This document shows positions 1 to 64,000 of a stretch of 64,000 nucleotides of DNA, in pieces. The translations under genes were made by a program, and so were the position numbers. The number at the start of each line of letters is the position of its first letter. The first letter of the stretch is position 1. The notes beneath the pieces are model-generated. The model saw nothing but the letters and a program-made list of their open reading frames with translations, was not told the DNA's origin and made no database searches. This DNA comes from Thalassobaculum sp. OXR-137. GTDB lineage: Bacteria > Pseudomonadota > Alphaproteobacteria > Thalassobaculales > Thalassobaculaceae. The DNA is taken from the NCBI RefSeq assembly GCF_034377285.1, contig NZ_CP139715.1, positions 4,572,001 through 4,636,000 of the forward strand, given 5' to 3'.

Positions 1-1776
1 AACGTGATGCGCTTGGCCGGGTTCTTCCGCCGGTTCCGCGACACCCTGCTGGGGATGCGCGACGGCGACGGCAGTCGGGTGGCGATCCTCACCCCCGGAC
101 CGCTGAACGACACCTATTTCGAACACTCCTACATCGCCCGCTATCTCGGCTTCATGCTGGTCCAGGGCGCCGACCTGGCGGTGAAGGAGAACCGGCTGAT
201 GGTCCGCACGGTCAGCGGGCTGCAGCCGCTCTCGGTGGTCTGGCGCCGACTCGACGCGGAATGGACCGATCCGCTGGAACTGAACGAGAGCTCGCAGCTC
301 GGCACACCGGGCATGATCGGGGCCCTGCGCGCCGGTTCGTTCTCCATGGTCAACGCGCTCGGCTCCGGCGCGCTGGAAGCCCGCGCCCTGATGGCCTTCA
401 TGCCGCGCATGAGCGAGCACCTCACCGGTCAGCCCCTCGCCATGCCGAACATCGCCACCTGGTGGTGCGGCGGGCCGGGCGAGTGCGACTACGTGAAGGC
501 CAATCTGGAGCGCATGACCATCGACAACGCCATGTCGACCCGTCTGCCTTTCGACCACGGCCCGAACGTGGTGATCGCCGGCAAGAAGACCGACGGCACC
601 GACGTCGACCCGGCCTGGATCGACGAGAACGGCCCCCTGCTGGCCGGCCAGGAGATCGTCTCGCTGTCCACCGCCCCGGCCCTTGTCGACGGCAAGCTGG
701 AGGCCCGGCCAATGAGCCTGCGGGTCTTCGTCGCCCGTTCCGGCAACGGCTGGGTGGTGATGCCCGGCGGCTTCGCGCGGATCGGCCATTCGGCGGAGAG
801 CGCCGACATCTCCATGCAGCGCGGCGGCGCGGTCTCGGATGTGTGGGTGGTGTCGGACGATGCCGGACCGGTGGACACCCTGCTGGACACCGGCGGCGGC
901 GTGCCGAAGCGGACCCAGGACGTCACCCTGCCGAGCACGGCGGCCGACAACCTGTTCTGGCTCGGCCGGTATGTGGAGCGGGCCGACTTCAAGCTGCGGC
1001 TGCTGCGGTCCTTCCACATCCGTCTGGCGGAGACCGGAGGCGAGGACTACCCGCTGGCGGCGATGCTGTCCCACTATCTGGAGTCCCTGTCGATCGACGC
1101 GATGGAGTCGATCTCGGACGGCTTGCTGGACGACCTGCGCGCCGCCCTGCGCAGTTCCGGCCAGGTGCGCGACCGGTTCTCCACCGATGCCTGGAACGCG
1201 CTGGTCGACCTGACCCGCACCACCGAGATGTTCGCCGAGCGGATCCAGCCGGGCGACGACGCGTCCCGCGCCTTCAGCGTCCTGCTGCGCAAGATCGCCG
1301 GGTTCGCCGGCCTGGTGCACGAGAACATGTACCGGTCGACCGGCTGGCGCTTCCTCGGCATCGGCCGGGCGGTCGAGCGCGCGGGCGCGATGATGCATTT
1401 CCTGCGGGTCTGCACCGATCCCGAGGCGCCGGAAGGCGCACTGGACCTGGCGATCGAGGTCGGCGATTCCGTGATGACCCACCGCCGCCGCTACGCCGCG
1501 GGGACGAGCCGGGACACGGTCATCGACCTGCTGATGCTCGACGACATGAACCCACGCTCCGTGCTGCAGCAGCTCATGGCGATCGACGATCACGCCTCCT
1601 ACCTGCCGGTCACGGTCGAGGAGGTCCGGATGACGCCGTTCCAGCGCAAGGTGCTGGAGATCAAGACCGCGCTGACCACCGCCGCACCAGGGGAGATCAC
1701 CCCGGATCGGTTCGACGCCCTGTCGGCCGACACCGCGTCCCTGTCCGGCCTTCTGGCCGATACCTATCTGCATTAG
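1..1776 (+). CDS. Circularly permuted ATP-grasp / alpha-E domain protein, 5'-truncated
   Basis: The open frame runs through the first base of the window, so the N-terminus is missing; the GTG and ATG codons at 4-9 are probably internal. About 590 residues remain. The first ~290 match the C-terminal part of circularly permuted ATP-grasp proteins (the old DUF404/DUF407 type). From about residue 310 an alpha-E (DUF403) helical domain starts with the typical NLFWLGRYVERAD signature. Fusions of this kind usually exceed 800 residues, so roughly a third is lost. The family is predicted to make a peptide bond or small peptide tag and is normally linked to a transglutaminase-like gene, as here 9 bases downstream. 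The substrate is unknown. Confidence 0.85.
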   Translation, partial: NVMRLAGFFRRFRDTLLGMRDGDGSRVAILTPGPLNDTYFEHSYIARYLGFMLVQGADLAVKENRLMVRTVSGLQPLSVVWRRLDAEWTDPLELNESSQLGTPGMIGALRAGSFSMVNALGSGALEARALMAFMPRMSEHLTGQPLAMPNIATWWCGGPGECDYVKANLERMTIDNAMSTRLPFDHGPNVVIAGKKTDGTDVDPAWIDENGPLLAGQEIVSLSTAPALVDGKLEARPMSLRVFVARSGNGWVVMPGGFARIGHSAESADISMQRGGAVSDVWVVSDDAGPVDTLLDTGGGVPKRTQDVTLPSTAADNLFWLGRYVERADFKLRLLRSFHIRLAETGGEDYPLAAMLSHYLESLSIDAMESISDGLLDDLRAALRSSGQVRDRFSTDAWNALVDLTRTTEMFAERIQPGDDASRAFSVLLRKIAGFAGLVHENMYRSTGWRFLGIGRAVERAGAMMHFLRVCTDPEAPEGALDLAIEVGDSVMTHRRRYAAGTSRDTVIDLLMLDDMNPRSVLQQLMAIDDHASYLPVTVEEVRMTPFQRKVLEIKTALTTAAPGEITPDRFDALSADTASLSGLLADTYLH

Positions 1777-1785
1777 GGCCGGGGC

Positions 1786-2667
1786 ATGCTCTACGACATC
1801 ACCCTGAAGATCGAGTACGCCTATGACAGCCTCGCCGACGCGGGCCGGCACATCCTGCGGCTGACGCCCGCCACCCTGCCCGGTCGACAGCGGGTCATCG
1901 CTTCGTCCCTCGACGTGGCACCGATCCCCACCGAACAGGGCCTTTTCTTCGACTTCTTCGACAACCGGTGCATCAACATCTCCTATGACGGGGCCGTGGA
2001 GGAGACCTCCTTCCTGATGAAGGCCCGGGTCGACCGCACCGCCCTGGAACAGCTGTTCGACGTTTCGCCCAGCCTCGAACGGCTCGCCAAGGAACTGGAG
2101 ACGGTCAATTCGGTCTCGCCGGAGTCTCCGCATCACTTCCGCGGCCGCTCGCCTCGCGTGCCGCAGGTATCGGAGATCGCCGCCTGGGCGAAGACGCTGA
2201 GCGCCGGCAGCGGCACCGCCCTGGAAGCGGTGACGGCGATCTGCACGGCCCTGCATCGGGAAATGACCTTCGATCCGGAAGCGACGGCCGTCGACACCCC
2301 GCTGGAGGAGGCGTTCCGTGCCCGCCACGGGGTGTGCCAGGACTTCACCCATATCGCCATCTGCGCCCTGCGCAGCATCGGCGTGCCGGCGGGCTATGTG
2401 AGCGGTTTCCTGCGCACCATCCCGCCCAAGGGTGCGGCCCGGCTGGAGGGTGCGGACGCCATGCATGCCTGGGTACGTGCATGGTCCGGGCTGGAGATGG
2501 GCTGGGTCGAGTTCGACCCCACCAACAACATGATGGCCGGCGAGGATCATGTGGTGGTCGCCGTCGGCCGAGACTATTTCGACGTGGCCCCGGTCAAGGG
2601 TGCCCTGCGCACCGCCGGCTCCCAGGACACGTCGCAATCGGTCGACATGGTGGCCGTGCTCTCATGA
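1786..2667 (+). CDS. Transglutaminase-like cysteine peptidase family protein
   Basis: A 293-residue protein with a bacterial transglutaminase N-terminal beta domain (starting LYDITLKIEYAY) and a transglutaminase-like core. The catalytic triad is visible: Cys in GVCQDFTH, His in DAMHAWVRAW and Asp in EFDPTNN. The family is thought to cleave or transfer acyl groups on peptides, and it co-occurs with ATP-grasp/alpha-E genes, suggesting a joint peptide-modifying pathway. It starts at an ATG 9 bases after the upstream stop, so the two are almost certainly cotranscribed. No signal peptide is seen. The proteasome-like peptidase that often follows in other genomes is absent; two glutathione transferases follow instead. 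Confidence 0.88.
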   Translation: MLYDITLKIEYAYDSLADAGRHILRLTPATLPGRQRVIASSLDVAPIPTEQGLFFDFFDNRCINISYDGAVEETSFLMKARVDRTALEQLFDVSPSLERLAKELETVNSVSPESPHHFRGRSPRVPQVSEIAAWAKTLSAGSGTALEAVTAICTALHREMTFDPEATAVDTPLEEAFRARHGVCQDFTHIAICALRSIGVPAGYVSGFLRTIPPKGAARLEGADAMHAWVRAWSGLEMGWVEFDPTNNMMAGEDHVVVAVGRDYFDVAPVKGALRTAGSQDTSQSVDMVAVLS

Positions 2668-2686
2668 GCGATCGAAGGAGGACCGG

Positions 2687-3307
2687 GTGAAGCTCTACGG
2701 CTGCCCGTTCAGCGTCTATGTCCGCACCGTCCGGCTCTGCCTCGAGGAGAAGGGGCTGGACTACGAGCTGGTGCCGGTCGACCCGTTCGATCCGGCGGGC
2801 CTGCCGGACTGGTATGGCGACCTGCACCCGTTCGGAAAGATCCCGGCCTTCGAGGACGGCGACGTAAGGCTCTACGAGAGCGACGCGATCCAGCGCTATC
2901 TGGAGGCCCGCTATCCCGAGCCGCCGCTGCTGCCGACCGAACCCGGCGCCCTCGCCCGTGCGGTGCAGGCGATGCGGATCATGGACAGCTACGCCTATCC
3001 AGCCATGGTTTGGACCATCTTCGTCAGCGAGGCGCGCGATGTCGAGACCGGCTGGATGCCGCGGGACAAGGCGCTGGATGTCTCGCGCAAGGTGCTCGCC
3101 GAACTGGAGCGCTGGCTGGGGGACGGCCCGTATCTCGCCGGCGCCGCGCTGACCCTGGCCGACACCCATTTCCTGCCGGCGCTGGACCTGTTCTGCCTCA
3201 CCGCGGTCGGCCGCGAGATGATGGATGCGCATCCCCGCGTCCGCGACTGGTGCGAGCGGCTGCGCGCCCGCCCGTCGGCGATCGCCACCACCTTCCACCC
3301 ATCCTGA
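2687..3307 (+). CDS. Glutathione S-transferase family protein
   Basis: A 206-residue protein with an N-terminal thioredoxin-like GST domain (KLYGCPFSVYVRTV, then the cis-Pro region GKIPAFEDGD and the glutathione-binding ESDAIQRYL) and an all-helical C-terminal domain with the N-capping region LTLADTHFLPALD. The start is a GTG at 2687 because a strong AAGGAGGA site sits about 6 bases upstream; a longer frame reading back into the transglutaminase gene is unlikely. Expected to act in the cytoplasm, conjugating or reducing with glutathione. The substrate cannot be told. It may belong to the preceding operon, since the gap is only 19 bases. Confidence 0.85.
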   Translation: MKLYGCPFSVYVRTVRLCLEEKGLDYELVPVDPFDPAGLPDWYGDLHPFGKIPAFEDGDVRLYESDAIQRYLEARYPEPPLLPTEPGALARAVQAMRIMDSYAYPAMVWTIFVSEARDVETGWMPRDKALDVSRKVLAELERWLGDGPYLAGAALTLADTHFLPALDLFCLTAVGREMMDAHPRVRDWCERLRARPSAIATTFHPS

Positions 3308-3318
3308 CGGCGCCCTCC

Positions 3319-4008
3319 ATGGCCTATACCCTGTTCTACAACCCCGACAGCGCCAATCTGGTCATCCGCTTCGCCCTGGAAGAGCTCGGCGTTGCCTATG
3401 ACGACCACCTGGTGGCGGGACGGCGCACCGGCCGGGACGCGGCGTTCCACAAGCTGAATCCAACCGGCCTGCTGCCGGTTCTGGTCGACCACGATACCGG
3501 CCAGCCGATCGCGGAGACCGCCGCGATCCTGCTGTATCTCAGCGACAAGCATGGCGCGCTCGGTGCACCGGTGGAGGATGCGGCGGCGCGCGGAGAGTAT
3601 CTGCGCCGGCTGTTCCACCTGTCCAACACGGTGCATGCCTATCTGCGGTTGGGCTTCTACGCCGACCGGGTCTCGGACGACCGGACTGTGGCCGTCGGCG
3701 TCTCCGACTGGAGCTGCCGCCAGACCTTGGAGGATCTGGCGATCTACGAGGAACTGCTCGGCGATGGACGCCCCTGGCTGCTCGGCGCGGCGGTCAGCGT
3801 GTGCGACTACTACCTCGCCGCCTGCCTCCGCTGGGCGCAGCTCTACGGCGACGTGGCTCCGGCGCTGAGCCGTGGCGATCTGGAGCGGTTTCCCAAGCTG
3901 GTGGCGATGCTGACCCGGCTGCAGGAGCGCCCGGCTGCCCTGGCCGCCGCCTCGAAGGAAGGCATCGCAGCACCACTGTTCCTGTCGCCGGTCCGACCGG
4001 CGGGGTAG
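3319..4008 (+). CDS. Glutathione S-transferase family protein (second copy)
   Basis: A 229-residue GST. The N-terminal domain starts YTLFYNPDSANLVIRFALEEL and carries the cis-Pro loop TGLLPVLVD and a glutathione-binding AETAAILLYL. The C-terminal domain is helical. It starts at an ATG 11 bases after the stop of the preceding GST. The two proteins differ a lot in sequence, so they are a neighbouring pair of family members and not a recent duplication. The gene ends just before a large inverted repeat that may terminate the transcript. Substrate unknown. Confidence 0.85.
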   Translation: MAYTLFYNPDSANLVIRFALEELGVAYDDHLVAGRRTGRDAAFHKLNPTGLLPVLVDHDTGQPIAETAAILLYLSDKHGALGAPVEDAAARGEYLRRLFHLSNTVHAYLRLGFYADRVSDDRTVAVGVSDWSCRQTLEDLAIYEELLGDGRPWLLGAAVSVCDYYLAACLRWAQLYGDVAPALSRGDLERFPKLVAMLTRLQERPAALAAASKEGIAAPLFLSPVRPAG

Positions 4009-4037
4009 GGCTACCTCGCGGCCCTCCCTCTACCATC

Positions 4038-4111
4038 GTCATCCCGAACTTGTTTCGGGACCTCATTTTTCATCCACGCCCCAAGAGGTCCCGAAACAAG
4101 TTCGGGATGAC
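4038..4111. repeat. 27-nt perfect inverted repeat (palindromic element, copy 1)
   Basis: Two 27-nt arms (4038-4064 and 4085-4111) are perfect reverse complements, separated by 20 bases. Each arm is itself a small hairpin, TCCCGAA-CTTGT-TTCGGGA. It lies between convergent genes (GST and cytosine deaminase). A second copy at 26932-27038 has the same layout with paired C-to-T and G-to-A changes that keep both stems. It resembles dispersed palindromic repeats common in alphaproteobacterial genomes, and may also stop transcription from both sides. Confidence 0.85.
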
Positions 4112-4140
4112 GGAATTTGGGGTGATTAAGGGAGGCCGCC

Positions 4141-5424
4141 CTACCCCATCACCCGGTGCCGCCGCCGCACGCTGTCGGGGCGGCCGGGGATCGAGAGCCG
4201 GGCGTCGTTGCGCGCCTGCCGCGAGATCACCTTGCCCTTGGCGATGACGCAGAGCCGGTCCGGGCGCAGCCGCACCGCTTCCACTTTGTCCCCCGCATCC
4301 AGCACCACCAGCGACGCCGCGCAGCCGACCTCAAGGCCGTAGCCGTCCAGATGCATGATCTTCGCACTCTCGGTGGTGACCATGTCGAAGCAGCGGGCCA
4401 TCTCCTGCGGCGCGCTCATCTGCGCCACGTGCAGCCCCATGAAGGCGACGTCGAGCATGTCGCCGGTGCCCAGCGAGTACCACGGGTCGCGCACGCAGTC
4501 CTGGCCCCAGCCGACGGTGATGCCGAGCGCCTGCATCTCCTTCACCCGGGTCAGGCCCCGGCGCTTCGGGAAGGTGTCGTGGCGGCCCTGGAGCATGATG
4601 TTGATCAGCGGGTTCGGGATCGCGGCCACCTGCGCCTCCGCCATCAGCGGCAGCAGTTTGGAGACGTAGTAATTGTCCATGGAGTGCATGGAGGTCAGGT
4701 GCGAGCCGGCCACCCGCCCCTGAAGGCCGAGCCGCTGCGTCTCATAGGCAAGCATCTCGATATGGCGGGACATCGGGTCGTCGGTCTCGTCGCAATGCAT
4801 ATCGACCAGCAGGCCCCGCTCGGCGGCGATCTCGCACAACGCTGTCACCGAGGCGGCACCGTCGGCCATGGTCCGCTCGAAATGAGGAATACCGCCGACC
4901 ACGTCGACGCCCATGTCCAGGGCCCGCACGGTATTCGCGTAGGCCGTCGGGTCGCGGTACAGCCCGTCCTGGGGAAAGGCGACGAGCTGCAGGTCGATAT
5001 AGCCCTTCACCGCCTCGCGCACGTCGAGCAGCGCCTCCACCCCGAGCAGGCGGTCGTCGCAGGTGTCCACATGGCTGCGGATCGCCAGCAGGCCGAGGCT
5101 GGCCGCCCAGTCGCAATAGGCGAGCGCGCGTTCCTTGACCTCGTCGACGGTCATCACCTGCTTCAACTCGCCCCACAGGGAAATGCCCTCCAGCAGGGTA
5201 CCGGACGCGTTGATCCGCGGCAGGCCGTAGCTGAGCGTGGCGTCCATGTGGAAGTGCGGGTCGACGAAGGGCGGGCTCACGAGGTCGCCCGCCGCGTCGA
5301 TCACCTCTGCGGCCTCCACGCCGTCGTCCAGCCGCTCCACCGCGGCGATGCGGCCGTCGCGGATGCCGATATCGGCGACCCGCCCGTCCGGCAGGGTCCC
5401 GCCCTTCACGACGATGTCGAACAT
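4141..5424 (-). CDS. codA: Cytosine deaminase (amidohydrolase family)
   Basis: A 427-residue metal-dependent amidohydrolase, close throughout to E. coli CodA. It has the PPFVDPHFHMD metal-binding HxH, the stretch DLQLVAFPQDG, DMHCDETDDP (metal His and catalytic Glu), the conserved ASHLTSMHS-type segment, IMLQGRHDTFPKRRG and the Asp of GWGQDCVRDPW. The expected reaction is cytosine + H2O to uracil + NH3. It is the last gene of a reverse-strand operon with a BMP-type nucleobase/nucleoside importer, one base after the permease stop, so import followed by deamination is the likely role. A related deaminated ring substrate (isocytosine or creatinine type) cannot be excluded. Confidence 0.87.
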   Translation of the reverse strand: MFDIVVKGGTLPDGRVADIGIRDGRIAAVERLDDGVEAAEVIDAAGDLVSPPFVDPHFHMDATLSYGLPRINASGTLLEGISLWGELKQVMTVDEVKERALAYCDWAASLGLLAIRSHVDTCDDRLLGVEALLDVREAVKGYIDLQLVAFPQDGLYRDPTAYANTVRALDMGVDVVGGIPHFERTMADGAASVTALCEIAAERGLLVDMHCDETDDPMSRHIEMLAYETQRLGLQGRVAGSHLTSMHSMDNYYVSKLLPLMAEAQVAAIPNPLINIMLQGRHDTFPKRRGLTRVKEMQALGITVGWGQDCVRDPWYSLGTGDMLDVAFMGLHVAQMSAPQEMARCFDMVTTESAKIMHLDGYGLEVGCAASLVVLDAGDKVEAVRLRPDRLCVIAKGKVISRQARNDARLSIPGRPDSVRRRHRVMG

Positions 5425-5425
5425 C

Positions 5426-6370
5426 TCAGCGCTCTCCCCTGTTGAACGGCACCATGAGGGCCGCCGGAACCTCGGCCCGGCGCGACATCACCACCAGCGC
5501 CAGGATCGACAGCAGATACGGCATCATCAGGAAGATCTGGTAGGGAATATCGGCCCCCAGCGAGGTCTGCTGCAGGCGGATCTGCAGCGCATCGAAGGCG
5601 GCGAAGAGCAGCGCGCCAAGCAACGCCTTGCCCGGCTTCCAGGCCCCGAATACAACCAGCGCGATGCAGATCCAGCCGCGGCCGTTGACCATCTCGAAGA
5701 AGAACGAGTTGAAGGCGGACATGGTCAGGAACGCCCCGCCGACCCCCATCAGCCCGGAGCCGACCACCACGGCACCCATGCGCAGCGCCGTCACGGACAG
5801 GCCCTGGGCTTCGACCGAATGCGGGTTCTCGCCCACCGCCCGCACCGCCAGGCCCAGCGGCGTGCGGTACAGGACGAAGGCCACGATCGCGGCGGTGACG
5901 AAGGCGAGATAGGTCAGCGGCGTCTGGGCGAACAGAGCTTGGCCGACGATCGGAATGTCGGACAGCACCGGGATCGGCAGTTCCTTGAATGCCTCGATCC
6001 GCGGCGGGTTGGTGACCTGCGGCAGGGCGACCCGATAGGCGAAATAGGTGGAGGCCGTCGCCAGCAGGGTGATGCCGAGCCCGACCACGTGCTGGCTCAG
6101 CCCGAACGGCACCGACAGGATCGCGTGCAGCAGCCCGAACAGCATGCCCGCCGCCATGGCCACACCGACCCCGACCCAGAGATCGGCGCCGGAATAGACC
6201 GCCATCCAGCCGGCGAAGGCGCCGACCACCATGATGCCTTCGATGCCGAGGTTCAAAACCCCGGCGCGCTCGCAGATCAGCTCGCCCAAGGTGGCGAAGA
6301 TCAGCGGGCTGGCGATGCGCACGGCGGCCGCCCAGAAGCTGGCCGAAATCAGGATGTCGAGGATCTCCAC
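5426..6370 (-). CDS. ABC transporter permease (nucleoside/nucleobase BMP-type, NupQ-like)
   Basis: A 314-residue integral membrane protein of the branched-chain/ribose permease family (BPD_transp_2). It contains many hydrophobic segments and the typical EI.DILISASFWAAAVRIASPL opening and GELICERAGVLNLGIEGIM motif seen in the permeases paired with BMP lipoprotein-type importers. The start is GTG at 6370, three bases after the stop of the upstream permease. With its partner permease it forms the membrane channel of the importer. The neighbouring cytosine deaminase suggests pyrimidine or purine base or nucleoside transport. Confidence 0.85.
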   Translation of the reverse strand: MEILDILISASFWAAAVRIASPLIFATLGELICERAGVLNLGIEGIMVVGAFAGWMAVYSGADLWVGVGVAMAAGMLFGLLHAILSVPFGLSQHVVGLGITLLATASTYFAYRVALPQVTNPPRIEAFKELPIPVLSDIPIVGQALFAQTPLTYLAFVTAAIVAFVLYRTPLGLAVRAVGENPHSVEAQGLSVTALRMGAVVVGSGLMGVGGAFLTMSAFNSFFFEMVNGRGWICIALVVFGAWKPGKALLGALLFAAFDALQIRLQQTSLGADIPYQIFLMMPYLLSILALVVMSRRAEVPAALMVPFNRGER

Positions 6371-6373
6371 CGC

Positions 6374-7423
6374 CTACCCCCTCACCACGCGGAAGCGCGT
6401 CAGCATGATCGCCAGCACCATCAGCAACAGGGCCGAGGCGAGCAGAATATCGGCGATATAGGTCGGCACGGCCGCCGCCCGGCTCATGCTGTCGGCCCCG
6501 ACGAAGATGCCGGCGACGAACAACGCGGAGACGACCACACCCAGCGGATTCAGCAGGGCCAGCATGGCGACGATGATGCCGGTGTAGCCGAAGCCCGGGC
6601 TCAGATCCAACGTCAGGCTGCCCTTCAGCCCGGCCACCTCCGAGAAGCCGGCGAGCCCGGCGAGACCGCCGGAGATCAGGGCGGTCTTGATCACCACCCT
6701 GGTCACCGGGATGCCGGCGAAGGCGGCGGCGCGCTGGTTCAGGCCGACGGCGCGGATTTCGTAGCCGAGCGTCGTGCGGGTCTGCATCACCCAGACCGCC
6801 ACCGCGCAGATCAGCGCGAGACCGAAGCCCCAATGCAGCCGCAGCCCGTCGACAATCCGCGGCAGCCGCGCCTCGGCCACCAGGCGCTGGGATTTCGGCC
6901 AGCCCATGCCCATCGGGTCCTTCAGCGGTCCTTCCAGCAGCATGGAGACGAACAGGATCATCACGAAGTTCAGCAGCAGCGTGGTCACCACCTCGTCCGC
7001 GCCGAGCCGGGTCTTCAGGAAGGCCGGGCCGAGCAGCATCAGTGCGCCTCCGGCGATGGCGACGATCATCAGGATCGGCAGCAGCAGGACCGAGGGCAGC
7101 GGCAGCAGGCCGGTGCCCAGCACCACCGCCAGCAGCGCGCCCATATAGAGCTGCGCCTCCGCCCCGATGTTCCAGAGCTTAGCGCGAAAGGCGACCGCGA
7201 CCGCGAGGCCGGTGAAGATCAACGGCGTCGCCCGGTTGAGGGTCTCCAGCAGCGCAAATTTGGAGCCGACCGCCCCCTTCACGATCAGGCCGAGCACGGC
7301 GACCGGGCTGGATCCCGCCACGAGGGCGAACGCCATGGCAATGGCCACCGTCCCGCCCAGCGCCAGCGCCGGCAGGCCGAGTGTCCGGGACCAGCCGGGA
7401 TCGGCGACAGGTTCAAGCCGCAT
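6374..7423 (-). CDS. ABC transporter permease (nucleoside/nucleobase BMP-type, NupP-like)
   Basis: A 349-residue membrane protein of the same permease superfamily as the next gene, the second half of a heterodimeric channel. It has several predicted membrane helices and the family segment NRATPLIFTGLAVAVAFRAK followed by LWNIGAEAQLYMGA. The ATG at 7423 overlaps the 3' end of the ATPase gene by 11 bases, which points to translational coupling; a frame that extends further upstream would overlap far more and is not supported. Substrate specificity is inferred only from the operon. Confidence 0.85.
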   Translation of the reverse strand: MRLEPVADPGWSRTLGLPALALGGTVAIAMAFALVAGSSPVAVLGLIVKGAVGSKFALLETLNRATPLIFTGLAVAVAFRAKLWNIGAEAQLYMGALLAVVLGTGLLPLPSVLLLPILMIVAIAGGALMLLGPAFLKTRLGADEVVTTLLLNFVMILFVSMLLEGPLKDPMGMGWPKSQRLVAEARLPRIVDGLRLHWGFGLALICAVAVWVMQTRTTLGYEIRAVGLNQRAAAFAGIPVTRVVIKTALISGGLAGLAGFSEVAGLKGSLTLDLSPGFGYTGIIVAMLALLNPLGVVVSALFVAGIFVGADSMSRAAAVPTYIADILLASALLLMVLAIMLTRFRVVRG

Positions 7424-8960
7424 GGCTGTCTTCTTCCTCGAAGCCCTGCCCCGCCATCCACACGCCAAGCTCCGCCGGGGTCTTGGTGCCGCGGGCGAAG
7501 GCCGGCGACAGGCGGCCCTCGGAGATCACGTGGATGACGTCGGCCAGGGTCAGGATCTCGTCCAGGTCCTCAGAGATCAGCAGCACGGCGGCCCCGGCGT
7601 CCCGTGCCTCGATCAGCCGGTTCTGCACATAGGTGACCGCCCCGATATCCAGGCCGCGCACCGGCTGGACGGCCAGAATGATCTTCGGCTCGGCCTCAAG
7701 CGCGCGGCCCAGGATCAGCTTCTGCATGTTGCCGCCCGACAGAAGCCGGATGCGCGCGTCGGGGCCAGGACAGCGGACGTCGTAGCGCTCAATGATCGCC
7801 CGCGTGTGCCGGTCAATCGCCTTCCAGTCGAACCAGCCACGTTTGGAAAACGGTTCCTTTTCATAGGCTTCCAGGACCGCGTTCTCGGACAGCGTAAAAT
7901 CAGAGATCGTGCCGGTGCGATGCCGATCCTCTGGAATCCGGCCGATCCGGGCGTCCAGGGCGGCGCGGGGCGTCCAGGCGCCGACACCCTCGCCGGCCAC
8001 CTCGAAGACACCCGAGGCCGGGACCGTCTCGCCGCCGATCAGGTCGGCCAAAGCCGCCTGTCCGTTGCCGGAGACGCCGGCCAGCCCGGTGATCTGACCC
8101 GCCCGCAGGTCGAGCGACAGGGCGCGCAGCCCCACGGCATTACCGACCGGCACGGTGGACACCTCGCGCAGCCGCAGCAACACCTCGCCGGGGGCAGCCC
8201 CACCGACCTCGGGGGCGGTGATCTCGGAGCCGACCATCATATGCGCGAGCCGGTGGCGGTCGGTCCCGGCCGTCGCGACCTCCCCCACCAGCTTGCCGTG
8301 GCGCAGCACCAGGACGCGCGAGGAGATGGCCAGCACCTCATGCATCTTGTGGGAGATGAAGATGATCGACAGGCCGCGCGCCACCGCCTTGCGCAGGGTG
8401 GCGAACAGGTCGTCCGTCTCCTGCGGCGTCAGCACGGCGGTCGGCTCGTCCAGAATGAGAATGCGGGCGTCGCGGTAGAGCGCCTTCAGGATCTCCACCC
8501 TCTGGCGCTCGCCGACGCTGAGCGCGCCGGCCTTGGCATCCGGATGCACGGCCAAGCCGAAGTCGCGGCTGAGCTGGGCGATCCGCGCCCGCGCCGCCGC
8601 CCTGCCCGTCCCCAGGCGCCACAGCGGCTCGGTGCCCAGGATGATGTTGTCCAGGACGGAGAGGTTGTCGGCCAGCGTGAAGTGCTGGTGCACCATGCCC
8701 ACCCCGGCCTCCAGGGCGGCGCGCGGGTTGCCCGGCGGGAGGGCATGGCCGAACACCTCGATCTCGCCCGCATCGGCCGTGTAGTGGCCGAACAGGATGT
8801 TCATCAGGGTGGTCTTGCCGGCCCCGTTCTCGCCGAGCAGCGCGATCACCTCGCCCTCGTGCAGGTCGAAGGTGATCGCGTCGTTGGCGGTCAGCGGGCC
8901 GAACCGCTTGGTGATGGTGCGGAGGCGCAGGACAGCCCGCGCCCCCGGATCGGCGGGCAT
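7413..8960 (-). CDS. ABC transporter ATP-binding protein, two nucleotide-binding domains
   Basis: A 515-residue protein with two ABC ATPase domains in tandem, as in simple-sugar and nucleoside importers. Domain 1 has Walker A GENGAGKTT, signature LSVGERQRVEIL and Walker B ILILDEPTAVL. Domain 2 has a degenerate Walker A (GVSGNGQAAL) and signature LSGGNMQKLILG, typical of the second half. The ATG at 8960 overlaps the TGA of the binding-protein gene by one base (TGATG), so it is translated right after it. It powers the two permeases encoded next. Confidence 0.9.
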   Translation of the reverse strand: MPADPGARAVLRLRTITKRFGPLTANDAITFDLHEGEVIALLGENGAGKTTLMNILFGHYTADAGEIEVFGHALPPGNPRAALEAGVGMVHQHFTLADNLSVLDNIILGTEPLWRLGTGRAAARARIAQLSRDFGLAVHPDAKAGALSVGERQRVEILKALYRDARILILDEPTAVLTPQETDDLFATLRKAVARGLSIIFISHKMHEVLAISSRVLVLRHGKLVGEVATAGTDRHRLAHMMVGSEITAPEVGGAAPGEVLLRLREVSTVPVGNAVGLRALSLDLRAGQITGLAGVSGNGQAALADLIGGETVPASGVFEVAGEGVGAWTPRAALDARIGRIPEDRHRTGTISDFTLSENAVLEAYEKEPFSKRGWFDWKAIDRHTRAIIERYDVRCPGPDARIRLLSGGNMQKLILGRALEAEPKIILAVQPVRGLDIGAVTYVQNRLIEARDAGAAVLLISEDLDEILTLADVIHVISEGRLSPAFARGTKTPAELGVWMAGQGFEEEDSHAA

Positions 8961-9991
8961 CAGCTCGACTTCGGTTCTTCGTCGTTGATCTCGACGGTGT
9001 ACTCGCCGGCCTTGATCGCGGCCTCGCGCTTCTCGACCAGGGCCATGGCCTCGGCCGGAACCTTGCCCTCGAAGGTGCCGAGCGGCGCCAGCGAGCAGCC
9101 ACCCTCCTTCATGAAGGAGTACTTGCCGTAGTTGTCGGCCTTGAACGTGCCGTCCTTCACCTTCGCGAGGGCGGCGTTGAAGGTCGGCTCGAAATGCCAC
9201 AGGGCCGAGGCGACCACCGTCTTCGGGTAGTCCGGCTGGGTGTCGATCACGTTGCCGATGGCGAGGATGCCCTTCTCCTGCGCGGCGTCGGACACCCCGA
9301 ACCGCTCGGCATAGAGGACGTCGGCGCCGTTCTCGATCATCGCGAAGGCGGTCTCCTTCGCCTTGGGCGGATCGAACCAGGAACCGATGAAGCTCACCTG
9401 GAACTTGATGTCCGGGTTCATTTCCTTCGCGCCGGCCATGAAGGCGTGCATCAGCCGGTTCACCTCGGGGATCGGGAACCCGCCGACCATGCCGATATTG
9501 CCAGACTTCGTCATCGATCCGGCAATGATACCAGATAGATAAGACGCATCCTGGATGTAGTTATCGAACACAGCCAGGTTCGGATAGGCCGGGTCCGGCA
9601 TGAAGCTGGAGCCCATCAGGAAGGCAACGTCCGGGTATTCCAGGGTGACCTCGCGGGCCTCCTGCTCGACGCCGAAGATCTCGCCGACGATCAGCTTCAC
9701 GCCCTGCTCGGCATACTCGCGCATGACCCGGGGATAGTCGGTATTGGCCGTGTTCTCGGAGAAGGTATAGGTGACCTCGCCCGCCGCCTGGGCCGCCTCG
9801 GCGGCCTTGTGGATTCGGCTCACCCATTGCTGCTCGACCGGCACCGTATAGATGCCGGCGGTCTTGATCGGCTCGGCCGCGAACAGGCGGGACGGGCGCG
9901 TCAGCAGCCCCGCCGCCATCGCCGCGCCGGACGCGCCAAGCACGCCGCGCCGGGTCCAGCCGGACCGGCCCATCTGAAGTTTCTTGTTCAT
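8960..9991 (-). CDS. BMP family ABC transporter substrate-binding protein
   Basis: A 343-residue periplasmic binding protein of the BMP/PnrA family, which binds nucleosides or related bases. It starts at ATG 9991. The N-terminus has a twin-arginine-like export signal (WTRRGVLGASGAAMAAG) ending near LFAAEP. Inside are the BMP features TAGIYTVPVEQQWVSRIH, GVKLIVGEIFG and VAFLMGSSF. It is the first gene of the importer-deaminase operon; the promoter should lie in 9992-10160. PnrA proteins elsewhere bind purine nucleosides, while the linked cytosine deaminase argues for a pyrimidine; the ligand stays open. Confidence 0.88.
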   Translation of the reverse strand: MNKKLQMGRSGWTRRGVLGASGAAMAAGLLTRPSRLFAAEPIKTAGIYTVPVEQQWVSRIHKAAEAAQAAGEVTYTFSENTANTDYPRVMREYAEQGVKLIVGEIFGVEQEAREVTLEYPDVAFLMGSSFMPDPAYPNLAVFDNYIQDASYLSGIIAGSMTKSGNIGMVGGFPIPEVNRLMHAFMAGAKEMNPDIKFQVSFIGSWFDPPKAKETAFAMIENGADVLYAERFGVSDAAQEKGILAIGNVIDTQPDYPKTVVASALWHFEPTFNAALAKVKDGTFKADNYGKYSFMKEGGCSLAPLGTFEGKVPAEAMALVEKREAAIKAGEYTVEINDEEPKSS

Positions 9992-10160
9992 GACACCACC
10001 CCTGTCCCTGTCTTGCGATTGCCGGCGCAGTCGTTTGTGCACCGTGGCAAACGCATGCTGCCGCACTCGACAGGCGGGTGCAATAAAGACGCAATACTCT
10101 TGAGTTCCCGGCGCTCCCAGGCGCGCCGGACAGGCCACCGCAGCGCAGCAATCCCAGCTG

Positions 10161-11090
10161 TCAGGCGGCGAGCACCTCGACCCGATTCCGGCCGCCGTCC
10201 TTGCTCGCGTACAGCGCCTGGTCGGCCCGCGCCAGAGCCGCGTCGATCGACCCGTCGCCCGCCCGCAAGGCGGTCATGCCGATACTCGTCGTCACCGCGA
10301 TCTCCAGGCCGTTCCAGATCACCGGCTGCTCGCGGACCGAGCTCAGCAGCCGGTGGGCCACCATCGCGCCCTGCTCGACAGGCGTCCCGGCGGCCAGGAC
10401 GGCGAACTCCTCGCCGCCGAGGCGGCCGAAGGTATCGGTTTCCCTCAATTGGCCGGACACCCGCTGGGCCACCGCCCGCAGCACCGCATCGCCGGCGTCG
10501 TGACCGTAGGAATCGTTCACCGCCTTGAAGTGGTCGAGGTCCATCATCATCAGGCACGCTTCGCCGCCATACCGGTCGAGGCGCCTGAGTTCGAGGGTCA
10601 CCCGCTCGCGGAACGCCCGCCGGTTGGCAAGCCCGGTGAGCGAATCGGTGGTCGCCAGCCGCTCCAGCTCGATGTTCAGATCCTCCAGCTGCTTGGCATA
10701 AGCGCGCAGCATGAGCTGATTGCGCACCCGGGCGCGCACGATGGAGGGGTTGAAGGGTTTGGTGATGTAGTCGATGGCGCCGAGCCTCAACCCGGTCTCC
10801 TCGTCCTCCACATCGGCATGGCTGGTAACGAAGATGACGGGGATCGGCGCCGTCCGCGGATCGTCCTTAATCCGAGTGATCACCTCATGCCCGTTCATAT
10901 CGGGCATCTCGATGTCCAGCAGGATCAGGTCGGGCAGGGTGGAACTTGCCTTCACCAGGGCGTCCTGCCCGCCGAGCGAGAACGAGACGGAGGCAACGTC
11001 CTTCAGGATGCTCGCCAGGATCCGCACATTCTCCCGCGCGTCGTCGACGATCAGGATACGCGATGTGGAAATGTCGAGGTCTCGATGCAT
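10161..11090 (-). CDS. Diguanylate cyclase response regulator (REC-GGDEF)
   Basis: About 309 residues. An N-terminal receiver domain (RILIVDDAREN, phospho-acceptor Asp59 in LLDIEMPDMNG, Lys in YITKPF) is followed by a helix and a GGDEF domain with intact GGEEF active site. An RETD I-site sits five residues upstream, so product inhibition by cyclic di-GMP is likely. Two ATG codons lie in tandem (11093 and 11090). The GGAGG site ends two bases before the first and five before the second, so the second is chosen. It follows the hybrid kinase gene by about 13 bases and is its obvious output. Confidence 0.92.
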   Translation of the reverse strand: MHRDLDISTSRILIVDDARENVRILASILKDVASVSFSLGGQDALVKASSTLPDLILLDIEMPDMNGHEVITRIKDDPRTAPIPVIFVTSHADVEDEETGLRLGAIDYITKPFNPSIVRARVRNQLMLRAYAKQLEDLNIELERLATTDSLTGLANRRAFRERVTLELRRLDRYGGEACLMMMDLDHFKAVNDSYGHDAGDAVLRAVAQRVSGQLRETDTFGRLGGEEFAVLAAGTPVEQGAMVAHRLLSSVREQPVIWNGLEIAVTTSIGMTALRAGDGSIDAALARADQALYASKDGGRNRVEVLAA

Positions 11091-11103
11091 CATAGCCTCC
11101 GGG

Positions 11104-14100
11104 TCACGCCGCACTGAGGTAAGACGTGAGTTTGGCGGCCGCCATTCCGTAATCGAGATCTCCGATCGCTTCCGCCACCGTGTCGGCGACCTCGTTATTG
11201 CGGGCGCGCAGCCCTGGCTCGAGCTTCCGCCAGGTCTCCTCCGCCTCCATGGCGCCGGAGCGGAGCTGATCGACCAGCGCCCGGATATCGGCCGGATCCG
11301 CCGGGACCGCCTCGCCGCCCGCGTCACCCGCCGATCCTGCGGCCTCGGTCGTTGGCGGTGCAGAGCGGACCGTCGCGGCATCGATATCGGCGATCAGGGC
11401 GTCGAGCGCGTCGGTAAGGCGGGTGACCAGCGCGCCGATCTCGTCAGCGTCGCTCAGACCGTCGGCATCGATCTTGAGTTCCAGCGACGTGGCGGCCTCG
11501 AACACCGCGGTCGCGCGCAGATTTCCGGCCACGCCCCGGAGCTGGTGGGCGATGCGGCGCACCTGCTGGGCGTCCCCCTCGCCAATCCCCCGGCGGATCG
11601 CCGCAGGCGTATCGCTCTGGGCCGCGCGGAACTTCAGCAGCAGGCTCGACGTCAGGTCGTCCGGCAGCGCGCGGCGCAGCTCGACCGTGTCGATCGTCGT
11701 CAGCCTATCCACATCGATGGTCATGGCCGCCTCCGCGTCCGGCAAGATTGGGGGGGTGGGCTCTGCCTGTCTTCCGGGCCGGGGCGCTGCAGCGGGCCGA
11801 TCCGGCTTCTGGCAGTGTCGGGCAAGAGCATCGAACAGTTTATCCTCGTCCAGCGGCTTGGATACGTGATCGCACATGCCGGCGGCGAAGCACTTCTGGC
11901 GCTCCTCCTCCAGGGCATGCGCCGTCATGGCGATGACCGGCAGCGCGTTGAAGCGGGGGTCGAGCTTGATCTTCCGGGTGGCTTCCAGACCGTCCATGAC
12001 CGGCATCTGCACGTCCATCAGGACGGCGTCGTAGTAACCGGGGCCGCCGTCGCGCACCCGCGCCACCGCTTCCTCGCCGTTCTCCACGACATCGACCGTC
12101 ACGCCCTGCTGCTCCAGGACGGCGACGGCCACTTCCTGGTTGATCTCGTTGTCCTCGGCCAGAAGGACGCGCAGACCGGGCAGGATCGTCGAATCGGCGC
12201 GGGCCGATCCGGCCGTCCGGACGTAACGCTGGCCGGTGTTCTGGCCCACCGCATTGGCGACCGCGTCGAACAGCGAGGACTGGTTGACCGGCTTGGTGAC
12301 GTAGCCGGCGAGACCCGCCCCTTCGATGCTCAGAACGGCCTCGTCCGGCATGAAGGCCGAGACCAGTATTGTCGCGGGACAGGGGCCGTCGCCGCATCTC
12401 TCCCGGATGCGCCGGGCGGCTTCCAGACCGTCCATGCCCGGCATCATCCAGTCCATCAGGACGATGTTATAGCCGGCCGTTCCCGGCGCGACCGGGATCC
12501 GCTCCAGGGCAGAGGGGCCGTCCGCCGCCACATCCACCCGGAAACCCATGGCGCGCAGCGTGTCGCCGATGACCAGCCGCGCCATCTCGTTGTCGTCGAC
12601 CACCAGGATCCGCAGATCGCGGAGATCCGCCGGCAGCACCGCTTCGGCGTGGGCCCCGGCCGAACCGAGGGCAAGGCGCGCGGTGAAGTGAAAGGTGGAC
12701 CCGACACCCGGTTCGGACTCGACCCAGATCCGCCCGCCCATCAGCTCCGCCAGTTCCTTGGAGATGGTCAGGCCGAGCCCGGTCCCGCCGAACTTCCGGG
12801 TGGTGGACACGTCCGCCTGGGTGAATGGTCGGAAAATCTGGCCGATCTGCTCCGGCGTCATCCCCACGCCGCTGTCGCGCACGGAGACCTGAAGCTCGAC
12901 CCGGCCGTCGACGATCTCGACCGGCCGAACCGAGACGATGATCTCCCCCTCGCTGGTGAACTTGATGGCGTTCGAGCACAGGTTGGTGAGAATCTGCCCG
13001 AGGCGCAGCGGATCGCCCACCAGCTCCTGGGGGGTGTCCGGATCGACGCTGATCAGGAACTCCAGATCCTTCTCCGTCGCCCGGGGCGCCACCATGGCGG
13101 TGACGGACTCGATGACCTTCATGAGACGGAACTCCGTCCGCTCCATCTGGACCTGACCGGCCTCGATCTTCGAGAAGTCGAGAATGTCGTTGATGATCCC
13201 GAGCAGGTTCTCCGAGGAGAACAGCACCTTCTGGGCATAGTCCTGCTGCTTGGGGTTGAGCGGGGTCTGGGACAGCAGCCGGCCTAGACCGATGATGCCG
13301 TTCAACGGCGTGCGGATCTCGTGGCTCATGTTCGCCAGGAAAGAGGACTTGGCCCGGGTCCCTTCCTCGGCGGCGTCTCGGGCCGAGGACAGTCGGGCCA
13401 GGGCCCGGTCCCGCTCGAGCTCCATGCCGAGCCAGCGCCCCATCATCTCGACAAGCACCAGATCGCTCTTGGAGAAGGGAAGCTCGCGCGCGTCGAGAGA
13501 CGAAAAGTGGATCGTCCCGTAGACCTCGCCTTCGACGATCACCGGCGCGCCGATATAGGTCCGGAGGCCGAAGATACGGAAGCACAGCGCCTCGGCCAGG
13601 TCGCTCGTCTCCACGTCGTGAAGGGCAAGCGCACGATCGTGCATCAGAGTGTGTTTGCAGTAGGTCGTCTTCAGATCGAAGGTGGTGCCGGGCGCGCGGA
13701 TCGGGCCGCTGCCGACCGAATGCTCGACCACATACTGTCCGCCGGTGATCCGGCTCGCGGTGCCGACATCCGTGCCGAAGTGCCGGCCGCCGAGCTGCAG
13801 GATCTGGCGGATCCGCTCGTGGGTGTTCAGCGAGACGTCCGTCGACAGTTCGTGGAACTGGTGAAGAATGGCCGCCGTCATGTCGAGATCGGACGCGTAG
13901 CGGCGGAAGATCTCGAGCGAGCTTGCCAGATCGCTCACCTCGCGCACCCGGCTCTCCACGCTCTCCTCCGGCGCCAGATCGCCATCCGGGATCCGGACCA
14001 TGGCATCGGCGATCCGGGAGAGCGGGCGCTGCACAGAATTGAGAACCACGCCGACGATGAGCACACCGATCAAGACCGCGCCGATGGCGAACAGCACGAC

Positions 14101-15051
14101 CAGCACGTTGGTCAGGCGGGACACGAAGCCGAGATTGTTCTGGATGATCTCGGTGAGTTGGTTGGCATCCCACGCCACGGCCCGCTCCAAGACGGCCAGC
14201 GAGGCCTGCGCCGGCCCGTCGTCGATGGCGGTTGCGTGATCGATCGTCCTCGCCGGCGTCCCTGCGCGGACCATTGCGGCAATCTTCGGGATGCTCGCCT
14301 CGTATTGCCCGAGCGTGGCGCCGATGGTGTCGAGCGCCTGGCGTTCCAGGTCGTTCAGCGGCAATGCCCGGTAGCGGTCGAGGGTTTGCCGGGCAAGTTC
14401 CGCCGCCCGCAGGCTCAGCGGCTCGAAGGCGGTGTCGCCGAGCAGGATGAGTTTCCGGTAGAATTCGATCAGCCCGCCGAACCCGACATCCCGCCGGAAG
14501 CCCCGGATCAGTTCCAGCTTGGACTCGTCGGTGGAGTGGCGCGACCGCCGCGCGACCACCGCATGCTGTAGATCGTCCAGGGCGATCAGCGCCCCCGGCG
14601 ACCACAGTGCCATGGCGCGGGCGGTCTCCTTCGGCGTATTGCCGTAGGCGCGCATGACCTGGGCAAGCTCGGACCGGTCGTAGAGGATGTTTACGAGATC
14701 CTCGATCTCGCGCAGCGCGGCCTTTTCCTTGACCGTGATGTCGACGGTCCGATAGCGGTCGACCGCCGACCGTACGGAGCCCAGATCCGCGTTCAGGTTC
14801 TCGATGTACTCGTAATCGCCGCGCAGCACGAAGCTCAGGAGATGGTCGATGGCGCCGCCATACCCGAGCTTGTCGGTGATCTCGACCAGGGAACGGGCGC
14901 GCACCGAGCTGGCATCGCGATAGTCGTTCCAGCTCTCCTGCGTCTCGGCTACCCGGTGATGCACCCAAGCCGTCGCGCCGATGCCGAAGGAGCCGGCAAG
15001 AAACAGAATGCCGACCAGTCCTATCGTCAATGTCCTAAGCGAAAAGCGCAA
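11104..15051 (-). CDS. Hybrid sensor histidine kinase with GAF, two receivers and HPt
   Basis: A 1315-residue membrane kinase. Order: TM helix (~8-30), a ~270-residue helical periplasmic region with no obvious named domain, a second TM (~312-338), HAMP, GAF (~400-545), HisKA with His577 in NMSHEIRTP, HATPase with the GTGLGLTISKELAELMGG box, receiver 1 (Asp867 in MDWMMPGMDG), receiver 2 (MDVQMPVMDG), and an HPt domain (IAHQLRGVAGN). The start is TTG at 15051, supported by AGGAG eight bases upstream. The internal phosphorelay probably passes phosphate to the diguanylate cyclase regulator encoded next, linking an outside signal to cyclic di-GMP. Confidence 0.93.
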   Translation of the reverse strand: MRFSLRTLTIGLVGILFLAGSFGIGATAWVHHRVAETQESWNDYRDASSVRARSLVEITDKLGYGGAIDHLLSFVLRGDYEYIENLNADLGSVRSAVDRYRTVDITVKEKAALREIEDLVNILYDRSELAQVMRAYGNTPKETARAMALWSPGALIALDDLQHAVVARRSRHSTDESKLELIRGFRRDVGFGGLIEFYRKLILLGDTAFEPLSLRAAELARQTLDRYRALPLNDLERQALDTIGATLGQYEASIPKIAAMVRAGTPARTIDHATAIDDGPAQASLAVLERAVAWDANQLTEIIQNNLGFVSRLTNVLVVLFAIGAVLIGVLIVGVVLNSVQRPLSRIADAMVRIPDGDLAPEESVESRVREVSDLASSLEIFRRYASDLDMTAAILHQFHELSTDVSLNTHERIRQILQLGGRHFGTDVGTASRITGGQYVVEHSVGSGPIRAPGTTFDLKTTYCKHTLMHDRALALHDVETSDLAEALCFRIFGLRTYIGAPVIVEGEVYGTIHFSSLDARELPFSKSDLVLVEMMGRWLGMELERDRALARLSSARDAAEEGTRAKSSFLANMSHEIRTPLNGIIGLGRLLSQTPLNPKQQDYAQKVLFSSENLLGIINDILDFSKIEAGQVQMERTEFRLMKVIESVTAMVAPRATEKDLEFLISVDPDTPQELVGDPLRLGQILTNLCSNAIKFTSEGEIIVSVRPVEIVDGRVELQVSVRDSGVGMTPEQIGQIFRPFTQADVSTTRKFGGTGLGLTISKELAELMGGRIWVESEPGVGSTFHFTARLALGSAGAHAEAVLPADLRDLRILVVDDNEMARLVIGDTLRAMGFRVDVAADGPSALERIPVAPGTAGYNIVLMDWMMPGMDGLEAARRIRERCGDGPCPATILVSAFMPDEAVLSIEGAGLAGYVTKPVNQSSLFDAVANAVGQNTGQRYVRTAGSARADSTILPGLRVLLAEDNEINQEVAVAVLEQQGVTVDVVENGEEAVARVRDGGPGYYDAVLMDVQMPVMDGLEATRKIKLDPRFNALPVIAMTAHALEEERQKCFAAGMCDHVSKPLDEDKLFDALARHCQKPDRPAAAPRPGRQAEPTPPILPDAEAAMTIDVDRLTTIDTVELRRALPDDLTSSLLLKFRAAQSDTPAAIRRGIGEGDAQQVRRIAHQLRGVAGNLRATAVFEAATSLELKIDADGLSDADEIGALVTRLTDALDALIADIDAATVRSAPPTTEAAGSAGDAGGEAVPADPADIRALVDQLRSGAMEAEETWRKLEPGLRARNNEVADTVAEAIGDLDYGMAAAKLTSYLSAA

Positions 15052-15311
15052 TCCGGCGGCTCCTAATCGGCTCAGACGGTTGCAGCAGCTAACCGCGCTT
15101 CATTCATGACGCTTCGCCCCAGAGTCGTTGGTAAATCCAACTCGGTAAGAAAATCGTTAAGACGCCCGTCGCAGACCGCCCGAACTGCCTACGGGGATTC
15201 CATAGCCCCGGATTACAGGCTAAATATATCTGACGAAGAGTATCAAAAGTCGTATGTGCAGGGCGTTTTGGTCCGACACACCCTGGAAGCGCCAGAGATC
15301 GGGCATAGAAG

Positions 15312-16007
15312 ATGACGGGCAGCATCAGTCTTACCCAGCAGACCACCGAGGCGCTGCGCGCGAAGATCGCCGAGGGCCCCATGAAGGCGGGCGACCGTCT
15401 GCCGACGGAGAAGGAACTCGAGGTCGAGTTCGGCGTCAGCCGCACGGTGATCCGCGAGGCGATCGCCGTGCTGAAGGCCGAAGGGCTGGTGGAGCCGCGT
15501 CGCGGCGCGGGCATCTTCGTGCTCGATCCGGTGCAGTCCCGGCCGCGCGCGATGCCGTCCTTCCTGCCCGGCCAGATGTATCAGGCGCTCGACCTGTTGG
15601 AACTGCGGATGGCGGTGGAGGTCGAGGCGGCGGGGCTGGCCGCGACCCGGCGCACCCTGTCCCAGGACGCTCGGATCCGCGAGCACATGGCCGATTTCGG
15701 CCGGGCGCTGGAGACCGGCGCCAAGACCGTGGAGCTGGACATCGCTTTCCACGACGCCATCGCCCAGGGTACGAACAACGACCTGTTTCCCGACTTTCTG
15801 GAATCCCTCGGCCGAAATGCGATCCCGCGCAATTCTCTCTCGCCCGAACAGCGGGAGCGCCTGATCAGCCAGGATTACCTGCAGCGGGTGCACCAGGAGC
15901 ACCTGGCCATCGCCGATGCGATCAGCGCCGGCGATGCCGACCGGGCCCGCGCCGCCATGCGCGCGCATCTGAGCGGCAGCATCGCCCGCTACCGCGCCTC
16001 GCTCTGA
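15312..16007 (+). CDS. GntR family transcriptional regulator, FCD subfamily
   Basis: A 231-residue regulator: an N-terminal winged helix (LPTEKELEVEFGVSRTVIREAIAVLKAEGLVEPRRGAG, positions ~28-65) and a C-terminal helical FCD ligand domain with metal-type His residues (DIAFHDAIAQGT, VHQEHLAIADAI). FCD regulators usually bind sugar acids or other carboxylates and repress the nearby pathway. Here the neighbours are a sugar lactonase, a TRAP transporter and uronate enzymes, so a repressor released by a uronate-derived acid is likely. A TTGGTCCGACACACC stretch at 15268-15282 upstream resembles a GntR-type operator and could serve autoregulation, but this is weak. Confidence 0.9.
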   Translation: MTGSISLTQQTTEALRAKIAEGPMKAGDRLPTEKELEVEFGVSRTVIREAIAVLKAEGLVEPRRGAGIFVLDPVQSRPRAMPSFLPGQMYQALDLLELRMAVEVEAAGLAATRRTLSQDARIREHMADFGRALETGAKTVELDIAFHDAIAQGTNNDLFPDFLESLGRNAIPRNSLSPEQRERLISQDYLQRVHQEHLAIADAISAGDADRARAAMRAHLSGSIARYRASL

Positions 16008-16021
16008 ACGGAGCCGCGGCC

Positions 16022-16927
16022 ATGGCCCCCACCGTCGACTGCGTGCTCGATGCCGGTGCCACGTTGGGCGAAGGCATCGTCTGGGACGAGGCTGCCCAGC
16101 GGCTGTGGTGGGTGGATATCGCCGCCCCTGCCCTGCACCGCTTCGACCCGTCCAACGGTGGGAACGAGACCTGGCCGATGCCGTCGGCCATCGGCTGCGT
16201 GGCGCCGCGGGCGAGCGGCGGCGCGGTGGTTGGGCTGGAGGAGGGCTGGTGCGCCTTCGATCCGGCGACCGGCAGCGTGGACGTGCTCAACGCCGCCGCC
16301 CCGGGCGCCGTCGGGATGCGCTTCAACGACGGTTGTGTCGATCCGGCCGGGCGGTTCTGGGCCGGCACCATGCCGAAGGCCGGGCCGGCCAACGCCGCCG
16401 CGGGGGAGCCGGGCAACGGACTCCTGTTCCGGCTTGAGACGGACGGGTCGTCGCCGAAGATCCTCGACGGCCTGTACACGCAGAACGGCCTGGCCTTCTC
16501 GCCGGACGGCGCGGTCATGTACCTGTCCGACAGCCATCCGGCGGTGCGCACCATCTGGGCCTTCGACTACGATCTGGCGAGCGGGACCCCGTCCAATCGC
16601 CGGGTATTCTTCGACACGCGCCAGGTCGCCGGGCGCCCGGACGGCGCGGCGATGGACGCGGACGGCTGCTACTGGATGGCCGGGATCGAAGGCTGGCAGG
16701 TGATCCGGATCACCCCCGCCGGGACTATCGACAGGATCGTCCAGGTTCCGGTGGAGAAGCCGACCTGCCTCGCCTTCGGCGGCCCGCGGCTGGACACGCT
16801 CTACCTCACCTGCATGGGGCCGGGGCTGATCACCAAGGGAACAGAGGCCAAGCAGCCCCGGGCCGGCGGCCTCTTCGCCTTCGATCCGGGCGTTCCGGGA
16901 TACGCGCCGCCGCCCTGCGCGGCGTAG
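16022..16927 (+). CDS. SMP-30/gluconolactonase family lactonase
   Basis: A 301-residue six-bladed beta-propeller of the SMP-30/regucalcin family. The metal and catalytic positions are visible: Glu in LGEGIVWD, Asn and Asp in MRFNDGCVDPAGRFWAGTM, Asn in TQNGLAFSPD and Asp in MYLSDSH. The ATG at 16022 lies 14 bases after the regulator, so they are cotranscribed. In an oxidative uronate pathway uronate dehydrogenase makes a sugar-acid lactone, and this enzyme would open it to galactarate or glucarate. The gene ends at a long inverted repeat facing the TRAP genes. Confidence 0.88.
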   Translation: MAPTVDCVLDAGATLGEGIVWDEAAQRLWWVDIAAPALHRFDPSNGGNETWPMPSAIGCVAPRASGGAVVGLEEGWCAFDPATGSVDVLNAAAPGAVGMRFNDGCVDPAGRFWAGTMPKAGPANAAAGEPGNGLLFRLETDGSSPKILDGLYTQNGLAFSPDGAVMYLSDSHPAVRTIWAFDYDLASGTPSNRRVFFDTRQVAGRPDGAAMDADGCYWMAGIEGWQVIRITPAGTIDRIVQVPVEKPTCLAFGGPRLDTLYLTCMGPGLITKGTEAKQPRAGGLFAFDPGVPGYAPPPCAA

Positions 16928-16951
16928 TTTCTCTCTTTCTCTCTCTCTTTT

Positions 16952-17050
16952 CCGACTTCCTGGACGGTCCCGAAGGGCCGATCCAGGATCGTGCCCCAGC
17001 GCCGGTCACAGGGTCCTGGATCGGCCCTTCGGGACCGTGCAGGAAGTCGG
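16952..17050. repeat. 37-nt inverted repeat between convergent genes
   Basis: Arms at 16952-16988 and 17014-17050 are reverse complements over 37 bases with a single mismatch (36/37), separated by 25 bases. The left arm is preceded by a pyrimidine run (16928-16951), and AT-rich sequence follows the right arm. It lies between the 3' ends of the lactonase and the TRAP large permease, so a two-way terminator is one possible role. It shows no similarity to the other inverted-repeat family in the window apart from a short CCCGAA core. Confidence 0.8.
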
Positions 17051-17062
17051 CTAATGTTTATT

Positions 17063-18346
17063 TTACCCCGCCAGCCACTGCGGCAGGGTCAGCGAGATCG
17101 CCGGAATGAAGGTCGTCAGGACCAGCGCCACCAGGATCGCCGCGTAGAACGGCCAGATCGTGCGCACCGCCCGCTCGATCGGCACCTTGCCCACCGCACA
17201 GCCCAGGAACAGGCAGGCGCCCACCGGCGGGGTGCACAGGCCCAGCCCCAGGTTCATCATCAGGATCATCCCGAACTGCACCGGATCCATGCCGAAGGAG
17301 ACGACCACCGGCAGGAAGATCGGCGTGCAGATCAGGATCAGCGCCGCCATGTCCATGATCATCCCCAGGACCAGCAGCATGAGGTTGATCATGATCAGGA
17401 TCATGATCGGGTTCTCGGAGATCCCGGTCATGAAGTCGATCATCTTGTTGGGAACCTGATAGAAGGTCAGCATGTAGGCGAAGGCCGTGGCCGAGGCGAC
17501 CAGGATCAGCACCATGGAGGTGGTGCGCACCGAGTTGACCACCGCCGTGCTGAAGGCTTTCCAGCTCATGGACCGGTAGACGATCAGCGTGATGGCGAAG
17601 GCGTAGAGCGTGCCGAAGGCGCCGGACTCGGTCACCGTGAAGATGCCCGACAGCACGCCTCCGACGATGATCACCGCAGTGAACAGGCCCGGGATCGCCG
17701 CCACGAAGCTCAGCAGCAGAGCATGGAAGCCGGGGAACACCTCCGCCTTGTAGCCGCGCTTGACCGCGATCAGATAGGCAGCGACGGCGAGGCAGATACA
17801 CATCAGCACGCCCGGCACCACGCCGGCCAGGAACAGCGAGGAGATGGAGATGCCGCCGCCCGCCGCGATCGCGTACAGGATCATGTTGTGGCTGGGCGGC
17901 ACCAGGATGCCGGCGATCGAGGAGGTCACGGTGACGTTGACCGCGTAGTCGTCGTCGTACCCCTTCTCCTTCATCACCGGGATCAGGATCGAGCCGAGCG
18001 CGGAGATATCCGCCACCGCCGAGCCGGAAATGCCGCCGAACAGCATGGAGGAGAAGACGTTCACCACGCCGAGCCCGCCACGCACGGCGCCGACCGCCGC
18101 CGAGGCGAAGCGCACAAGCCGGATGGCGATGCCGCCGTGGAACATCAGTTCGCCGGCGAAGATGAAGAACGGGATCGCCATCAGCGAGAAGACGTTGATG
18201 CCGGAGATGATGCGCTGGAACGCGATCACCATCGGCAGGCCCTCGTAGAAGAAGGCGGCGACGGCGGCGACTCCCAGGGCGAAGGCGACCGGCACTCCGA
18301 TCACCACGCACAGCGCGAACACCCCGAGAAGGATCAGCAGGCCCAT
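17063..18346 (-). CDS. dctM: TRAP transporter large permease (DctM family)
   Basis: A 427-residue inner-membrane protein of the DctM family with about a dozen hydrophobic segments. Family hallmarks include FAGELMFHGGIA, FGGISGSAVADISALGSILIP and the C-terminal PPVGACLFLGCAVG. It is the ion-coupled transport subunit of a tripartite ATP-independent periplasmic importer, working with the DctQ and DctP proteins encoded upstream on the same strand. The ATG at 18346 lies 12 bases after the DctQ stop. Cluster context points to uronates or aldarates as substrate. Confidence 0.93.
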   Translation of the reverse strand: MGLLILLGVFALCVVIGVPVAFALGVAAVAAFFYEGLPMVIAFQRIISGINVFSLMAIPFFIFAGELMFHGGIAIRLVRFASAAVGAVRGGLGVVNVFSSMLFGGISGSAVADISALGSILIPVMKEKGYDDDYAVNVTVTSSIAGILVPPSHNMILYAIAAGGGISISSLFLAGVVPGVLMCICLAVAAYLIAVKRGYKAEVFPGFHALLLSFVAAIPGLFTAVIIVGGVLSGIFTVTESGAFGTLYAFAITLIVYRSMSWKAFSTAVVNSVRTTSMVLILVASATAFAYMLTFYQVPNKMIDFMTGISENPIMILIMINLMLLVLGMIMDMAALILICTPIFLPVVVSFGMDPVQFGMILMMNLGLGLCTPPVGACLFLGCAVGKVPIERAVRTIWPFYAAILVALVLTTFIPAISLTLPQWLAG

Positions 18347-18358
18347 CGTGGCGTCCCC

Positions 18359-18949
18359 CTACTCGGCCGAATGCGGGAGATCGGCCGGTGGCGGCGTCTC
18401 CAAGATCCGGTCGTCCAGCCGCTCACCGGTGAAGAAGCGGATCAGGTGGCCGATCGAATAGGCCAGCGTGAAGGCGCCGCAGAGGGTCAGCGGCACGGCC
18501 CGCAACCCTTCGGGCAGGTTGATCAGCGGGATCTCGGCGCTCCACTTGAACAAGACCAGCTTGTAGCTGTTGACCATCATGACCGCCCCGAACACCGCCA
18601 TGATCAGATAGGAGACCAGCTCCATCGCCAGCCGCACCGGGCGGGGCGCTATGTCCCGGAAGAACGACACGCCGAGATGGGAGCGCTCGTGCACCCCGGT
18701 CGAGGCGCCGAGGAAGCCGATCAGCGCCACCAGCAGCAGCGATACCTGCTCGACCCAGGTCGGGGTGGCGTTGAGCACATAGCGGCCGAAGACCAGCCAG
18801 CCGAAGATCACCGTCAGCGTGACCATGGCGGTGCCGGAGACCACGAGGCTGACCTGGCAGACGGCGTCCAGAAGCCGATAGAACGGTTGAAGCACGGGCC
18901 GGAGCGGACCTCCCCGGCCGGGCCTGTCGTCGGAAATCGGGGGATGCAT
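18359..18949 (-). CDS. dctQ: TRAP transporter small permease (DctQ family)
   Basis: About 196 residues with four hydrophobic helices, as expected for DctQ: LDAVCQVSLVVSGTAMVTLTVIF, the segment WVEQVSLLLVALIGFLGAS, a third around VRLAMELVSYLIMAVFGAV and a fourth near the C-terminus. The motif following helix 2 (STGVHERSHLGVSFF) is typical. The start is uncertain: ATG at 18949 is chosen, and an in-frame GTG at 18979 adds ten residues; neither has a clear ribosome site. It lies between dctP and dctM in the same operon. Confidence 0.88.
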   Translation of the reverse strand: MHPPISDDRPGRGGPLRPVLQPFYRLLDAVCQVSLVVSGTAMVTLTVIFGWLVFGRYVLNATPTWVEQVSLLLVALIGFLGASTGVHERSHLGVSFFRDIAPRPVRLAMELVSYLIMAVFGAVMMVNSYKLVLFKWSAEIPLINLPEGLRAVPLTLCGAFTLAYSIGHLIRFFTGERLDDRILETPPPADLPHSAE

Positions 18950-19071
18950 CTGCTGTACTGACCCCTGCTGGCCGGCCACGGCTGGCCGGGCGCGGATGGA
19001 GGAAGCGCCTGTAAAAAAGGGCCGCCGGAGCGTCGTGGGACGGTAGGCTCCGGCGGCCGCGCAGGAAGCCG

Positions 19072-20058
19072 TTACTGGGTGGCCTGGATCGCTTCGACCA
19101 GCGGCTTCAGATTGGGGTTGGATTCCAGGAACTTGGCGTAGACCGGCTTCATGGCCTCCTGGAAGGCGGTCTTGTCGTCGATCGCGTTGAACTTCACGCC
19201 GGCCTTGATGACCTTGTCGCGGCTCGCTTCGGCCCGCTTGGCCCAGAGCTCGCGCTGCAGGACGGAGGACTCGCGGGCGGCGTTGCGCACCAGGTCCTTA
19301 TCGGCGTCCGACAGGCCGTTAAAGACATCGGCGTTGATGCAGACGCATTCCGGGATGATCAGGTGCTCGGACATCGAGTAGAAGCCGGCGACCTCGAAAT
19401 GCCCGGTGGACTCGTAGGACGGCCAGTTGTTCTCCGCCCCGTCGACCACGCCGGTCTTCAGCGACTGATAGACCTCGGAGAAGGCCATCGGCGACGGGTT
19501 GCCGCCCATGGCGGCGATCATGCCGGAATACAGGTCGTTGTTCATGACCCGCACCTTCATCCCGGCGACGTCCTCCGGCTTCATGATCGGCTTCTTGGTG
19601 TTGTAGAACGAGCGCGCGCCGGAATCGTACCAGGCCAGCGCGACGATCCCGATCTTCTCCATGCCGGCACTGATCTGCTCGCCCGGGGCGCCGTCCATGG
19701 CCCGGTGCATGTGATCCTGGTCCTTGAAGATGAACGGCAGCGAGACGACGTTCGCCTCCGGCGCCACCGGACCGATCGGGCCGAGGTTGAAGTTGCCGAT
19801 CTCGATCGCCCCGATGCGGAGCTGCTCGATGGCGTCCGGCTGGCTCCCGAGCACGCCGCCATGGAACATCTTCAGGGTGATCCGCCCGTCGCTGTTCTTG
19901 TCCAGGAGCTCGGCGAACCTGTCCATGGCGACGGTGTTCGGATAGTCCGGAACGTGAATGTTCCAGCCCTTCCATTCGGCCGCCTGGGCAGCGCCGGCGA
20001 CGCCGGCCGCCACGACGACCGCAATGGCGGTCGCACCAATCCTGTCGATCAGTTTCAT
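19072..20058 (-). CDS. dctP: TRAP transporter substrate-binding protein (DctP family)
   Basis: A 328-residue periplasmic solute-binding protein. A Sec signal peptide ends at AGAAQA before AEWKGW. The DctP fold is shown by GGVLGSQPDAIEQLRIGAIEIG, the conserved Arg in GMKVRVMNNDLY that binds the ligand carboxylate, and GVVDGAENNWPSYES. The ATG at 20058 has a strong GGGAGGATG site just upstream. It is first in the TRAP operon, and its promoter region (20059-20230) contains half-sites shared with the uronate dehydrogenase promoter. A sugar-acid ligand such as galacturonate or glucuronate is inferred from context. Confidence 0.92.
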   Translation of the reverse strand: MKLIDRIGATAIAVVVAAGVAGAAQAAEWKGWNIHVPDYPNTVAMDRFAELLDKNSDGRITLKMFHGGVLGSQPDAIEQLRIGAIEIGNFNLGPIGPVAPEANVVSLPFIFKDQDHMHRAMDGAPGEQISAGMEKIGIVALAWYDSGARSFYNTKKPIMKPEDVAGMKVRVMNNDLYSGMIAAMGGNPSPMAFSEVYQSLKTGVVDGAENNWPSYESTGHFEVAGFYSMSEHLIIPECVCINADVFNGLSDADKDLVRNAARESSVLQRELWAKRAEASRDKVIKAGVKFNAIDDKTAFQEAMKPVYAKFLESNPNLKPLVEAIQATQ

Positions 20059-20202
20059 GTCATCCTCCCTATGGTTGCCCGATTGACCCGGGCTTTTTTC
20101 GTCACGACTTGGTGAGCATCCGCCCGGCGGTCGCCGGCGATCCGGCTCGGGTCCGCGGTCGGAATTCTATTTTGTCGAGAAGTATGCTCCGTTTACGAAA
20201 TT

Positions 20203-20226
20203 GGTCAATCTAACTGTCTATTGATC
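20203..20226. promoter_or_regulatory. Candidate operator, TRAP operon promoter
   Basis: GGTCAAT (20203-20209) and ATTGATC (20220-20226) form an imperfect inverted repeat with a 10-base spacer, about 145 bases upstream of dctP. The same half-sites occur as a perfect inverted repeat upstream of the uronate dehydrogenase gene. The sequence CTAAC follows one half-site in each place. This suggests a shared regulator, most simply the GntR protein of the cluster. It is an inference from sequence similarity only. Confidence 0.4.
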
Positions 20227-20232
20227 GTATTT

Positions 20233-21162
20233 TTATGCAGCCGCGCTGAACTCGGCCGACTTTCGGATCACCTCGGCGAGGTCGGCGACGTCCTTTTCCG
20301 TCGGGTTCACCAGCGGCGGCCGCACCGGCCCGGGGTCGCGCCCCACCGCCTTCAGCCCCCCCTTGATCAGCGACACCGGATAGCCCGCCACCCGGTCGCG
20401 GATATCGGCGAAGGGGTAGAAGAACCCATGCAGGATCCGATCCATGGCGGTATGGTCGCCGACCCGCAGAGCGGCGTAGAAAGACAGCGCCAGTTCGGGG
20501 ACGAAATTGAACACCGCCGAGGAATACGTGGAGAACCCGGCGGCGTCGTAGGCAGAGGCGAACAGCTCGTGGGTCGGCATGCCGCCGACATAGACCAGCC
20601 GGTCGCCCAGGGTGGCGCGGATGCGGGTGACCAGATCGATCTCCCCTACCCCGTCCTTGAAGCCGATCAGGTTCGGGCAGGCCTCGGCCAGCCGGGCCAC
20701 CGTGTCCGCCTTCAGCACCGAGGTCGCCCGGTTGTAGACAACGACACCGATGGAGATCGCGTCGCAGACCGCCTTCACATGGGCGTACTGGCCCTCCTGT
20801 GTGCCACCCATCAGGTAGGTCGGTAGCAGCAGCACGCCGTCGGCACCGGCCGCCTCGGCCGCCTTGGCATCGGCGATGGCGCGGCGGGTGTTCACGCCGC
20901 AGCCGGCGACCACCGGACAGCGCCCGCCGGCCGCCTCGACGGCGGCTCGGACGATTCGGGCGAATTCATCCTGGCCGAGCGAGAAATACTCGCCCGTCCC
21001 GCCGGCGGCGAACAGGGTCGCGGCGTCGTAGGAGGAGAGCCAGCCGACATGCTCGCGATACGGCCCCTCGGCGAATTCCAGATCGGCGTCGAAATGGGTG
21101 ACCGGGAAGGACAGCAGGCCCGATCCCATCTTCGATTTCAGTTCCTGCGGTGACAGCGGCAT
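20233..21162 (-). CDS. kdgD: 5-dehydro-4-deoxyglucarate dehydratase (KDG dehydratase)
   Basis: A 309-residue member of the DapA/N-acetylneuraminate lyase TIM-barrel family. The Schiff-base Lys is in [12 protein letters not shown] and the partner Tyr in [10 protein letters not shown]. The pattern [14 protein letters not shown] followed by [13 protein letters not shown] is characteristic of the KDG dehydratase subgroup. The reaction is 5-dehydro-4-deoxy-D-glucarate to 2,5-dioxopentanoate + CO2 + H2O, a late step of the oxidative uronate pathway. The ATG at 21162 is the natural start; a longer frame reaches into the upstream gene. It is cotranscribed with uronate dehydrogenase. Confidence 0.92.
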
Positions 21163-21196
21163 GGTTGTTCCCTCTGGAGGCGGACAGGTTTGGCGA

Positions 21197-22018
21197 TCAG
21201 GAGGTGGCCGGCACGACCCGGGCCGGATCGCCGTGATATTCCGTGCTGGCGAAGGGACCGCCCTGGACGCCCAGGGCCACCTCGTTCCCCGGCTCCGGTA
21301 CGGTGGATGCGTCGACCTCCGGGATCCAGACATCGGCCGTGTCCTGCGGCACGAAGCCCAGTCGTCTGGCCGTGCTGTTATCCCACCAGGTGCGGGAATT
21401 GTCGGACACGCCATAGACGATCTCGTGGTGCAGGGCTGGCAGGTCGAGGCCGAGCCGGCACAGGCGGGTCAGGTCGCCGATGCTGACCCAGCACCCGACC
21501 TGGCGCTGGGTCTCGGGCTTCTGGAAGCACCAGCCGATGCGGATCGACAGGATTCCGATCCCGTAATTGTCGGCGAAATACTGGGACAGCCCCTCGCCGA
21601 ACACCTTGCTCAACCCGTAGCGGCAGTCGGGGCGCGGCCGCTCCGTCCCGTCGAGCTTCCGGCTGCGCGGGTAGAAGCCCACGGCATGGTTCGAACTGGC
21701 GAAGACGATCCGCGTCACCCCGGCCTCGAAGGCAGCCTCGTAGAGCCGGTAGGTGGCGTCGATATTAACCCGCAGGATATCGTCCCAGGCATGCTCCACC
21801 GACAGGCCGCCGAGATGGATGATGCCGTCCACCCCCTCGACCATGCGGGCGCGGTCGTCGGCGATGCAGATGTCACCGATGACGACCTCTTCCCCCTCCC
21901 CGGCCGGGCCCAGATCGGCCACGTCGGACACCCGTAGGATCGGATAGGCGCCCGCCAGCTCCCGGCGCATCCGCTTGCCGATCCCGCCTCCGGCGCCCGT
22001 GAGAAGCACGCGTTTCAT
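21197..22018 (-). CDS. udh: Uronate dehydrogenase (NAD-dependent SDR-extended family)
   Basis: A 273-residue Rossmann-fold enzyme close to Agrobacterium uronate dehydrogenase. It has the NAD motif TGAGGGIG, catalytic Ser and the [12 protein letters not shown] segment, the YxxxK pair in [17 protein letters not shown] and the C-terminal WWDNS motif. It oxidises D-galacturonate or D-glucuronate to the aldaro-lactone. The start at MKRVLLTG (22018) matches the family; in-frame ATGs up to 33 bases upstream lie in the operator region. With KDG dehydratase, the lactonase and the TRAP importer it defines an oxidative uronate pathway. Confidence 0.92.
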
Positions 22019-22030
22019 GGCAACACCATC

Positions 22031-22074
22031 CATATGATCAATCGGTATCATTGATCTAACTTCATATGATCAAT
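22031..22074. promoter_or_regulatory. Candidate operator, uronate dehydrogenase promoter
   Basis: A perfect inverted repeat GATCAAT-7-ATTGATC spans 22036-22056. The 12-base word CATATGATCAAT occurs twice, at 22031-22042 and 22063-22074, exactly 32 bases apart (about three helical turns). This cluster of half-sites begins 13 bases upstream of the udh start codon, well placed for repression. Related half-sites lie upstream of the TRAP operon. The most likely binder is the FCD-type GntR regulator at 15312, but this is untested. Confidence 0.55.
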
Positions 22075-22271
22075 GCGTCTACCGCTTTTCCGAGATCCCG
22101 GCTGTGGGGTCGGCAAGGACCGTGGCCTATCGCGTCTTGCGCACGCATGAAGCGCGGCCCGGCTGCGCGCCGGCGCCACCGCCGACCGCGCACCCTTCAC
22201 AGCCGGTCGAGACGCTGAATACACTGCTGTCAGCGGCGCTCCGGCACCGACGCCGGCAAAGGAACGGGCTC

Positions 22272-23027
22272 ATGCGCATCCTCGTGATCAATCCGAACAC
22301 CACTGCCTCCATGACCGACAAGATCCGCGAGACGGCCGTGGCCGTGGCGGCGACCGGAACGCAGATCCTCGCTCTGAGCCCGGCAGACGGCCCGGTGAGC
22401 ATCGAGGGCCACTACGACGAGGCGTTCTGCCTGCCCGGCCTGCTGGAGGAGACCCGCAAAGGGGTGGCCGACGGTGCCGACGCCGTGGTGATCGCCTGTT
22501 TCGACGATCCGGGCCTGGAGGCCTGCCGCGAGATCGTCGACGTGCCGGTCGTCGGCATCTGCGAGGCGGCGATGGCTGCAGCCTCCATGGTCGGCCACGG
22601 CTTTTCCGTGGTCACAACGCTCGACCGCTCCGTGCCGATCATCGAGATGCTGGCCCTGAAATACGGCTTCGAGCGCCACTGCCGCCGGGTGCGGGCCGCC
22701 TCGATCCCGGTGCTGGCGCTGGAGGAGGAAGGCGGGGCCGCCGCCGCCAAGGTGCGCGATCAGGTGCTCGCCGCCATCGAGGAGGACCGGGCTGAAGCGG
22801 TGCTGCTTGGCTGCGCAGGGATGACCGATCTGGCCAACGCGCTGACCCGGGAGACCGGGGTGCCGGTGATCGACGGGGTGGCGGCCGCCGTGAAATTCGC
22901 CGAGGCGCTGGTGGGACTGGGTCTGAAGACCTGCAAACGCGGCGCCTATGCCCCGCCCCGGGTAAAGCCCTATTCCGGCGGACTCTCCCGCCACGCGCCC
23001 CAGGACCCTCTCAAAGCGGCGGAGTGA
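22272..23027 (+). CDS. Aspartate/glutamate/hydantoin racemase family protein
   Basis: A 251-residue cofactor-independent racemase. Two catalytic Cys are present, in VIACFDDPGLEA and LLGCAGMTDL, and the opening MRILVINPNTTASMTDKI is the hydantoin-racemase signature. It would interconvert D- and L-5-substituted hydantoins (or a related amino-acid derivative). The ATG at 22272 is chosen; the frame extends upstream without similarity. The gene is followed directly by hyuA and hyuB on the same strand, so racemisation and ring opening are likely coupled. Allantoin racemase is a close alternative in this family. Confidence 0.87.
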   Translation: MRILVINPNTTASMTDKIRETAVAVAATGTQILALSPADGPVSIEGHYDEAFCLPGLLEETRKGVADGADAVVIACFDDPGLEACREIVDVPVVGICEAAMAAASMVGHGFSVVTTLDRSVPIIEMLALKYGFERHCRRVRAASIPVLALEEEGGAAAAKVRDQVLAAIEEDRAEAVLLGCAGMTDLANALTRETGVPVIDGVAAAVKFAEALVGLGLKTCKRGAYAPPRVKPYSGGLSRHAPQDPLKAAE

Positions 23028-23071
23028 CCGCCCCTCCCACCCTAGCCGCCCGTCCGGGCGCGGAGACAGGC

Positions 23072-25147
23072 ATGAAACTGATTGGCGTCGATGTCGGCGG
23101 GACGTTCACCGATCTGGTCTATACCGACACCGACAGGGGCGAGACGGTGATCCATAAGACGCCGACCACGCCGGACGACCCGTCTCGTGGAGTCGTGGAG
23201 GGGGCGATCGAGCTCTGCCGCCGGGTCGGCGTGGATCCCGCCGGCATCGATCACCTGATGCACGGCACCACCATCGCCACCAACGCGGTGCTGGAATATG
23301 ACGGGGTCGAAGCCGGGCTGATCACCACCGAGGGCTATCGCGACATCCTGCATATCGGCCGCCACCAGCGTCCGCAGCACTATTCCATCATGCAGGAGAT
23401 CCCGTGGCAGGACCGCCCGCTGGTCAAGCGCCGCCACCGCAAGACCGTGACCGAGCGCCTGGCACCGCCGCGCGGCGAGGTGCTGGTGCCGCTGGACGAG
23501 GACGCGGTGCGTCGGGCCGCCCGCGAGCTGAAGGCGGCGGGAGTGAAGGCCATCGCCATCGGCTTCCTGTTCTCCTACCTCAATCCGGCGCACGAGGAGC
23601 GGGCACGCGAGATCGTCGCCGAGGAACATCCGGAGGCGTTCGTGACCACCTCCGCCTCCGTCGCCCCGCAGTTCCGCGAGTTCGAGCGCTTCACCACGGC
23701 GGCGATGAACGCTTTCATCGGCCCCAAGGTCCGCGACTATGTCAGCCACCTGGAAAGCGCCATGCGCGACAGCGGGCTCGGCTGCGACCTCCACGTGATG
23801 GGCTCCAACGGCGGGGCGGCGACGGCGAAGATGGTGGCCGAGAAGCCGATCCTCACCCTGCTCTCCGGTCCGGCCGCCGGTGTGCTCGGCGGGGCGTGGA
23901 GCGGCGCCCTGTCCGGCCACACCTCACTGATCACGCTCGATATCGGTGGCACGTCGGCGGATATCGGCATCACCGTCGACGGCGCCTTCGCCGAGGCAAC
24001 GGCCCGAGACACCTGGATCGGCGGCTATCCGGTCCTGGCCCCGATGATCGACATCCACACCATCGGGGCCGGCGGCGGCTCCATCGCCCATATGGATGCC
24101 GGCGGGGCCCTGCGGGTCGGTCCGCGCAGCGCCGGCGCCCGGCCCGGCCCCGCCGCCTACGGCCATGGCGGCGACCAGCCGACCGTGACCGACGCCCATG
24201 TGGTGCTCGGCCGCCTCGACCCGAAGAACTTCCTGGGCGGCGAGATGTCCCTCGACGTGGACGCCTCGCAGAAGGTCATCTCCGGCTTCGCGGGGAAGGT
24301 CGGGCTCGAGTTGCATGAGACAGCGGCCGGCATCCTGACCATCGTCAACGCCAACATGGCCAACGCCATCCGCTCACGCACGGTGCAAAAGGGGCTCGAC
24401 CCGCGCGACTTCGCCCTGGTGGCCTTCGGCGGGGCCGGTCCGCTGCACGCCGCCGACGTGGCCGACCTGCTGGGCATTCCGACGGTGCTGGTCCCGGCAT
24501 GGCCTGGAATCACCTCGGCGGTGGGCCTGCTGACCACGGACCTGAAATACGACGCGGTGAAGACCGAGTTCCAGGTCTCCACCGATATCGACCTCGCCCG
24601 CCTGAATGAGGATTTCACGGCGATGGAGGCCGATCTCGGCGCCCAGCTTGCCGCCGACAAGGTCGATCCGGCCGGCGTGACCTACAGACGCGCCGGCGAC
24701 CTGCGGTATGTCGGCCAGGGGTACGAGCTGCGGGTCGCCTTCCCCGAGGGCGCGGTGACCGACGCCGTCGTCAAGCAGGTGCTCGACGCCTTTGCCCGTG
24801 CCCACGAGGCCGAATACGGCCACGCCTTCCCCGGCAGTCCGGTGGAGATCGTGAACATCCGCGTCACCGCCAATGGCGAGGCGGCCAAGATCGCGCCGCC
24901 GAGCGTCACCGGCGGCGACAGCGTCGAGGCCGCCACCGTCCACCGGGGCGAGGCGGTGTTCGCCACGTCGGAGGGCGTAAAGCCCCTGCTCACGGCCTTC
25001 CTAGACCGCTTCAAGCTGCCGCTGGACACCGACGTACCCGGCCCGGCGGTGATCCTACAGACCGACACGACAACCGTGGTCCCGCCCGGCTGGACCGCCC
25101 GCGCCGACGCCGCCGGCAACCTGCTGCTCAACAAGGGAGACGCGTGA
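23072..25147 (+). CDS. hyuA: Hydantoinase/oxoprolinase family protein, subunit A
   Basis: A 691-residue protein of the ATP-dependent N-methylhydantoinase A/5-oxoprolinase/acetone carboxylase family. The actin-like phosphate loops are seen: GVDVGGTFTDLVY at the N-terminus, LLSGPAAGVLGGAW and LDIGGTSADIG in the centre. The ATG at 23072 has GGAG six bases upstream. A GTG at 23024 overlapping the racemase stop would add 16 unconserved residues. With HyuB it should hydrolyse a cyclic amide at the cost of ATP in the cytoplasm. The exact substrate cannot be read from sequence. Confidence 0.9.
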   Translation: MKLIGVDVGGTFTDLVYTDTDRGETVIHKTPTTPDDPSRGVVEGAIELCRRVGVDPAGIDHLMHGTTIATNAVLEYDGVEAGLITTEGYRDILHIGRHQRPQHYSIMQEIPWQDRPLVKRRHRKTVTERLAPPRGEVLVPLDEDAVRRAARELKAAGVKAIAIGFLFSYLNPAHEERAREIVAEEHPEAFVTTSASVAPQFREFERFTTAAMNAFIGPKVRDYVSHLESAMRDSGLGCDLHVMGSNGGAATAKMVAEKPILTLLSGPAAGVLGGAWSGALSGHTSLITLDIGGTSADIGITVDGAFAEATARDTWIGGYPVLAPMIDIHTIGAGGGSIAHMDAGGALRVGPRSAGARPGPAAYGHGGDQPTVTDAHVVLGRLDPKNFLGGEMSLDVDASQKVISGFAGKVGLELHETAAGILTIVNANMANAIRSRTVQKGLDPRDFALVAFGGAGPLHAADVADLLGIPTVLVPAWPGITSAVGLLTTDLKYDAVKTEFQVSTDIDLARLNEDFTAMEADLGAQLAADKVDPAGVTYRRAGDLRYVGQGYELRVAFPEGAVTDAVVKQVLDAFARAHEAEYGHAFPGSPVEIVNIRVTANGEAAKIAPPSVTGGDSVEAATVHRGEAVFATSEGVKPLLTAFLDRFKLPLDTDVPGPAVILQTDTTTVVPPGWTARADAAGNLLLNKGDA

Positions 25148-26913
25148 TGAACATCCAGAGCAAACCGAGCGTCGATCCGGTCACCATCGCCGTCGTCCAG
25201 GGCGCGCTGGAGAACATCGCCGTTGAAATGGGCTATCGGCTGATGCGGATGTCCTACTCCTCGATCATCCGGGAGTCGGAGGATTTCGGCGCAGGCCTGG
25301 TCGACGCGAGCGGCCGAGGGCTCGCCGAGAGTGCGCAATCCACCCCGCTGCAATCCGGTCCGATCCCCGGCTATATCCATGGCATCAACAAGATCCTGTC
25401 CGAGCGCGGCGAGACCGTGCGGCCGGGCGACGTGATCATGCACAACGACGCCTATTCCGGCGCCAGCCATGGCCCCGACGTCGCCTTCATGGTGCCGATC
25501 TTCCACGGCGAGCGGCTGATCGCCTGGGCCGGCACCACCGCCCATCACCTGGATATCGGCGCGCTGACCCCCGGAAGCTGCGGCATCGTCGACGCCATCG
25601 ACGCCTATGCCGAGGGCCTGCAATTCAAGGCGATCAAGGTCTACGACCGGGGTGTGAAGGTCGATCCGGTCTGGCACATCCTGCGCGACAACATCCGGGT
25701 TTCCGACATGGTGGTCGGCGACATGGAGGCGCAGATCGCCGCCGCCCGCATCGGTGCGAAGCGCTTCGAGGAACTGATGGAGCGCTACGGGGTGGAGACC
25801 CTGGAGGCCGCCTGCGAGGGGGCGATGGACCATGCCGAGCGGCTGATGCGCGGCGCCATCGCCAAGCTGCCGGACGGCGACTACTCGGCCACCACCTATA
25901 TCGACGGCTTCCTGGATTCCGACGACCCGAAGAAGAAGGAGCTGCCGATCTGTGTCACTCTCCGGGTGCGCGGCGACGAGATCGAGGTGGATCTGGAAGG
26001 CACCGCCGACCAGGTGGACGACGCGCCGATCAACATGCCGCTGGTCGGCACCGCCGATATCGCCATCTGGCTGACCATCCGCTCTGTGCTGCTGGACACC
26101 GCCGTGCACGGCCATATCCCGGTGAATGACGGGTTGACCCGGCCGATCAAGATCAAGGCGCCTTACGGGTGCCTCGCCAACCCGATCTTCCCGGCCCCGA
26201 CCATCGCCCGCTTCTGCCCGGGCAACCAGCTTGCCGACACGGTGATGAAGGCGCTGGCCCAGGCGATGCCGCATAACGTATCGGCCGGGATCGGCAACCT
26301 GAAGGTCATCGCCTTCTCCGGGCTCAATGCCGGCAAGCACTGGGTCCACATGGAGATCTTCGAGGGCAGCTATGGCGGCAGGCACGGCAGCGACGGCATG
26401 GACGCGGTCGACACGCTCTACGCCAATACCCGCAACAACCCGATCGAGGATATCGAGACCCACCTCCCCCTACGCGTGTCGCGCTACGAGTTGCGTGAGG
26501 ACGTGGTGGGTGCGGGCAAATGGCGCGGCGGCCTCGGCTCGGTGCGGGAGTTCGAGTATCTCGCCGATGGCGGGGCGTCGGTGGAGGGCGAAGGCCACGG
26601 CTTCGCCCCCTGGGGCTTCGACGGCGGAGCCTCGGGCAAGCAGGCGGAGCTGCGGCTGCACACGCCCTCGGGCGCGGTGCGCGAGCTGCCGTCGAAGGTG
26701 CCGCATATGCGCATCGCCAAGGGCGACCGCTTCCGCTGCCTCGGCCCGGCCGGCGGAGGCTACGGCGATCCGATGACCCGCGATCCGCAGGCGGTTGCCG
26801 AGGATGTGCTGGACGGGCTGATCTCGGTGCAGACGGCGGCCGACGCGTTCGGGGTGGTGATCGGGTCGGACGGCAGCGTGGATGTCGCGGCGACGGCGGC
26901 ACGGCGGGGGTAA
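25147..26913 (+). CDS. hyuB: Hydantoinase B/oxoprolinase family protein, subunit B
   Basis: A 588-residue HyuB subunit. Typical family segments are SYSSIIRESEDFGAGLVDA, GDVIMHNDAYSGASHGPDV, TAHHLDIGALTPGS and the C-terminal WRGGLGSVREFEYLADG with GGGYGDP near the end. The ATG at 25147 overlaps the hyuA TGA by one base (TGATG), so the two subunits are translated in step. It forms the hydrolase complex with HyuA. A palindromic element follows the stop. Confidence 0.9.
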   Translation: MNIQSKPSVDPVTIAVVQGALENIAVEMGYRLMRMSYSSIIRESEDFGAGLVDASGRGLAESAQSTPLQSGPIPGYIHGINKILSERGETVRPGDVIMHNDAYSGASHGPDVAFMVPIFHGERLIAWAGTTAHHLDIGALTPGSCGIVDAIDAYAEGLQFKAIKVYDRGVKVDPVWHILRDNIRVSDMVVGDMEAQIAAARIGAKRFEELMERYGVETLEAACEGAMDHAERLMRGAIAKLPDGDYSATTYIDGFLDSDDPKKKELPICVTLRVRGDEIEVDLEGTADQVDDAPINMPLVGTADIAIWLTIRSVLLDTAVHGHIPVNDGLTRPIKIKAPYGCLANPIFPAPTIARFCPGNQLADTVMKALAQAMPHNVSAGIGNLKVIAFSGLNAGKHWVHMEIFEGSYGGRHGSDGMDAVDTLYANTRNNPIEDIETHLPLRVSRYELREDVVGAGKWRGGLGSVREFEYLADGGASVEGEGHGFAPWGFDGGASGKQAELRLHTPSGAVRELPSKVPHMRIAKGDRFRCLGPAGGGYGDPMTRDPQAVAEDVLDGLISVQTAADAFGVVIGSDGSVDVAATAARRG

Positions 26914-26931
26914 GGTCTCTTTCCATCCACT

Positions 26932-27038
26932 GTCATCCTGAACTTGTTTCAGGACCTCCAAAGCCCCGGGGCCAGTCTGCAACCGTCCGAGGGCCGATCC
27001 GGCGGCAAATTGAGGTCCTGAAACAAGTTCAGGATGAC
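26932..27038. repeat. 27-nt perfect inverted repeat (palindromic element, copy 2)
   Basis: Arms at 26932-26958 and 27012-27038 are perfect reverse complements with a 53-base spacer. Each arm can fold alone as TCCTGAA-CTTGT-TTCAGGA. The arms differ from copy 1 (4038-4111) only at the two positions that pair with each other, so both copies keep full pairing. It sits between hyuB and hisS, both on the forward strand. Confidence 0.85.
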
Positions 27039-27162
27039 GGGGGGATGAGTCGCCGCCCGCTCCCCCGCACTCTGCTATTGCCCCCGCCCCTTCAAACTTC
27101 TAGTTCAAGGGCCCCAGCGCCCCGAGCGCCGACACGCACTTCGACAAGGGAAGCGGCACGCC

Positions 27163-28521
27163 ATGATTCGCCCCCGTTCCATCAGCGGCCTGCGGGAGTT
27201 CCTGCCCGCCGAGCAGATCACCTTCAACCGCTGCGTCGAGATCGTGCGGAAGCATTTCGAGCTGGCCGGTGCGGTGCCGCTCAGCACCCCGGCCTTCGAG
27301 CTGCGCGAGGTGCTGCTGGCCAAGGAAGGCGGCGACAGCGTCGACCGGCAGGTCTATGGCGTCCACCGGATCGCCGATGGCGGCGAGGACACCGACTTCG
27401 CCCTGCGCTTCGACCTGACCGTGCCGATGGCGCGTTTCGTCGCCCAGCACGCGGGCGAGCTGGTCTTCCCGTTCCGCCGCTATCAGATCCAACCGGTCTG
27501 GCGCGGCGAGCGGGCGCAGGCCGGGCGCTATCGCGAATTCATCCAGTGCGATATCGACGTGGTCGGCGACCAGACGCTGAGCCTGATCACCGATGCGGAG
27601 ATCCCGGCGATCATCGACGGCATCTTCAAGGAAATGAATATCGGGCCGTTCCAGATCCGCATGAGCAACCGCAAGCTGCTCGAGGGTTTCCTGTCCGGCA
27701 CCGGCATCCCATCCGGCTCGATCTCCGACGCCATGCGGGTGATCGACAAGATCGACAAGGTCGGCCCGGACGAGATCCGCAAGGAACTGGCCGAGACCTA
27801 CAAGCTCGACGACAAGCAGCTCGACCTGATCATGGCTTATGTCTCCCTGCGCGGCCCGGCCGAGGAGGTGATCGCGAAGCTGCTGGAACTGGCGCCGGCC
27901 GACAGCCTGAACGAGACCTACGCCGCCGGCGTAGAGGAATTGACCACCGTCGCCCGCGCGGCCGCCAGCCTCGGCCTGACGCCGGAGACCTTCATCCTCG
28001 ACCTCTCCGTCGCCCGCGGCCTCAGCTACTACACAGGCACGGTGTACGAGACGACCCTCGTGGACCACCCGTCCATCGGCAGCATCTGCTCCGGCGGGCG
28101 CTACGAGAACCTGGCCGGGCTCTACACCAACCGCAAGCTGCCGGGTGTCGGCATTTCCATCGGTCTGACCCGTCTGGTCACCCGCCTGATGGAGGCCGGG
28201 CTGCTGCCGGTCGAGCAGGCGACGACCGCGCCGGTCCTGGTCACCGTGCTCGACCAGGACAAGCTGGACCGGTACCTGACCGTGGCGGGCAAGCTGCGCA
28301 AGGCGGGGATCGGCGCGGAAGTGGCGACCGAGCAGCGCAAGATCGGCCAGCAGTTCAAATACGCCGACCGCAAGGGCTTCAAGCTGGCCCTGGTCGCCGG
28401 CGAGGACGAGTTCGCCGCCGGGACCTGGCAGGTGAAGACCCTCGCGTCGGGCGATCAGGTGGTGGTCGAAGAGGAAAAGCTGGTTGAAACTCTGAAGACC
28501 ATGCTCTCCGTCCAGCCATAG
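27163..28521 (+). CDS. hisS: Histidyl-tRNA synthetase
   Basis: A 452-residue class II aminoacyl-tRNA synthetase charging tRNA-His. Motif 2 is in FRRYQIQPVWRGERAQAGRYREFIQCDID. The HisRS-specific motifs VARGLSYYTGTVYE and SGGRYENLAG are present, and motif 3 is GVGISIGLTRL. A C-terminal anticodon-binding domain starts around APVLVTVLDQDKLD. The Arg in RGLSYY that is lost in HisZ regulators is kept, so this is a synthetase and not the ATP phosphoribosyltransferase partner. It stands alone between unrelated genes. Confidence 0.9.
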   Translation: MIRPRSISGLREFLPAEQITFNRCVEIVRKHFELAGAVPLSTPAFELREVLLAKEGGDSVDRQVYGVHRIADGGEDTDFALRFDLTVPMARFVAQHAGELVFPFRRYQIQPVWRGERAQAGRYREFIQCDIDVVGDQTLSLITDAEIPAIIDGIFKEMNIGPFQIRMSNRKLLEGFLSGTGIPSGSISDAMRVIDKIDKVGPDEIRKELAETYKLDDKQLDLIMAYVSLRGPAEEVIAKLLELAPADSLNETYAAGVEELTTVARAAASLGLTPETFILDLSVARGLSYYTGTVYETTLVDHPSIGSICSGGRYENLAGLYTNRKLPGVGISIGLTRLVTRLMEAGLLPVEQATTAPVLVTVLDQDKLDRYLTVAGKLRKAGIGAEVATEQRKIGQQFKYADRKGFKLALVAGEDEFAAGTWQVKTLASGDQVVVEEEKLVETLKTMLSVQP

Positions 28522-28620
28522 ACCGCCGACGATCGCCACATCGCCGGGAACCGACTTCATCGTTTATTAAGTCAGTGCGTGCATTTTGCACTGCAACGCA
28601 ATGACGATGAGTGTCTTTCG

Positions 28621-29019
28621 ATGAAAGCGATGCGCGCGCTTCTTTTGGCCTCAGTCCTGGTCGTGCTCAGCGCCGGCTCCGGATTCGCCGATACGGAGCT
28701 GTCCCTGAACGAAAAGGCGACCCTGCAGGCCGCCATGCAGCGCCATATCGACCGCAGCCTGGTCGACGGCACGATCCTCTACCTCGATCGTTCCAGCGGC
28801 GATGTCCGTCGGCTGCATCCGGTGACCGCCCACCCCATGATCCTGATCTACGGCGCGCATTTCGTGCTCTGCTTCGACTTTCGCGACGACGCTGGCGAGA
28901 CCGTGCCGATCGACTACTACATGGCGCGGCAGGACAACACCTATACGGTGTTTCACACCGCAGTGGCCGACCGCACCCTTCTCCAGGGCCTGATGGCGTC
29001 CGGAAAGGTCACGAGGTAA
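28621..29019 (+). CDS. Small exported protein of unknown function
   Basis: A 132-residue protein not assigned to a family. A clear Sec signal peptide covers about residues 1-22 (MKAMRALLLASVLVVLSAG, cleavage after GFA). The mature part is about 110 residues with a mixed composition, two aromatic clusters (IDYYMARQDNTYTVFH) and one Cys. The stop is two bases before the GTG of the following sensor kinase, so the two are coupled. A periplasmic accessory or ligand-binding partner of that kinase is an inference from context. A GTGCA-TTT-TGCAC palindrome lies in the upstream region. Confidence 0.75.
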   Translation: MKAMRALLLASVLVVLSAGSGFADTELSLNEKATLQAAMQRHIDRSLVDGTILYLDRSSGDVRRLHPVTAHPMILIYGAHFVLCFDFRDDAGETVPIDYYMARQDNTYTVFHTAVADRTLLQGLMASGKVTR

Positions 29020-29021
29020 TC

Positions 29022-30599
29022 GTGACCGAGACTGTCGCGGCGAAGACCGACCCGGGACTGCCCACGCGGCCGCGCTGGACGCAACGGCTCTACGTCCGGT
29101 TCCTCGCCGTCATCAGTCTCGCCTTCCTCCTGATCATCGTCCCCTGCTCTTGGCTGATCTTCGGCTTCATGCACCGCATGGATAACGAGCTGCTGACCAG
29201 CCGCATCGGCAATCTGTCCGCCCGCGTCGCCAGCGCGATCGACCGGCACGACGCCTATGTGGATCCGGCCCTGGCAGGCGATCTGCTGGCCCCCCTCGCC
29301 TCCGACCGGGCGTTTCTGTGCGCCGAACTCAGGAACGGCGAGACCGTTGCCGTCGCGCTGCCGCCGGCCCAGGGCTGCGTGGCCGGAAACGGGGGATACT
29401 CTCTCGAGCTTCCCATCGACGACCGGGGGGACTGGATGCTGCGGGCCGACTTTTCCGATGCGGAACTGGTCGAGATCCGCGAGCTGGAGCTCCTGCTCGG
29501 CGTGTCGGCAATCTCCATCGCCTTCCTGGCGGCGCTCATCGCCGGCGGCCTGTCGTTCCGCTTCCTGATCCGCCGCCCGCTGAACCGCCTGACGGACGCC
29601 ATCCTGCGGTCGGCCAGATCCGGGACGCGGCACATCGTGCACTGGAACAGCCGCGACGAAATGGGCCTCATCGTGCACGCGTACAACACCCTGGTGGTGT
29701 CGGAGACCGACCGAGAGCGCCAGCTTCAGGAGTCCTTCGCGCAGATCCAGGCATCGGAAACCGCGCTCGCCACGCTGAACCAGGAGTTGGAGCAGCGGGT
29801 GGTGGAACGCACCGTCGAACTGGAGATCGCCAAGCGCGAGGCGGACCGGGCCAACGACTCCAAGACCCAGTTCCTGTGGTCGATGAGCCATGAACTCAGA
29901 ACCCCGCTCAACGCCATCATCGGGTTTTCGGAGATCATGTCCCGGGAACTGTTCGGACGGATCGAGCCGGGCCGCTACAAGGAATTCGCCGACGACATCC
30001 TGCACAGCGGCAAGCACCTGCTCAAGGTGATCAACGACCTGCTGGATATCGCCCGGATCGAAGTCGGCCGGGAATCCCTGTCGGATCAGCCGACCGATGT
30101 CGCCTCACTTCTGGCGGAAACCCTGCGGGTCATCGCCCCTCTCGCCCACGAGCGCGGGGTTCGGCTCGACTCCAGGATGGACCGCAACCACATGATGCTG
30201 CTGATCGACCCGATGAAGATTCGGCAGATCCTGATCAACCTGTTGGGAAATGCGGTGAAGCATACACCCGTGGCCGGCATGGTCTCGGTCGATGTCCGGA
30301 TCGAGCCGGACGGGCGCATCGCCCTCCTGGTCGAAGATACCGGCTCCGGTATCCCGGCAGAGTCCCTGGACGAGGTGATGGAGCCGTTCGGCAGGGTCGA
30401 AGGCCTGTCCTCGCCCCTGGAGAAGGGAACCGGGCTCGGACTTCCGCTGGCGCGGAAGATGGCCGAACTTCACGGCGGTGCGCTGACGCTGGAAAGCGAA
30501 TGGGGTGTCGGCACCCGCGTCACCGTCCACCTGCCCGCCGACCGGTACCTCGCTGACCGCGACCAGCACGCCCTGGCCCAGACCGGCACCGGCAACTGA
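29022..30599 (+). CDS. Membrane sensor histidine kinase
   Basis: A 525-residue kinase: TM1 around 26-48, a ~100-residue periplasmic domain with two Cys, TM2 around 152-174, HAMP, a coiled coil, HisKA with the His in WSMSHELRTPLNAIIGFSEIM and an HATPase with LLGNAVKHTP, VEDTGSGIP and GTGLGLPLARKMAELHGG. The start is GTG at 29022, two bases after the upstream stop, with GAGGT in the site. There is no receiver domain and no response regulator next to it, so its partner is encoded elsewhere. The only likely operon mate is the small exported protein. Confidence 0.9.
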   Translation: MTETVAAKTDPGLPTRPRWTQRLYVRFLAVISLAFLLIIVPCSWLIFGFMHRMDNELLTSRIGNLSARVASAIDRHDAYVDPALAGDLLAPLASDRAFLCAELRNGETVAVALPPAQGCVAGNGGYSLELPIDDRGDWMLRADFSDAELVEIRELELLLGVSAISIAFLAALIAGGLSFRFLIRRPLNRLTDAILRSARSGTRHIVHWNSRDEMGLIVHAYNTLVVSETDRERQLQESFAQIQASETALATLNQELEQRVVERTVELEIAKREADRANDSKTQFLWSMSHELRTPLNAIIGFSEIMSRELFGRIEPGRYKEFADDILHSGKHLLKVINDLLDIARIEVGRESLSDQPTDVASLLAETLRVIAPLAHERGVRLDSRMDRNHMMLLIDPMKIRQILINLLGNAVKHTPVAGMVSVDVRIEPDGRIALLVEDTGSGIPAESLDEVMEPFGRVEGLSSPLEKGTGLGLPLARKMAELHGGALTLESEWGVGTRVTVHLPADRYLADRDQHALAQTGTGN

Positions 30600-30616
30600 G
30601 CGGCGGACCGCGACCG

Positions 30617-31141
30617 TCACGCCTCCGCGAACCCGATCCAATCCGCATGGGCCTTCAACCGATTGGTCAAGGCTGCCGGATCGTCCCGCGGGATCGGGTC
30701 GATGCGGATTCGCGACAGACGCTTGCTGGCGAAGTACCAGATCCCGTTGACGCGGCGGCAGGCATCCTCGTAGTGGCCGTAGCCGGTGAAGCCGCTATGG
30801 CCGGGCGCCTCGATCGGCTCGCGGCCGTCGAGGAACTGGACCACGTCGACCATCGCCCAGACGGCCCGTGCCCGATCCGGCCCGTCGAACGCGATCTCGG
30901 CCATGTGACAGTGATGCACCGTCAGCGCCTCCTGCAGACGGGCGCTGGCGCCGGCGACGAACTGCGAGGCGGTCGAGCCGGTCGGGGCCGACCCGAACCC
31001 CTCGAAGGTCGCTTCCTCCAGGAACAGCCCCGCCAGCCGATCCCACTGCTTGGTATCCAGGAAACGGCAGTACTGCGCCTTCAGCGTCTTGATCTTCTCG
31101 CGGTCAACCAAGGTCTCGGCGGTGATGTGCGTCTGGGGCAT
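30617..31141 (-). CDS. NTF2-like (SnoaL-type) protein
   Basis: A 174-residue protein with a nuclear-transport-factor-2-like fold: an N-terminal helix and CRFLDTKQWDRLAGLFLEEATFEGFG, then VHHCHMAEIAFDGPDRARAVWAMVDVVQF and a final strand around RVNGIWYFASKRLSRIRID. Proteins of this group include steroid isomerases, SnoaL cyclases and aromatic dioxygenase small subunits, so the reaction is unknown. A GGGAGAG ribosome site precedes the ATG. It is divergent from the aminotransferase gene with 86 bases between, so the two may share a control region. Confidence 0.75.
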   Translation of the reverse strand: MPQTHITAETLVDREKIKTLKAQYCRFLDTKQWDRLAGLFLEEATFEGFGSAPTGSTASQFVAGASARLQEALTVHHCHMAEIAFDGPDRARAVWAMVDVVQFLDGREPIEAPGHSGFTGYGHYEDACRRVNGIWYFASKRLSRIRIDPIPRDDPAALTNRLKAHADWIGFAEA

Positions 31142-31227
31142 CCGGGCTCTCCCTTTTCAATTTTCCCTATTTTCGTCAGTCCTAGCGCAAGCGCACTCTA
31201 TGTGGGAACGCATGAAGGGGATCCGCC

Positions 31228-32172
31228 ATGAACGATCTGACCGCGCCCGACGCCCGGACGGCCGCCGATAGCGGCGCAGACTTCTCCAAAGGGGCGGCTT
31301 TCTGCAACGGCCGCTACGTCCCCGCCGGCGAGGCGTCGATCTCGATCATGGACTGGGGTTTCGGCAAGTCGGACGTGACCTACGACGTGGTCCATGTCTG
31401 GGGCGGCGCCTTCTTTCGCCTGGAGCACCACCTGGCGCGGTTCGAGAAGTCGATGGCCGGGCTTCGCATGTCCATCCCCTACTCCCGCGAAGCGATCGCC
31501 GGCATCCTGACCGACTGCGTTCGGCTGTCGGGCCTGCGGGAGGCCTATGTCGCGATGATCGCCACGCGCGGCGTGCCCCTGCCCGGCATGCCGCGCCGCC
31601 CGAGCCTGATGCAGAACCGCTTCTATTGCTATGCCATCCCGTGGATCGACGTGATCCCCACCGACGTGCAGGAACGCGGTGCCCACCTGATCGTCGCCAA
31701 GACCCAGCGAATCTCGCCGGAAAGCGTCGATCCGACGATCAAAAACTTCCATTGGGGCGATCTGGTCCGCGCCATGTTCGAGGCGGAGGATGCGGGGGTC
31801 GACAACGCCGTGCTGCTCGACGCCGACGGGCTGGTGACCGAGGGACCCGGATTCAACGTCTTCATGGTCAAGGACGGTACCGTGGTCTCGCCCGACCGCG
31901 GCGCGCTGGAAGGGATCACCCGGCAGACGGTGTTCGATCTGTGCGACGCGCTCGGCATCGCCTGGGAGATTCGCGCCATCACCGCCGACGAGCTCCGCGC
32001 CGCCGACGAGATCTTCACCTCGACCACCGCCGGCGGGGTCATGCCGGCGGCGCGCATCGACGGAACGATTCTCTCCAACGATCGGCCCGGTCCGATCTCA
32101 GCCCGGCTGAAGGAGACCTACTGGGACTGGCACCGCGAGGGGCGGGACGCCACGCCGATCGACTACGGCTGA
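31228..32172 (+). CDS. Class IV aminotransferase, (R)-selective amine transaminase-like
   Basis: A 314-residue PLP fold-type IV enzyme. The Schiff-base Lys is in PTIKNFHWGDLVRAMFEA. The sequence tracks known (R)-amine transaminases (Arthrobacter ATA-117 and Aspergillus fumigatus types) closely: ISIMDWGFGKSDVTYDVVHVW, FFRLEHHLARFE, IATRG, TEGPGFNVFMVKDG, ALEGITRQTV and TTAGGVMPAARIDG. Branched-chain and D-amino-acid aminotransferases share the fold but not this whole pattern. It would transfer an amino group from an (R)-amine or D-amino acid to a keto acid. The natural substrate is unknown. Confidence 0.85.
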   Translation: MNDLTAPDARTAADSGADFSKGAAFCNGRYVPAGEASISIMDWGFGKSDVTYDVVHVWGGAFFRLEHHLARFEKSMAGLRMSIPYSREAIAGILTDCVRLSGLREAYVAMIATRGVPLPGMPRRPSLMQNRFYCYAIPWIDVIPTDVQERGAHLIVAKTQRISPESVDPTIKNFHWGDLVRAMFEAEDAGVDNAVLLDADGLVTEGPGFNVFMVKDGTVVSPDRGALEGITRQTVFDLCDALGIAWEIRAITADELRAADEIFTSTTAGGVMPAARIDGTILSNDRPGPISARLKETYWDWHREGRDATPIDYG

Positions 32173-32327
32173 TCCGCAGCAGGCGGACCAGGGGAGTTCG
32201 AGGAGAGCGGCCGTTCACCCCTCCCCCGGGTACCGGGACTACTCTGCCGGCCCATCGGCCGCGTTAAGGGAATGCTAATCGACTTGCCTCAAATTAGCTC
32301 CGTATCTGTTCTAGACGGAGTTTCCCT

Positions 32328-35300
32328 GTGGCCTTGTCCTGGTTGAGCGTAAAACCGAAGCACCAGGTGCTGATCGGCGCTGCGATCGGCCTGGTGGCGC
32401 TCATAGGTATGGTCTCCTGGGACCATTGGCATGACTACAATCAAGAACTCGACTCGATCGAGTCCAGGTCCCGCCGCACGTCGCAACTGCTCGCTCAGCA
32501 CACCGCCCGTGTCTTCGAAGGCATCGATTCCGCCCTGCGCGAGACGGTTCGGATCCGTCAGGAAGCGCGGGACGGCGCGCTGACACCGCTGGAGATCCAC
32601 CGGACGCTGAAGGCCGTCCATGGCGGAACGCCTGTACTGAAGACCCTGGGGTGGGTGGATCGGGAGGGAAATCGGCTCGCCACCTCCGGCTCGGCCAATC
32701 CGCCCCCGCTGAACATTTCCAAGACACCCGGCTTCAGGGCCGTCCGCAGTCTCGACGGTCCGTCCGCCGAGTCCTACGTGTCGGAGGCGTTCTACTCGTC
32801 CACGCTGCAGGCGACCGTATTCTTCGTCGGCTACCGGATGACGGACAAGGAAGGCACGTTCGACGGCCTGATCTACGGAACCGTCGATCCGTCCTATTTC
32901 AGGCAACTCTTCAAAGCGGCCGATCTCGGGCTTAGTGCGGTCGTCACCCTGTCGCGCTCCGACGGCCGCATCCTGGCCCGGTACCCTTTCGATGGCGACC
33001 CCGCGAACCTGCAGGTTCTCGAGCCGGCGCTGGACATCGGAGTGATCGACGAAATCGGCTCGGGCTATCTACGCGTCGAAGATGCCGCCAGCGACATCGA
33101 CCGGCTCGTCGGCTTCGCACCGACCGGCGATCGACGGTTCGTTCTATCGATTTCGGTAGACCACGCGCCAGCCCTGGCGTGGTTCAAGGCGGCCTTCGCT
33201 TCTGATTTCTGGCGTCTGCTGCTCGCCGTGGCGCTCCTGATCGGCGTGGCCGCCGCCCTGATCGTACAGATCCGGCAGCGCGAAGCTGTCGCCCAGCGGC
33301 TGCGCGACAGCGAGGGCAGGTTCCGCGACTTCGCCGAAGCCTCCGGCGACTGGTTCTGGGAAACCGACGCCGAGCATCGCATGGTCTGGATGTCCAAGGC
33401 GGTCGAGCAGGCGTCCCACGCCTCGCGGCAGTGGCATTTGGGCAAGCGACGCATCGACATGTGCGCCCGCGAGCTGATGGCCTCGCCCTCGGCGATTCAG
33501 GATCACCAACGGGTTCTGGACCAGCACCTTCCATTCTCCGATTTCGAGTATCCCCGGCGCTCGCCCAGCGGCATCCGATGGATCCGGACCAGCGGCGTTC
33601 CGATTTTCGGGACGGACGGAACCTTCGTCGGATACCGGGGAACGGCTCGCGACATCACCGACTTCATCGACGCCAAGGAGCGCCTTCGGGACGCCACCAA
33701 CGCCATCCCGGGCGGCTTCATGCTGTTCAACGACGCCGACGAACTCATCTACCGGAACGCGCCGTCCCAACACCCCACCGGCATCGGCTTCGTTGAGCGC
33801 ATCGGCGATACGTTCGAAACCATGATCCGACGCGTCGTCGGTCTCGGCATGATCGAGGAGGCCCAGGAGAATCCGGAGGCCTGGATCCGCTGGCGGCTCA
33901 AGCGGCACGCCGACGCCAACGCCACCACACTGATCCATATCAACGGCCGGGCCATCGAGATGGTCGAGCGGAAGACCTCCGATGGCGGCCGAATGCTCCT
34001 GCGTTTCGACGTTACCGATCGCGAGATGGCGTATGAGGAGATCCGCCGGGCCCGCGATGCCGCCAATGCGGCCAACAAGGCGAAGTCCGACTTCCTGGCC
34101 AGCATGAGCCACGAATTGAGGACGCCTCTGAACGCGATTATCGGTTTCGGCGAGATCCTGCAGCGGGGTGATCTCCGCTCGCTCTCCGAGAAGCAGGTCA
34201 CCGAATACAGCGGCTATATCGTCTCCAGCGGACAGTTGCTGCTCAGTCTGGTCAACGACGTTCTCGACCTTTCGACGGTCGAGGCCGGTCAGATGAAGGT
34301 GACACCGCAGACCACCCATGTCGCGCAAATGATCGAGCGGGCGGTCACCAGCGTGCGGCCGTTGGCAGAGCAGCGGGAAATCGACCTGCAGGTCGAGATC
34401 GACGACGCGATCGGCCCGGTGCTGGCGGACAAGCAGCGCTCGATCCAGGTGCTGCTGAACCTGCTGTCCAATGCGATCAAGTACAACACCGTCGGCGGCA
34501 TCGTGCGGGTGCATGTAGAGCAGGACCACAACCACATCACGATCTCCGTCACCGACTCCGGCCCCGGGATCAGTGCGCTGAAGGCGGCGCGGCTGTTTTC
34601 CCCGTTCGACCGGCTCGGTGCCGAATTCGGCAGTATCGAGGGTACCGGCATCGGCCTCGCCCTCAGCAAGAAACTGGCGATGGCCATGTCAGGCCAGATC
34701 GGCTATCAGCCGGCCCAGCCCAACGGCAGTACCTTCTGGCTGAGCCTGCCGCGCAGCCGCGAGGCCGCGCCGAGGGAGGAGATCGCTCCGGCCTCCGGCC
34801 CCGAAGCGGAACCGGAGCAGGCCGAGACCGTCGGGGGTTTCACCCTGCTCTGCATCGAGGACAATCCGATCAACGCGCGGATCGTCGAGCATGCGGTAAG
34901 CTCCCTGCCCGATGTCCGGTTCGTGGAAGCGGCCACCGGGCTGGAGGGGGTCGATCGCGCCACGGAGTTGCGACCGGACGTCATCGTGCTGGACCTCAAC
35001 CTGCCGGATATTTCCGGACAGGAGGTGCACGCCCTTCTCCGCGCCAATCCGGAGACCAGGGATATCCCGGTCATCGCCCTGACCGCGGCTGCCCTGACGG
35101 ACGCCGGCGCCCAAGGCAAGGGTGCCAGCTTCTTCCGGTATCTGACCAAGCCGATGGACTTCGGGATCTTTCTGAGCGCCGTTCAGGCTGCGATATCCCA
35201 GGCCGCGCCGGGCGACGAGACCGTCGAACCGGACGGACCCGCGGGAGCACCGTTTGCCGACAAACTCACCACCGACCGGTGGATCGACCCCGAACGTCTG

Positions 35301-35642
35301 GCAACGCTGCAGAGCATCACGCCGCCAGAGGTCTTCGCACCGCTCCTCCGCTCCGCCTGCTCCGAGATCGAGCAGCGTACGGCAGAGTTCGGCAACACCG
35401 TGATCCGGCTGGATACCGGCGAGCTGGCGCGCGAGATCCACGCGCTCCGCGGCCTGTGCCTGAATATCGGTGCCCCCAAGCTGGCCGCACTTGCCGGCCA
35501 GCTGGAGGATCTGGCCTGGGCGGGTGACCGCGCACCGATCGAGCAGGCCGCGTCGGAGATCAAGGCCTACGGCGGTGAGACGGTCGACGCCCTCACCCGG
35601 TACCTGCAACGCGCGCCGCGGACCTCCGTCAACGCGGCCTGA
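32328..35642 (+). CDS. Hybrid sensor histidine kinase (Cache-like, PAS, REC, HPt)
   Basis: A 1104-residue kinase: TM1 (~13-30), a ~260-residue periplasmic region of the PDC/Cache-like type (LGWVDREGNRLATSG ... GTVDPSYFRQL), TM2 (~295-315), PAS (~327-445) with a WFWETDAEHRMVWMS opening, a second PAS-like unit (~455-565), HisKA with His595, HATPase (GTGIGLALSKKLAMAMSGQ), one receiver (Asp in LDLNLPDISG) and a C-terminal HPt-like helical domain (EIHALRGLCLNIG). The GTG start at 32328 is supported by GGAG seven bases upstream. No partner gene is adjacent. Confidence 0.92.
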   Translation: MALSWLSVKPKHQVLIGAAIGLVALIGMVSWDHWHDYNQELDSIESRSRRTSQLLAQHTARVFEGIDSALRETVRIRQEARDGALTPLEIHRTLKAVHGGTPVLKTLGWVDREGNRLATSGSANPPPLNISKTPGFRAVRSLDGPSAESYVSEAFYSSTLQATVFFVGYRMTDKEGTFDGLIYGTVDPSYFRQLFKAADLGLSAVVTLSRSDGRILARYPFDGDPANLQVLEPALDIGVIDEIGSGYLRVEDAASDIDRLVGFAPTGDRRFVLSISVDHAPALAWFKAAFASDFWRLLLAVALLIGVAAALIVQIRQREAVAQRLRDSEGRFRDFAEASGDWFWETDAEHRMVWMSKAVEQASHASRQWHLGKRRIDMCARELMASPSAIQDHQRVLDQHLPFSDFEYPRRSPSGIRWIRTSGVPIFGTDGTFVGYRGTARDITDFIDAKERLRDATNAIPGGFMLFNDADELIYRNAPSQHPTGIGFVERIGDTFETMIRRVVGLGMIEEAQENPEAWIRWRLKRHADANATTLIHINGRAIEMVERKTSDGGRMLLRFDVTDREMAYEEIRRARDAANAANKAKSDFLASMSHELRTPLNAIIGFGEILQRGDLRSLSEKQVTEYSGYIVSSGQLLLSLVNDVLDLSTVEAGQMKVTPQTTHVAQMIERAVTSVRPLAEQREIDLQVEIDDAIGPVLADKQRSIQVLLNLLSNAIKYNTVGGIVRVHVEQDHNHITISVTDSGPGISALKAARLFSPFDRLGAEFGSIEGTGIGLALSKKLAMAMSGQIGYQPAQPNGSTFWLSLPRSREAAPREEIAPASGPEAEPEQAETVGGFTLLCIEDNPINARIVEHAVSSLPDVRFVEAATGLEGVDRATELRPDVIVLDLNLPDISGQEVHALLRANPETRDIPVIALTAAALTDAGAQGKGASFFRYLTKPMDFGIFLSAVQAAISQAAPGDETVEPDGPAGAPFADKLTTDRWIDPERLATLQSITPPEVFAPLLRSACSEIEQRTAEFGNTVIRLDTGELAREIHALRGLCLNIGAPKLAALAGQLEDLAWAGDRAPIEQAASEIKAYGGETVDALTRYLQRAPRTSVNAA

Positions 35643-35732
35643 GACCGCTCGGCGGTCCGCCCCCAACGCCATCGAAGCGCCGGAGGCGGATACCGGTAGC
35701 CGTCCTATAGACGGCGCGGAAGGTACTGCCGA

Positions 35733-37601
35733 TCAGAACGTCTTGTCGGTCTGCGGGCGATACTTGTTCTTCGGCGAGAAGCCGGACCGGTCGGCCGTCC
35801 TCGGCTCGCGCACCCAGACCTCGCGGTTCGGGTGCAGACCGCCGCCGCGGGTCGCCGGCACCGCCGTGTGGCGAGCACGGTGCAGCAGGCGGGTATCGGC
35901 GATGCCGCAGTTCGGATGGATGCCGCCATTATCGGCGACCTCCTTGTCCCATTTCGCCTGACGGGCATCCCGCGTCGCCTTGTCGTCCAGGGCGGTGCAG
36001 GACAGCTCGTTGGTGTTGAGGTCGGCGACGATCTCGTCCCCGTCCTCGATCAGCGCGATCGGACCGCCGAGTGCAGCTTCCGGCCCCACATGACCGATCA
36101 CCAGACCGACCGAGCCCCCCGAGAACCGCGCGTCGGTCATCAGGCCGACGGCGATGCCCCGCTCGCGGCACAGGGTGGTGATGCGCGAGGTCGGATCCAG
36201 CATCTCCGGCATGCCCGGCGCGCCGCTCGGCCCCTCGTAGCGCACGATGATCATGTCGTTGTTCTCAAAGGTCTCCGGCGTTTCGTCCAGGGCCTTGAGC
36301 AGCCCGGCCTCGCCCTCGAACACCCGAGCCTTGCCGACGAACCGGTTGTCCTCCAGCCCGACCTCGACGCCGGCGAGCTTCAGGATGGCGGAGAAGTCCG
36401 GCGACAGGTTGCCGCCCAGCACCCGCAGGCCGCCGGTCGGCTTGTACGGCTTCTCCACCGGATAGATGACCTTGCCGTCGACCTTCTTGGTCTCCAGCCG
36501 CTTGACCTGCTCGGCCAGGGTCTCGCCGGTGCAGGTCAGCACGTCGCCGTTCAGCAGGCCGGCCTCCAGCAGCTCGCGCACGATCACCTGCACGCCGCCG
36601 ACGGCGTCGATATCGACCATCGAATACTTGCCGTAGGGCCGGGCATCGGTGAGCACCGGCACCACGTGCTGGGACAGGTGGTTGAACTCCTCCGGCGTGA
36701 TGATCTCCTTCCAGAAATCGGCGTAGCCGGCCGCCCGCGCGATCTCCGGCGCGTGCAGGGTGACGTTGGTCGACCCGCCGATCGCCATGGCGACGATCAT
36801 CGCGTTGCGCAGGCTGTCGCGGACCACGATGTCGCGCGGCTTCAGGTCCTTCTCGATCATGCTGGCCAGGTGCTTGACCAGCACTTCCGGGAACTCGGTC
36901 AGGCGGCGCGGATCGTCCGACGGCGGCGCAACCATCTCCAGCGGCTGCAGGCCGACGACGCCGATGAAGGTCTGCATCGTGTTGTAGGTGAACATGCCGC
37001 CGCAGCTGCCGAAGCCCGGGCAGGCGTGGCAGGAGATGTGGTGGCGGAACTCGGCATCCGGATTGCCGGCGACCTGATAGGCGCTGACGATGTCCAGGGC
37101 CTCGCCGGTGTTCGGATCGTGGCCCGGGCGGATCGGCCCGTCGGACATGATGATGGCCGGCTGGTTATGCTCCAGGATCGCGGCGAGCGTCCCGACCGGC
37201 GGCTTGTCGCAGGCAACGACGGCGATGGTGCCGGCCAGGCCCGTGGCCTCCAGATGCTCGCACAGCGCGTCATGGGTGACTTCGCGGCCGATCAGCGAGT
37301 AGCGCATCTCCCGGGTGCCGTTGCGGATGCCGTCCGAGGTGGCGATCGTGTATTCCGGCTGCACGAGGCGCAGGCGCAGCTTGTCCGCCTCGGAGCCCAC
37401 ATGGCTCTTCAGGGTCTGGTGGATCGCCTCGACCTTGGCCTGGACGCCCAGATAGCACTGGCTGTCGCCCTTGGTACCGACCACGCCGACGGACGGCTCG
37501 TGGATCAGCTCCGGGTCGGTGCCGAGCTCGCGGGCGAGCCCGATGGTCTGGGCCGAGCGGCCCGGATGGCGGTCGATCAGGACGGTTCTTGAGTTTTTCA
37601 C
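35733..37601 (-). CDS. IlvD/Edd family dehydratase (dihydroxy-acid dehydratase-like)
   Basis: A 622-residue iron-sulfur dehydratase. Cluster-binding Cys are visible in GDSQCYLGV, VVACDKPPVG and CHACPGFGSCGGMF; the conserved AIGGSTNVTLH and TDARFSGGSVG segments are present. Family members dehydrate dihydroxy acids (valine/isoleucine synthesis) or sugar acids (phosphogluconate, xylonate, arabinonate). The CPGFGSCGGMFTYNTM motif favours the DHAD side, but the CDKPPVG loop deviates from the usual CDKxxPG. The start is GTG at 37601 with a GAGGGA site seven bases upstream. No biosynthetic neighbours help decide, so sugar-acid dehydration stays possible. Confidence 0.82.
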   Translation of the reverse strand: MKNSRTVLIDRHPGRSAQTIGLARELGTDPELIHEPSVGVVGTKGDSQCYLGVQAKVEAIHQTLKSHVGSEADKLRLRLVQPEYTIATSDGIRNGTREMRYSLIGREVTHDALCEHLEATGLAGTIAVVACDKPPVGTLAAILEHNQPAIIMSDGPIRPGHDPNTGEALDIVSAYQVAGNPDAEFRHHISCHACPGFGSCGGMFTYNTMQTFIGVVGLQPLEMVAPPSDDPRRLTEFPEVLVKHLASMIEKDLKPRDIVVRDSLRNAMIVAMAIGGSTNVTLHAPEIARAAGYADFWKEIITPEEFNHLSQHVVPVLTDARPYGKYSMVDIDAVGGVQVIVRELLEAGLLNGDVLTCTGETLAEQVKRLETKKVDGKVIYPVEKPYKPTGGLRVLGGNLSPDFSAILKLAGVEVGLEDNRFVGKARVFEGEAGLLKALDETPETFENNDMIIVRYEGPSGAPGMPEMLDPTSRITTLCRERGIAVGLMTDARFSGGSVGLVIGHVGPEAALGGPIALIEDGDEIVADLNTNELSCTALDDKATRDARQAKWDKEVADNGGIHPNCGIADTRLLHRARHTAVPATRGGGLHPNREVWVREPRTADRSGFSPKNKYRPQTDKTF

Positions 37602-37800
37602 AGGCGTTCCCTCTGGTCGGCACGAGACGGTCGGTTTTCCGGTTTGCCGCTCCCCTTGGGAAGCGGTCCCCGATCCGGCCCCGGATGCTAGTGCATGGCG
37701 CGGCATTCGGCCAAGGAGTGGAACCCCCGGGAGGCGTTGTCAATATGAGGAGGAGAAGCTAGCTGAATAATAAATTTTCCCTCGATCCTAGGGGCACCAA

Positions 37801-38226
37801 TTAGGCTGCTTCAACAGGACCCTCAGCTTCCTCACTCTTTGAACGATAATCAGCTATGCACGCAACTACACGATCCAATAAACTGTCGAATCCTGAAAAA
37901 TCGATTGTCTTCCAATTCGGTGATACAACATAATCTGCGAAATATGCCTTTCCGTATGTTGTATTCGGATCAGAATTGTTAGTTGAATCAAATGTTTTTC
38001 CAGACAGTTTTGTTCTTAAAACGCTATCTGGAAAAAGATCTTCTATAGATGTAAACTTATCTCCGTTTTCCGGAGTTTTCACTAAATATAGATTTTCATA
38101 CAAATTATAAAACATATCGGTAGTTTCAATGGAAATTTCCCTTTTTGAAATATTTTTTGCAACGCTAAACAGTCCACCCTTTGGGCCGTCATCATTATCA
38201 CAAACGATAATCACAGGCTTATTCAT
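37801..38226 (-). CDS. TOPRIM C-terminal part of retron RT-TOPRIM (separate frame)
   Basis: 141 residues starting at an ATG that overlaps the TAA of the previous frame (TAATG). The opening NKPVIIVCDNDDGPKGG is the DxD metal-binding half of a TOPRIM domain; its Glu motif (VTEGKTD) lies in the upstream frame. The reading frame is open upstream as far as an A5 run at 38246-38250, giving ...KKKFNFNLMNKP. One more A there would join the two frames into one protein, so this is most likely the displaced end of one RT-TOPRIM gene. Separate translation by coupling at TAATG is the alternative. Confidence 0.75.
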   Translation of the reverse strand: MNKPVIIVCDNDDGPKGGLFSVAKNISKREISIETTDMFYNLYENLYLVKTPENGDKFTSIEDLFPDSVLRTKLSGKTFDSTNNSDPNTTYGKAYFADYVVSPNWKTIDFSGFDSLLDRVVACIADYRSKSEEAEGPVEAA

Positions 38227-39341
38227 TAAATTAAAATTAAATTTCTTTTTATTGCTGGAAATTCTTGAATTAGCTTTTTCTGCCCAATAACCCCTACTCC
38301 CAACTCAAGCAAATCCTGATTTCTCATTGATGGGTTAAAAAAATCTACAGCGTATTCAATAATTCCATTGCTATTGGTTACTCCAAGTTCTCGATATTTC
38401 TCAGACCGCGCTCTGATTGCTTTCTTAAAATACAAAATATCTGTTTTTCCCTCCGTAACTATTATTGGCTTTTCCATTTTAACAAAATAAGAAAATAGAA
38501 GAAAATTTCGATACAGACCAACCATTTCCTTCGGCGGTACAAATTCACCTTTATCAATATAAATTTGATTGTGTTCATTTTTTCTATCTTTTCTCTGCTG
38601 AACATAATAAATATGCGACAGCCTTCCGCGCAGGACGTTACCAGCGGTAAACTCTTCTATTTTATTTTTTTCAAAATTAATAAAATACCTTCCAGTATTA
38701 AAATAATTATCACACATTGCACGCGTATATTTTAGAAAATCTCGGCGAACATTTGGCTTATCATTAACTGTCAAACCAGTAACAACCTGTCTCCTTTGTC
38801 TCTTCGACATCCTTACTTTAGCTTCATTAACCTTAAATCCTGACCTTTCTATTTCTGAATTTAATCGCTCTCCAACTCCCCAATCAGAAATAGAAATCTG
38901 AAATGCTATCTCGTTAGGAAAAACTTTTTCGTTACTCGAAAACGTAATGTCATCCACATACCTTGAATACTCAATGTTATTTTTTTTAGACAAATCCCTT
39001 AAACGAATATCAAGTATTCTGCCGATCATGTTAGAAATAATTGGAGAGCACGGACTACCCTGAGGTAAAGAATTTTTATAACACGCTATTTGTGCAACTA
39101 TAGTTGCGACATCCGGCTCAAGTCGAAAATAATGATCATTAATAAAATACCCCCTCACTCTACCAAAATTTATTGACCCAAAAAAATCTTCCAGATCAAT
39201 ATTAAATACAAATCTTTTCCTCGAGTGAACAGTTGAGTTTTTTATGATATTTTTTCCAGAAATATATCCGTAAGAATGTTCATCATAACGAGGATCCCCC
39301 TTCCGTATTTCCATAATACATTCGGATAAAATAGAATTCAA
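38226..39341 (-). CDS. Retron reverse transcriptase core with TOPRIM start (after in-frame stop)
   Basis: About 371 residues in the same frame as the RT N-terminal piece, separated from it by one TAA codon. RT features: NSTVH (the retron NAxxH position), FNIDLEDFF, SLPQGSPCSP, the catalytic YVDD at 38949-38960, and the retron VTG motif QVVTGLTVNDKPNVRR. After the thumb region a TOPRIM domain begins with KPIIVTEGKTDILYFKKAI. The apparent TTG start at 39341 directly follows the stop and is probably not a real start; an ATG at 39314 is another. All catalytic RT residues are intact. Confidence 0.85.
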   Translation of the reverse strand: MNSILSECIMEIRKGDPRYDEHSYGYISGKNIIKNSTVHSRKRFVFNIDLEDFFGSINFGRVRGYFINDHYFRLEPDVATIVAQIACYKNSLPQGSPCSPIISNMIGRILDIRLRDLSKKNNIEYSRYVDDITFSSNEKVFPNEIAFQISISDWGVGERLNSEIERSGFKVNEAKVRMSKRQRRQVVTGLTVNDKPNVRRDFLKYTRAMCDNYFNTGRYFINFEKNKIEEFTAGNVLRGRLSHIYYVQQRKDRKNEHNQIYIDKGEFVPPKEMVGLYRNFLLFSYFVKMEKPIIVTEGKTDILYFKKAIRARSEKYRELGVTNSNGIIEYAVDFFNPSMRNQDLLELGVGVIGQKKLIQEFPAIKRNLILI

Positions 39342-39344
39342 TTT

Positions 39345-39551
39345 TTATTGAATATTCTTAAGCCTGGAATTTGGCGAACTTATAATTCTAACTCCGCCAT
39401 TTTTCTTTGGAATTTCAATAGTACGGTACTTTTTTTCTTCAGGAATCTTATACAGCGCGTAGGACAACCCCTTCGGAGTAACTTGAAGTAGCGCAGCTAT
39501 ATCTTTAAGAGATTTGCTTTCATGCAGCAATTTTAGGTACGATTCTGTCAT
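39345..39551 (-). CDS. Retron reverse transcriptase N-terminal part, ends at in-frame TAA
   Basis: 68 residues that match the start of retron RTs: a short helical region (SLKDIAALLQVTPKGLSYALYKI), EKKYRTIEIPKKNGGVRIISSP and RLKNIQ, where the next residues in relatives continue into the RT core. Here a TAA (39345-39347) replaces one codon, and the same frame goes on with KLNSILSECI. A CAA-to-TAA or AAA-to-TAA change would explain it. The ATG lies 11 bases after the a2 arm of the msr-msd RNA. The fragment alone lacks all catalytic residues. Confidence 0.8.
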   Translation of the reverse strand: MTESYLKLLHESKSLKDIAALLQVTPKGLSYALYKIPEEKKYRTIEIPKKNGGVRIISSPNSRLKNIQ

Positions 39552-39562
39552 TTTCTATCAGA

Positions 39563-39703
39563 GCGCTTGCGGGTACTCTTTCGCGATGTGGTACGCATGG
39601 TATATATAAGATTACCAACGATTTTAATGGTCCTGACAAGCAGCGGGCCTACCGTTGTTGTCCTCTGCTGCGAAGCGCAGCATTTCAGTCTACCCGCAAG
39701 CGC
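39563..39703 (-). ncRNA. Retron msr-msd RNA with a1/a2 arms
   Basis: Arm a1 (39691-39703, GCGCTTGCGGGTA on the transcribed strand) and arm a2 (39563-39575, TACCCGCAAGCGC) are perfect 13-base complements. The base right after a1 is a G (39690), the expected branching guanosine. Next comes a 7-bp msr hairpin TGCTGCG-CTT-CGCAGCA (39666-39682). The rest, about 39576-39660, would be the msd template and holds short stems such as GACAA/TTGTC and GGTA/TACC. The order a1, msr, msd, a2, RT is the standard retron layout. Exact ends are not known. Confidence 0.8.
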
Positions 39704-39826
39704 CAAGGAATACCTCCCATACGTTGAGGTATATTTCAACCCACTCCCAACATAGTTTGGGAAACGCAGATCAAAAGCGTTATATGAAATGACTAACAAG
39801 GCGTCATTCCGATAGAAACCAGTGCC

Positions 39827-40477
39827 ATGTTCGACCTCACCCTTACCTTCGACAACGGCCCTGACCCGGAGGTCACGCCCCGGGTGCTCGACATCCTGCG
39901 GGCGCGGGGGCTGAAGGCCACCTTCTTCGTGGTCGGCAAGAAGCTGGAGCATCCGGACGGACCCGCCCTGGTCCGTGCCGCCCTGGCGGACGGACACCGG
40001 ATCGGCAACCACACCTATACCCACTCCATCCCGCTCGGCGAGAACCCGGCGCCGGATCTGGTCGAGACTGAGATCGCCCGGACCGACCGCGTTCTACGCG
40101 AGGCCGGAGCAAAAACCCGGCTGTTCCGGCCGTTCGGCGGCGGCGGCAATCTCGACGGGCGGCTGCTGCGGCGCGCGGTCGTCGACCACCTCACCGGCGA
40201 GGGCTATTCCTGCGTGCTGTGGAACGCCATCCCGCGGGACTGGGCCGACCCGGACGGCTGGGTGGAGACGGCACTGGCCCAGTGCAAGGCGCAGCCCTGG
40301 ACCCTGATCGTGCTGCACGACCTGCCCACCGGGGCCATGGACCGGCTGGAGGAGTTCCTGGACAAGGCCGCCGCACTCGGCGCCCGGTTCCGCCAGGATT
40401 TCCCCGATGCCTGCGTGCCGATCCGCGACGGGCGGATCGCGGCACCGGTCGAGCCGTATATGTCCGACGCGGCCTGA
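39827..40477 (+). CDS. Polysaccharide deacetylase family protein (NodB domain)
   Basis: A 216-residue carbohydrate esterase family 4 protein. The NodB motifs are present: LTFDNGPDPE (catalytic and metal Asp), IGNHTYTHS (metal HxxxH), and RPFGGGG in place of the usual RPPYG; the C-terminal LIVLHDLPTG gives the catalytic His. No signal peptide is seen, so it may act in the cytoplasm on a soluble N-acyl or formyl compound. The start lies at the edge of the AT-rich retron unit, whose control region occupies the upstream 120 bases. Transcribed divergently from the retron. Confidence 0.87.
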   Translation: MFDLTLTFDNGPDPEVTPRVLDILRARGLKATFFVVGKKLEHPDGPALVRAALADGHRIGNHTYTHSIPLGENPAPDLVETEIARTDRVLREAGAKTRLFRPFGGGGNLDGRLLRRAVVDHLTGEGYSCVLWNAIPRDWADPDGWVETALAQCKAQPWTLIVLHDLPTGAMDRLEEFLDKAAALGARFRQDFPDACVPIRDGRIAAPVEPYMSDAA

Positions 40478-40502
40478 TCGTGCCAAGCCCGGGCGGGCCG
40501 GA

Positions 40503-41825
40503 TCAGAACTCCGCGACCTTGCCCCATGCCGACTTGTCGAAGCGGGACAGCCGGTACTGGTTGGTGTCCACGTAGCTCGGCGTGCCGGTGACCATGTCGG
40601 CGATCATGTAACCGGTGCCGGGTCCGATGCCGAAGCCGTGGCCGCTGAACCCGGCCGCCAGGAAGCAGCCGGGAAGCCCCTCGATCTCCCCGATCGCGGG
40701 GACGCCGTCCGGCGTGCTGTCGATATAGCCCGACCAGCTCTGCGACACGGTCGCGTCGCGGAGACCCGGCAGCACCTTCTGCGCCCGTGCCAGCGTCTCG
40801 TTGACCGCCCGGCGCGACGGCGTCGGGTCGAGGATGCGCGCCTTCTCCATCGGCGTGGGCTGGTCCATCACCCAGCGCACCATGGTCTCGTGCCCCCAGC
40901 ACATGCCCTGCAAGCTGCCGGGATAGACCGACTTGCGGCGCTCCAGCCACATCGGCAGGAACGGGGCGGCGAAGCGCAGGGTCTGCAGGGTCGGGTCGAG
41001 CTCGCCCCGGCCACCGACGGCCAGGGTGACCCGGCCGTTGGCCCGTTTGGTGATCGCATTATCCGGCGTGAACAGCGCATCCGGGACGTCCCGCGCGCCG
41101 TCGACGGAGACCACGGTCGCCCGCACGGTCGCCTGGGGAAAGCGGACGCCGTGCTGCCGGCAGAAGGACGAGGCCCAGGCGCCGCCCGCCATGACGACCC
41201 GGGAGGTGCGGATGATGCCCTTTTCGGTGATGACGGCGCCGACCCGGCCGGCATGGGTTTCCAATCCGCGGGCGGCACAGTTCTGGACGACGGTGCCGCC
41301 GAACTTCTCCACCCCCTTGGCGATCAGCGGAGCGGCCCGCGCCGGATCGGCGGTGCCGTCGGAGGGCGACCAGACGCCGCCGAGCCATGACTTGCCGGTC
41401 AGGCGCGTGCGCTCCTCAAGCTCGGACGCCGACATCACGCTGGTGACGACACCCTCGCCCCGGGCGAAATCGCACCACGCACTCCAGGTGGCGAGCTGCT
41501 TCTCGTCGTCGGTCAGATAGGTCAGCCCACAGCGCCGGAACCCCACATCCTCGCCCAGCTCCTCCGGCAGCGCGTCCCACAGCGCCAGGCTGCGGGTGGC
41601 GAGCGGCAGCTCGCGGGCGTCGCGGTTCTGCTGTCGGCACCAGCCCCAGTTCCGGCTCGACTGCTCGGCGCCGATCAGCCCCTTCTCCAGCAGCACCACC
41701 GCCACGCCGCGGCGGGCGAGGTAATAGGCGGTGCAGGTGCCGATGATGCCGCCGCCGATGACGACGACATCGGCCTCGGACGGCAGGGTATCGGACGTCT
41801 CGATCCGGACGAGCGGCGCGGGCAT
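40503..41825 (-). CDS. FAD-dependent oxidoreductase (DAO/sarcosine-oxidase type)
   Basis: A 440-residue flavoenzyme with an N-terminal dinucleotide motif VVIGGGIIGTCTAYYLARRG followed by LLEKG, a SSRNWGWCRQQNRD segment and the C-terminal FAD-contact region GFSGHGFGIGPGTGYMIADM. This is the D-amino-acid dehydrogenase/glycine-oxidase fold; members oxidise amino acids or methylated amines. The ATG at 41825 has GGAG six bases upstream. No partner subunits are near, so it probably works alone or with a quinone. Substrate unknown. Confidence 0.87.
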   Translation of the reverse strand: MPAPLVRIETSDTLPSEADVVVIGGGIIGTCTAYYLARRGVAVVLLEKGLIGAEQSSRNWGWCRQQNRDARELPLATRSLALWDALPEELGEDVGFRRCGLTYLTDDEKQLATWSAWCDFARGEGVVTSVMSASELEERTRLTGKSWLGGVWSPSDGTADPARAAPLIAKGVEKFGGTVVQNCAARGLETHAGRVGAVITEKGIIRTSRVVMAGGAWASSFCRQHGVRFPQATVRATVVSVDGARDVPDALFTPDNAITKRANGRVTLAVGGRGELDPTLQTLRFAAPFLPMWLERRKSVYPGSLQGMCWGHETMVRWVMDQPTPMEKARILDPTPSRRAVNETLARAQKVLPGLRDATVSQSWSGYIDSTPDGVPAIGEIEGLPGCFLAAGFSGHGFGIGPGTGYMIADMVTGTPSYVDTNQYRLSRFDKSAWGKVAEF

Positions 41826-41964
41826 TGGGGACTCCGTGGACGGCAGGCGGCAGGAAGCGATCTGGCGCCCTCCAGGCTAGCGGCAGCGCGCGGAAATCTC
41901 ACCTGGTTTTCGCACTGCACAAATCCGGAAACCCGCAGCCCGTCCCCGTCCCCGCGCCGGTCCC

Positions 41965-42948
41965 TTACGGCCAGATGACGTAGAGATAGCCGCCGTATCC
42001 GGCGAGCAGCAACGCGCCCTCCCGACGGCCGATCCGCAGGCCGGTATAGGCGAACACCATCATCACGACCGATACGCCGACCATGACCAGATTGTCGAAG
42101 CCGACGATCTCGGCCGGCACCGAGCCCGGCGCGACCAGGGCGGTCATACCGCCGATACCGAGGATGTTGTAGATGTTGGAGCCGACGATATTGCCGAAGG
42201 CCACGTCGCTCTGCCGCCGGATACCCGCCATCACGGAGGTGACAAGCTCCGGCATCGACGTGCCGATCGCCACGATGGTCAGACCGATGACCGTCTCCGA
42301 GATCCCGAAACCGCGGGCCAGCGAGACCGCGCCCCCGACCAGGAAATGACCGCCCAGCACCACCAGGCCCAGGCCCAACCCGGCGATCGCCAGGGATCCC
42401 AGAAGCGAGACCGCCGGCTGGGCGCCGGGCACCGCCCCGGGATCCGCGTCCTGCAGCGCGGCGCTCTTGTCATAGACCGCGCCGTGGCCGTCCGGTGTGG
42501 CGACCCGTTCCTGACGGAACGCGAGGTAGATGTAGCCCGCCAGGGAGGCCAGGAGGATGGCGCCGATCCACGGTCCGAAGGGAAGCAGAGCGGACAGCCC
42601 GGCGAAGACCGCAGCCACGGCTACCATCACCCCGCCGTCCCGCTTCAGGGCGCCGGATTGGACGGCGATCGGATAGACCAGGGCCGAGACGCCGACGATC
42701 AGCAGGATGTTGGAGATGTTGGAGCCGACGATGTTGCCGTAGGCGATGCCCGGCGCACCGGCGAGACCAGCCTGGAGCGAGGTGACCAGTTCCGGCGTCG
42801 AGGTGCCGAAGCAGACGAGCGTCAGGCCGATGACGAGTGGCGACACACCCAGCCGGGTCGCGACCTGAACCGCCCCGCGCACCAGCAACTCGCCGCCGCC
42901 GACGAGAAGCACCAGACCGCCGAGCAGCGGCAACCAGATATCGAACAA
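41965..42948 (-). CDS. Calcium/sodium antiporter (CaCA family, YrbG-like)
   Basis: About 327 residues and ten membrane helices in two inverted halves. Each half carries an alpha repeat: CFGTSTPELVTSLQAG with AYGNIVGSNISNILLIVG, and AIGTSMPELVTSVMAG with AFGNIVGSNIYNILGIGG. It exchanges Ca2+ (or K+) for Na+ across the inner membrane. The start is uncertain: TTG at 42948 gives the usual length and a hydrophobic first helix (LFDIWLPLLGG), with AGGGG about ten bases upstream; longer frames add a sequence without similarity. Confidence 0.85.
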   Translation of the reverse strand: MFDIWLPLLGGLVLLVGGGELLVRGAVQVATRLGVSPLVIGLTLVCFGTSTPELVTSLQAGLAGAPGIAYGNIVGSNISNILLIVGVSALVYPIAVQSGALKRDGGVMVAVAAVFAGLSALLPFGPWIGAILLASLAGYIYLAFRQERVATPDGHGAVYDKSAALQDADPGAVPGAQPAVSLLGSLAIAGLGLGLVVLGGHFLVGGAVSLARGFGISETVIGLTIVAIGTSMPELVTSVMAGIRRQSDVAFGNIVGSNIYNILGIGGMTALVAPGSVPAEIVGFDNLVMVGVSVVMMVFAYTGLRIGRREGALLLAGYGGYLYVIWP

Positions 42949-43162
42949 GATGATTGCACCCCTTTGGCCGGTCCGGATCCGATCGCGTGACCGGCAGGCC
43001 GACCGTCTGGTGGCGCATATGGGGAGCCGACGGCCCGGGGTGAATGCCCTGACCCCCATGGCAACCCAATTTCCGTCGAAAGAATCCAACCGGAAGATCG
43101 TCGCGATGTCGGCCGCTCCGTCACACACGACGAGGGGCGGCCTTCAACTTGCGACGCTCGCC

Positions 43163-46100
43163 TCAGAAGAAGCCGAAATGGGTCTCCGTCAGGTCGGAGG
43201 TGTGGACGCCGATCAGACGGACGTAGTGGCCGCCCAGGTCGATCTCGACATCGCCGTCCGCATTGTCGCTGGCCCGGGCGATGACGTCGGCCGAACTGGT
43301 GATGGCCTGGCCGTTGACATTGGCCTGGATCATCAGCCGGTCGCCTTCCGAGACGTCGAAATCGGCGACCACGTCGAAGCCGTTGAGATCCTCGATATAG
43401 ATCCGGTCGGCCCCGGCACCGGTATAGATCCAGTCGATGCCCTCGCCGCCGTAGAACGCGTCGTCGCCGGCGCCGCCGTCCAGCACGTCGAACGATCCGT
43501 CGTTGGTCCCGTCCTCGCTGGAGCGGCCGCCAGACAGGGTGTCGTCCCCTGCACCGCCGACCAGCGTGTCGGCGCCGTCGCCGCCCGACAGGGCGTCGTT
43601 GCCGGCCCCGCCATACAGGGCGTCCTGACCCTTGTTGCCGTTGAGCACGTCGTTACCAACGTTGCCGTACAGCAGGTCCTGGTGCTGGCCGCCATACAGG
43701 GTATCTGAGTCCTGACCGCCAAAGAGCGTGTCGTAGCCCGCGTTGCCGTAGACCACGTCGGCCGCCTGGTTGCCGTAGACGACATCCTGGTCCTGACCGC
43801 CATAGACCGTGTCCTCCTCGGTGCCGCCGAACACCCGGTCGTTGTCCTGGTTGCCGTAGAGGACGTCCTTGCCGCTGCCGGACCCGATGGTGTCGGCCCC
43901 TGCCCCCCCGAACAGGGTGTCGTCGCCGACGCCGAGCGAGATGAACTGGCTGCTCTCGTCGCCGGTGACATAGTTGTCCCCGGCGCCGCCGGTGACCGTC
44001 GTCGAGCCCAGGACCGAGGCGAACTCGATATTGTCAAGCTGCAGGGTGGAGCCCGTCGGCATCGAGCGCATGTCGATGACGAAAGCCTCGGACTGCGGCG
44101 ACCCGTCGGTCGGCTCGCTGCCGGCGATGACGATCGGCTCCGAGGTCGAGCCGGAAGTCGTGGTCGGGACGATCGTGCGCACGTCCAGGGACGTGTTGGT
44201 GCTCAGGTTGTTGAGGAAAGCCCGGGCACCGGTCGTCAATTGCGGGGTCGAGGGCGACCCGCGGCCCTCCACCGCCTGGACCAAGGTGTCCACGGCGTTG
44301 GCGCCGGACTGGGCGGTCGACGGACCTTCGGAGGTGAGGCTGGTCCCGGCCGGCAGGGTGGCGGTGACCACATTGCCGTTGTTGTTCGTGTTCTGCACGA
44401 TCGGCGCCGAGCCTGGCGTGCTTCCATTGTTGGTGATGGTCTCCGCGGTGGTCGTCCCGGACCCGCCGGTGCCAGTGGTGGGGGTCGTCGGAGTGACGAC
44501 GACATTGGGGGTACCGCCGCCTCCCGACGACCCGCCACCACCGCTCCCCCCGGAGCTGCCGCCCCCGGAGCCGCCGTCGGAGGGCGGGGCGACCAGGGTG
44601 ATCGTGGTCGTGCCAGCGGCGTAGACCGCCCCAAACGTGCCGCTGGCACCGGTGATGCCGCTCAGCGCGATATCGCCGCTTCCGGTCGCGATAGTGCCGG
44701 ACGCGGTCGTTCCGTTCAGAGCCGACAGATCGGTTCCGATGACCCTGATGCTGTCGCCCACCGAGAAGTCGGCGATCGTGTCGCCATCCATGTCGCCGGC
44801 GGTTCCCCGGAAGGTATCGGCGCCGGCGCCGCCGTAGAGCAGGTCGGCTCCCGCTTCCCCGATCAACTGATCCGCGCCGTCGCCGCCGGACAGGGTGTCG
44901 CTCCCGGCCCCGCCGCTCAGAACATCTGCGTCGGCACCGCCGTAGAGCTTGTCGTTGCCGGTCTCCCCGTAAAGACTGTCGTTGCCGGCGCCGCCATGGA
45001 CCGCATCATCGTCAAAGTCACCGACGAGGAAGTCGTCGCCCGCACCGCCGGACAGGGTGTCGGCACCGGCACTGCCGGATAGGGTGTCGGCGCCGTCGCC
45101 GCCGAACAGAAGGTCATCGCCGGCCTGGGCCGTCATGAGATCGTTGCCGTCGCCGCCGGACAGGGTGTCGTTCCCGATGGCCCCATACAAGGAATCGTTA
45201 CCGACACCGCCATACAGCGCGTCGTTGCCGTTGCTTCCCGCAGCGTAATCATCGCCCGCACCGCCGGAGATCGTGCTGCCGAGTCCGCCGCCGGTCAGGG
45301 TGTCGCCGGCCTGGCCGCCGGTGATCGAGAAGGACCCGTCCTGTTCGGCCGAGCCGAACCACTTGACCGCATCCGTGCTGCCGGACGCATCCACCGTCAG
45401 GGTCTTGCCACTGGCGACCGTGGCGTCGTGGGTGGTGATGTCCTGAGCACCGCCGGTGATCTTGACCGTCTCGACATTGGTCAGGCTGGTGGCATTGAAC
45501 GTCACCGTCTGCGCCACCGCAAGGGTCAGCACGTCGGTTCCGTCGCCGCCGTTGATCGTGTCGCCGGCGTTCAGCACATTGGACGCATCGGCGGTGATCG
45601 TGTCGTTGCCGGCCCCCAGGGTCGGATTGTCGGTGCTGATCGTCAGGGTGAAGGTCACCGGCGGTGGCACCAGGGTGATGGTCGTGTTGCCGGTACCGCT
45701 GTCGTAGACCGCGCTGAACGTGCCGCTGGCGGCGGAGATGCCGGCAAGCGTCAGCGTCCCCTCATCCATCGCGATGGTCGACGCCGCATCCTCTCCGTCG
45801 AGAGACGACAGGTCCAAGCCGGTGACGACGATGCGGTCGCCCGTGGAAAAGTCCCCGATCGTGTCGCCGTTCAAGTCGCTCGCCGAGCCGGTGAACACAT
45901 CGTTCCCGGCACCGCCGACGAAGGAATCGTCGCCGTCACCGCCGGCCAGGGTGTCGGCGCCGGCGCTGCCGTAAAGCGTGTCGGCCCCGGCGTCGCCGAA
46001 CAGCCTGTCATTGCCGTCGCCGCCGACCAGCGTGTCGGCGCCGGCGCCACCGGACAGGGTATCGGCCCCGGCGCCGCCGGACAGGAGGTCTCCGCCGTCG

Positions 46101-49100
46101 CCACCGAGCAGGATGTCATCCCCGTCGCCGCCGTACAAAGAGTCGGCTCCGGTACCGCCGACGATGGAATCGACTCCGCCGCCGCCGTACAGCGTGTCGG
46201 CGCCGTCACCGCCCGACAGGGTGTCAGCCCCGGCGCCGGCGGTCACCACGTCCGCCCCGTCGCCGCCGGTGATGGCGAAGGTACCGTCGGTCTCCGCGCT
46301 GCCGTTCCAACTGATCCAGTCCGAGCTGTCCGAGGCGTCCACCGTCAGGGTCTTGCCGGTGGCGACCGTGCCGTCGTCGGTGGTGATGGTCTGGTTCCCG
46401 CCGGTGACCTTGACCGTCTCGACATTGCTCAGGGTGCCTTGGAACCCCAAGGTCTGTCCCACGGAGAGGATCAGCACGTCGTTGCCGTCTCCGCCGTAGA
46501 TCCGGTCCAGGGAGTTCAGCACACCGGAGGCGTCCGCGAGGATCGTGTCGTCCCCGGCTGTCAGGCTCGGGGTGTCGAAGCCGGTGGTCAGGGTGAAGGA
46601 CACCGGCGGCGGCAGCAGGGTGATGGTCGTGTTGCCGCTGCCGCTGTCGTAAACCGCCTTGAACGTGCCGCTGGCGGCGGAGAGCCCAGTCAGGGTCGCG
46701 GTCTTCCCGGTGCCGACCTGCACGGTCTCCGACGCCGCGGTGCCGTCGAGGGACGACAGGTCCGTGCCGGTCACCAGGAGCACGTCGTTGGTGGTGAAGT
46801 CCTTGATCTGATCGCCGTTAAGCTCGTCGAGGGTGCCGGCGAAGGTGTCGGCGCCTTCGCCGCCGGACAGGATATCGACGCTGCCGGCCCCACCGATGAG
46901 GAGGTCGTCGCCGTCTTCGGCAAAGAGCTGATCGATGCCGTCGCCGCCCGAGAACGTGTCGTTGCCGGCACCCCCGTACATCTGGTCGTTGCCCGCACCG
47001 CCTGAGATCAGGTCGTTGCCGGCATCGCCGCCGAAGACGTCGTTGCCCGCCCCGCCCACAAGGGTGTCGTTGCCGGCATTGCCGAAGACTCTGTCATCGC
47101 CGTCGCCGCCGGCCACGTAGTCGTCGCCGTCGCCTCCCGCGACCGTATCGGCACCGGCGCCGCCGAGAACGGTATCGGCCCCGTCGCCGCCGTAGGCCTC
47201 GTCGTTGCCTGCGCCGCCCGACAGCGTGTCGGAACCCGCTGCAGCGGACAGCGTGTCGTTGCCGTCGCCGCCGACCGCGATGTCGTCACCGGCGCCGCCT
47301 GCGATGGCGTCGTCACCGGCGCCGCCCGACAGGGTGTCGGCTCCATCACCGCCGCTGAACGTGTCGTTTCCGGACCCGCCTTTCATCCAGAAGGTGCCGT
47401 CCGCCTCGGCTTTGCCGTCGATAAAGACGGCGGTAGAGCCGGAGGCGTCGACCGTCAGGGTCTGGCCGGACGCGACGGTGCCGTCGGCCAGGGTGAGGGT
47501 CGCGGTGCCGCCGGTGATCCGGATCGTCTCGACATTCGTCAGGGTGGTGCCAGAGAACGTCGCGGACTGATCCTGCGAGATCAGCAGCGTGTCGTTGCCG
47601 GCACCGCCGTCGATCCGATCCGAGGGATTCACCACGTTGGCGCCGTCGGCCACGATCGTGTCGGCACCGTCCGTCAGGGTCGGGGTGTCGTTCTCCGTCG
47701 TCAGCGTTGCGGAGACCGGGCTGTCGACCAGCGAGACGGACGAGGTGTTCGTGCCGGTATCATAGGCCACGCTGAAGGTCAGCGCGTTCGTCAGCCCCGT
47801 CAGGGTCAGGGTTCCGTCGCCGATAGCGATGCTGTCGGACGCCACCTGGCCGTTCAGCGACGACAGGTCCGCGCCGGTCACGACCAGCCTGTCCGACTTG
47901 CCGAAATCGGCGATGGTGTCGCCGTTGAAGTCTTCCGCGCTACCCGAGAAGGTGTCGTCGCCGGCCCCGCCAGCGAGAAGATCTTCGCCGGCACCGCCGT
48001 CCATGCTGTCGCTGGCGGCCCCGCCGGACAGGGTGTCGTCACCCGATCCGCCGGAAAGGATGTCGTTGAGGGCGCCACCCTTCAGACTGTCGTCGCCGGC
48101 GCCGCCGACAAGACTGTCAGTGCCGAGACTGCCGGACAGGGTGTCGGCGCCGGCCCCGCCCGACAGGGTATCGGCGCCGCCGCTTCCCGTGACGTTCTGG
48201 TCGCCGTCGGAGCCGGTGACCATGAAGCCGTCCAGCCCCAAATCGACTGCGGTCAGCGTCTTGCCGGCCGCCTGGGCCGCCGTCAGGGTCACCGTCTGGG
48301 CGGTGGAACCGCTGCTGGTCGCCAGCGTCTCGATCTCGCTCAGATCCGCCGAAGAGATGTCGCCCGTGGTCGTCAGCGTGATGGTATTGGTGCCGGTCCC
48401 GGTGATCGTGCCGGTGAACTGGACGAGCTGGGCCGCGGTCATGGTGACCCTCGCGCCCATGGTCAGGGTCATGGTCTCGACCCCGTCGATCGACGCCCCG
48501 GCGATGTTGGTGCCGTCACCGAGTTGCAGCGTATCGGTCCCGGCCCCGCCGCTAAGGGTGCCGGTGGCGGTAAAGCCGGCGATACTGACCGTGTCGTCGC
48601 CGCTGCTGCCGGTGACGCTCTGTCCGGCCGCGCCCAGGGTGAAGTTGTAGGTGTCGGTCAGAACGAAGGATTCCACGGCCGCCGCACCGGTGACGCTGTC
48701 GTCGCCGTCGGACGCCGCGAGCGTGATGGTCTCGCTGCCCGCGCCTGCGATGGTGGAGAACCCCTCGTACTGGGTCTCCGTCATCGTGGCGGAGCCGCCG
48801 GTCGTCAGTGTCAGGGCTTCGAAGCCGTTCAGGGCAGCGACCTTGGTGAAGTCGCTGCCGTCCGCGGCCACGATCGTGTCGGTGCCGGCGCCGCCGCTAA
48901 GTGTCGATCCGTCCAGATGCGCCGCATCGGCGATGGTCAGCTTGTCATTGGTCGCCCCAAGGGCGGAGGACGGGGTCAGGTTGGTGCCGTCGGTGGTGTT
49001 GAAGCCGGCCGCGTTCGAGGTGACCTCCACGGACCCCGATTTCAGGGTGATGTCCGTGACGTAGGAGAACATCGCCTGGTCGTAGCCATTGACGCTATCG

Positions 49101-50722
49101 ATCACCAGGTTGCTCTTGCTGAGTTCGATGGTGACCTCGACGCTTGAGAAATCGGTATCGTCGGTGTCGATCTCCAGTGTCGTCCCGGTGACTCTGACGT
49201 TGGCCGAGGTCAACATGGAGCCATCGAGCCTGATCGTATCGGCCCCATCGAGATCCAGATCCAGGATCGTATCGCCGTCGAGTTCGGGGGAGCTGCCGGT
49301 GAACAGATCGTTCCCGGTGCCGCCGGCGAGCGTGTCTGCGTCAGCGCCGCCCTGAAGCGTGTCATTGCCGGCGCCACCGGAAAGCACGTCGCTCCCGGCA
49401 TGCCCCATCAGGGAGTCGTTGCCGGCATTACCCCACAGGGAGTCGTCGCCGGCATTGCCCCACAGGGCGTCATTGTCGGCACCGCCGCTCAGGCTGTCAC
49501 TATCCGCGCCACCGCTGAGGGTGTCGTCGCCGGTACTGCCGTTCAGAGTGTCTTCGCCACTACCGCCACGGAGCATGTCACGGTCGGCACCGCCGCTCAG
49601 GACGTCATTGCCGTCGCCGCCGCTCAGGGTGTCATTGCCGGCAGCGCCGCGCAGCAGGTCGGCATCGGCACCGCCGGCAAGCAGGTCGTCGCCGTTGCCC
49701 CCAAACAGGGAATCTGTGTCGGCACCGCCGCTCAGGGTGTCCGCGCCGCCGCCGCCGCTCAAGATGTCGGCGCCGTTGCCTCCGAACACCCGGTCGGCGC
49801 CGTCCTGGCTGGAATAGCCGTCGCCAAGCAGCGTATCGGCACCCTCGCCGCCATAGATCGTATCGGCGCCAGCATAGCCCCGGGCGAGGTCGTCGCCCAG
49901 GCCGCCGGACAGAACATCGTCACCGTCTTGCCCGGCCAAGTTGTCCGCGCCGTCGCCGCCGACCAGGGTATCGTTGTCATCGCCACCGTCCAGGGTGTCA
50001 TTGCCGTCGCCACCGCTCGCGAGGTCGTTGCCGTCCTGACCGAAAATGTGGTCGTTGCCCTCGCCGCCGTTCAGGCTGTCATTGCCGCCATACCCGTAAA
50101 TCACGTCGGCGGTAGACGTTCCGGTTATCAGATCGTCGCCGGCCGTCCCCGCGGTCGAGACGAGCACCGCCGGGAAGGCCGCCCGGGCGGCCGGCGAGAA
50201 GACCGGCGCCACCCACGCGCCGTCGAGGCGCGACAGGTCCCAGGATCCGCCCAGCTCGACCGTGCCCACCGGGCCGGCGGCGGCGGCGACCGGCGTGCCC
50301 AGCGCGGTCTCCAGCGCGGAGACGAAGCGCCGCCCTTGCTCCCCTTGCGCAACGGAACAGCCGTAGACGACGACGTCGGAGGCCTCCGACAGGGAGGCGG
50401 CGATCTCCGACAGCGCATCGGCGGCGGCGTCCAGGGCGGCCGCGTCGATCCTTTCACCGGCGAGTCGCAGCGCGCCGGGCTCGCCATGGCTCAGGATGTG
50501 GAGGGACGAGACGCTGCGCCGTCCGGCCAGATGGCGGGCGATCTGGCCCAGCCCGTCGCCGGCCGATGTCAGGCGCAGGATCCGGGTGCCGGGCGCCACA
50601 CCCGCTTCCAGGACATGCGATGCCGGCACGTCGCTGTCTACGACCAGCAGCCGATGCCGGGCGGCGGACTGAGCGCGGATGGAGGGGCTTGTGACGGGCC
50701 ACGGGCGACGGATCACGGACAT
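43163..50722 (-). CDS. Giant DUF4347-RTX calcium-binding secreted protein
   Basis: A 2519-residue protein. Residues ~22-190 form a DUF4347 domain with LHILSHG (His79) and YGCSVAQG (Cys122). From ~195 on there are dozens of RTX nonapeptides (GGxGxDxL) in several blocks. Between them are beta-rich modules of about 310-370 residues that repeat in tandem (DxIxDFxxxDxLxVTG, then a PPPV or similar linker, then LTNVETVKITGG and TLTVDASGS); three copies and part of a fourth are seen. A Gly/Ser/Thr-rich linker precedes the last RTX block, and the protein ends in HFGFF. It is probably exported by a type I system, not encoded here, and acts as an adhesin or surface layer protein. Confidence 0.9.
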   Translation of the reverse strand: MSVIRRPWPVTSPSIRAQSAARHRLLVVDSDVPASHVLEAGVAPGTRILRLTSAGDGLGQIARHLAGRRSVSSLHILSHGEPGALRLAGERIDAAALDAAADALSEIAASLSEASDVVVYGCSVAQGEQGRRFVSALETALGTPVAAAAGPVGTVELGGSWDLSRLDGAWVAPVFSPAARAAFPAVLVSTAGTAGDDLITGTSTADVIYGYGGNDSLNGGEGNDHIFGQDGNDLASGGDGNDTLDGGDDNDTLVGGDGADNLAGQDGDDVLSGGLGDDLARGYAGADTIYGGEGADTLLGDGYSSQDGADRVFGGNGADILSGGGGADTLSGGADTDSLFGGNGDDLLAGGADADLLRGAAGNDTLSGGDGNDVLSGGADRDMLRGGSGEDTLNGSTGDDTLSGGADSDSLSGGADNDALWGNAGDDSLWGNAGNDSLMGHAGSDVLSGGAGNDTLQGGADADTLAGGTGNDLFTGSSPELDGDTILDLDLDGADTIRLDGSMLTSANVRVTGTTLEIDTDDTDFSSVEVTIELSKSNLVIDSVNGYDQAMFSYVTDITLKSGSVEVTSNAAGFNTTDGTNLTPSSALGATNDKLTIADAAHLDGSTLSGGAGTDTIVAADGSDFTKVAALNGFEALTLTTGGSATMTETQYEGFSTIAGAGSETITLAASDGDDSVTGAAAVESFVLTDTYNFTLGAAGQSVTGSSGDDTVSIAGFTATGTLSGGAGTDTLQLGDGTNIAGASIDGVETMTLTMGARVTMTAAQLVQFTGTITGTGTNTITLTTTGDISSADLSEIETLATSSGSTAQTVTLTAAQAAGKTLTAVDLGLDGFMVTGSDGDQNVTGSGGADTLSGGAGADTLSGSLGTDSLVGGAGDDSLKGGALNDILSGGSGDDTLSGGAASDSMDGGAGEDLLAGGAGDDTFSGSAEDFNGDTIADFGKSDRLVVTGADLSSLNGQVASDSIAIGDGTLTLTGLTNALTFSVAYDTGTNTSSVSLVDSPVSATLTTENDTPTLTDGADTIVADGANVVNPSDRIDGGAGNDTLLISQDQSATFSGTTLTNVETIRITGGTATLTLADGTVASGQTLTVDASGSTAVFIDGKAEADGTFWMKGGSGNDTFSGGDGADTLSGGAGDDAIAGGAGDDIAVGGDGNDTLSAAAGSDTLSGGAGNDEAYGGDGADTVLGGAGADTVAGGDGDDYVAGGDGDDRVFGNAGNDTLVGGAGNDVFGGDAGNDLISGGAGNDQMYGGAGNDTFSGGDGIDQLFAEDGDDLLIGGAGSVDILSGGEGADTFAGTLDELNGDQIKDFTTNDVLLVTGTDLSSLDGTAASETVQVGTGKTATLTGLSAASGTFKAVYDSGSGNTTITLLPPPVSFTLTTGFDTPSLTAGDDTILADASGVLNSLDRIYGGDGNDVLILSVGQTLGFQGTLSNVETVKVTGGNQTITTDDGTVATGKTLTVDASDSSDWISWNGSAETDGTFAITGGDGADVVTAGAGADTLSGGDGADTLYGGGGVDSIVGGTGADSLYGGDGDDILLGGDGGDLLSGGAGADTLSGGAGADTLVGGDGNDRLFGDAGADTLYGSAGADTLAGGDGDDSFVGGAGNDVFTGSASDLNGDTIGDFSTGDRIVVTGLDLSSLDGEDAASTIAMDEGTLTLAGISAASGTFSAVYDSGTGNTTITLVPPPVTFTLTISTDNPTLGAGNDTITADASNVLNAGDTINGGDGTDVLTLAVAQTVTFNATSLTNVETVKITGGAQDITTHDATVASGKTLTVDASGSTDAVKWFGSAEQDGSFSITGGQAGDTLTGGGLGSTISGGAGDDYAAGSNGNDALYGGVGNDSLYGAIGNDTLSGGDGNDLMTAQAGDDLLFGGDGADTLSGSAGADTLSGGAGDDFLVGDFDDDAVHGGAGNDSLYGETGNDKLYGGADADVLSGGAGSDTLSGGDGADQLIGEAGADLLYGGAGADTFRGTAGDMDGDTIADFSVGDSIRVIGTDLSALNGTTASGTIATGSGDIALSGITGASGTFGAVYAAGTTTITLVAPPSDGGSGGGSSGGSGGGGSSGGGGTPNVVVTPTTPTTGTGGSGTTTAETITNNGSTPGSAPIVQNTNNNGNVVTATLPAGTSLTSEGPSTAQSGANAVDTLVQAVEGRGSPSTPQLTTGARAFLNNLSTNTSLDVRTIVPTTTSGSTSEPIVIAGSEPTDGSPQSEAFVIDMRSMPTGSTLQLDNIEFASVLGSTTVTGGAGDNYVTGDESSQFISLGVGDDTLFGGAGADTIGSGSGKDVLYGNQDNDRVFGGTEEDTVYGGQDQDVVYGNQAADVVYGNAGYDTLFGGQDSDTLYGGQHQDLLYGNVGNDVLNGNKGQDALYGGAGNDALSGGDGADTLVGGAGDDTLSGGRSSEDGTNDGSFDVLDGGAGDDAFYGGEGIDWIYTGAGADRIYIEDLNGFDVVADFDVSEGDRLMIQANVNGQAITSSADVIARASDNADGDVEIDLGGHYVRLIGVHTSDLTETHFGFF

Positions 50723-51105
50723 AGCGACACCTGCTGGTTAGCGCGACCGACGGGGGGAATGTCGCGCAAGGGAGCGTGGCGCTCGGTACCGGGTGTGCCG
50801 GTCACCGCCATATGCCACACTCCAGGAATGGCTATATCGCCGGACGGACGCCCCCACCTGACCGCGCGTCCGGAAAACCGAACAGGCCGGCAGAAAAACC
50901 TCAGCGGGGAAACCGGGGCCAAGGCTGAGCCTATTTCACAATTTTGTAATAATTTTCGGTAACTTAGCGGCGAGATCCACCTTTGCTTTGGCACCGGCGG
51001 AGGTGATATCTTGGGATCGACGCGTCGAGGACGCGGGCCCGTCAGCCGGGCGCGGTGCCTTCGACCGTCCGATCTCCTTCCGCGAAGCAAGGCGCGACCC
51101 AAGCC
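50723..51105. promoter_or_regulatory. Divergent control region between RTX gene and AraC gene
   Basis: 383 bases without a gene. The half next to the RTX start is GC-rich. A CTCAGC/GCTGAG stem-loop lies around 50909-50935, followed by an AT-rich stretch at about 50935-50965 (TTTCACAATTTTGTAATAATTTTCGG) that is the best promoter candidate. No clear -35/-10 pair could be assigned. The divergent layout suggests the AraC protein controls the giant RTX gene. Confidence 0.4.
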
Positions 51106-52185
51106 ATGGCCCCGTCAGAGGGACACCCGAAGAAGGACGGCGATCCGGGGACGGATCTCGTTCCGACCTCCCTGTTCCGGATCGACCGGAATGGTGCGAA
51201 GGACCGGCTGGATCTATGGCAGGACAGCATGGCCATGCTGTTCGAGACCAAGGTGGACGCGCATACGCTGCACCATCGCGGGTTCTACGCGGAGATCCGC
51301 TCGGCCATGCTCGGCTATTGTCTGATCGGCCGCTCCCGAATCGTCCAGCAGCGGTGGAGCCGCACCGCCGCCCAGATCGTGCGCGGCGGTCTGGACCACT
51401 ACCTGATCCAGTATTACGAGAGCGGCGGCGGCGAATGGGAAGTGGGCCGACGGTCCGGACAGGTGGTGCCGGGCGACCTGCTCGTCCGCGATCTGGCCCA
51501 GGAATCCACATCCAACGCGCGCGATTTCACGAATTTCTCGCTGGTGGTGCCGCGCGCGGTACTTGAGGGGCTGCTGCACGCACCCGACGATCAGCATATG
51601 CGGATCATTCCCACCCGCCTGCCGCTGGCCGGCCTTCTGCGGGACCATATGATCTCGCTGGAGAAGACCGCGCGGATGCTGACCTTTCCCCAGGCGCTCC
51701 AGCTCGCCCCGACCACGATAGGTCTGTTGGCCGCGTGCCTCAACGGTTCGCCCGGCCAGGATGTGCGCCAGCGCATGGCCGTCGCCAGCGCGCAGGGAAG
51801 CGCGGTGCGGCGGTTCATCGAGGCGCATCTCACGGAGCCGGACCTGTCGGTCGACTGGATCATGGCGCGGATGCAGATATCGCGCACCCGGCTGTTCGAC
51901 CTGTTCGAGCCCCATGGCGGGGTGGAGAGCTATATCCGCGAGCGCCGGCTGCGCCGGGCGCTGTCCGAGTTGCTTAAGGATTCCGGCGGCGACTTGCCGA
52001 TCCTGGATCTCGCGCTGCAGAGCGGCTATGCGAGCGACACGGCGTTCGCCCGGGCCTTCCGCCGCCGGTTCGGCATTTCACCGCGGGAGGCGCGGGCCGG
52101 ATATACGCCCTCGACTTGGCGCGCGTCCGACCAGTCCGGTCCCGACCGCCGTTACGAGGACTGGCTGTCTCACCTCACAGGATAG
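51106..52185 (+). CDS. AraC family transcriptional regulator
   Basis: About 359 residues. The N-terminal ~230 residues form an AraC-binding-like sensor domain (HHRGFYAEIRSAMLGYC, VVPGDLLVRDLAQ); the C-terminal ~110 residues hold two helix-turn-helix motifs (LSVDWIMARMQISRTRLFDLF and LPILDLALQSGYASDTAFARAFRRRFG) with the usual SPREARAGY ending. The ATG at 51106 is chosen over an in-frame GTG 51 bases upstream; neither has a strong site. It faces away from the RTX gene and is the natural candidate to control it. Ligand unknown. Confidence 0.88.
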   Translation: MAPSEGHPKKDGDPGTDLVPTSLFRIDRNGAKDRLDLWQDSMAMLFETKVDAHTLHHRGFYAEIRSAMLGYCLIGRSRIVQQRWSRTAAQIVRGGLDHYLIQYYESGGGEWEVGRRSGQVVPGDLLVRDLAQESTSNARDFTNFSLVVPRAVLEGLLHAPDDQHMRIIPTRLPLAGLLRDHMISLEKTARMLTFPQALQLAPTTIGLLAACLNGSPGQDVRQRMAVASAQGSAVRRFIEAHLTEPDLSVDWIMARMQISRTRLFDLFEPHGGVESYIRERRLRRALSELLKDSGGDLPILDLALQSGYASDTAFARAFRRRFGISPREARAGYTPSTWRASDQSGPDRRYEDWLSHLTG

Positions 52186-52467
52186 GGGGGAGAGCCGTCG
52201 GGCAGGGGCGCGGAACTCCTCACGCAGGATGATGCCGGAGTGCTCGAGGGGAATTGCCGCACCCGGTCTCTCCTCCAAGCTCATGCCGGCGGTTCTTCGC
52301 CAGTGATTTATACAAATCGGTAATCCCGAAGTCAGACGACCGTGAGGTTCGCCGCAGACAGTGCGGTCGTCCGGTCATGCTGTGTCTCTGGTTTCTTTCC
52401 CCGATCTCCACCAGTCGCTTGGGATGGCCGGACTCCTGTCTCAGTTGGGTCCGCGGGGAGCGCCTTG

Positions 52468-53988
52468 ATGCCTTACCGATCTTCCGCACGGCCTCGTACC
52501 ATCTCCAGTCACCACCCCCAGGACGTGGCGGACCTGCGCGTGTTGCATGTGATCGCGGGAGCCCCCACTGGCGGAGCGGAGACATTCGCCTTGGACGCGA
52601 TCGAGGCCCTGGCGGACCAGGGGGTTGAGCAAAAGATCATTTGCCGACCGCATGATCTCACCTTGCAGCGGCTGACCGCGTTGGGTCTGCCGACCGTCAC
52701 CATGTCGTTTTCCCCTGTCTCGCGGTATCTCGGCGGTCGAACCAGGATCGTGTCGGTGGCGGAGGACTGGGGCCCGGACATCGTTCACGCCTGGATGGCG
52801 CGCGCGGCATCCTTCGTGCCCGGGTCCGGTATCGAGGCCGACGAGATGCCGTGTCCGGTCGTGGGATGGATGGGAGGATACTACTCCGCGAAGTATTTCC
52901 GGCACTGCGACGCCTTTATCGGAGTGACTCCAGACATCTGCCGGCACATCCGCACGATCTGCGATGGTCACGGACGCACCTACCTCTGCCACACCTTCGG
53001 CACCTTGCGCGAGGATCCCCCCGTACGGCGTGAGGACCTGGCGATCGCACCCACTGCGACGGTCCTGCTGATGCTGTCCCGGATGCATCACAAGAAGGGT
53101 GTCGACACCGCGATCGAGGCGGTTCGCGGTCTTCCCGATACGGTCCTGCTGCTGGCCGGCGATGGCCCGGAAATGCGCAGGTACCGGCGCCTGGCGACCA
53201 GGTTGGGCGTGTCGGACCAGGTTCGTTTTCTCGGCTGGCGGACCGATCGGCGGGCGTTGCTGGAGCTCTGCGATATTTGCCTTCTGCCGAGCCGGTACGA
53301 ACCGTTCGGAACCGTCATCGCCGAGGCCTGGTCAATGCGCCGCCCTCTGATCACGACGCCGGCCGATGGGCCGCGTCAATATGTGGTCGATGGAGAGGAC
53401 GCCCTCGTTGTGCCGTTCAATCGGCCTGCCGAGCTCGCGTCTGCGATTACGCGCCTCTCGCAGGACCGGGACCTGGTGGCCCGGTTGGTTGACGCCGGGC
53501 ACCGGAAATATGTGAAACAGTTCTCCCGCGAGCAGGTGCTTGCCGACCTTATGGCCGTCTATCGACAAGTGGTCGCCGGCGGACAGGCGCGGATCACCGT
53601 GGGGGAGCTCGATGCTCGTCTGGTCTCGGCAGTGACTGCAGAGATGCTGAAAAATGCGCCCGGAGTGGACGCCCAGCGGGTCTCGGCGGCGGTGCTCGCC
53701 GCAATCGCGTACTGGACATATGACGAGGGACAGGACACCTCGCTGGCGCGCGATGCCGCCTTGATCGAACTCTCGGGATTGCGACGGCTCGTCGACCGCC
53801 AGATGAGCGGTCGGTCGGTGCTTATCCTGGGTGCGGATCAGCTCGACGCCACCCTGGCTGAGGGCGACCCGGAGGTTTTGGCCAGGTGGAACGCCGCCTT
53901 TTGCGATCGTCTGCTAACGCTGTTGGACCGGCCATACCGCGGCTGGACCTCGGGCCTGGCGCGATCCCGTCTGTCGATGGCCGACTGA
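52468..53988 (+). CDS. Glycosyltransferase family 4 with C-terminal extension
   Basis: A 506-residue protein. The GT-B fold is shown by LRVLHVIAGAPTGGAETFALD, WGPDIVHAWMARA and the GT4 donor region RYEPFGTVIAEAWSMRRPLITT with the E-x7-E pattern. After about residue 375 comes an extra ~130-residue helical segment with no known match. The ATG at 52468 is fixed by GGGGAG seven bases upstream. It lies 15 bases before an O-antigen-ligase-like gene, so both probably build a cell-surface or exported polysaccharide. Sugar donor and acceptor unknown. Confidence 0.87.
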   Translation: MPYRSSARPRTISSHHPQDVADLRVLHVIAGAPTGGAETFALDAIEALADQGVEQKIICRPHDLTLQRLTALGLPTVTMSFSPVSRYLGGRTRIVSVAEDWGPDIVHAWMARAASFVPGSGIEADEMPCPVVGWMGGYYSAKYFRHCDAFIGVTPDICRHIRTICDGHGRTYLCHTFGTLREDPPVRREDLAIAPTATVLLMLSRMHHKKGVDTAIEAVRGLPDTVLLLAGDGPEMRRYRRLATRLGVSDQVRFLGWRTDRRALLELCDICLLPSRYEPFGTVIAEAWSMRRPLITTPADGPRQYVVDGEDALVVPFNRPAELASAITRLSQDRDLVARLVDAGHRKYVKQFSREQVLADLMAVYRQVVAGGQARITVGELDARLVSAVTAEMLKNAPGVDAQRVSAAVLAAIAYWTYDEGQDTSLARDAALIELSGLRRLVDRQMSGRSVLILGADQLDATLAEGDPEVLARWNAAFCDRLLTLLDRPYRGWTSGLARSRLSMAD

Positions 53989-54003
53989 TACGGCGCGGCC
54001 AAG

Positions 54004-55638
54004 ATGCTTTTCCGCAACGGCATCGCCGGACGGCGCCATATTTCCGCCTTTGCCGTCGCACTGGCTTGCGGCCTCTTGCCGACATTGGGCCTCATCAATG
54101 GCGCCGCCTATGCGCCGATCATCTTCGGGCTGGCAGGGGTGCTGGCCGTGGTGCAGCCCCGCACGGTCGACCCTCCAGTCCGCGTCGACCCTCCTCTCGC
54201 TTGGCTCTGCACCGCATTCTTGATCTGGTCCGCAGCCAGTACGCTGTGGAGCATCGATCCCGTCGCGTCGTTGGACGGCATCATGCAGATGGCGTTGATT
54301 TCTGCAGGCACGCTGGGACTTCTGGCTTTCGGTTGCGACGATCGGACCTTCGAAGAGCCGCATCGCCGTCTCGCACTTCTGGTCGCAGCGATCGGACTGC
54401 CGGTTGGTTCTGCTCTGGCCGCCGTCGATCTGGCGATGGAGCACCGGCTCCTTGCCATCCTCGCCCGTGATGCCGCGGATTGGTCTCCAAGCGACTATAA
54501 CCGGGGCATTGCCTATCTGGTTGTGCTTGCCTGGCCGATCTTGCTCGCAGTGCGCAACCGTTTCGGCTGGCCCGGCGCAATCGCCGCTGCGCTTCCCCTC
54601 GTTGTGGTGACGTCTCTCTCGCAGAGTGCCGGCGCCAAGCTCCAGCTGAGCATCGGTACAGTGGTGCTCTTATTGACCCTGTGGCGGCCGCATGTGGTCA
54701 CAAAAGCCCTCTGGATCGGACTGCCGGTGGTGGCCTGGATGGGACCGGCCTTTGTCCGGTGGACGTTCCCACACGTTGTCTCAGCGAACATCGCTCTTGA
54801 GCGATCCTGGCTGCATCGTTTGGAGATCTGGGACTACATGAGTGCCCGAATAGCGGAGCGCCCCTGGGTGGGTTGGGGTTTCTCCACTGCCAAGCAGATC
54901 CCGGTTACCCAGGAGGAGTTGGCCGGTTTCTCGCACGTGACCGAAACGGGCATCTATCCGCACAATCAATGGATCGAGCTCTGGGTGTATGGCGGTGGGA
55001 TCTCCGTCTGTATCGCCCTGACCTTCGTTCTTTTGATCGTGCGTCGGGTTTCCCGGATGCCGGGGCACAGCCAGCCGTTCGCTCACGCCGCGCTTGCCAG
55101 CGCGCTCGTGGTGTCCATGGTGAACTTCGAGATAACAACGGATTCCTGGTGGGCCGCGCTGGCCGCGACCGCTTTGCTCTTCCGGTTCGCCGCCGACCAT
55201 CGGCCGCCCACCTCCCCGGAGCCCGTTCCGACCGGCGACGGGCCTGGGCCATGGCTTAACCGGGAGCGGTCGCCGGCAGGACGATTGACACCTTCAATCC
55301 AGGGTCATTGTCGGACAGGCAGACCGTCGAACGATGCAGAGAAACAACGGCCGCTACGAGAGACAATCCAAGGCCGGTGCCTTCGGAGCCGCGACTCCGC
55401 TCCAACCTGTACAACCGGCGAAACACCTTATCCCGTTCCGATTCCGGGACGCCTGGCCCGCGGTCGGTCACCTCGAGGAGGACTTCGCCGGCCGACTGAC
55501 GCGCGAGACGCATCGCAACACCCGTTCCGGGCGGCGTATGGCGCAGTGCGTTATCGAGGAGGTTCGCGATCATCTGTATCAACAGATCGCGGTCGCCGGC
55601 GACCCAAGTGGCTCCGCATCCGCAGATATCGACGGTAA
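54004..55638 (+). CDS. O-antigen ligase/polymerase family membrane protein with aberrant C-terminus
   Basis: A 544-residue frame. Residues 1-~405 form a polytopic protein of about ten helices with the O-antigen ligase signature around LEIWDYMSARIAERPWVGWGF and GIYPHNQWIELWVYGG (periplasmic loop, His and Trp). From about residue 418 (PGPWLNRERS) the sequence becomes Arg/Pro/Ser-rich and lies antisense to the 3' end of the convergent kinase gene (overlap 55256-55638). Only one base out of frame a TAA occurs at 55257-55259. The likely original end was there, and a small frame change has lost the stop. Core function: transfer or polymerise glycan units in the periplasm. Confidence 0.8.
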   Translation: MLFRNGIAGRRHISAFAVALACGLLPTLGLINGAAYAPIIFGLAGVLAVVQPRTVDPPVRVDPPLAWLCTAFLIWSAASTLWSIDPVASLDGIMQMALISAGTLGLLAFGCDDRTFEEPHRRLALLVAAIGLPVGSALAAVDLAMEHRLLAILARDAADWSPSDYNRGIAYLVVLAWPILLAVRNRFGWPGAIAAALPLVVVTSLSQSAGAKLQLSIGTVVLLLTLWRPHVVTKALWIGLPVVAWMGPAFVRWTFPHVVSANIALERSWLHRLEIWDYMSARIAERPWVGWGFSTAKQIPVTQEELAGFSHVTETGIYPHNQWIELWVYGGGISVCIALTFVLLIVRRVSRMPGHSQPFAHAALASALVVSMVNFEITTDSWWAALAATALLFRFAADHRPPTSPEPVPTGDGPGPWLNRERSPAGRLTPSIQGHCRTGRPSNDAEKQRPLRETIQGRCLRSRDSAPTCTTGETPYPVPIPGRLARGRSPRGGLRRPTDARDASQHPFRAAYGAVRYRGGSRSSVSTDRGRRRPKWLRIRRYRR

Positions 55639-56257
55639 ACGGGCGCCCGTCGTCCTCCAGGATCGGCTCGTAGAGTTCCTCCACGGTACGGCACAGGTCT
55701 GCCATATCGATCGGAACAAATCGGCTACGGGGTGACCCAGCCTCGATCTGGGCAATCTGCAGCATGAAGCGAAAGACCTGGTTGATGGAGTCGATCTGAG
55801 CCAGCGCATCCTTGGCTATCGGCCGGTCCAACGGGTCCGTCTGTGCTTCCAGACGTTGTAGGGTGGTCCGTAGCCGGGTCAGTGGCGTGCGAAGTTCGTG
55901 GGCGACATCAGCGGATACCTGACGCAGACCTTCCATCGTCTCAGCAAGTTGGTCGAGCATCGTGTTGACGGCCTGTGCGACCCGATCGAGGTCATCGCTT
56001 GCGGATCCAACCGGCAGTCTACGGTGCAGATCTCCCGCCGCCACCGCGTCCAGCGCCCTGCCGATCGCAACGATCCGCCTTTCCGTTCGGGACGGGAGCC
56101 GGATAGGGGATGCGGTCGATGGAGCCGACGACGTCGCAAGCACGGCGAGGCGGAAGATGGATGTGGTCGCGAACAGACGCCTGACGGGTGCGGCGATGTT
56201 CTCCAGGCCGGACCACATCATTGACCGGCGCCGGACTGGGCCAGGGTTCTCGGTCAT
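55256..56257 (-). CDS. Sensor histidine kinase, sensor region largely missing
   Basis: A 333-residue kinase with HAMP-like region (RRIVAIGRALDAVAAGDLHRRLPV), HisKA (VSADVAHELRTPLTRLRTTL), N box (LLDNALRHTPPG), DRGPGVPE and GTGLGLSLVAAVVSLH. The N-terminus reads RRLFATTSIFRLAVLATSSAPS, which looks like the start of a first membrane helix and then jumps to the linker before HAMP. Relatives have a full helix, ~100 periplasmic residues and a second helix here. So either an internal deletion or a soluble variant. The ATG overlaps the regulator's stop by four bases (ATGA). Confidence 0.87.
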   Translation of the reverse strand: MTENPGPVRRRSMMWSGLENIAAPVRRLFATTSIFRLAVLATSSAPSTASPIRLPSRTERRIVAIGRALDAVAAGDLHRRLPVGSASDDLDRVAQAVNTMLDQLAETMEGLRQVSADVAHELRTPLTRLRTTLQRLEAQTDPLDRPIAKDALAQIDSINQVFRFMLQIAQIEAGSPRSRFVPIDMADLCRTVEELYEPILEDDGRPFTVDICGCGATWVAGDRDLLIQMIANLLDNALRHTPPGTGVAMRLARQSAGEVLLEVTDRGPGVPESERDKVFRRLYRLERSRGSEGTGLGLSLVAAVVSLHRSTVCLSDNDPGLKVSIVLPATAPG

Positions 56258-56937
56258 CCGTGCCCTCCCGGCTGCAAAACATAGCCTGCGCCGCGCACCG
56301 TTCGGAGCATGTCCGTCTCGTATGGCTTGTCGATCTTGCTGCGCAGGCGGCTGACATGACTCTCGACCACATTGGTCTGCGGATCGAATTGAATGTCCCA
56401 GACGGCCTCCAGCAACATCGTCCTGGTCTGCACCCGTCCGGCGGTGCGCATGAGGTGCTCCAGCAGAACAAACTCGCGACGTTGAAGATCGATCGGCTGG
56501 CCCGCCCGGGTGACGATCCGGCGAATGAGGTCCATTTGAAGATCCCCGACCGTCAGAACGCTGACCTCTTCACGCAGGCACGGCCGTCGGGCCAGAGCGT
56601 TGATACGGGCGGAGAGTTCGGCGAACGAGAACGGTTTGACGAGATAGTCATCCGCTCCGGCATTCAGGCCTTCGACCCTGTCGTTGACGCCATCCATTGC
56701 CGTCAGAAAGAGTATCGGCGTGAGGATCCTGGCGCCGCGCAGAGTGCGGACCAGTGCCAGACCGTCCAGGCCGGGCAGCATCCGGTCGACGATCAGAACG
56801 TCGTATTCGCCCAGGGTTGCCTGGAGAAGGCCGTCGCGACCGTTTTCCAGATGGTCGACGACGTGCCCAATCTCGCGCAGGCTTGAGGCAATATAGGCGC
56901 CAGATTTCGTGTCATCTTCGATGAGCAGGGATCTCAT
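56254..56937 (-). CDS. OmpR-family response regulator
   Basis: A 227-residue regulator: receiver (LLIEDDTKSGAYI, phospho-Asp in LIVDRMLPGLDG, Lys in DDYLVKPF) and a winged-helix DNA-binding domain (LQRREFVLLEHLMRTAGRVQTRTMLLEAVW ... VVESHVSRLRSKID, RTVRGAGYVL). It is closest in feel to the QseB/PmrA/CopR group. The ATG at 56937 is the conserved start; the frame extends 24 bases further without support. It is cotranscribed and overlaps with the kinase at 55256. Targets may include the adjacent amidohydrolase and mipA, but this is inference. Confidence 0.92.
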   Translation of the reverse strand: MRSLLIEDDTKSGAYIASSLREIGHVVDHLENGRDGLLQATLGEYDVLIVDRMLPGLDGLALVRTLRGARILTPILFLTAMDGVNDRVEGLNAGADDYLVKPFSFAELSARINALARRPCLREEVSVLTVGDLQMDLIRRIVTRAGQPIDLQRREFVLLEHLMRTAGRVQTRTMLLEAVWDIQFDPQTNVVESHVSRLRSKIDKPYETDMLRTVRGAGYVLQPGGHG

Positions 56938-57029
56938 GGTCAGCCTCAGATCAGACAGCACGGCTCGGCGAAGGGACCTCGGCGGGCACGGCCCCGCGCC
57001 GAGCGCGGGCGCCTGTCGGAGCAGAGGCG

Positions 57030-58172
57030 TCAGACCTTTATGCCGAACAGCGTCTCGGCATTTCGGAACGCAATCTTTTCCTTGGCCTCCCGGGGCAGAT
57101 CCACGGCCCGAAACCAGTCGGTTCCTTGCTTCATGTCGGCAAACGGGTAATCCGTACCAAACATGACGCGATCCACGCTGATGTATCTCAGCAGAAGATG
57201 CAGAAGTTCATCTTGGAAGAAGGCGCTGGTCGTGTACCAGAAATTGTCATTGAAGTATTGACCGAGCGGCTTATTCAGCGCGTCTTCGGTCACGTCGCCC
57301 ATATCCCCCACGATACGCTCGTAGAAGAACGGCAGTCCCTCGCCCATGTGCCCGATAATCATCTGCAGTTTGGGGAACCGGTCGAACGCCCCAGTCATGA
57401 TCAGGCGAAGGCATTGAGTGATAACTTCCTGGTGCCAGCCATATCCAGAACCACTGAAGATGTAGTCCTGATACTCTTTGTTATATTCCGGCCGCGTAAT
57501 GCGGTAGTAGATCTCGAAGACTTCATCGGGCGGGAAGCCCGGATGCAGGTAGATCGGCACCCCCAGGGCCTCGGCACGCGCCAGAACCGGCTCAAAATCG
57601 GGATGGTCCAGGAACTTCTTGCCAATGAATCCATTGGTCATCGCTCCCACAAAGCCATCTTCGCGAACCGCGCGCTCCAGTTCGTCAGCCGATGCCTCCG
57701 GGTCCTGCAGCGGCAACGTCGCATAGGCCTGGAAGCGGCCCGGATAGGCGGCCATCGGGCCATCGGCAATCATCTTGTTGAGACGATAGGCGAAATCGAC
57801 GCCTTCCTGGCCCGGGAGGTTCTGCACGCCCGGCGTATGTGCGGAGAGGATCTGAACATTGATCCCCGCACCGTCCATCGCGCCGACGCGGCCAGGGCCG
57901 ATTTCGGCGAGACCCGTTTCCTTGAGGTACTCTACGTGATCGTCGTTGATCGCGTTCAGCGCGATCAGCTCATCGGTGGTGTAGGTCTCTTCCGTGGCGA
58001 TAAAGGGCAGGTCCCGGTCTCGTAGGGCGATGACCGACGGCTCCGCCGCGCCGGCGCGGGAGACGATGGCGGGTGCGGACAATCCGGCACCGACACCAAG
58101 GGCCGCCGTGCCCCCCAGAAAGTCGCGGCGCCCCATCAACACGTGCTCTAGGGACTTCAAGATCGGCTTCAT
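57030..58172 (-). CDS. Exported amidohydrolase-2 family protein (ACMSD/dihydroxybenzoate decarboxylase-like)
   Basis: A 380-residue protein with a twin-arginine signal (GRRDFLGGTAALGVGAG). The TIM-barrel amidohydrolase-2 features are LHPGFPPDEVFE (metal His), IIGHMGEGLPFF and FGTDYPFADM (catalytic Asp). The N-terminal EExH metal motif of resorcylate decarboxylases reads ATEETY, closer to the EEAF form of 2,3-dihydroxybenzoate decarboxylases. Relatives decarboxylate or hydrolyse aromatic acids, usually in the cytoplasm; export is notable. It lies between a two-component pair and mipA on the same strand. Substrate unknown. Confidence 0.83.
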   Translation of the reverse strand: MKPILKSLEHVLMGRRDFLGGTAALGVGAGLSAPAIVSRAGAAEPSVIALRDRDLPFIATEETYTTDELIALNAINDDHVEYLKETGLAEIGPGRVGAMDGAGINVQILSAHTPGVQNLPGQEGVDFAYRLNKMIADGPMAAYPGRFQAYATLPLQDPEASADELERAVREDGFVGAMTNGFIGKKFLDHPDFEPVLARAEALGVPIYLHPGFPPDEVFEIYYRITRPEYNKEYQDYIFSGSGYGWHQEVITQCLRLIMTGAFDRFPKLQMIIGHMGEGLPFFYERIVGDMGDVTEDALNKPLGQYFNDNFWYTTSAFFQDELLHLLLRYISVDRVMFGTDYPFADMKQGTDWFRAVDLPREAKEKIAFRNAETLFGIKV

Positions 58173-58365
58173 ATCAGTATCCGCTCCGGTGTTTCTGCTG
58201 TGCGGTCTGGGGGCAGCTGTCGCTGTGCAAAGACTGCGATTGGATCCATAGACGTTGGGGTCAGCGCAGCTCCGAACCTTTGCCGCTCACGCTTGCGTAA
58301 AGAGGCATGCATCGCTGCTGATCGGTGAGGCGGCATTGGGTCAACGGCTGACCCGCCCTGATCGC

Positions 58366-59190
58366 TCAGAACTTGTAGGAAACGGTCAACCCGCCGAAGA
58401 CAACACCATCGTCCTTGCTGATCGGACTATCGGCCGCGTCACCGATCAAGCGGCTGTATTCGACCATGGTCATGACTTCCCAGTTCTCGTTGACGGGATA
58501 CAGGAAGCCGAGTTCCGCAGTGACCGACTTGAGGCCAGACTTTGCTGTGTACTGCTGCAGGCCAGAGCGCGCCGACTGCGTCGAGTTCACGCCGAAATAG
58601 TTCTTCATGTATTTGTCGTCGGACCAAGTCGACGATAGGCCCGCCAGGAACGCCGGTCCGCTCTCGCCTTCGTCGCCCAACCGCATTCCATTTGACCCGG
58701 ACTCGCTACCCATGAAGGCGCTCACGGGGATCATGGTTTCGACACCGAAGGACGCTTCCAGCCCGTTGGTGCCGCCGAGATGCCGGGTCAGTTCGAGGAA
58801 CGGGGTCACGGGGCCGATGTCATATTCGAGGCTCAGGTTTGCGGTTACCGCACCATCGACATCACCGAGCCCTCTCAGGTCGGAACTGTCGCTTTCCTCG
58901 CGCCCCCAGTCGTAGTTGAAGCCGACATTCACGGTGAAATTGTTGTCGTCGTAAACGACGGCACCCAATCCATCTTCCGTCGAAAGATACACCGTGTCCT
59001 TCCAAGTGACGTCGACGACCGGAAGGAACATGGCCTCCATCTCGTCGGAGCCCTCGTACTTGGATCCATATCCCACGCCGGCTCCGATCACGAACTCCCA
59101 ATCGTCTTGGGCCGACGCAACCCCGGGGAGTGCAACGCTCGCCATCAGCAGTCCGGCCGCGACGCCGTTGCGACAAACCATGTAGTTCAT
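58366..59190 (-). CDS. MipA/OmpV family outer membrane protein
   Basis: A 274-residue outer membrane beta-barrel protein with a Sec signal peptide (cleavage after GVASA, before QDDWEF), GAGVGYGSKYEGSD near the start of the barrel, alternating hydrophobic strands and a C-terminal Phe (GGLTVSYKF). These features are typical of MipA/OmpV proteins, some of which scaffold murein enzymes. It is transcribed divergently from an OmpR-type two-component pair, and the two promoters share a TTGTAAAAAA word, so regulation by that pair is likely. Confidence 0.88.
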   Translation of the reverse strand: MNYMVCRNGVAAGLLMASVALPGVASAQDDWEFVIGAGVGYGSKYEGSDEMEAMFLPVVDVTWKDTVYLSTEDGLGAVVYDDNNFTVNVGFNYDWGREESDSSDLRGLGDVDGAVTANLSLEYDIGPVTPFLELTRHLGGTNGLEASFGVETMIPVSAFMGSESGSNGMRLGDEGESGPAFLAGLSSTWSDDKYMKNYFGVNSTQSARSGLQQYTAKSGLKSVTAELGFLYPVNENWEVMTMVEYSRLIGDAADSPISKDDGVVFGGLTVSYKF

Positions 59191-59621
59191 GTCCTAGCCC
59201 CTCATTCAGCTTTGACGTTCAGGTCTCGATGCTGGGCAGTCTGGGGGCGACATTTCACACGCGTATGCCAGGAAGGCCGTAAAGTTGTAAAAAAGTGTGA
59301 CAGAGCCTATGCGCTTCGATGGCCCGGAGAACAGCGTCTCGGCAGCGCTTGGCGATCCTGCGAATTTCCCAACGGGCGATCGAGCGCGGCTCATGCGGCA
59401 CGAGTTCCGCCGACCTGGGCGCCAATCGAAACCGCGCACCCGCGTTCCTGTGGCGAACGGTCCGAACGATTACTCCGGCTCGGCCGGATTTTGTAAAAAA
59501 CCGTGCCAGGTAAAGGTCTTGGCATACTTTTATACATATTCCTGCTTTTGAGACGCGGCCAAATTGATTATCCGAATGTCCGTAGCTCGACGCAGTGAGG
59601 TGATTGGAGATTCTGAACGCA
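59191..59621. promoter_or_regulatory. Divergent control region with TTGTAAAAAA repeats
   Basis: 431 bases between mipA and the response regulator gene. The 10-base word TTGTAAAAAA occurs at 59285-59294 and 59491-59500. Around the first are GTAAAGTTGTAAAA and around the second TTTTGTAAAAAACC ... GGTAAAG, giving closely spaced GTAAA half-sites as many OmpR-type regulators use. The GC-rich middle (59300-59480) has no convincing gene. Each word lies nearer to one of the two divergent genes. Confidence 0.45.
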
Positions 59622-60347
59622 ATGCTGCCGAAGAATCCTCACATCCTAGTCGTCGACGACCACAGGAATATCCGCGAGCCCTTGGCGAAGTATCTCGGCG
59701 AGAACGGGTTTCGGGTCTCCATGGCCGCCAATGGTGCCGAGATGGATGCTGTCGTTAAGGCAGCGTATATCGACCTGATCGTCCTCGACATCCTGATGCC
59801 GGGCGAAGGTGGGCTGGAGATCTGCAGGCGGATACGGGAGACCCGTGACATACCGGTCATTCTGCTGACAGCCGTGGCCAGTGAGACCGACCGAATTGTC
59901 GGACTGGAGATCGGCGCGGATGATTACCTGACCAAACCCTTCAACCCCCGTGAGCTCCTGGCGCGGATCAAGGGCGTGCTGCGACGCGTACACAGCCTAC
60001 CCAAGCAGTATTCGGGAATTGAAGCGGGTCAGATCGGTTTCGGGACCTGGGTGCTCGACGTAGACCGGCAGGTCCTCAGGAAAGAGAACGGCGATCAGGA
60101 AACGGCGCTGAGTACGGTGGAGTTCAGGCTCCTAATGACCTTTCTCGACCATCCGAAGATGGTGCTCTCGCGCGATCAGTTGCTCGATATGGTCAGCAGC
60201 CGCGCGGCCAATGTGTTCGACAGGTCGATCGATAACCAGGTCAGCAGACTTCGCAAGAAAATCGAAGCGGATTCCAAAAACCCCGAGATCATCAAAACGG
60301 TGTGGGGTGGCGGTTACATGTTCACTCTGGACGTTGCCCGCCGATGA
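59622..60347 (+). CDS. OmpR-family response regulator
   Basis: A 241-residue regulator: receiver (ILVVDDHRNIREPLAKYL, phospho-Asp in IVLDILMPGEGG, Lys in DDYLTKPFN) and winged helix (LSTVEFRLLMTFLDHPKMVLSRDQLLDMV ... RSIDNQVSRLRKKIE, KTVWGGGYMF). The ATG at 59622 is chosen; a TTG at 59604 sits just behind a GAGG and would add six residues. The stop overlaps the kinase start (ATGA). It probably controls its own operon and the divergent mipA. Confidence 0.92.
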   Translation: MLPKNPHILVVDDHRNIREPLAKYLGENGFRVSMAANGAEMDAVVKAAYIDLIVLDILMPGEGGLEICRRIRETRDIPVILLTAVASETDRIVGLEIGADDYLTKPFNPRELLARIKGVLRRVHSLPKQYSGIEAGQIGFGTWVLDVDRQVLRKENGDQETALSTVEFRLLMTFLDHPKMVLSRDQLLDMVSSRAANVFDRSIDNQVSRLRKKIEADSKNPEIIKTVWGGGYMFTLDVARR

Positions 60348-61720
60348 GAAAACTTCACAGAACGATTGCCGGACAACTGATGATTCTGATCATCGGTACC
60401 GTGCTGCTGTCTCAAGCCATCATCCTCGTCGTCTTCTACGTCAAGACGGATGAAGGTATCCAGGAACAGCAGGTCAGAATGGTCATCGAGGAAGTCGCGA
60501 CTGCTTATGAAATCGGGCGGACGACATCGGGAGCAGAACGCGAGAAACTCTTAAGAGCGACGAGCGATCCGGATATTCAGTTTCACATTGATGATCTTCC
60601 GCTTACTCAGCACAGGTTCGACATTCCGGATGACAGTGTTGCGCGCATCCCGGCCGCTCTATCCGGGATACCTATATTCGCCACCGATAATACGGTGTCG
60701 TCCTTGAGCGTCTGGGAGTTCTGGTTCGCGAAGAAAATTGGAGACTGCCTTATTGCGGAAGCGCCATCCGATCAAGGAATCACCTGCCCGATTGATTACG
60801 TTTCGGTGCAACTGAATGAGACGGAGTGGCTGAACGCCAGGGTTTTGTCGCCGGTCGACGAACTGGTGATTCTTCTGCCGGTCATTCTGTCCGCCGGCCT
60901 GACGCTCATTGGCATCCTGCTGATCGTCACGATCATCGTTAAACGCATCACGGCGCCATTGCGGCAATTGTCTTTGGCTGCCGAACGTTTTGGCCAAGGT
61001 GAGGCCGTCGGATATATCGAGGTGGCGGGGCCGGACGAGCTCAGATCCACGACGATCGCGTTCAACACGATGCAGGAACGCCTCAGCCGATTTGTCGAAG
61101 ACCGAACGAAAATGCTGGCGGCCGTCAGTCACGACCTGCGGACACCCATCACCTCCCTCCGACTGAGAGCGGAATTCATCAAGGATCCAGAACTCAAGTC
61201 CGAGATGATCCAGACGCTTCAGGACATGGGCTCGATGGTCGAAGGCAGCCTGGCTTTCGCCAGACAGGAGGTCCAGGAAGAGAGAAGCGAGACGATCGAT
61301 CTCGTCGAGACCCTATTGACTCTCTCAAGAGAGTTCCCCGGGGTGGCCTTTTCTACAAATCTGCGGACCTACAGCTATCTCTGCCGGCCGGTGTCATTGC
61401 GACGTGCCATTCGAAATGTGCTCGACAACGCCGTCAATTACGGAAGCAAGGTCCATTTGGCCGTCGGTCCAGATGACGATGGCATTGCGATCGAGATCAT
61501 CGACGAGGGGCCGGGTGTGCCGGATGAGATGCTCGACGATATCTTCGAGCCATTTTTCCGGGTCGACGAAGGCAGAAACACGGAGGCCGGAAATGTGGGC
61601 CTCGGCCTGTCGATAGCACGGACGATCGTCCATAAGCACGGCGGAACCATACGGGCAACCAACATGCATAATGGGTTGAGAATAGGGATCTGGTTGCCGG
61701 GTCAGATTATTAGCCATTAA
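60344..61720 (+). CDS. Membrane sensor histidine kinase (EnvZ-like)
   Basis: A 458-residue kinase: TM1 (~11-32), ~150-residue periplasmic domain with two Cys (KKIGDCLIAEAPSDQGITCP) that may form a disulfide, TM2 (~183-205), HAMP (KRITAPLRQLSLAAERFGQGEAVGYIEV), HisKA (MLAAVSHDLRTPITSLRLRAEF) and HATPase (NVLDNAVNYG, DEGPGVPDEML, NVGLGLSIARTIVHKHGG). The ATG overlaps the regulator's TGA by four bases, so the two are translated together. Confidence 0.92.
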   Translation: MRKLHRTIAGQLMILIIGTVLLSQAIILVVFYVKTDEGIQEQQVRMVIEEVATAYEIGRTTSGAEREKLLRATSDPDIQFHIDDLPLTQHRFDIPDDSVARIPAALSGIPIFATDNTVSSLSVWEFWFAKKIGDCLIAEAPSDQGITCPIDYVSVQLNETEWLNARVLSPVDELVILLPVILSAGLTLIGILLIVTIIVKRITAPLRQLSLAAERFGQGEAVGYIEVAGPDELRSTTIAFNTMQERLSRFVEDRTKMLAAVSHDLRTPITSLRLRAEFIKDPELKSEMIQTLQDMGSMVEGSLAFARQEVQEERSETIDLVETLLTLSREFPGVAFSTNLRTYSYLCRPVSLRRAIRNVLDNAVNYGSKVHLAVGPDDDGIAIEIIDEGPGVPDEMLDDIFEPFFRVDEGRNTEAGNVGLGLSIARTIVHKHGGTIRATNMHNGLRIGIWLPGQIISH

Positions 61721-62634
61721 CTTCGGAAACAGCTTCTTGCGTGAATTTGCGGCAAGGAAGAGACACAGCACCTGGTAGGGAGCTTGGTTTAGTAGAGCCC
61801 GTCCCACCGCATCGGCAGACGTCACCGTTGGAGCCTCCCCTCGAGACTATGTGCTCCTCATTTACTTGAAAGAGATTCTTGTTTTTGCCTCCATTTTTAA
61901 TAAATTCTAAAAAATTACTAGAGAAAAATAATATACCTCCCCCTGATACGAAAATATCTGAAACATATACTAAGATCGATGGATCTATACAGGCATCTAT
62001 CATGGATCAATATTTATTATCAAATAATTATTCCGGATTCTATTATGTAGATAATTAATTTTTCTTCTTAAAATCTAAAAATTTCAAAGAAAATTGGCGG
62101 TCGACGCAGGCCTTACCGAAATTAGCTCTGGGGACGCGTTCCTGCTCCCTGGAAGAGGGAACGTTCTCTGAGTATCGGAGAAGCGTTCCGCGTCATCAGG
62201 GACCAAGATCCGGAGTCGATTGCGGCGTCTCCTGAACTCAGGGGAGATTCATCCGCGCTCACTGACCAGCATTCTGTTCACGCAAAATCGCGCTGATCGG
62301 CGCTTCAATGAACCGACTGCGCTCCATCTGATCCGTCTCCTGGGTGGTGCCGGACTCGACCAATAACCGCAGGCAACCAGGCGCTCAGGTCATGCCCGAC
62401 GACAGACCAGCGCATCCGTATGCGACGGCAATGGAAACGCCCCTGCTCGCACCAAACGCGCCGGCCAGCCTCTGCCCCTGAAAGGAGAACGCCCGGAAGA
62501 TCGAGCTCGCACTGCGGCATGTCCGTGACTTCATGGCAGGGAATGCCTAATGATGCGCGTGCCGTCCGAAAACCTCGGATAAGGCGGTCAATTTCGACCT
62601 GACCCCGCCCGGCACGCCCTGCCCGACAGCTGGA
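61721..62634. other. Gene-poor gap with AT-rich patch and IS remnant
   Basis: 914 bases. From about 61850 to 62110 the DNA is strongly AT-rich and gives no recognisable protein. A 97-codon reverse frame (61710-62003) and an 18-codon forward frame (62002-62058) exist but have no ribosome sites or family features. Around 62152-62200 an imperfect hairpin GGAACGTTCTC/GAGAAGCGTTCC occurs. From 62259 to 62327 lies a short transposase remnant. The patch probably marks foreign DNA left by transposition. Confidence 0.6.
62259..62327 (-). pseudogene. IS3-family transposase OrfA remnant
   Basis: A 22-codon frame reading MERSRFIEAPISAILREQNAG, then Gln and TGA. This matches the very start of IS3-family (IS407-like) OrfA proteins, which open M(K/R)RSRFTEEQIIxILREQEAG. 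The rest of OrfA and all of OrfB are missing. The preceding 250 bases on this strand may include the old insertion-sequence end, but no matching terminal repeats were found. A dead fragment. Confidence 0.55.
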
Positions 62635-63657
62635 GTGACCCGCCCCGTGCGCATATCAATTCTGGACCAGTCAGTGGCTGCCAGCGGCCGCCCGCAGGGG
62701 GCCGCGATCCGCGATACCTTGGCCCTTGCCAGACACTGCGACACTCTTGGCTATCACCGGTTCTGGGTGTCCGAGCATCACAGCCACCCGACGATTGTCG
62801 GCACCGCACCGGAAATCCTGATCGCCGCGATCGCCACGCAGACGACCCGTCTCCGGGTCGGCAGCGCCGGGGTGATGCTGCCGCACTATGCGCCGCTGAA
62901 AGTCGCGGAGCAGTTCCGGGTGCTCGACGCTCTGGCGCCGGGCCGCATCGACCTCGGGCTCGGGCGCGCGCCGGGATCGGACGGCCGGACCGCCTTCGCC
63001 CTGAACCCGCTGGCGAACGAGCGGCCGGCGCAGTTCCCGAACGACGTGGCCGACCTGATGGCCTGGGTTCACGGCGAACCGCTGGCAGAGAACCATCCCT
63101 TCCGGGTGGTCGAAGCCATGCCCAAGGGCGACACCGCGCCGGAGATTTGGATTCTCGGCAGCTCGACCTACGGCGCACAGGTCGCGGCGCATTTCGGGCT
63201 TCCGTACAGCTTCGCCTGGTTCTTCACCGACGGCAGAGGCGGTCAGGAAGCCCTGGACATCTACCGCGAGACCTACAAGCCGAGCGTCCGGCATCCGACC
63301 CCGAATGCTGGAATCTGTGTCTGGGCGCTGGCCGCCGGTACCGACGAAGAAGCGCAATATCACTACAGCTCCCGTGCCCGCTGGCAGCTTTACCGGGACC
63401 GCGGCCTGTATCTGCCGCTGGATCCGCCGGACCTCGCGATGGGCTATGAGTATACCGACGCCGAACGCGCGCGCATCGAAGAGCTGCGCCGCACCGCCTT
63501 CGTTGGCGCGGCTCCCAGCGTCGCCGATCGCATCCGCGAGTTGGCGGCTCGGACGGGTGTCGATGAGTTGGCCATCGTCACCTGGACCCACGACGAGCAG
63601 GCGCGCCGCGACAGCTACTCCCTGCTGGCCGTGAAACTGGGGCTGACGACCCCATAG
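62635..63657 (+). CDS. LLM class flavin-dependent oxidoreductase (luciferase-like)
   Basis: A 340-residue TIM-barrel monooxygenase-like protein. The group signature is present: LSILDQSV-type opening (ISILDQSVAASGRP), LGYHRFWVSEHHSHP, TQTTRLRVGSAGVMLPHYAPLKVAEQFRVLDALAPGRIDLGLGRAPGSD and WILGSSTYGAQVAA. It should use reduced FMN and oxygen or act on F420-like flavins; substrate unknown. The start is GTG at 62635 (MTRPVRIS); a second GTG four codons later is possible. It stands alone. Confidence 0.87.
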   Translation: MTRPVRISILDQSVAASGRPQGAAIRDTLALARHCDTLGYHRFWVSEHHSHPTIVGTAPEILIAAIATQTTRLRVGSAGVMLPHYAPLKVAEQFRVLDALAPGRIDLGLGRAPGSDGRTAFALNPLANERPAQFPNDVADLMAWVHGEPLAENHPFRVVEAMPKGDTAPEIWILGSSTYGAQVAAHFGLPYSFAWFFTDGRGGQEALDIYRETYKPSVRHPTPNAGICVWALAAGTDEEAQYHYSSRARWQLYRDRGLYLPLDPPDLAMGYEYTDAERARIEELRRTAFVGAAPSVADRIRELAARTGVDELAIVTWTHDEQARRDSYSLLAVKLGLTTP

Positions 63658-63805
63658 GGCGGCGACTCTCCGCGAGTCCCGCAACACAAGCGACGTCATG
63701 ACGGGGTGACTCTTCTCGCCAGGCCGGCTCTGGACCTGATCTGCGAGACGGTACGGCGTTGGGAGGATAGGCTATGGCCCGCCGGTGCAGCCGAAAGGAG
63801 CCGAC

Positions 63806-64000
63806 ATGTCCAAAACCCGCCTGATGCAGGGCTTTCCACCGTCTCCGGAGACACAGGTGGACTTGTCGAATTGGCGGACGGCTCCCTATAACCGCTGGGC
63901 CTTTCACCACGTGCGGGAGATCGTGCCCTCGGCCGATATTCCCAACGATCCCGAGTCTGTCGCAGCCCTGCCGACCGCATCGCGCGATCTCGATCAACTC
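63806..64000 (+). CDS. Serine hydrolase (beta-lactamase-like), 3'-truncated by window end
   Basis: The first 65 codons of a gene that runs off the right edge. The ATG at 63806 has AAGGAG five bases upstream. The sequence MQGFPPSPETQVDLSNWRTAPYNRWAFHHVREIVPSADIPNDP is broken up here as MQGFPPSPE, NWRTAPYNRWAFHHV and REIVPSADI, which together match the N-terminus of class C beta-lactamase-like serine hydrolases (6-aminohexanoate-dimer hydrolase relatives). The catalytic SxxK lies beyond the window. Confidence 0.7.
   Translation, partial: MSKTRLMQGFPPSPETQVDLSNWRTAPYNRWAFHHVREIVPSADIPNDPESVAALPTASRDLDQL

Follow-up and report, generated by a model that had tools for sequence, protein, structure and literature searches.

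A retron of the Ec67/Eco2 kind with a twice-broken RT-TOPRIM gene on an apparently acquired insert in Thalassobaculum sp. OXR-137

The locus at 37801-39703 on the reverse strand of a 64,000-nt stretch of the Thalassobaculum sp. OXR-137 genome (contig NZ_CP139715.1, positions 4,572,001 to 4,636,000; hereafter the window) belongs to the retrons of the Ec67/Eco2 kind and comprises an msr-msd RNA and a reverse transcriptase (RT) plus TOPRIM coding sequence. The retron was probably gained horizontally, and its protein gene was probably inactivated later, by a nonsense codon that interrupts the fingers of the RT and by a change of frame within TOPRIM. An initial annotation of this DNA had described a retron with recognisable msr-msd RNA and RT-TOPRIM coding sequence. 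The RNA and the domains are confirmed, and the RNA gene appears to have stayed intact, whereas the coding sequence is broken twice and a working retron is doubtful. The mention of a "joined protein" in that annotation hinted at separate frames, but left unstated that the gene is interrupted, by a TAA after codon 68 and by a frame change in TOPRIM. The features of the locus are collected in Table 1.

The locus is a degenerate example within a well-described, structurally solved family. Although RT-TOPRIM fusions had been regarded in the initial annotation as less studied, Retron-Eco2 already has cryo-EM structures (PDB 9i2f, 9i2g, 9s1f and 9lm3) and a published effector mechanism, in which an autoinhibited msDNA-protein trimer releases a TOPRIM RNase (PMC12405507). 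Moreover, the same report names Toprim as the effector most often fused to the retron RTs in its analysis (PMC12405507). By itself, the window retron adds little, being one more broken copy of a known family. A survey of the literature on broken, alphaproteobacterial or Toprim retrons, retron classification and covariance models, largely restricted to papers available without subscription, found no mention of the locus.

Table 1. Features of the retron locus (window coordinates).
Feature	Position	Strand	Remarks
Whole insert, low GC	37751..39824	.	About 2.07 kb, flanked by ilvD and a polysaccharide deacetylase gene
msr-msd noncoding RNA, from a1 to a2	39563..39703	-	Covariance model R1 match at 39701-39565
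a1 arm	39691..39703	-	GCGCTTGCGGGTA; 13 bp, perfect complement of a2
Predicted branch G	39690	-	Directly after a1; equivalent of Eco2 rG15
msr hairpin	39666..39682	-	7 bp, arms 39682-39676 / 39672-39666, loop CTT
Predicted msd template	39577..39653	-	77 nt; Eco2 boundaries transferred by alignment
a2 arm	39563..39575	-	TACCCGCAAGCGC; preceded by conserved GAG
RT N-terminal piece	39348..39551	-	68 codons; ATG at 39551, ended by TAA 39347-39345
RT body and first TOPRIM motif	38226..39341	-	371 aa; NSTVH, LPQGSPCSP, YVDD, VTG, VTEGKTD; Eco2 residues 75-439; terminates at TAA 38228-38226
Zone open in both frames	38226..38304	-	-1 frame change, TAA overlapping ATG
Second TOPRIM piece	37801..38226	-	141 aa; CDNDDG, TSIED, YGK; Eco2 residues 453-575

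The RNA elements claimed for the locus from the sequence alone, perfect 13-bp a1/a2 arms, a G right after a1 and a 7-bp msr hairpin, are all present. The arms are separated by 115 nt. In 1000 dinucleotide shuffles of the 300-nt region preceding the gene, no perfect inverted repeat of at least 13 bp arose at a loop length of 90-130 nt, the longest being 11 bp. The 161-nt window RNA folds at -56.2 kcal/mol, whereas 200 shuffled versions average -42.3 and none of them is as low (z -3.6). A promoter scan of 37600-39900 returned 12 sigma-70-like sites versus 5.9 expected, none of them on the reverse strand upstream of a1. Just upstream of this arm, at 39710-39732, lies an inverted repeat (ATACCTC-9 nt-GAGGTAT) that might be an operator of the retron promoter.

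Conservation of this RNA was examined in the best 80 of at least 568 confirmed candidates among genome contigs, together with nine plasmid loci taken from 148 plasmid records with a match. A usable 5' end is found in 85 of these 89 loci; the profile match extends to the end of TOPRIM in 61 of them and falls short of it in 24. A lack of a1/a2 arms in close relatives had been named beforehand as a result that would speak against a retron, and it is not what the relatives show. According to a fixed rule (an arm of at least 9 bp, a1 ending in A and GAG before a2), the arms are carried by 52 of the 61 TOPRIM-type relatives, and by 3 of the other 24 loci (L017, L059 and L062, in all of which the gene extends to the edge of the contig). 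In 54 of the 55 relatives that follow the rule, a1 is followed by a G.

The sequences of these 55 relatives, with the window left out, were used to build the covariance model R1. Among the nine TOPRIM-type loci failing the arm rule (L030, L031, L037, L046, L061, L069, L071, L075 and L083), R1 recovers the RNA in six, while the three still without a match (L061, L075 and L083) belong to the outer clade of the RT tree. A covariance-model search, which had been proposed as a check on the RNA, gives with R1 a window match of 72.1 bits (E 2.1e-15). This is the only match in the 64 kb at E <= 10 and the only one in the whole genome at E <= 0.001. As a positive control, R1 detects the authentic Retron-Eco2 RNA in E. 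coli S10 with 77.7 bits, and a model of Ec67-type RNA that recovers Eco2 is possibly a useful side product. The search that recovered the six RNAs extended over 22 sources, with seven matches among 12 TOPRIM-type or 5'-cut loci; on 10 of the 21 remaining loci with other RTs the single match scores 11.7 bits (E 0.95). Rfam returned no retron family over 37000-40500 at E <= 1. In a genome of the same class (L117, 3086-3139), a short R1 match of 26 bits (E 8e-5) lies 182 nt upstream of a 739-codon RT frame on the same strand, and is perhaps a shortened relative of the RNA.

The structure is also supported by covariation in a 56-row alignment (A2), in which standard pairs fill 98.7% of the cells of the a1/a2 plus msr structure. 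Changes on both sides occur in 16 of its 18 pairs, a count that 88 of 500 shuffles reach, and its covariation score is reached by none of the 500. For the arms alone, 10 of 11 pairs have changed on both sides, a figure that is partly circular because the arms were used for choosing the rows. The msr hairpin, which played no part in this selection, is paired in 97.2% of the cells and shows changes on both sides in six of its seven pairs. Its covariation score is 0.824, versus 0.288 in shuffles (0 of 500 as high) and at most 0.269 when slid. RNAalifold, unprompted, proposes the same two helices, plus a small two-pair helix beside a2.

The comparison of the protein with retron RT families, also proposed earlier, places all three pieces of the gene in one family. 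Each of them has RT-Toprim_I-C as its best PADLOC match (E 2e-130, 1.3e-37 and 2.6e-21), the label type I-C being taken from the PADLOC model names, and NF038237 (retron Ec67 family) as its best NCBIfam match. Against the latter, the score of the RT body by itself is 439 bits, slightly short of the cut-off of 450 set for the whole protein. The closest solved structures by sequence are chains of the Retron Ec67 protein (PDB 9i2f and 9lm3). RT-TIR (XII) and RT-protease (XI) retrons have related fused RTs, but with a different effector, and the RT body scores only 275 and 274 bits against them, versus 434.

In a quick RT tree, whose support consists of SH-aLRT values without bootstrap, the window RT falls into a four-row clade (SH-aLRT 97) with L114, a Gemmobacter locus (L013) and a Parvibaculaceae bin (L016). 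L114, from a genome of the same class (G367), is the nearest intact relative and the nearest by tree path. Its identity to the window protein is 48% in the RT body (359 aa aligned), 51% in the N-terminal piece (65 aa) and 48% in the TOPRIM piece (132 aa), and R1 scores its RNA at 87 bits. Contrary to the window gene, which is in three pieces, L114 is a single open frame of 596 codons. Among phage records, 37 have a match and one of these covers at least 80% of the RT body; one scan of viral contigs with a single protein found no relative.

All the RT and TOPRIM motifs listed in the initial annotation are present; CDNDDG, however, is in a different frame from NSTVH, LPQGSPCSP, YVDD, VTG and VTEGKTD. 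The N-terminal piece aligns with Eco2 residues 5-69 and with positions 6-71 of PADLOC RT-Toprim_I-C, the first stop sitting just after the residue that matches Eco2 Q69. The second break, the -1 frame change, interrupts the TOPRIM domain and separates its two catalytic motifs. The residues of TOPRIM catalysis (E/G, DxD, second-metal and lysine) are kept across the two frames, where EGKTD, DND, TSIED and YGK line up with the corresponding motifs of Eco2 (PMC12405507). The locus is a member of the family by descent, but falls short of a working member in that a single RT-Toprim fusion protein is absent from the window, its place being taken by three pieces in two frames.

It is unlikely that the living strain carries an intact retron and that errors of assembly account for one of the breaks or for both. 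In favour of such errors, the two breaks are located in A+T-rich sequence, and the comparison covered a single genome of the species. Nevertheless, the assembly consists of three contigs and is 99.97% complete, and two errors inside one 1.75-kb gene would be unusual. In addition, 10 mechanically chosen window frames of at least 150 aa were compared with the sister genome G003, to which they align whole or in part at 80% identity or more, and seven of them show no frame-breaking indel. The indels of the other three are located at 18922 (near the end of the frame), at 37650-37660 (ahead of the probable start of ilvD) and in a gapped cluster at 21168-21189.

Less probable still is a split system that continues to work, with translation restarting after each break, or shifting by -1 at A_AAT_TTA, and with the pieces assembling. 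Candidates for a restart exist, a TTG two codons past the first stop and an ATG overlapping the second stop (TAATG). The second frame has the -1 register, a heptamer in the correct register (38244-38238) is present in the overlap, and the catalytic motifs are kept in the pieces. However, 11 heptamers in the -1 register occur in 372 codons, from which about 0.8 would be expected in the 26-codon overlap where one is seen, and programmed -1 frameshifting was rejected because the heptamer, although present, occurs at a chance rate. Besides, the gene is a complete single frame in 56 of 64 relatives, and not one of the remaining eight has breaks at both window places. The first break parts the residues aligned to Eco2 F46, R56 and K66 (fingers) from the palm. 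A narrower version, a three-piece protein obtained by restart or frameshift that allows the toxic TOPRIM half to be made at a low, adjustable rate, is slightly less credible again. A sequencing error and a working split protein are both less likely than an acquired, inactivated retron. Finally, a chance inverted repeat beside a non-retron RT, conceivable in A+T-rich DNA with its many hairpins, is refuted by the R1 match and the covariation, and is also opposed by the retron-family protein matches and the shuffles.

Under the preferred reading of an acquired retron with an inactivated protein gene, the breaks look recent, since 372 codons are still open, the catalytic motifs are kept and only 4 of 62 near-invariant columns have changed. 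The 372-codon run, in a gene of 34% GC, compares with a maximum of 176 in 1000 shuffles. The four departures refer to columns conserved at 95%; 1 of 56 comparison rows departs there in at least as large a proportion. At 90%, the window departs at 5 of 84 columns, and 10 of the 56 rows are as high; these rows include L057, in more than one frame, and L020, without its 5' part. Because few near-invariant columns differ, decay of the protein is slight, which speaks against the preferred reading. The end branch of the window in the RT tree is long (0.92 versus 0.24-0.33 in its clade), which fits relaxed selection or plain divergence.

The retron seems to have been acquired by horizontal transfer, given the empty site in sister genomes, its sole carrier in the family and the step in GC. 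Homology to the sister genome G003 stops at 37750 and restarts at 39825, and GC falls from about 0.68 in the flanks to about 0.33 in the insert. The flanking genes, whose products are a dihydroxy-acid dehydratase (ilvD) and a polysaccharide deacetylase, lie side by side in three of the five other genomes of the genus that were compared, with about 120-170 bp between them and without the insert; the remaining two gave no match to either flank. RT-Toprim was found at E <= 1e-50 in 1 of 36 genomes of the family, that of the window itself, and among 385 sampled genomes of the class five others have a relative at E <= 1e-40. At the insert ends, neither a mobility gene nor a target-site duplication was recognised. 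Elsewhere in the window (43163-50722), a 2519-aa protein is encoded with DUF4347 and 36 matched stretches of RTX calcium-binding repeats.

What the intact ancestor may have done can be proposed from Retron-Eco2. In the latter, the branch nucleotide is rG15, followed by a 23-nt stem-loop (rG20-rU42) and the ssRb region (rG43-rU51), and the last nucleotide of the 67-nt msd DNA pairs with rG52 (PMC12405507). Both retrons share the domain order, the RT and TOPRIM catalytic motifs and an RNA layout of arms, branch G, one 7-bp msr hairpin and GAG before a2, and R1 scores both RNAs. They differ in the two breaks of the window gene and in the predicted msd length (77 nt versus 67 nt in Eco2). With Eco2 positions located on the E. 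coli S10 sequence, the boundaries were transferred as rG52 after AAU and dT1 opposite the A of GA/G before a2. The window msd DNA would thereby have its 5' T opposite 39577 and its 3' end opposite 39653, ends that are probably accurate to a few nt. The predicted 77-nt msd DNA (z 0.65) and that of Eco2 (z 0.05) fold no better than shuffles. The Eco2 motif YADD is YVDD in the window, as in 8 of 56 comparison rows. The conserved aromatic F46 of Eco2 aligns with an I in the window, and likewise in the relative L010; in Eco2, F46A weakens msDNA synthesis and defence (PMC12405507).

By analogy with Eco2, the RT of the intact ancestor would have started synthesis at the 2'-OH of the G next to a1 and copied about 77 nt of the msd. 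The resulting msDNA would have kept the RT-Toprim protein in an inactive complex, until phage damage to the msDNA released the TOPRIM RNase and phage production stopped. In the present genome, the cascade probably halts at its first step, as the RNA could still be transcribed while no complete RT would be made. An RVT_1 search of the genome (E <= 0.001) finds only the window RT, with its TAA, and no other RT-family match, for which reason rescue in trans by a second RT was rejected. Because the RT gene is broken and the genome has no other match of this family, msDNA is probably no longer made.

Interrupted genes also occur among the 64 relatives that reach the TOPRIM end (three of them from the outer clade), six being in more than one frame (L003, L005, L016, L047, L053 and L057) and two without the 5' part (L013 and L020). 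These 8 of 64 give a rough, possibly useful frequency of broken or shortened Ec67-type retrons, in which some metagenome bins, contig ends and possible sequencing errors are included. A split site common to the broken relatives was considered and dropped: L003 (by a stop), L053 (by a -1 change) and the window break between the TOPRIM motifs, the breaks of L005, L016, L047 and L057 lie at other places, and no signal is common to the overlaps compared. The retron on a Caballeronia sp. SBC1 plasmid (L003, 1285-3038) has two breaks, an RT frame change and a TOPRIM stop, with the RNA arms intact. In that of a Staphylococcus carnosus plasmid (L005, 1279-3049; annotated as Ec67 family), the frame ends soon after the DNE motif and an overlapping frame carries the remaining TOPRIM. 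In Gemmobacter nectariphilus (L013, 1-420), neither the RNA nor the RT N-terminus was found, and unrelated sequence adjoins the RT body near the contig end. In Bulleidia extructa (L057, 3700-3900) the RNA is present, and the RT N-terminus and the remainder are in different frames.
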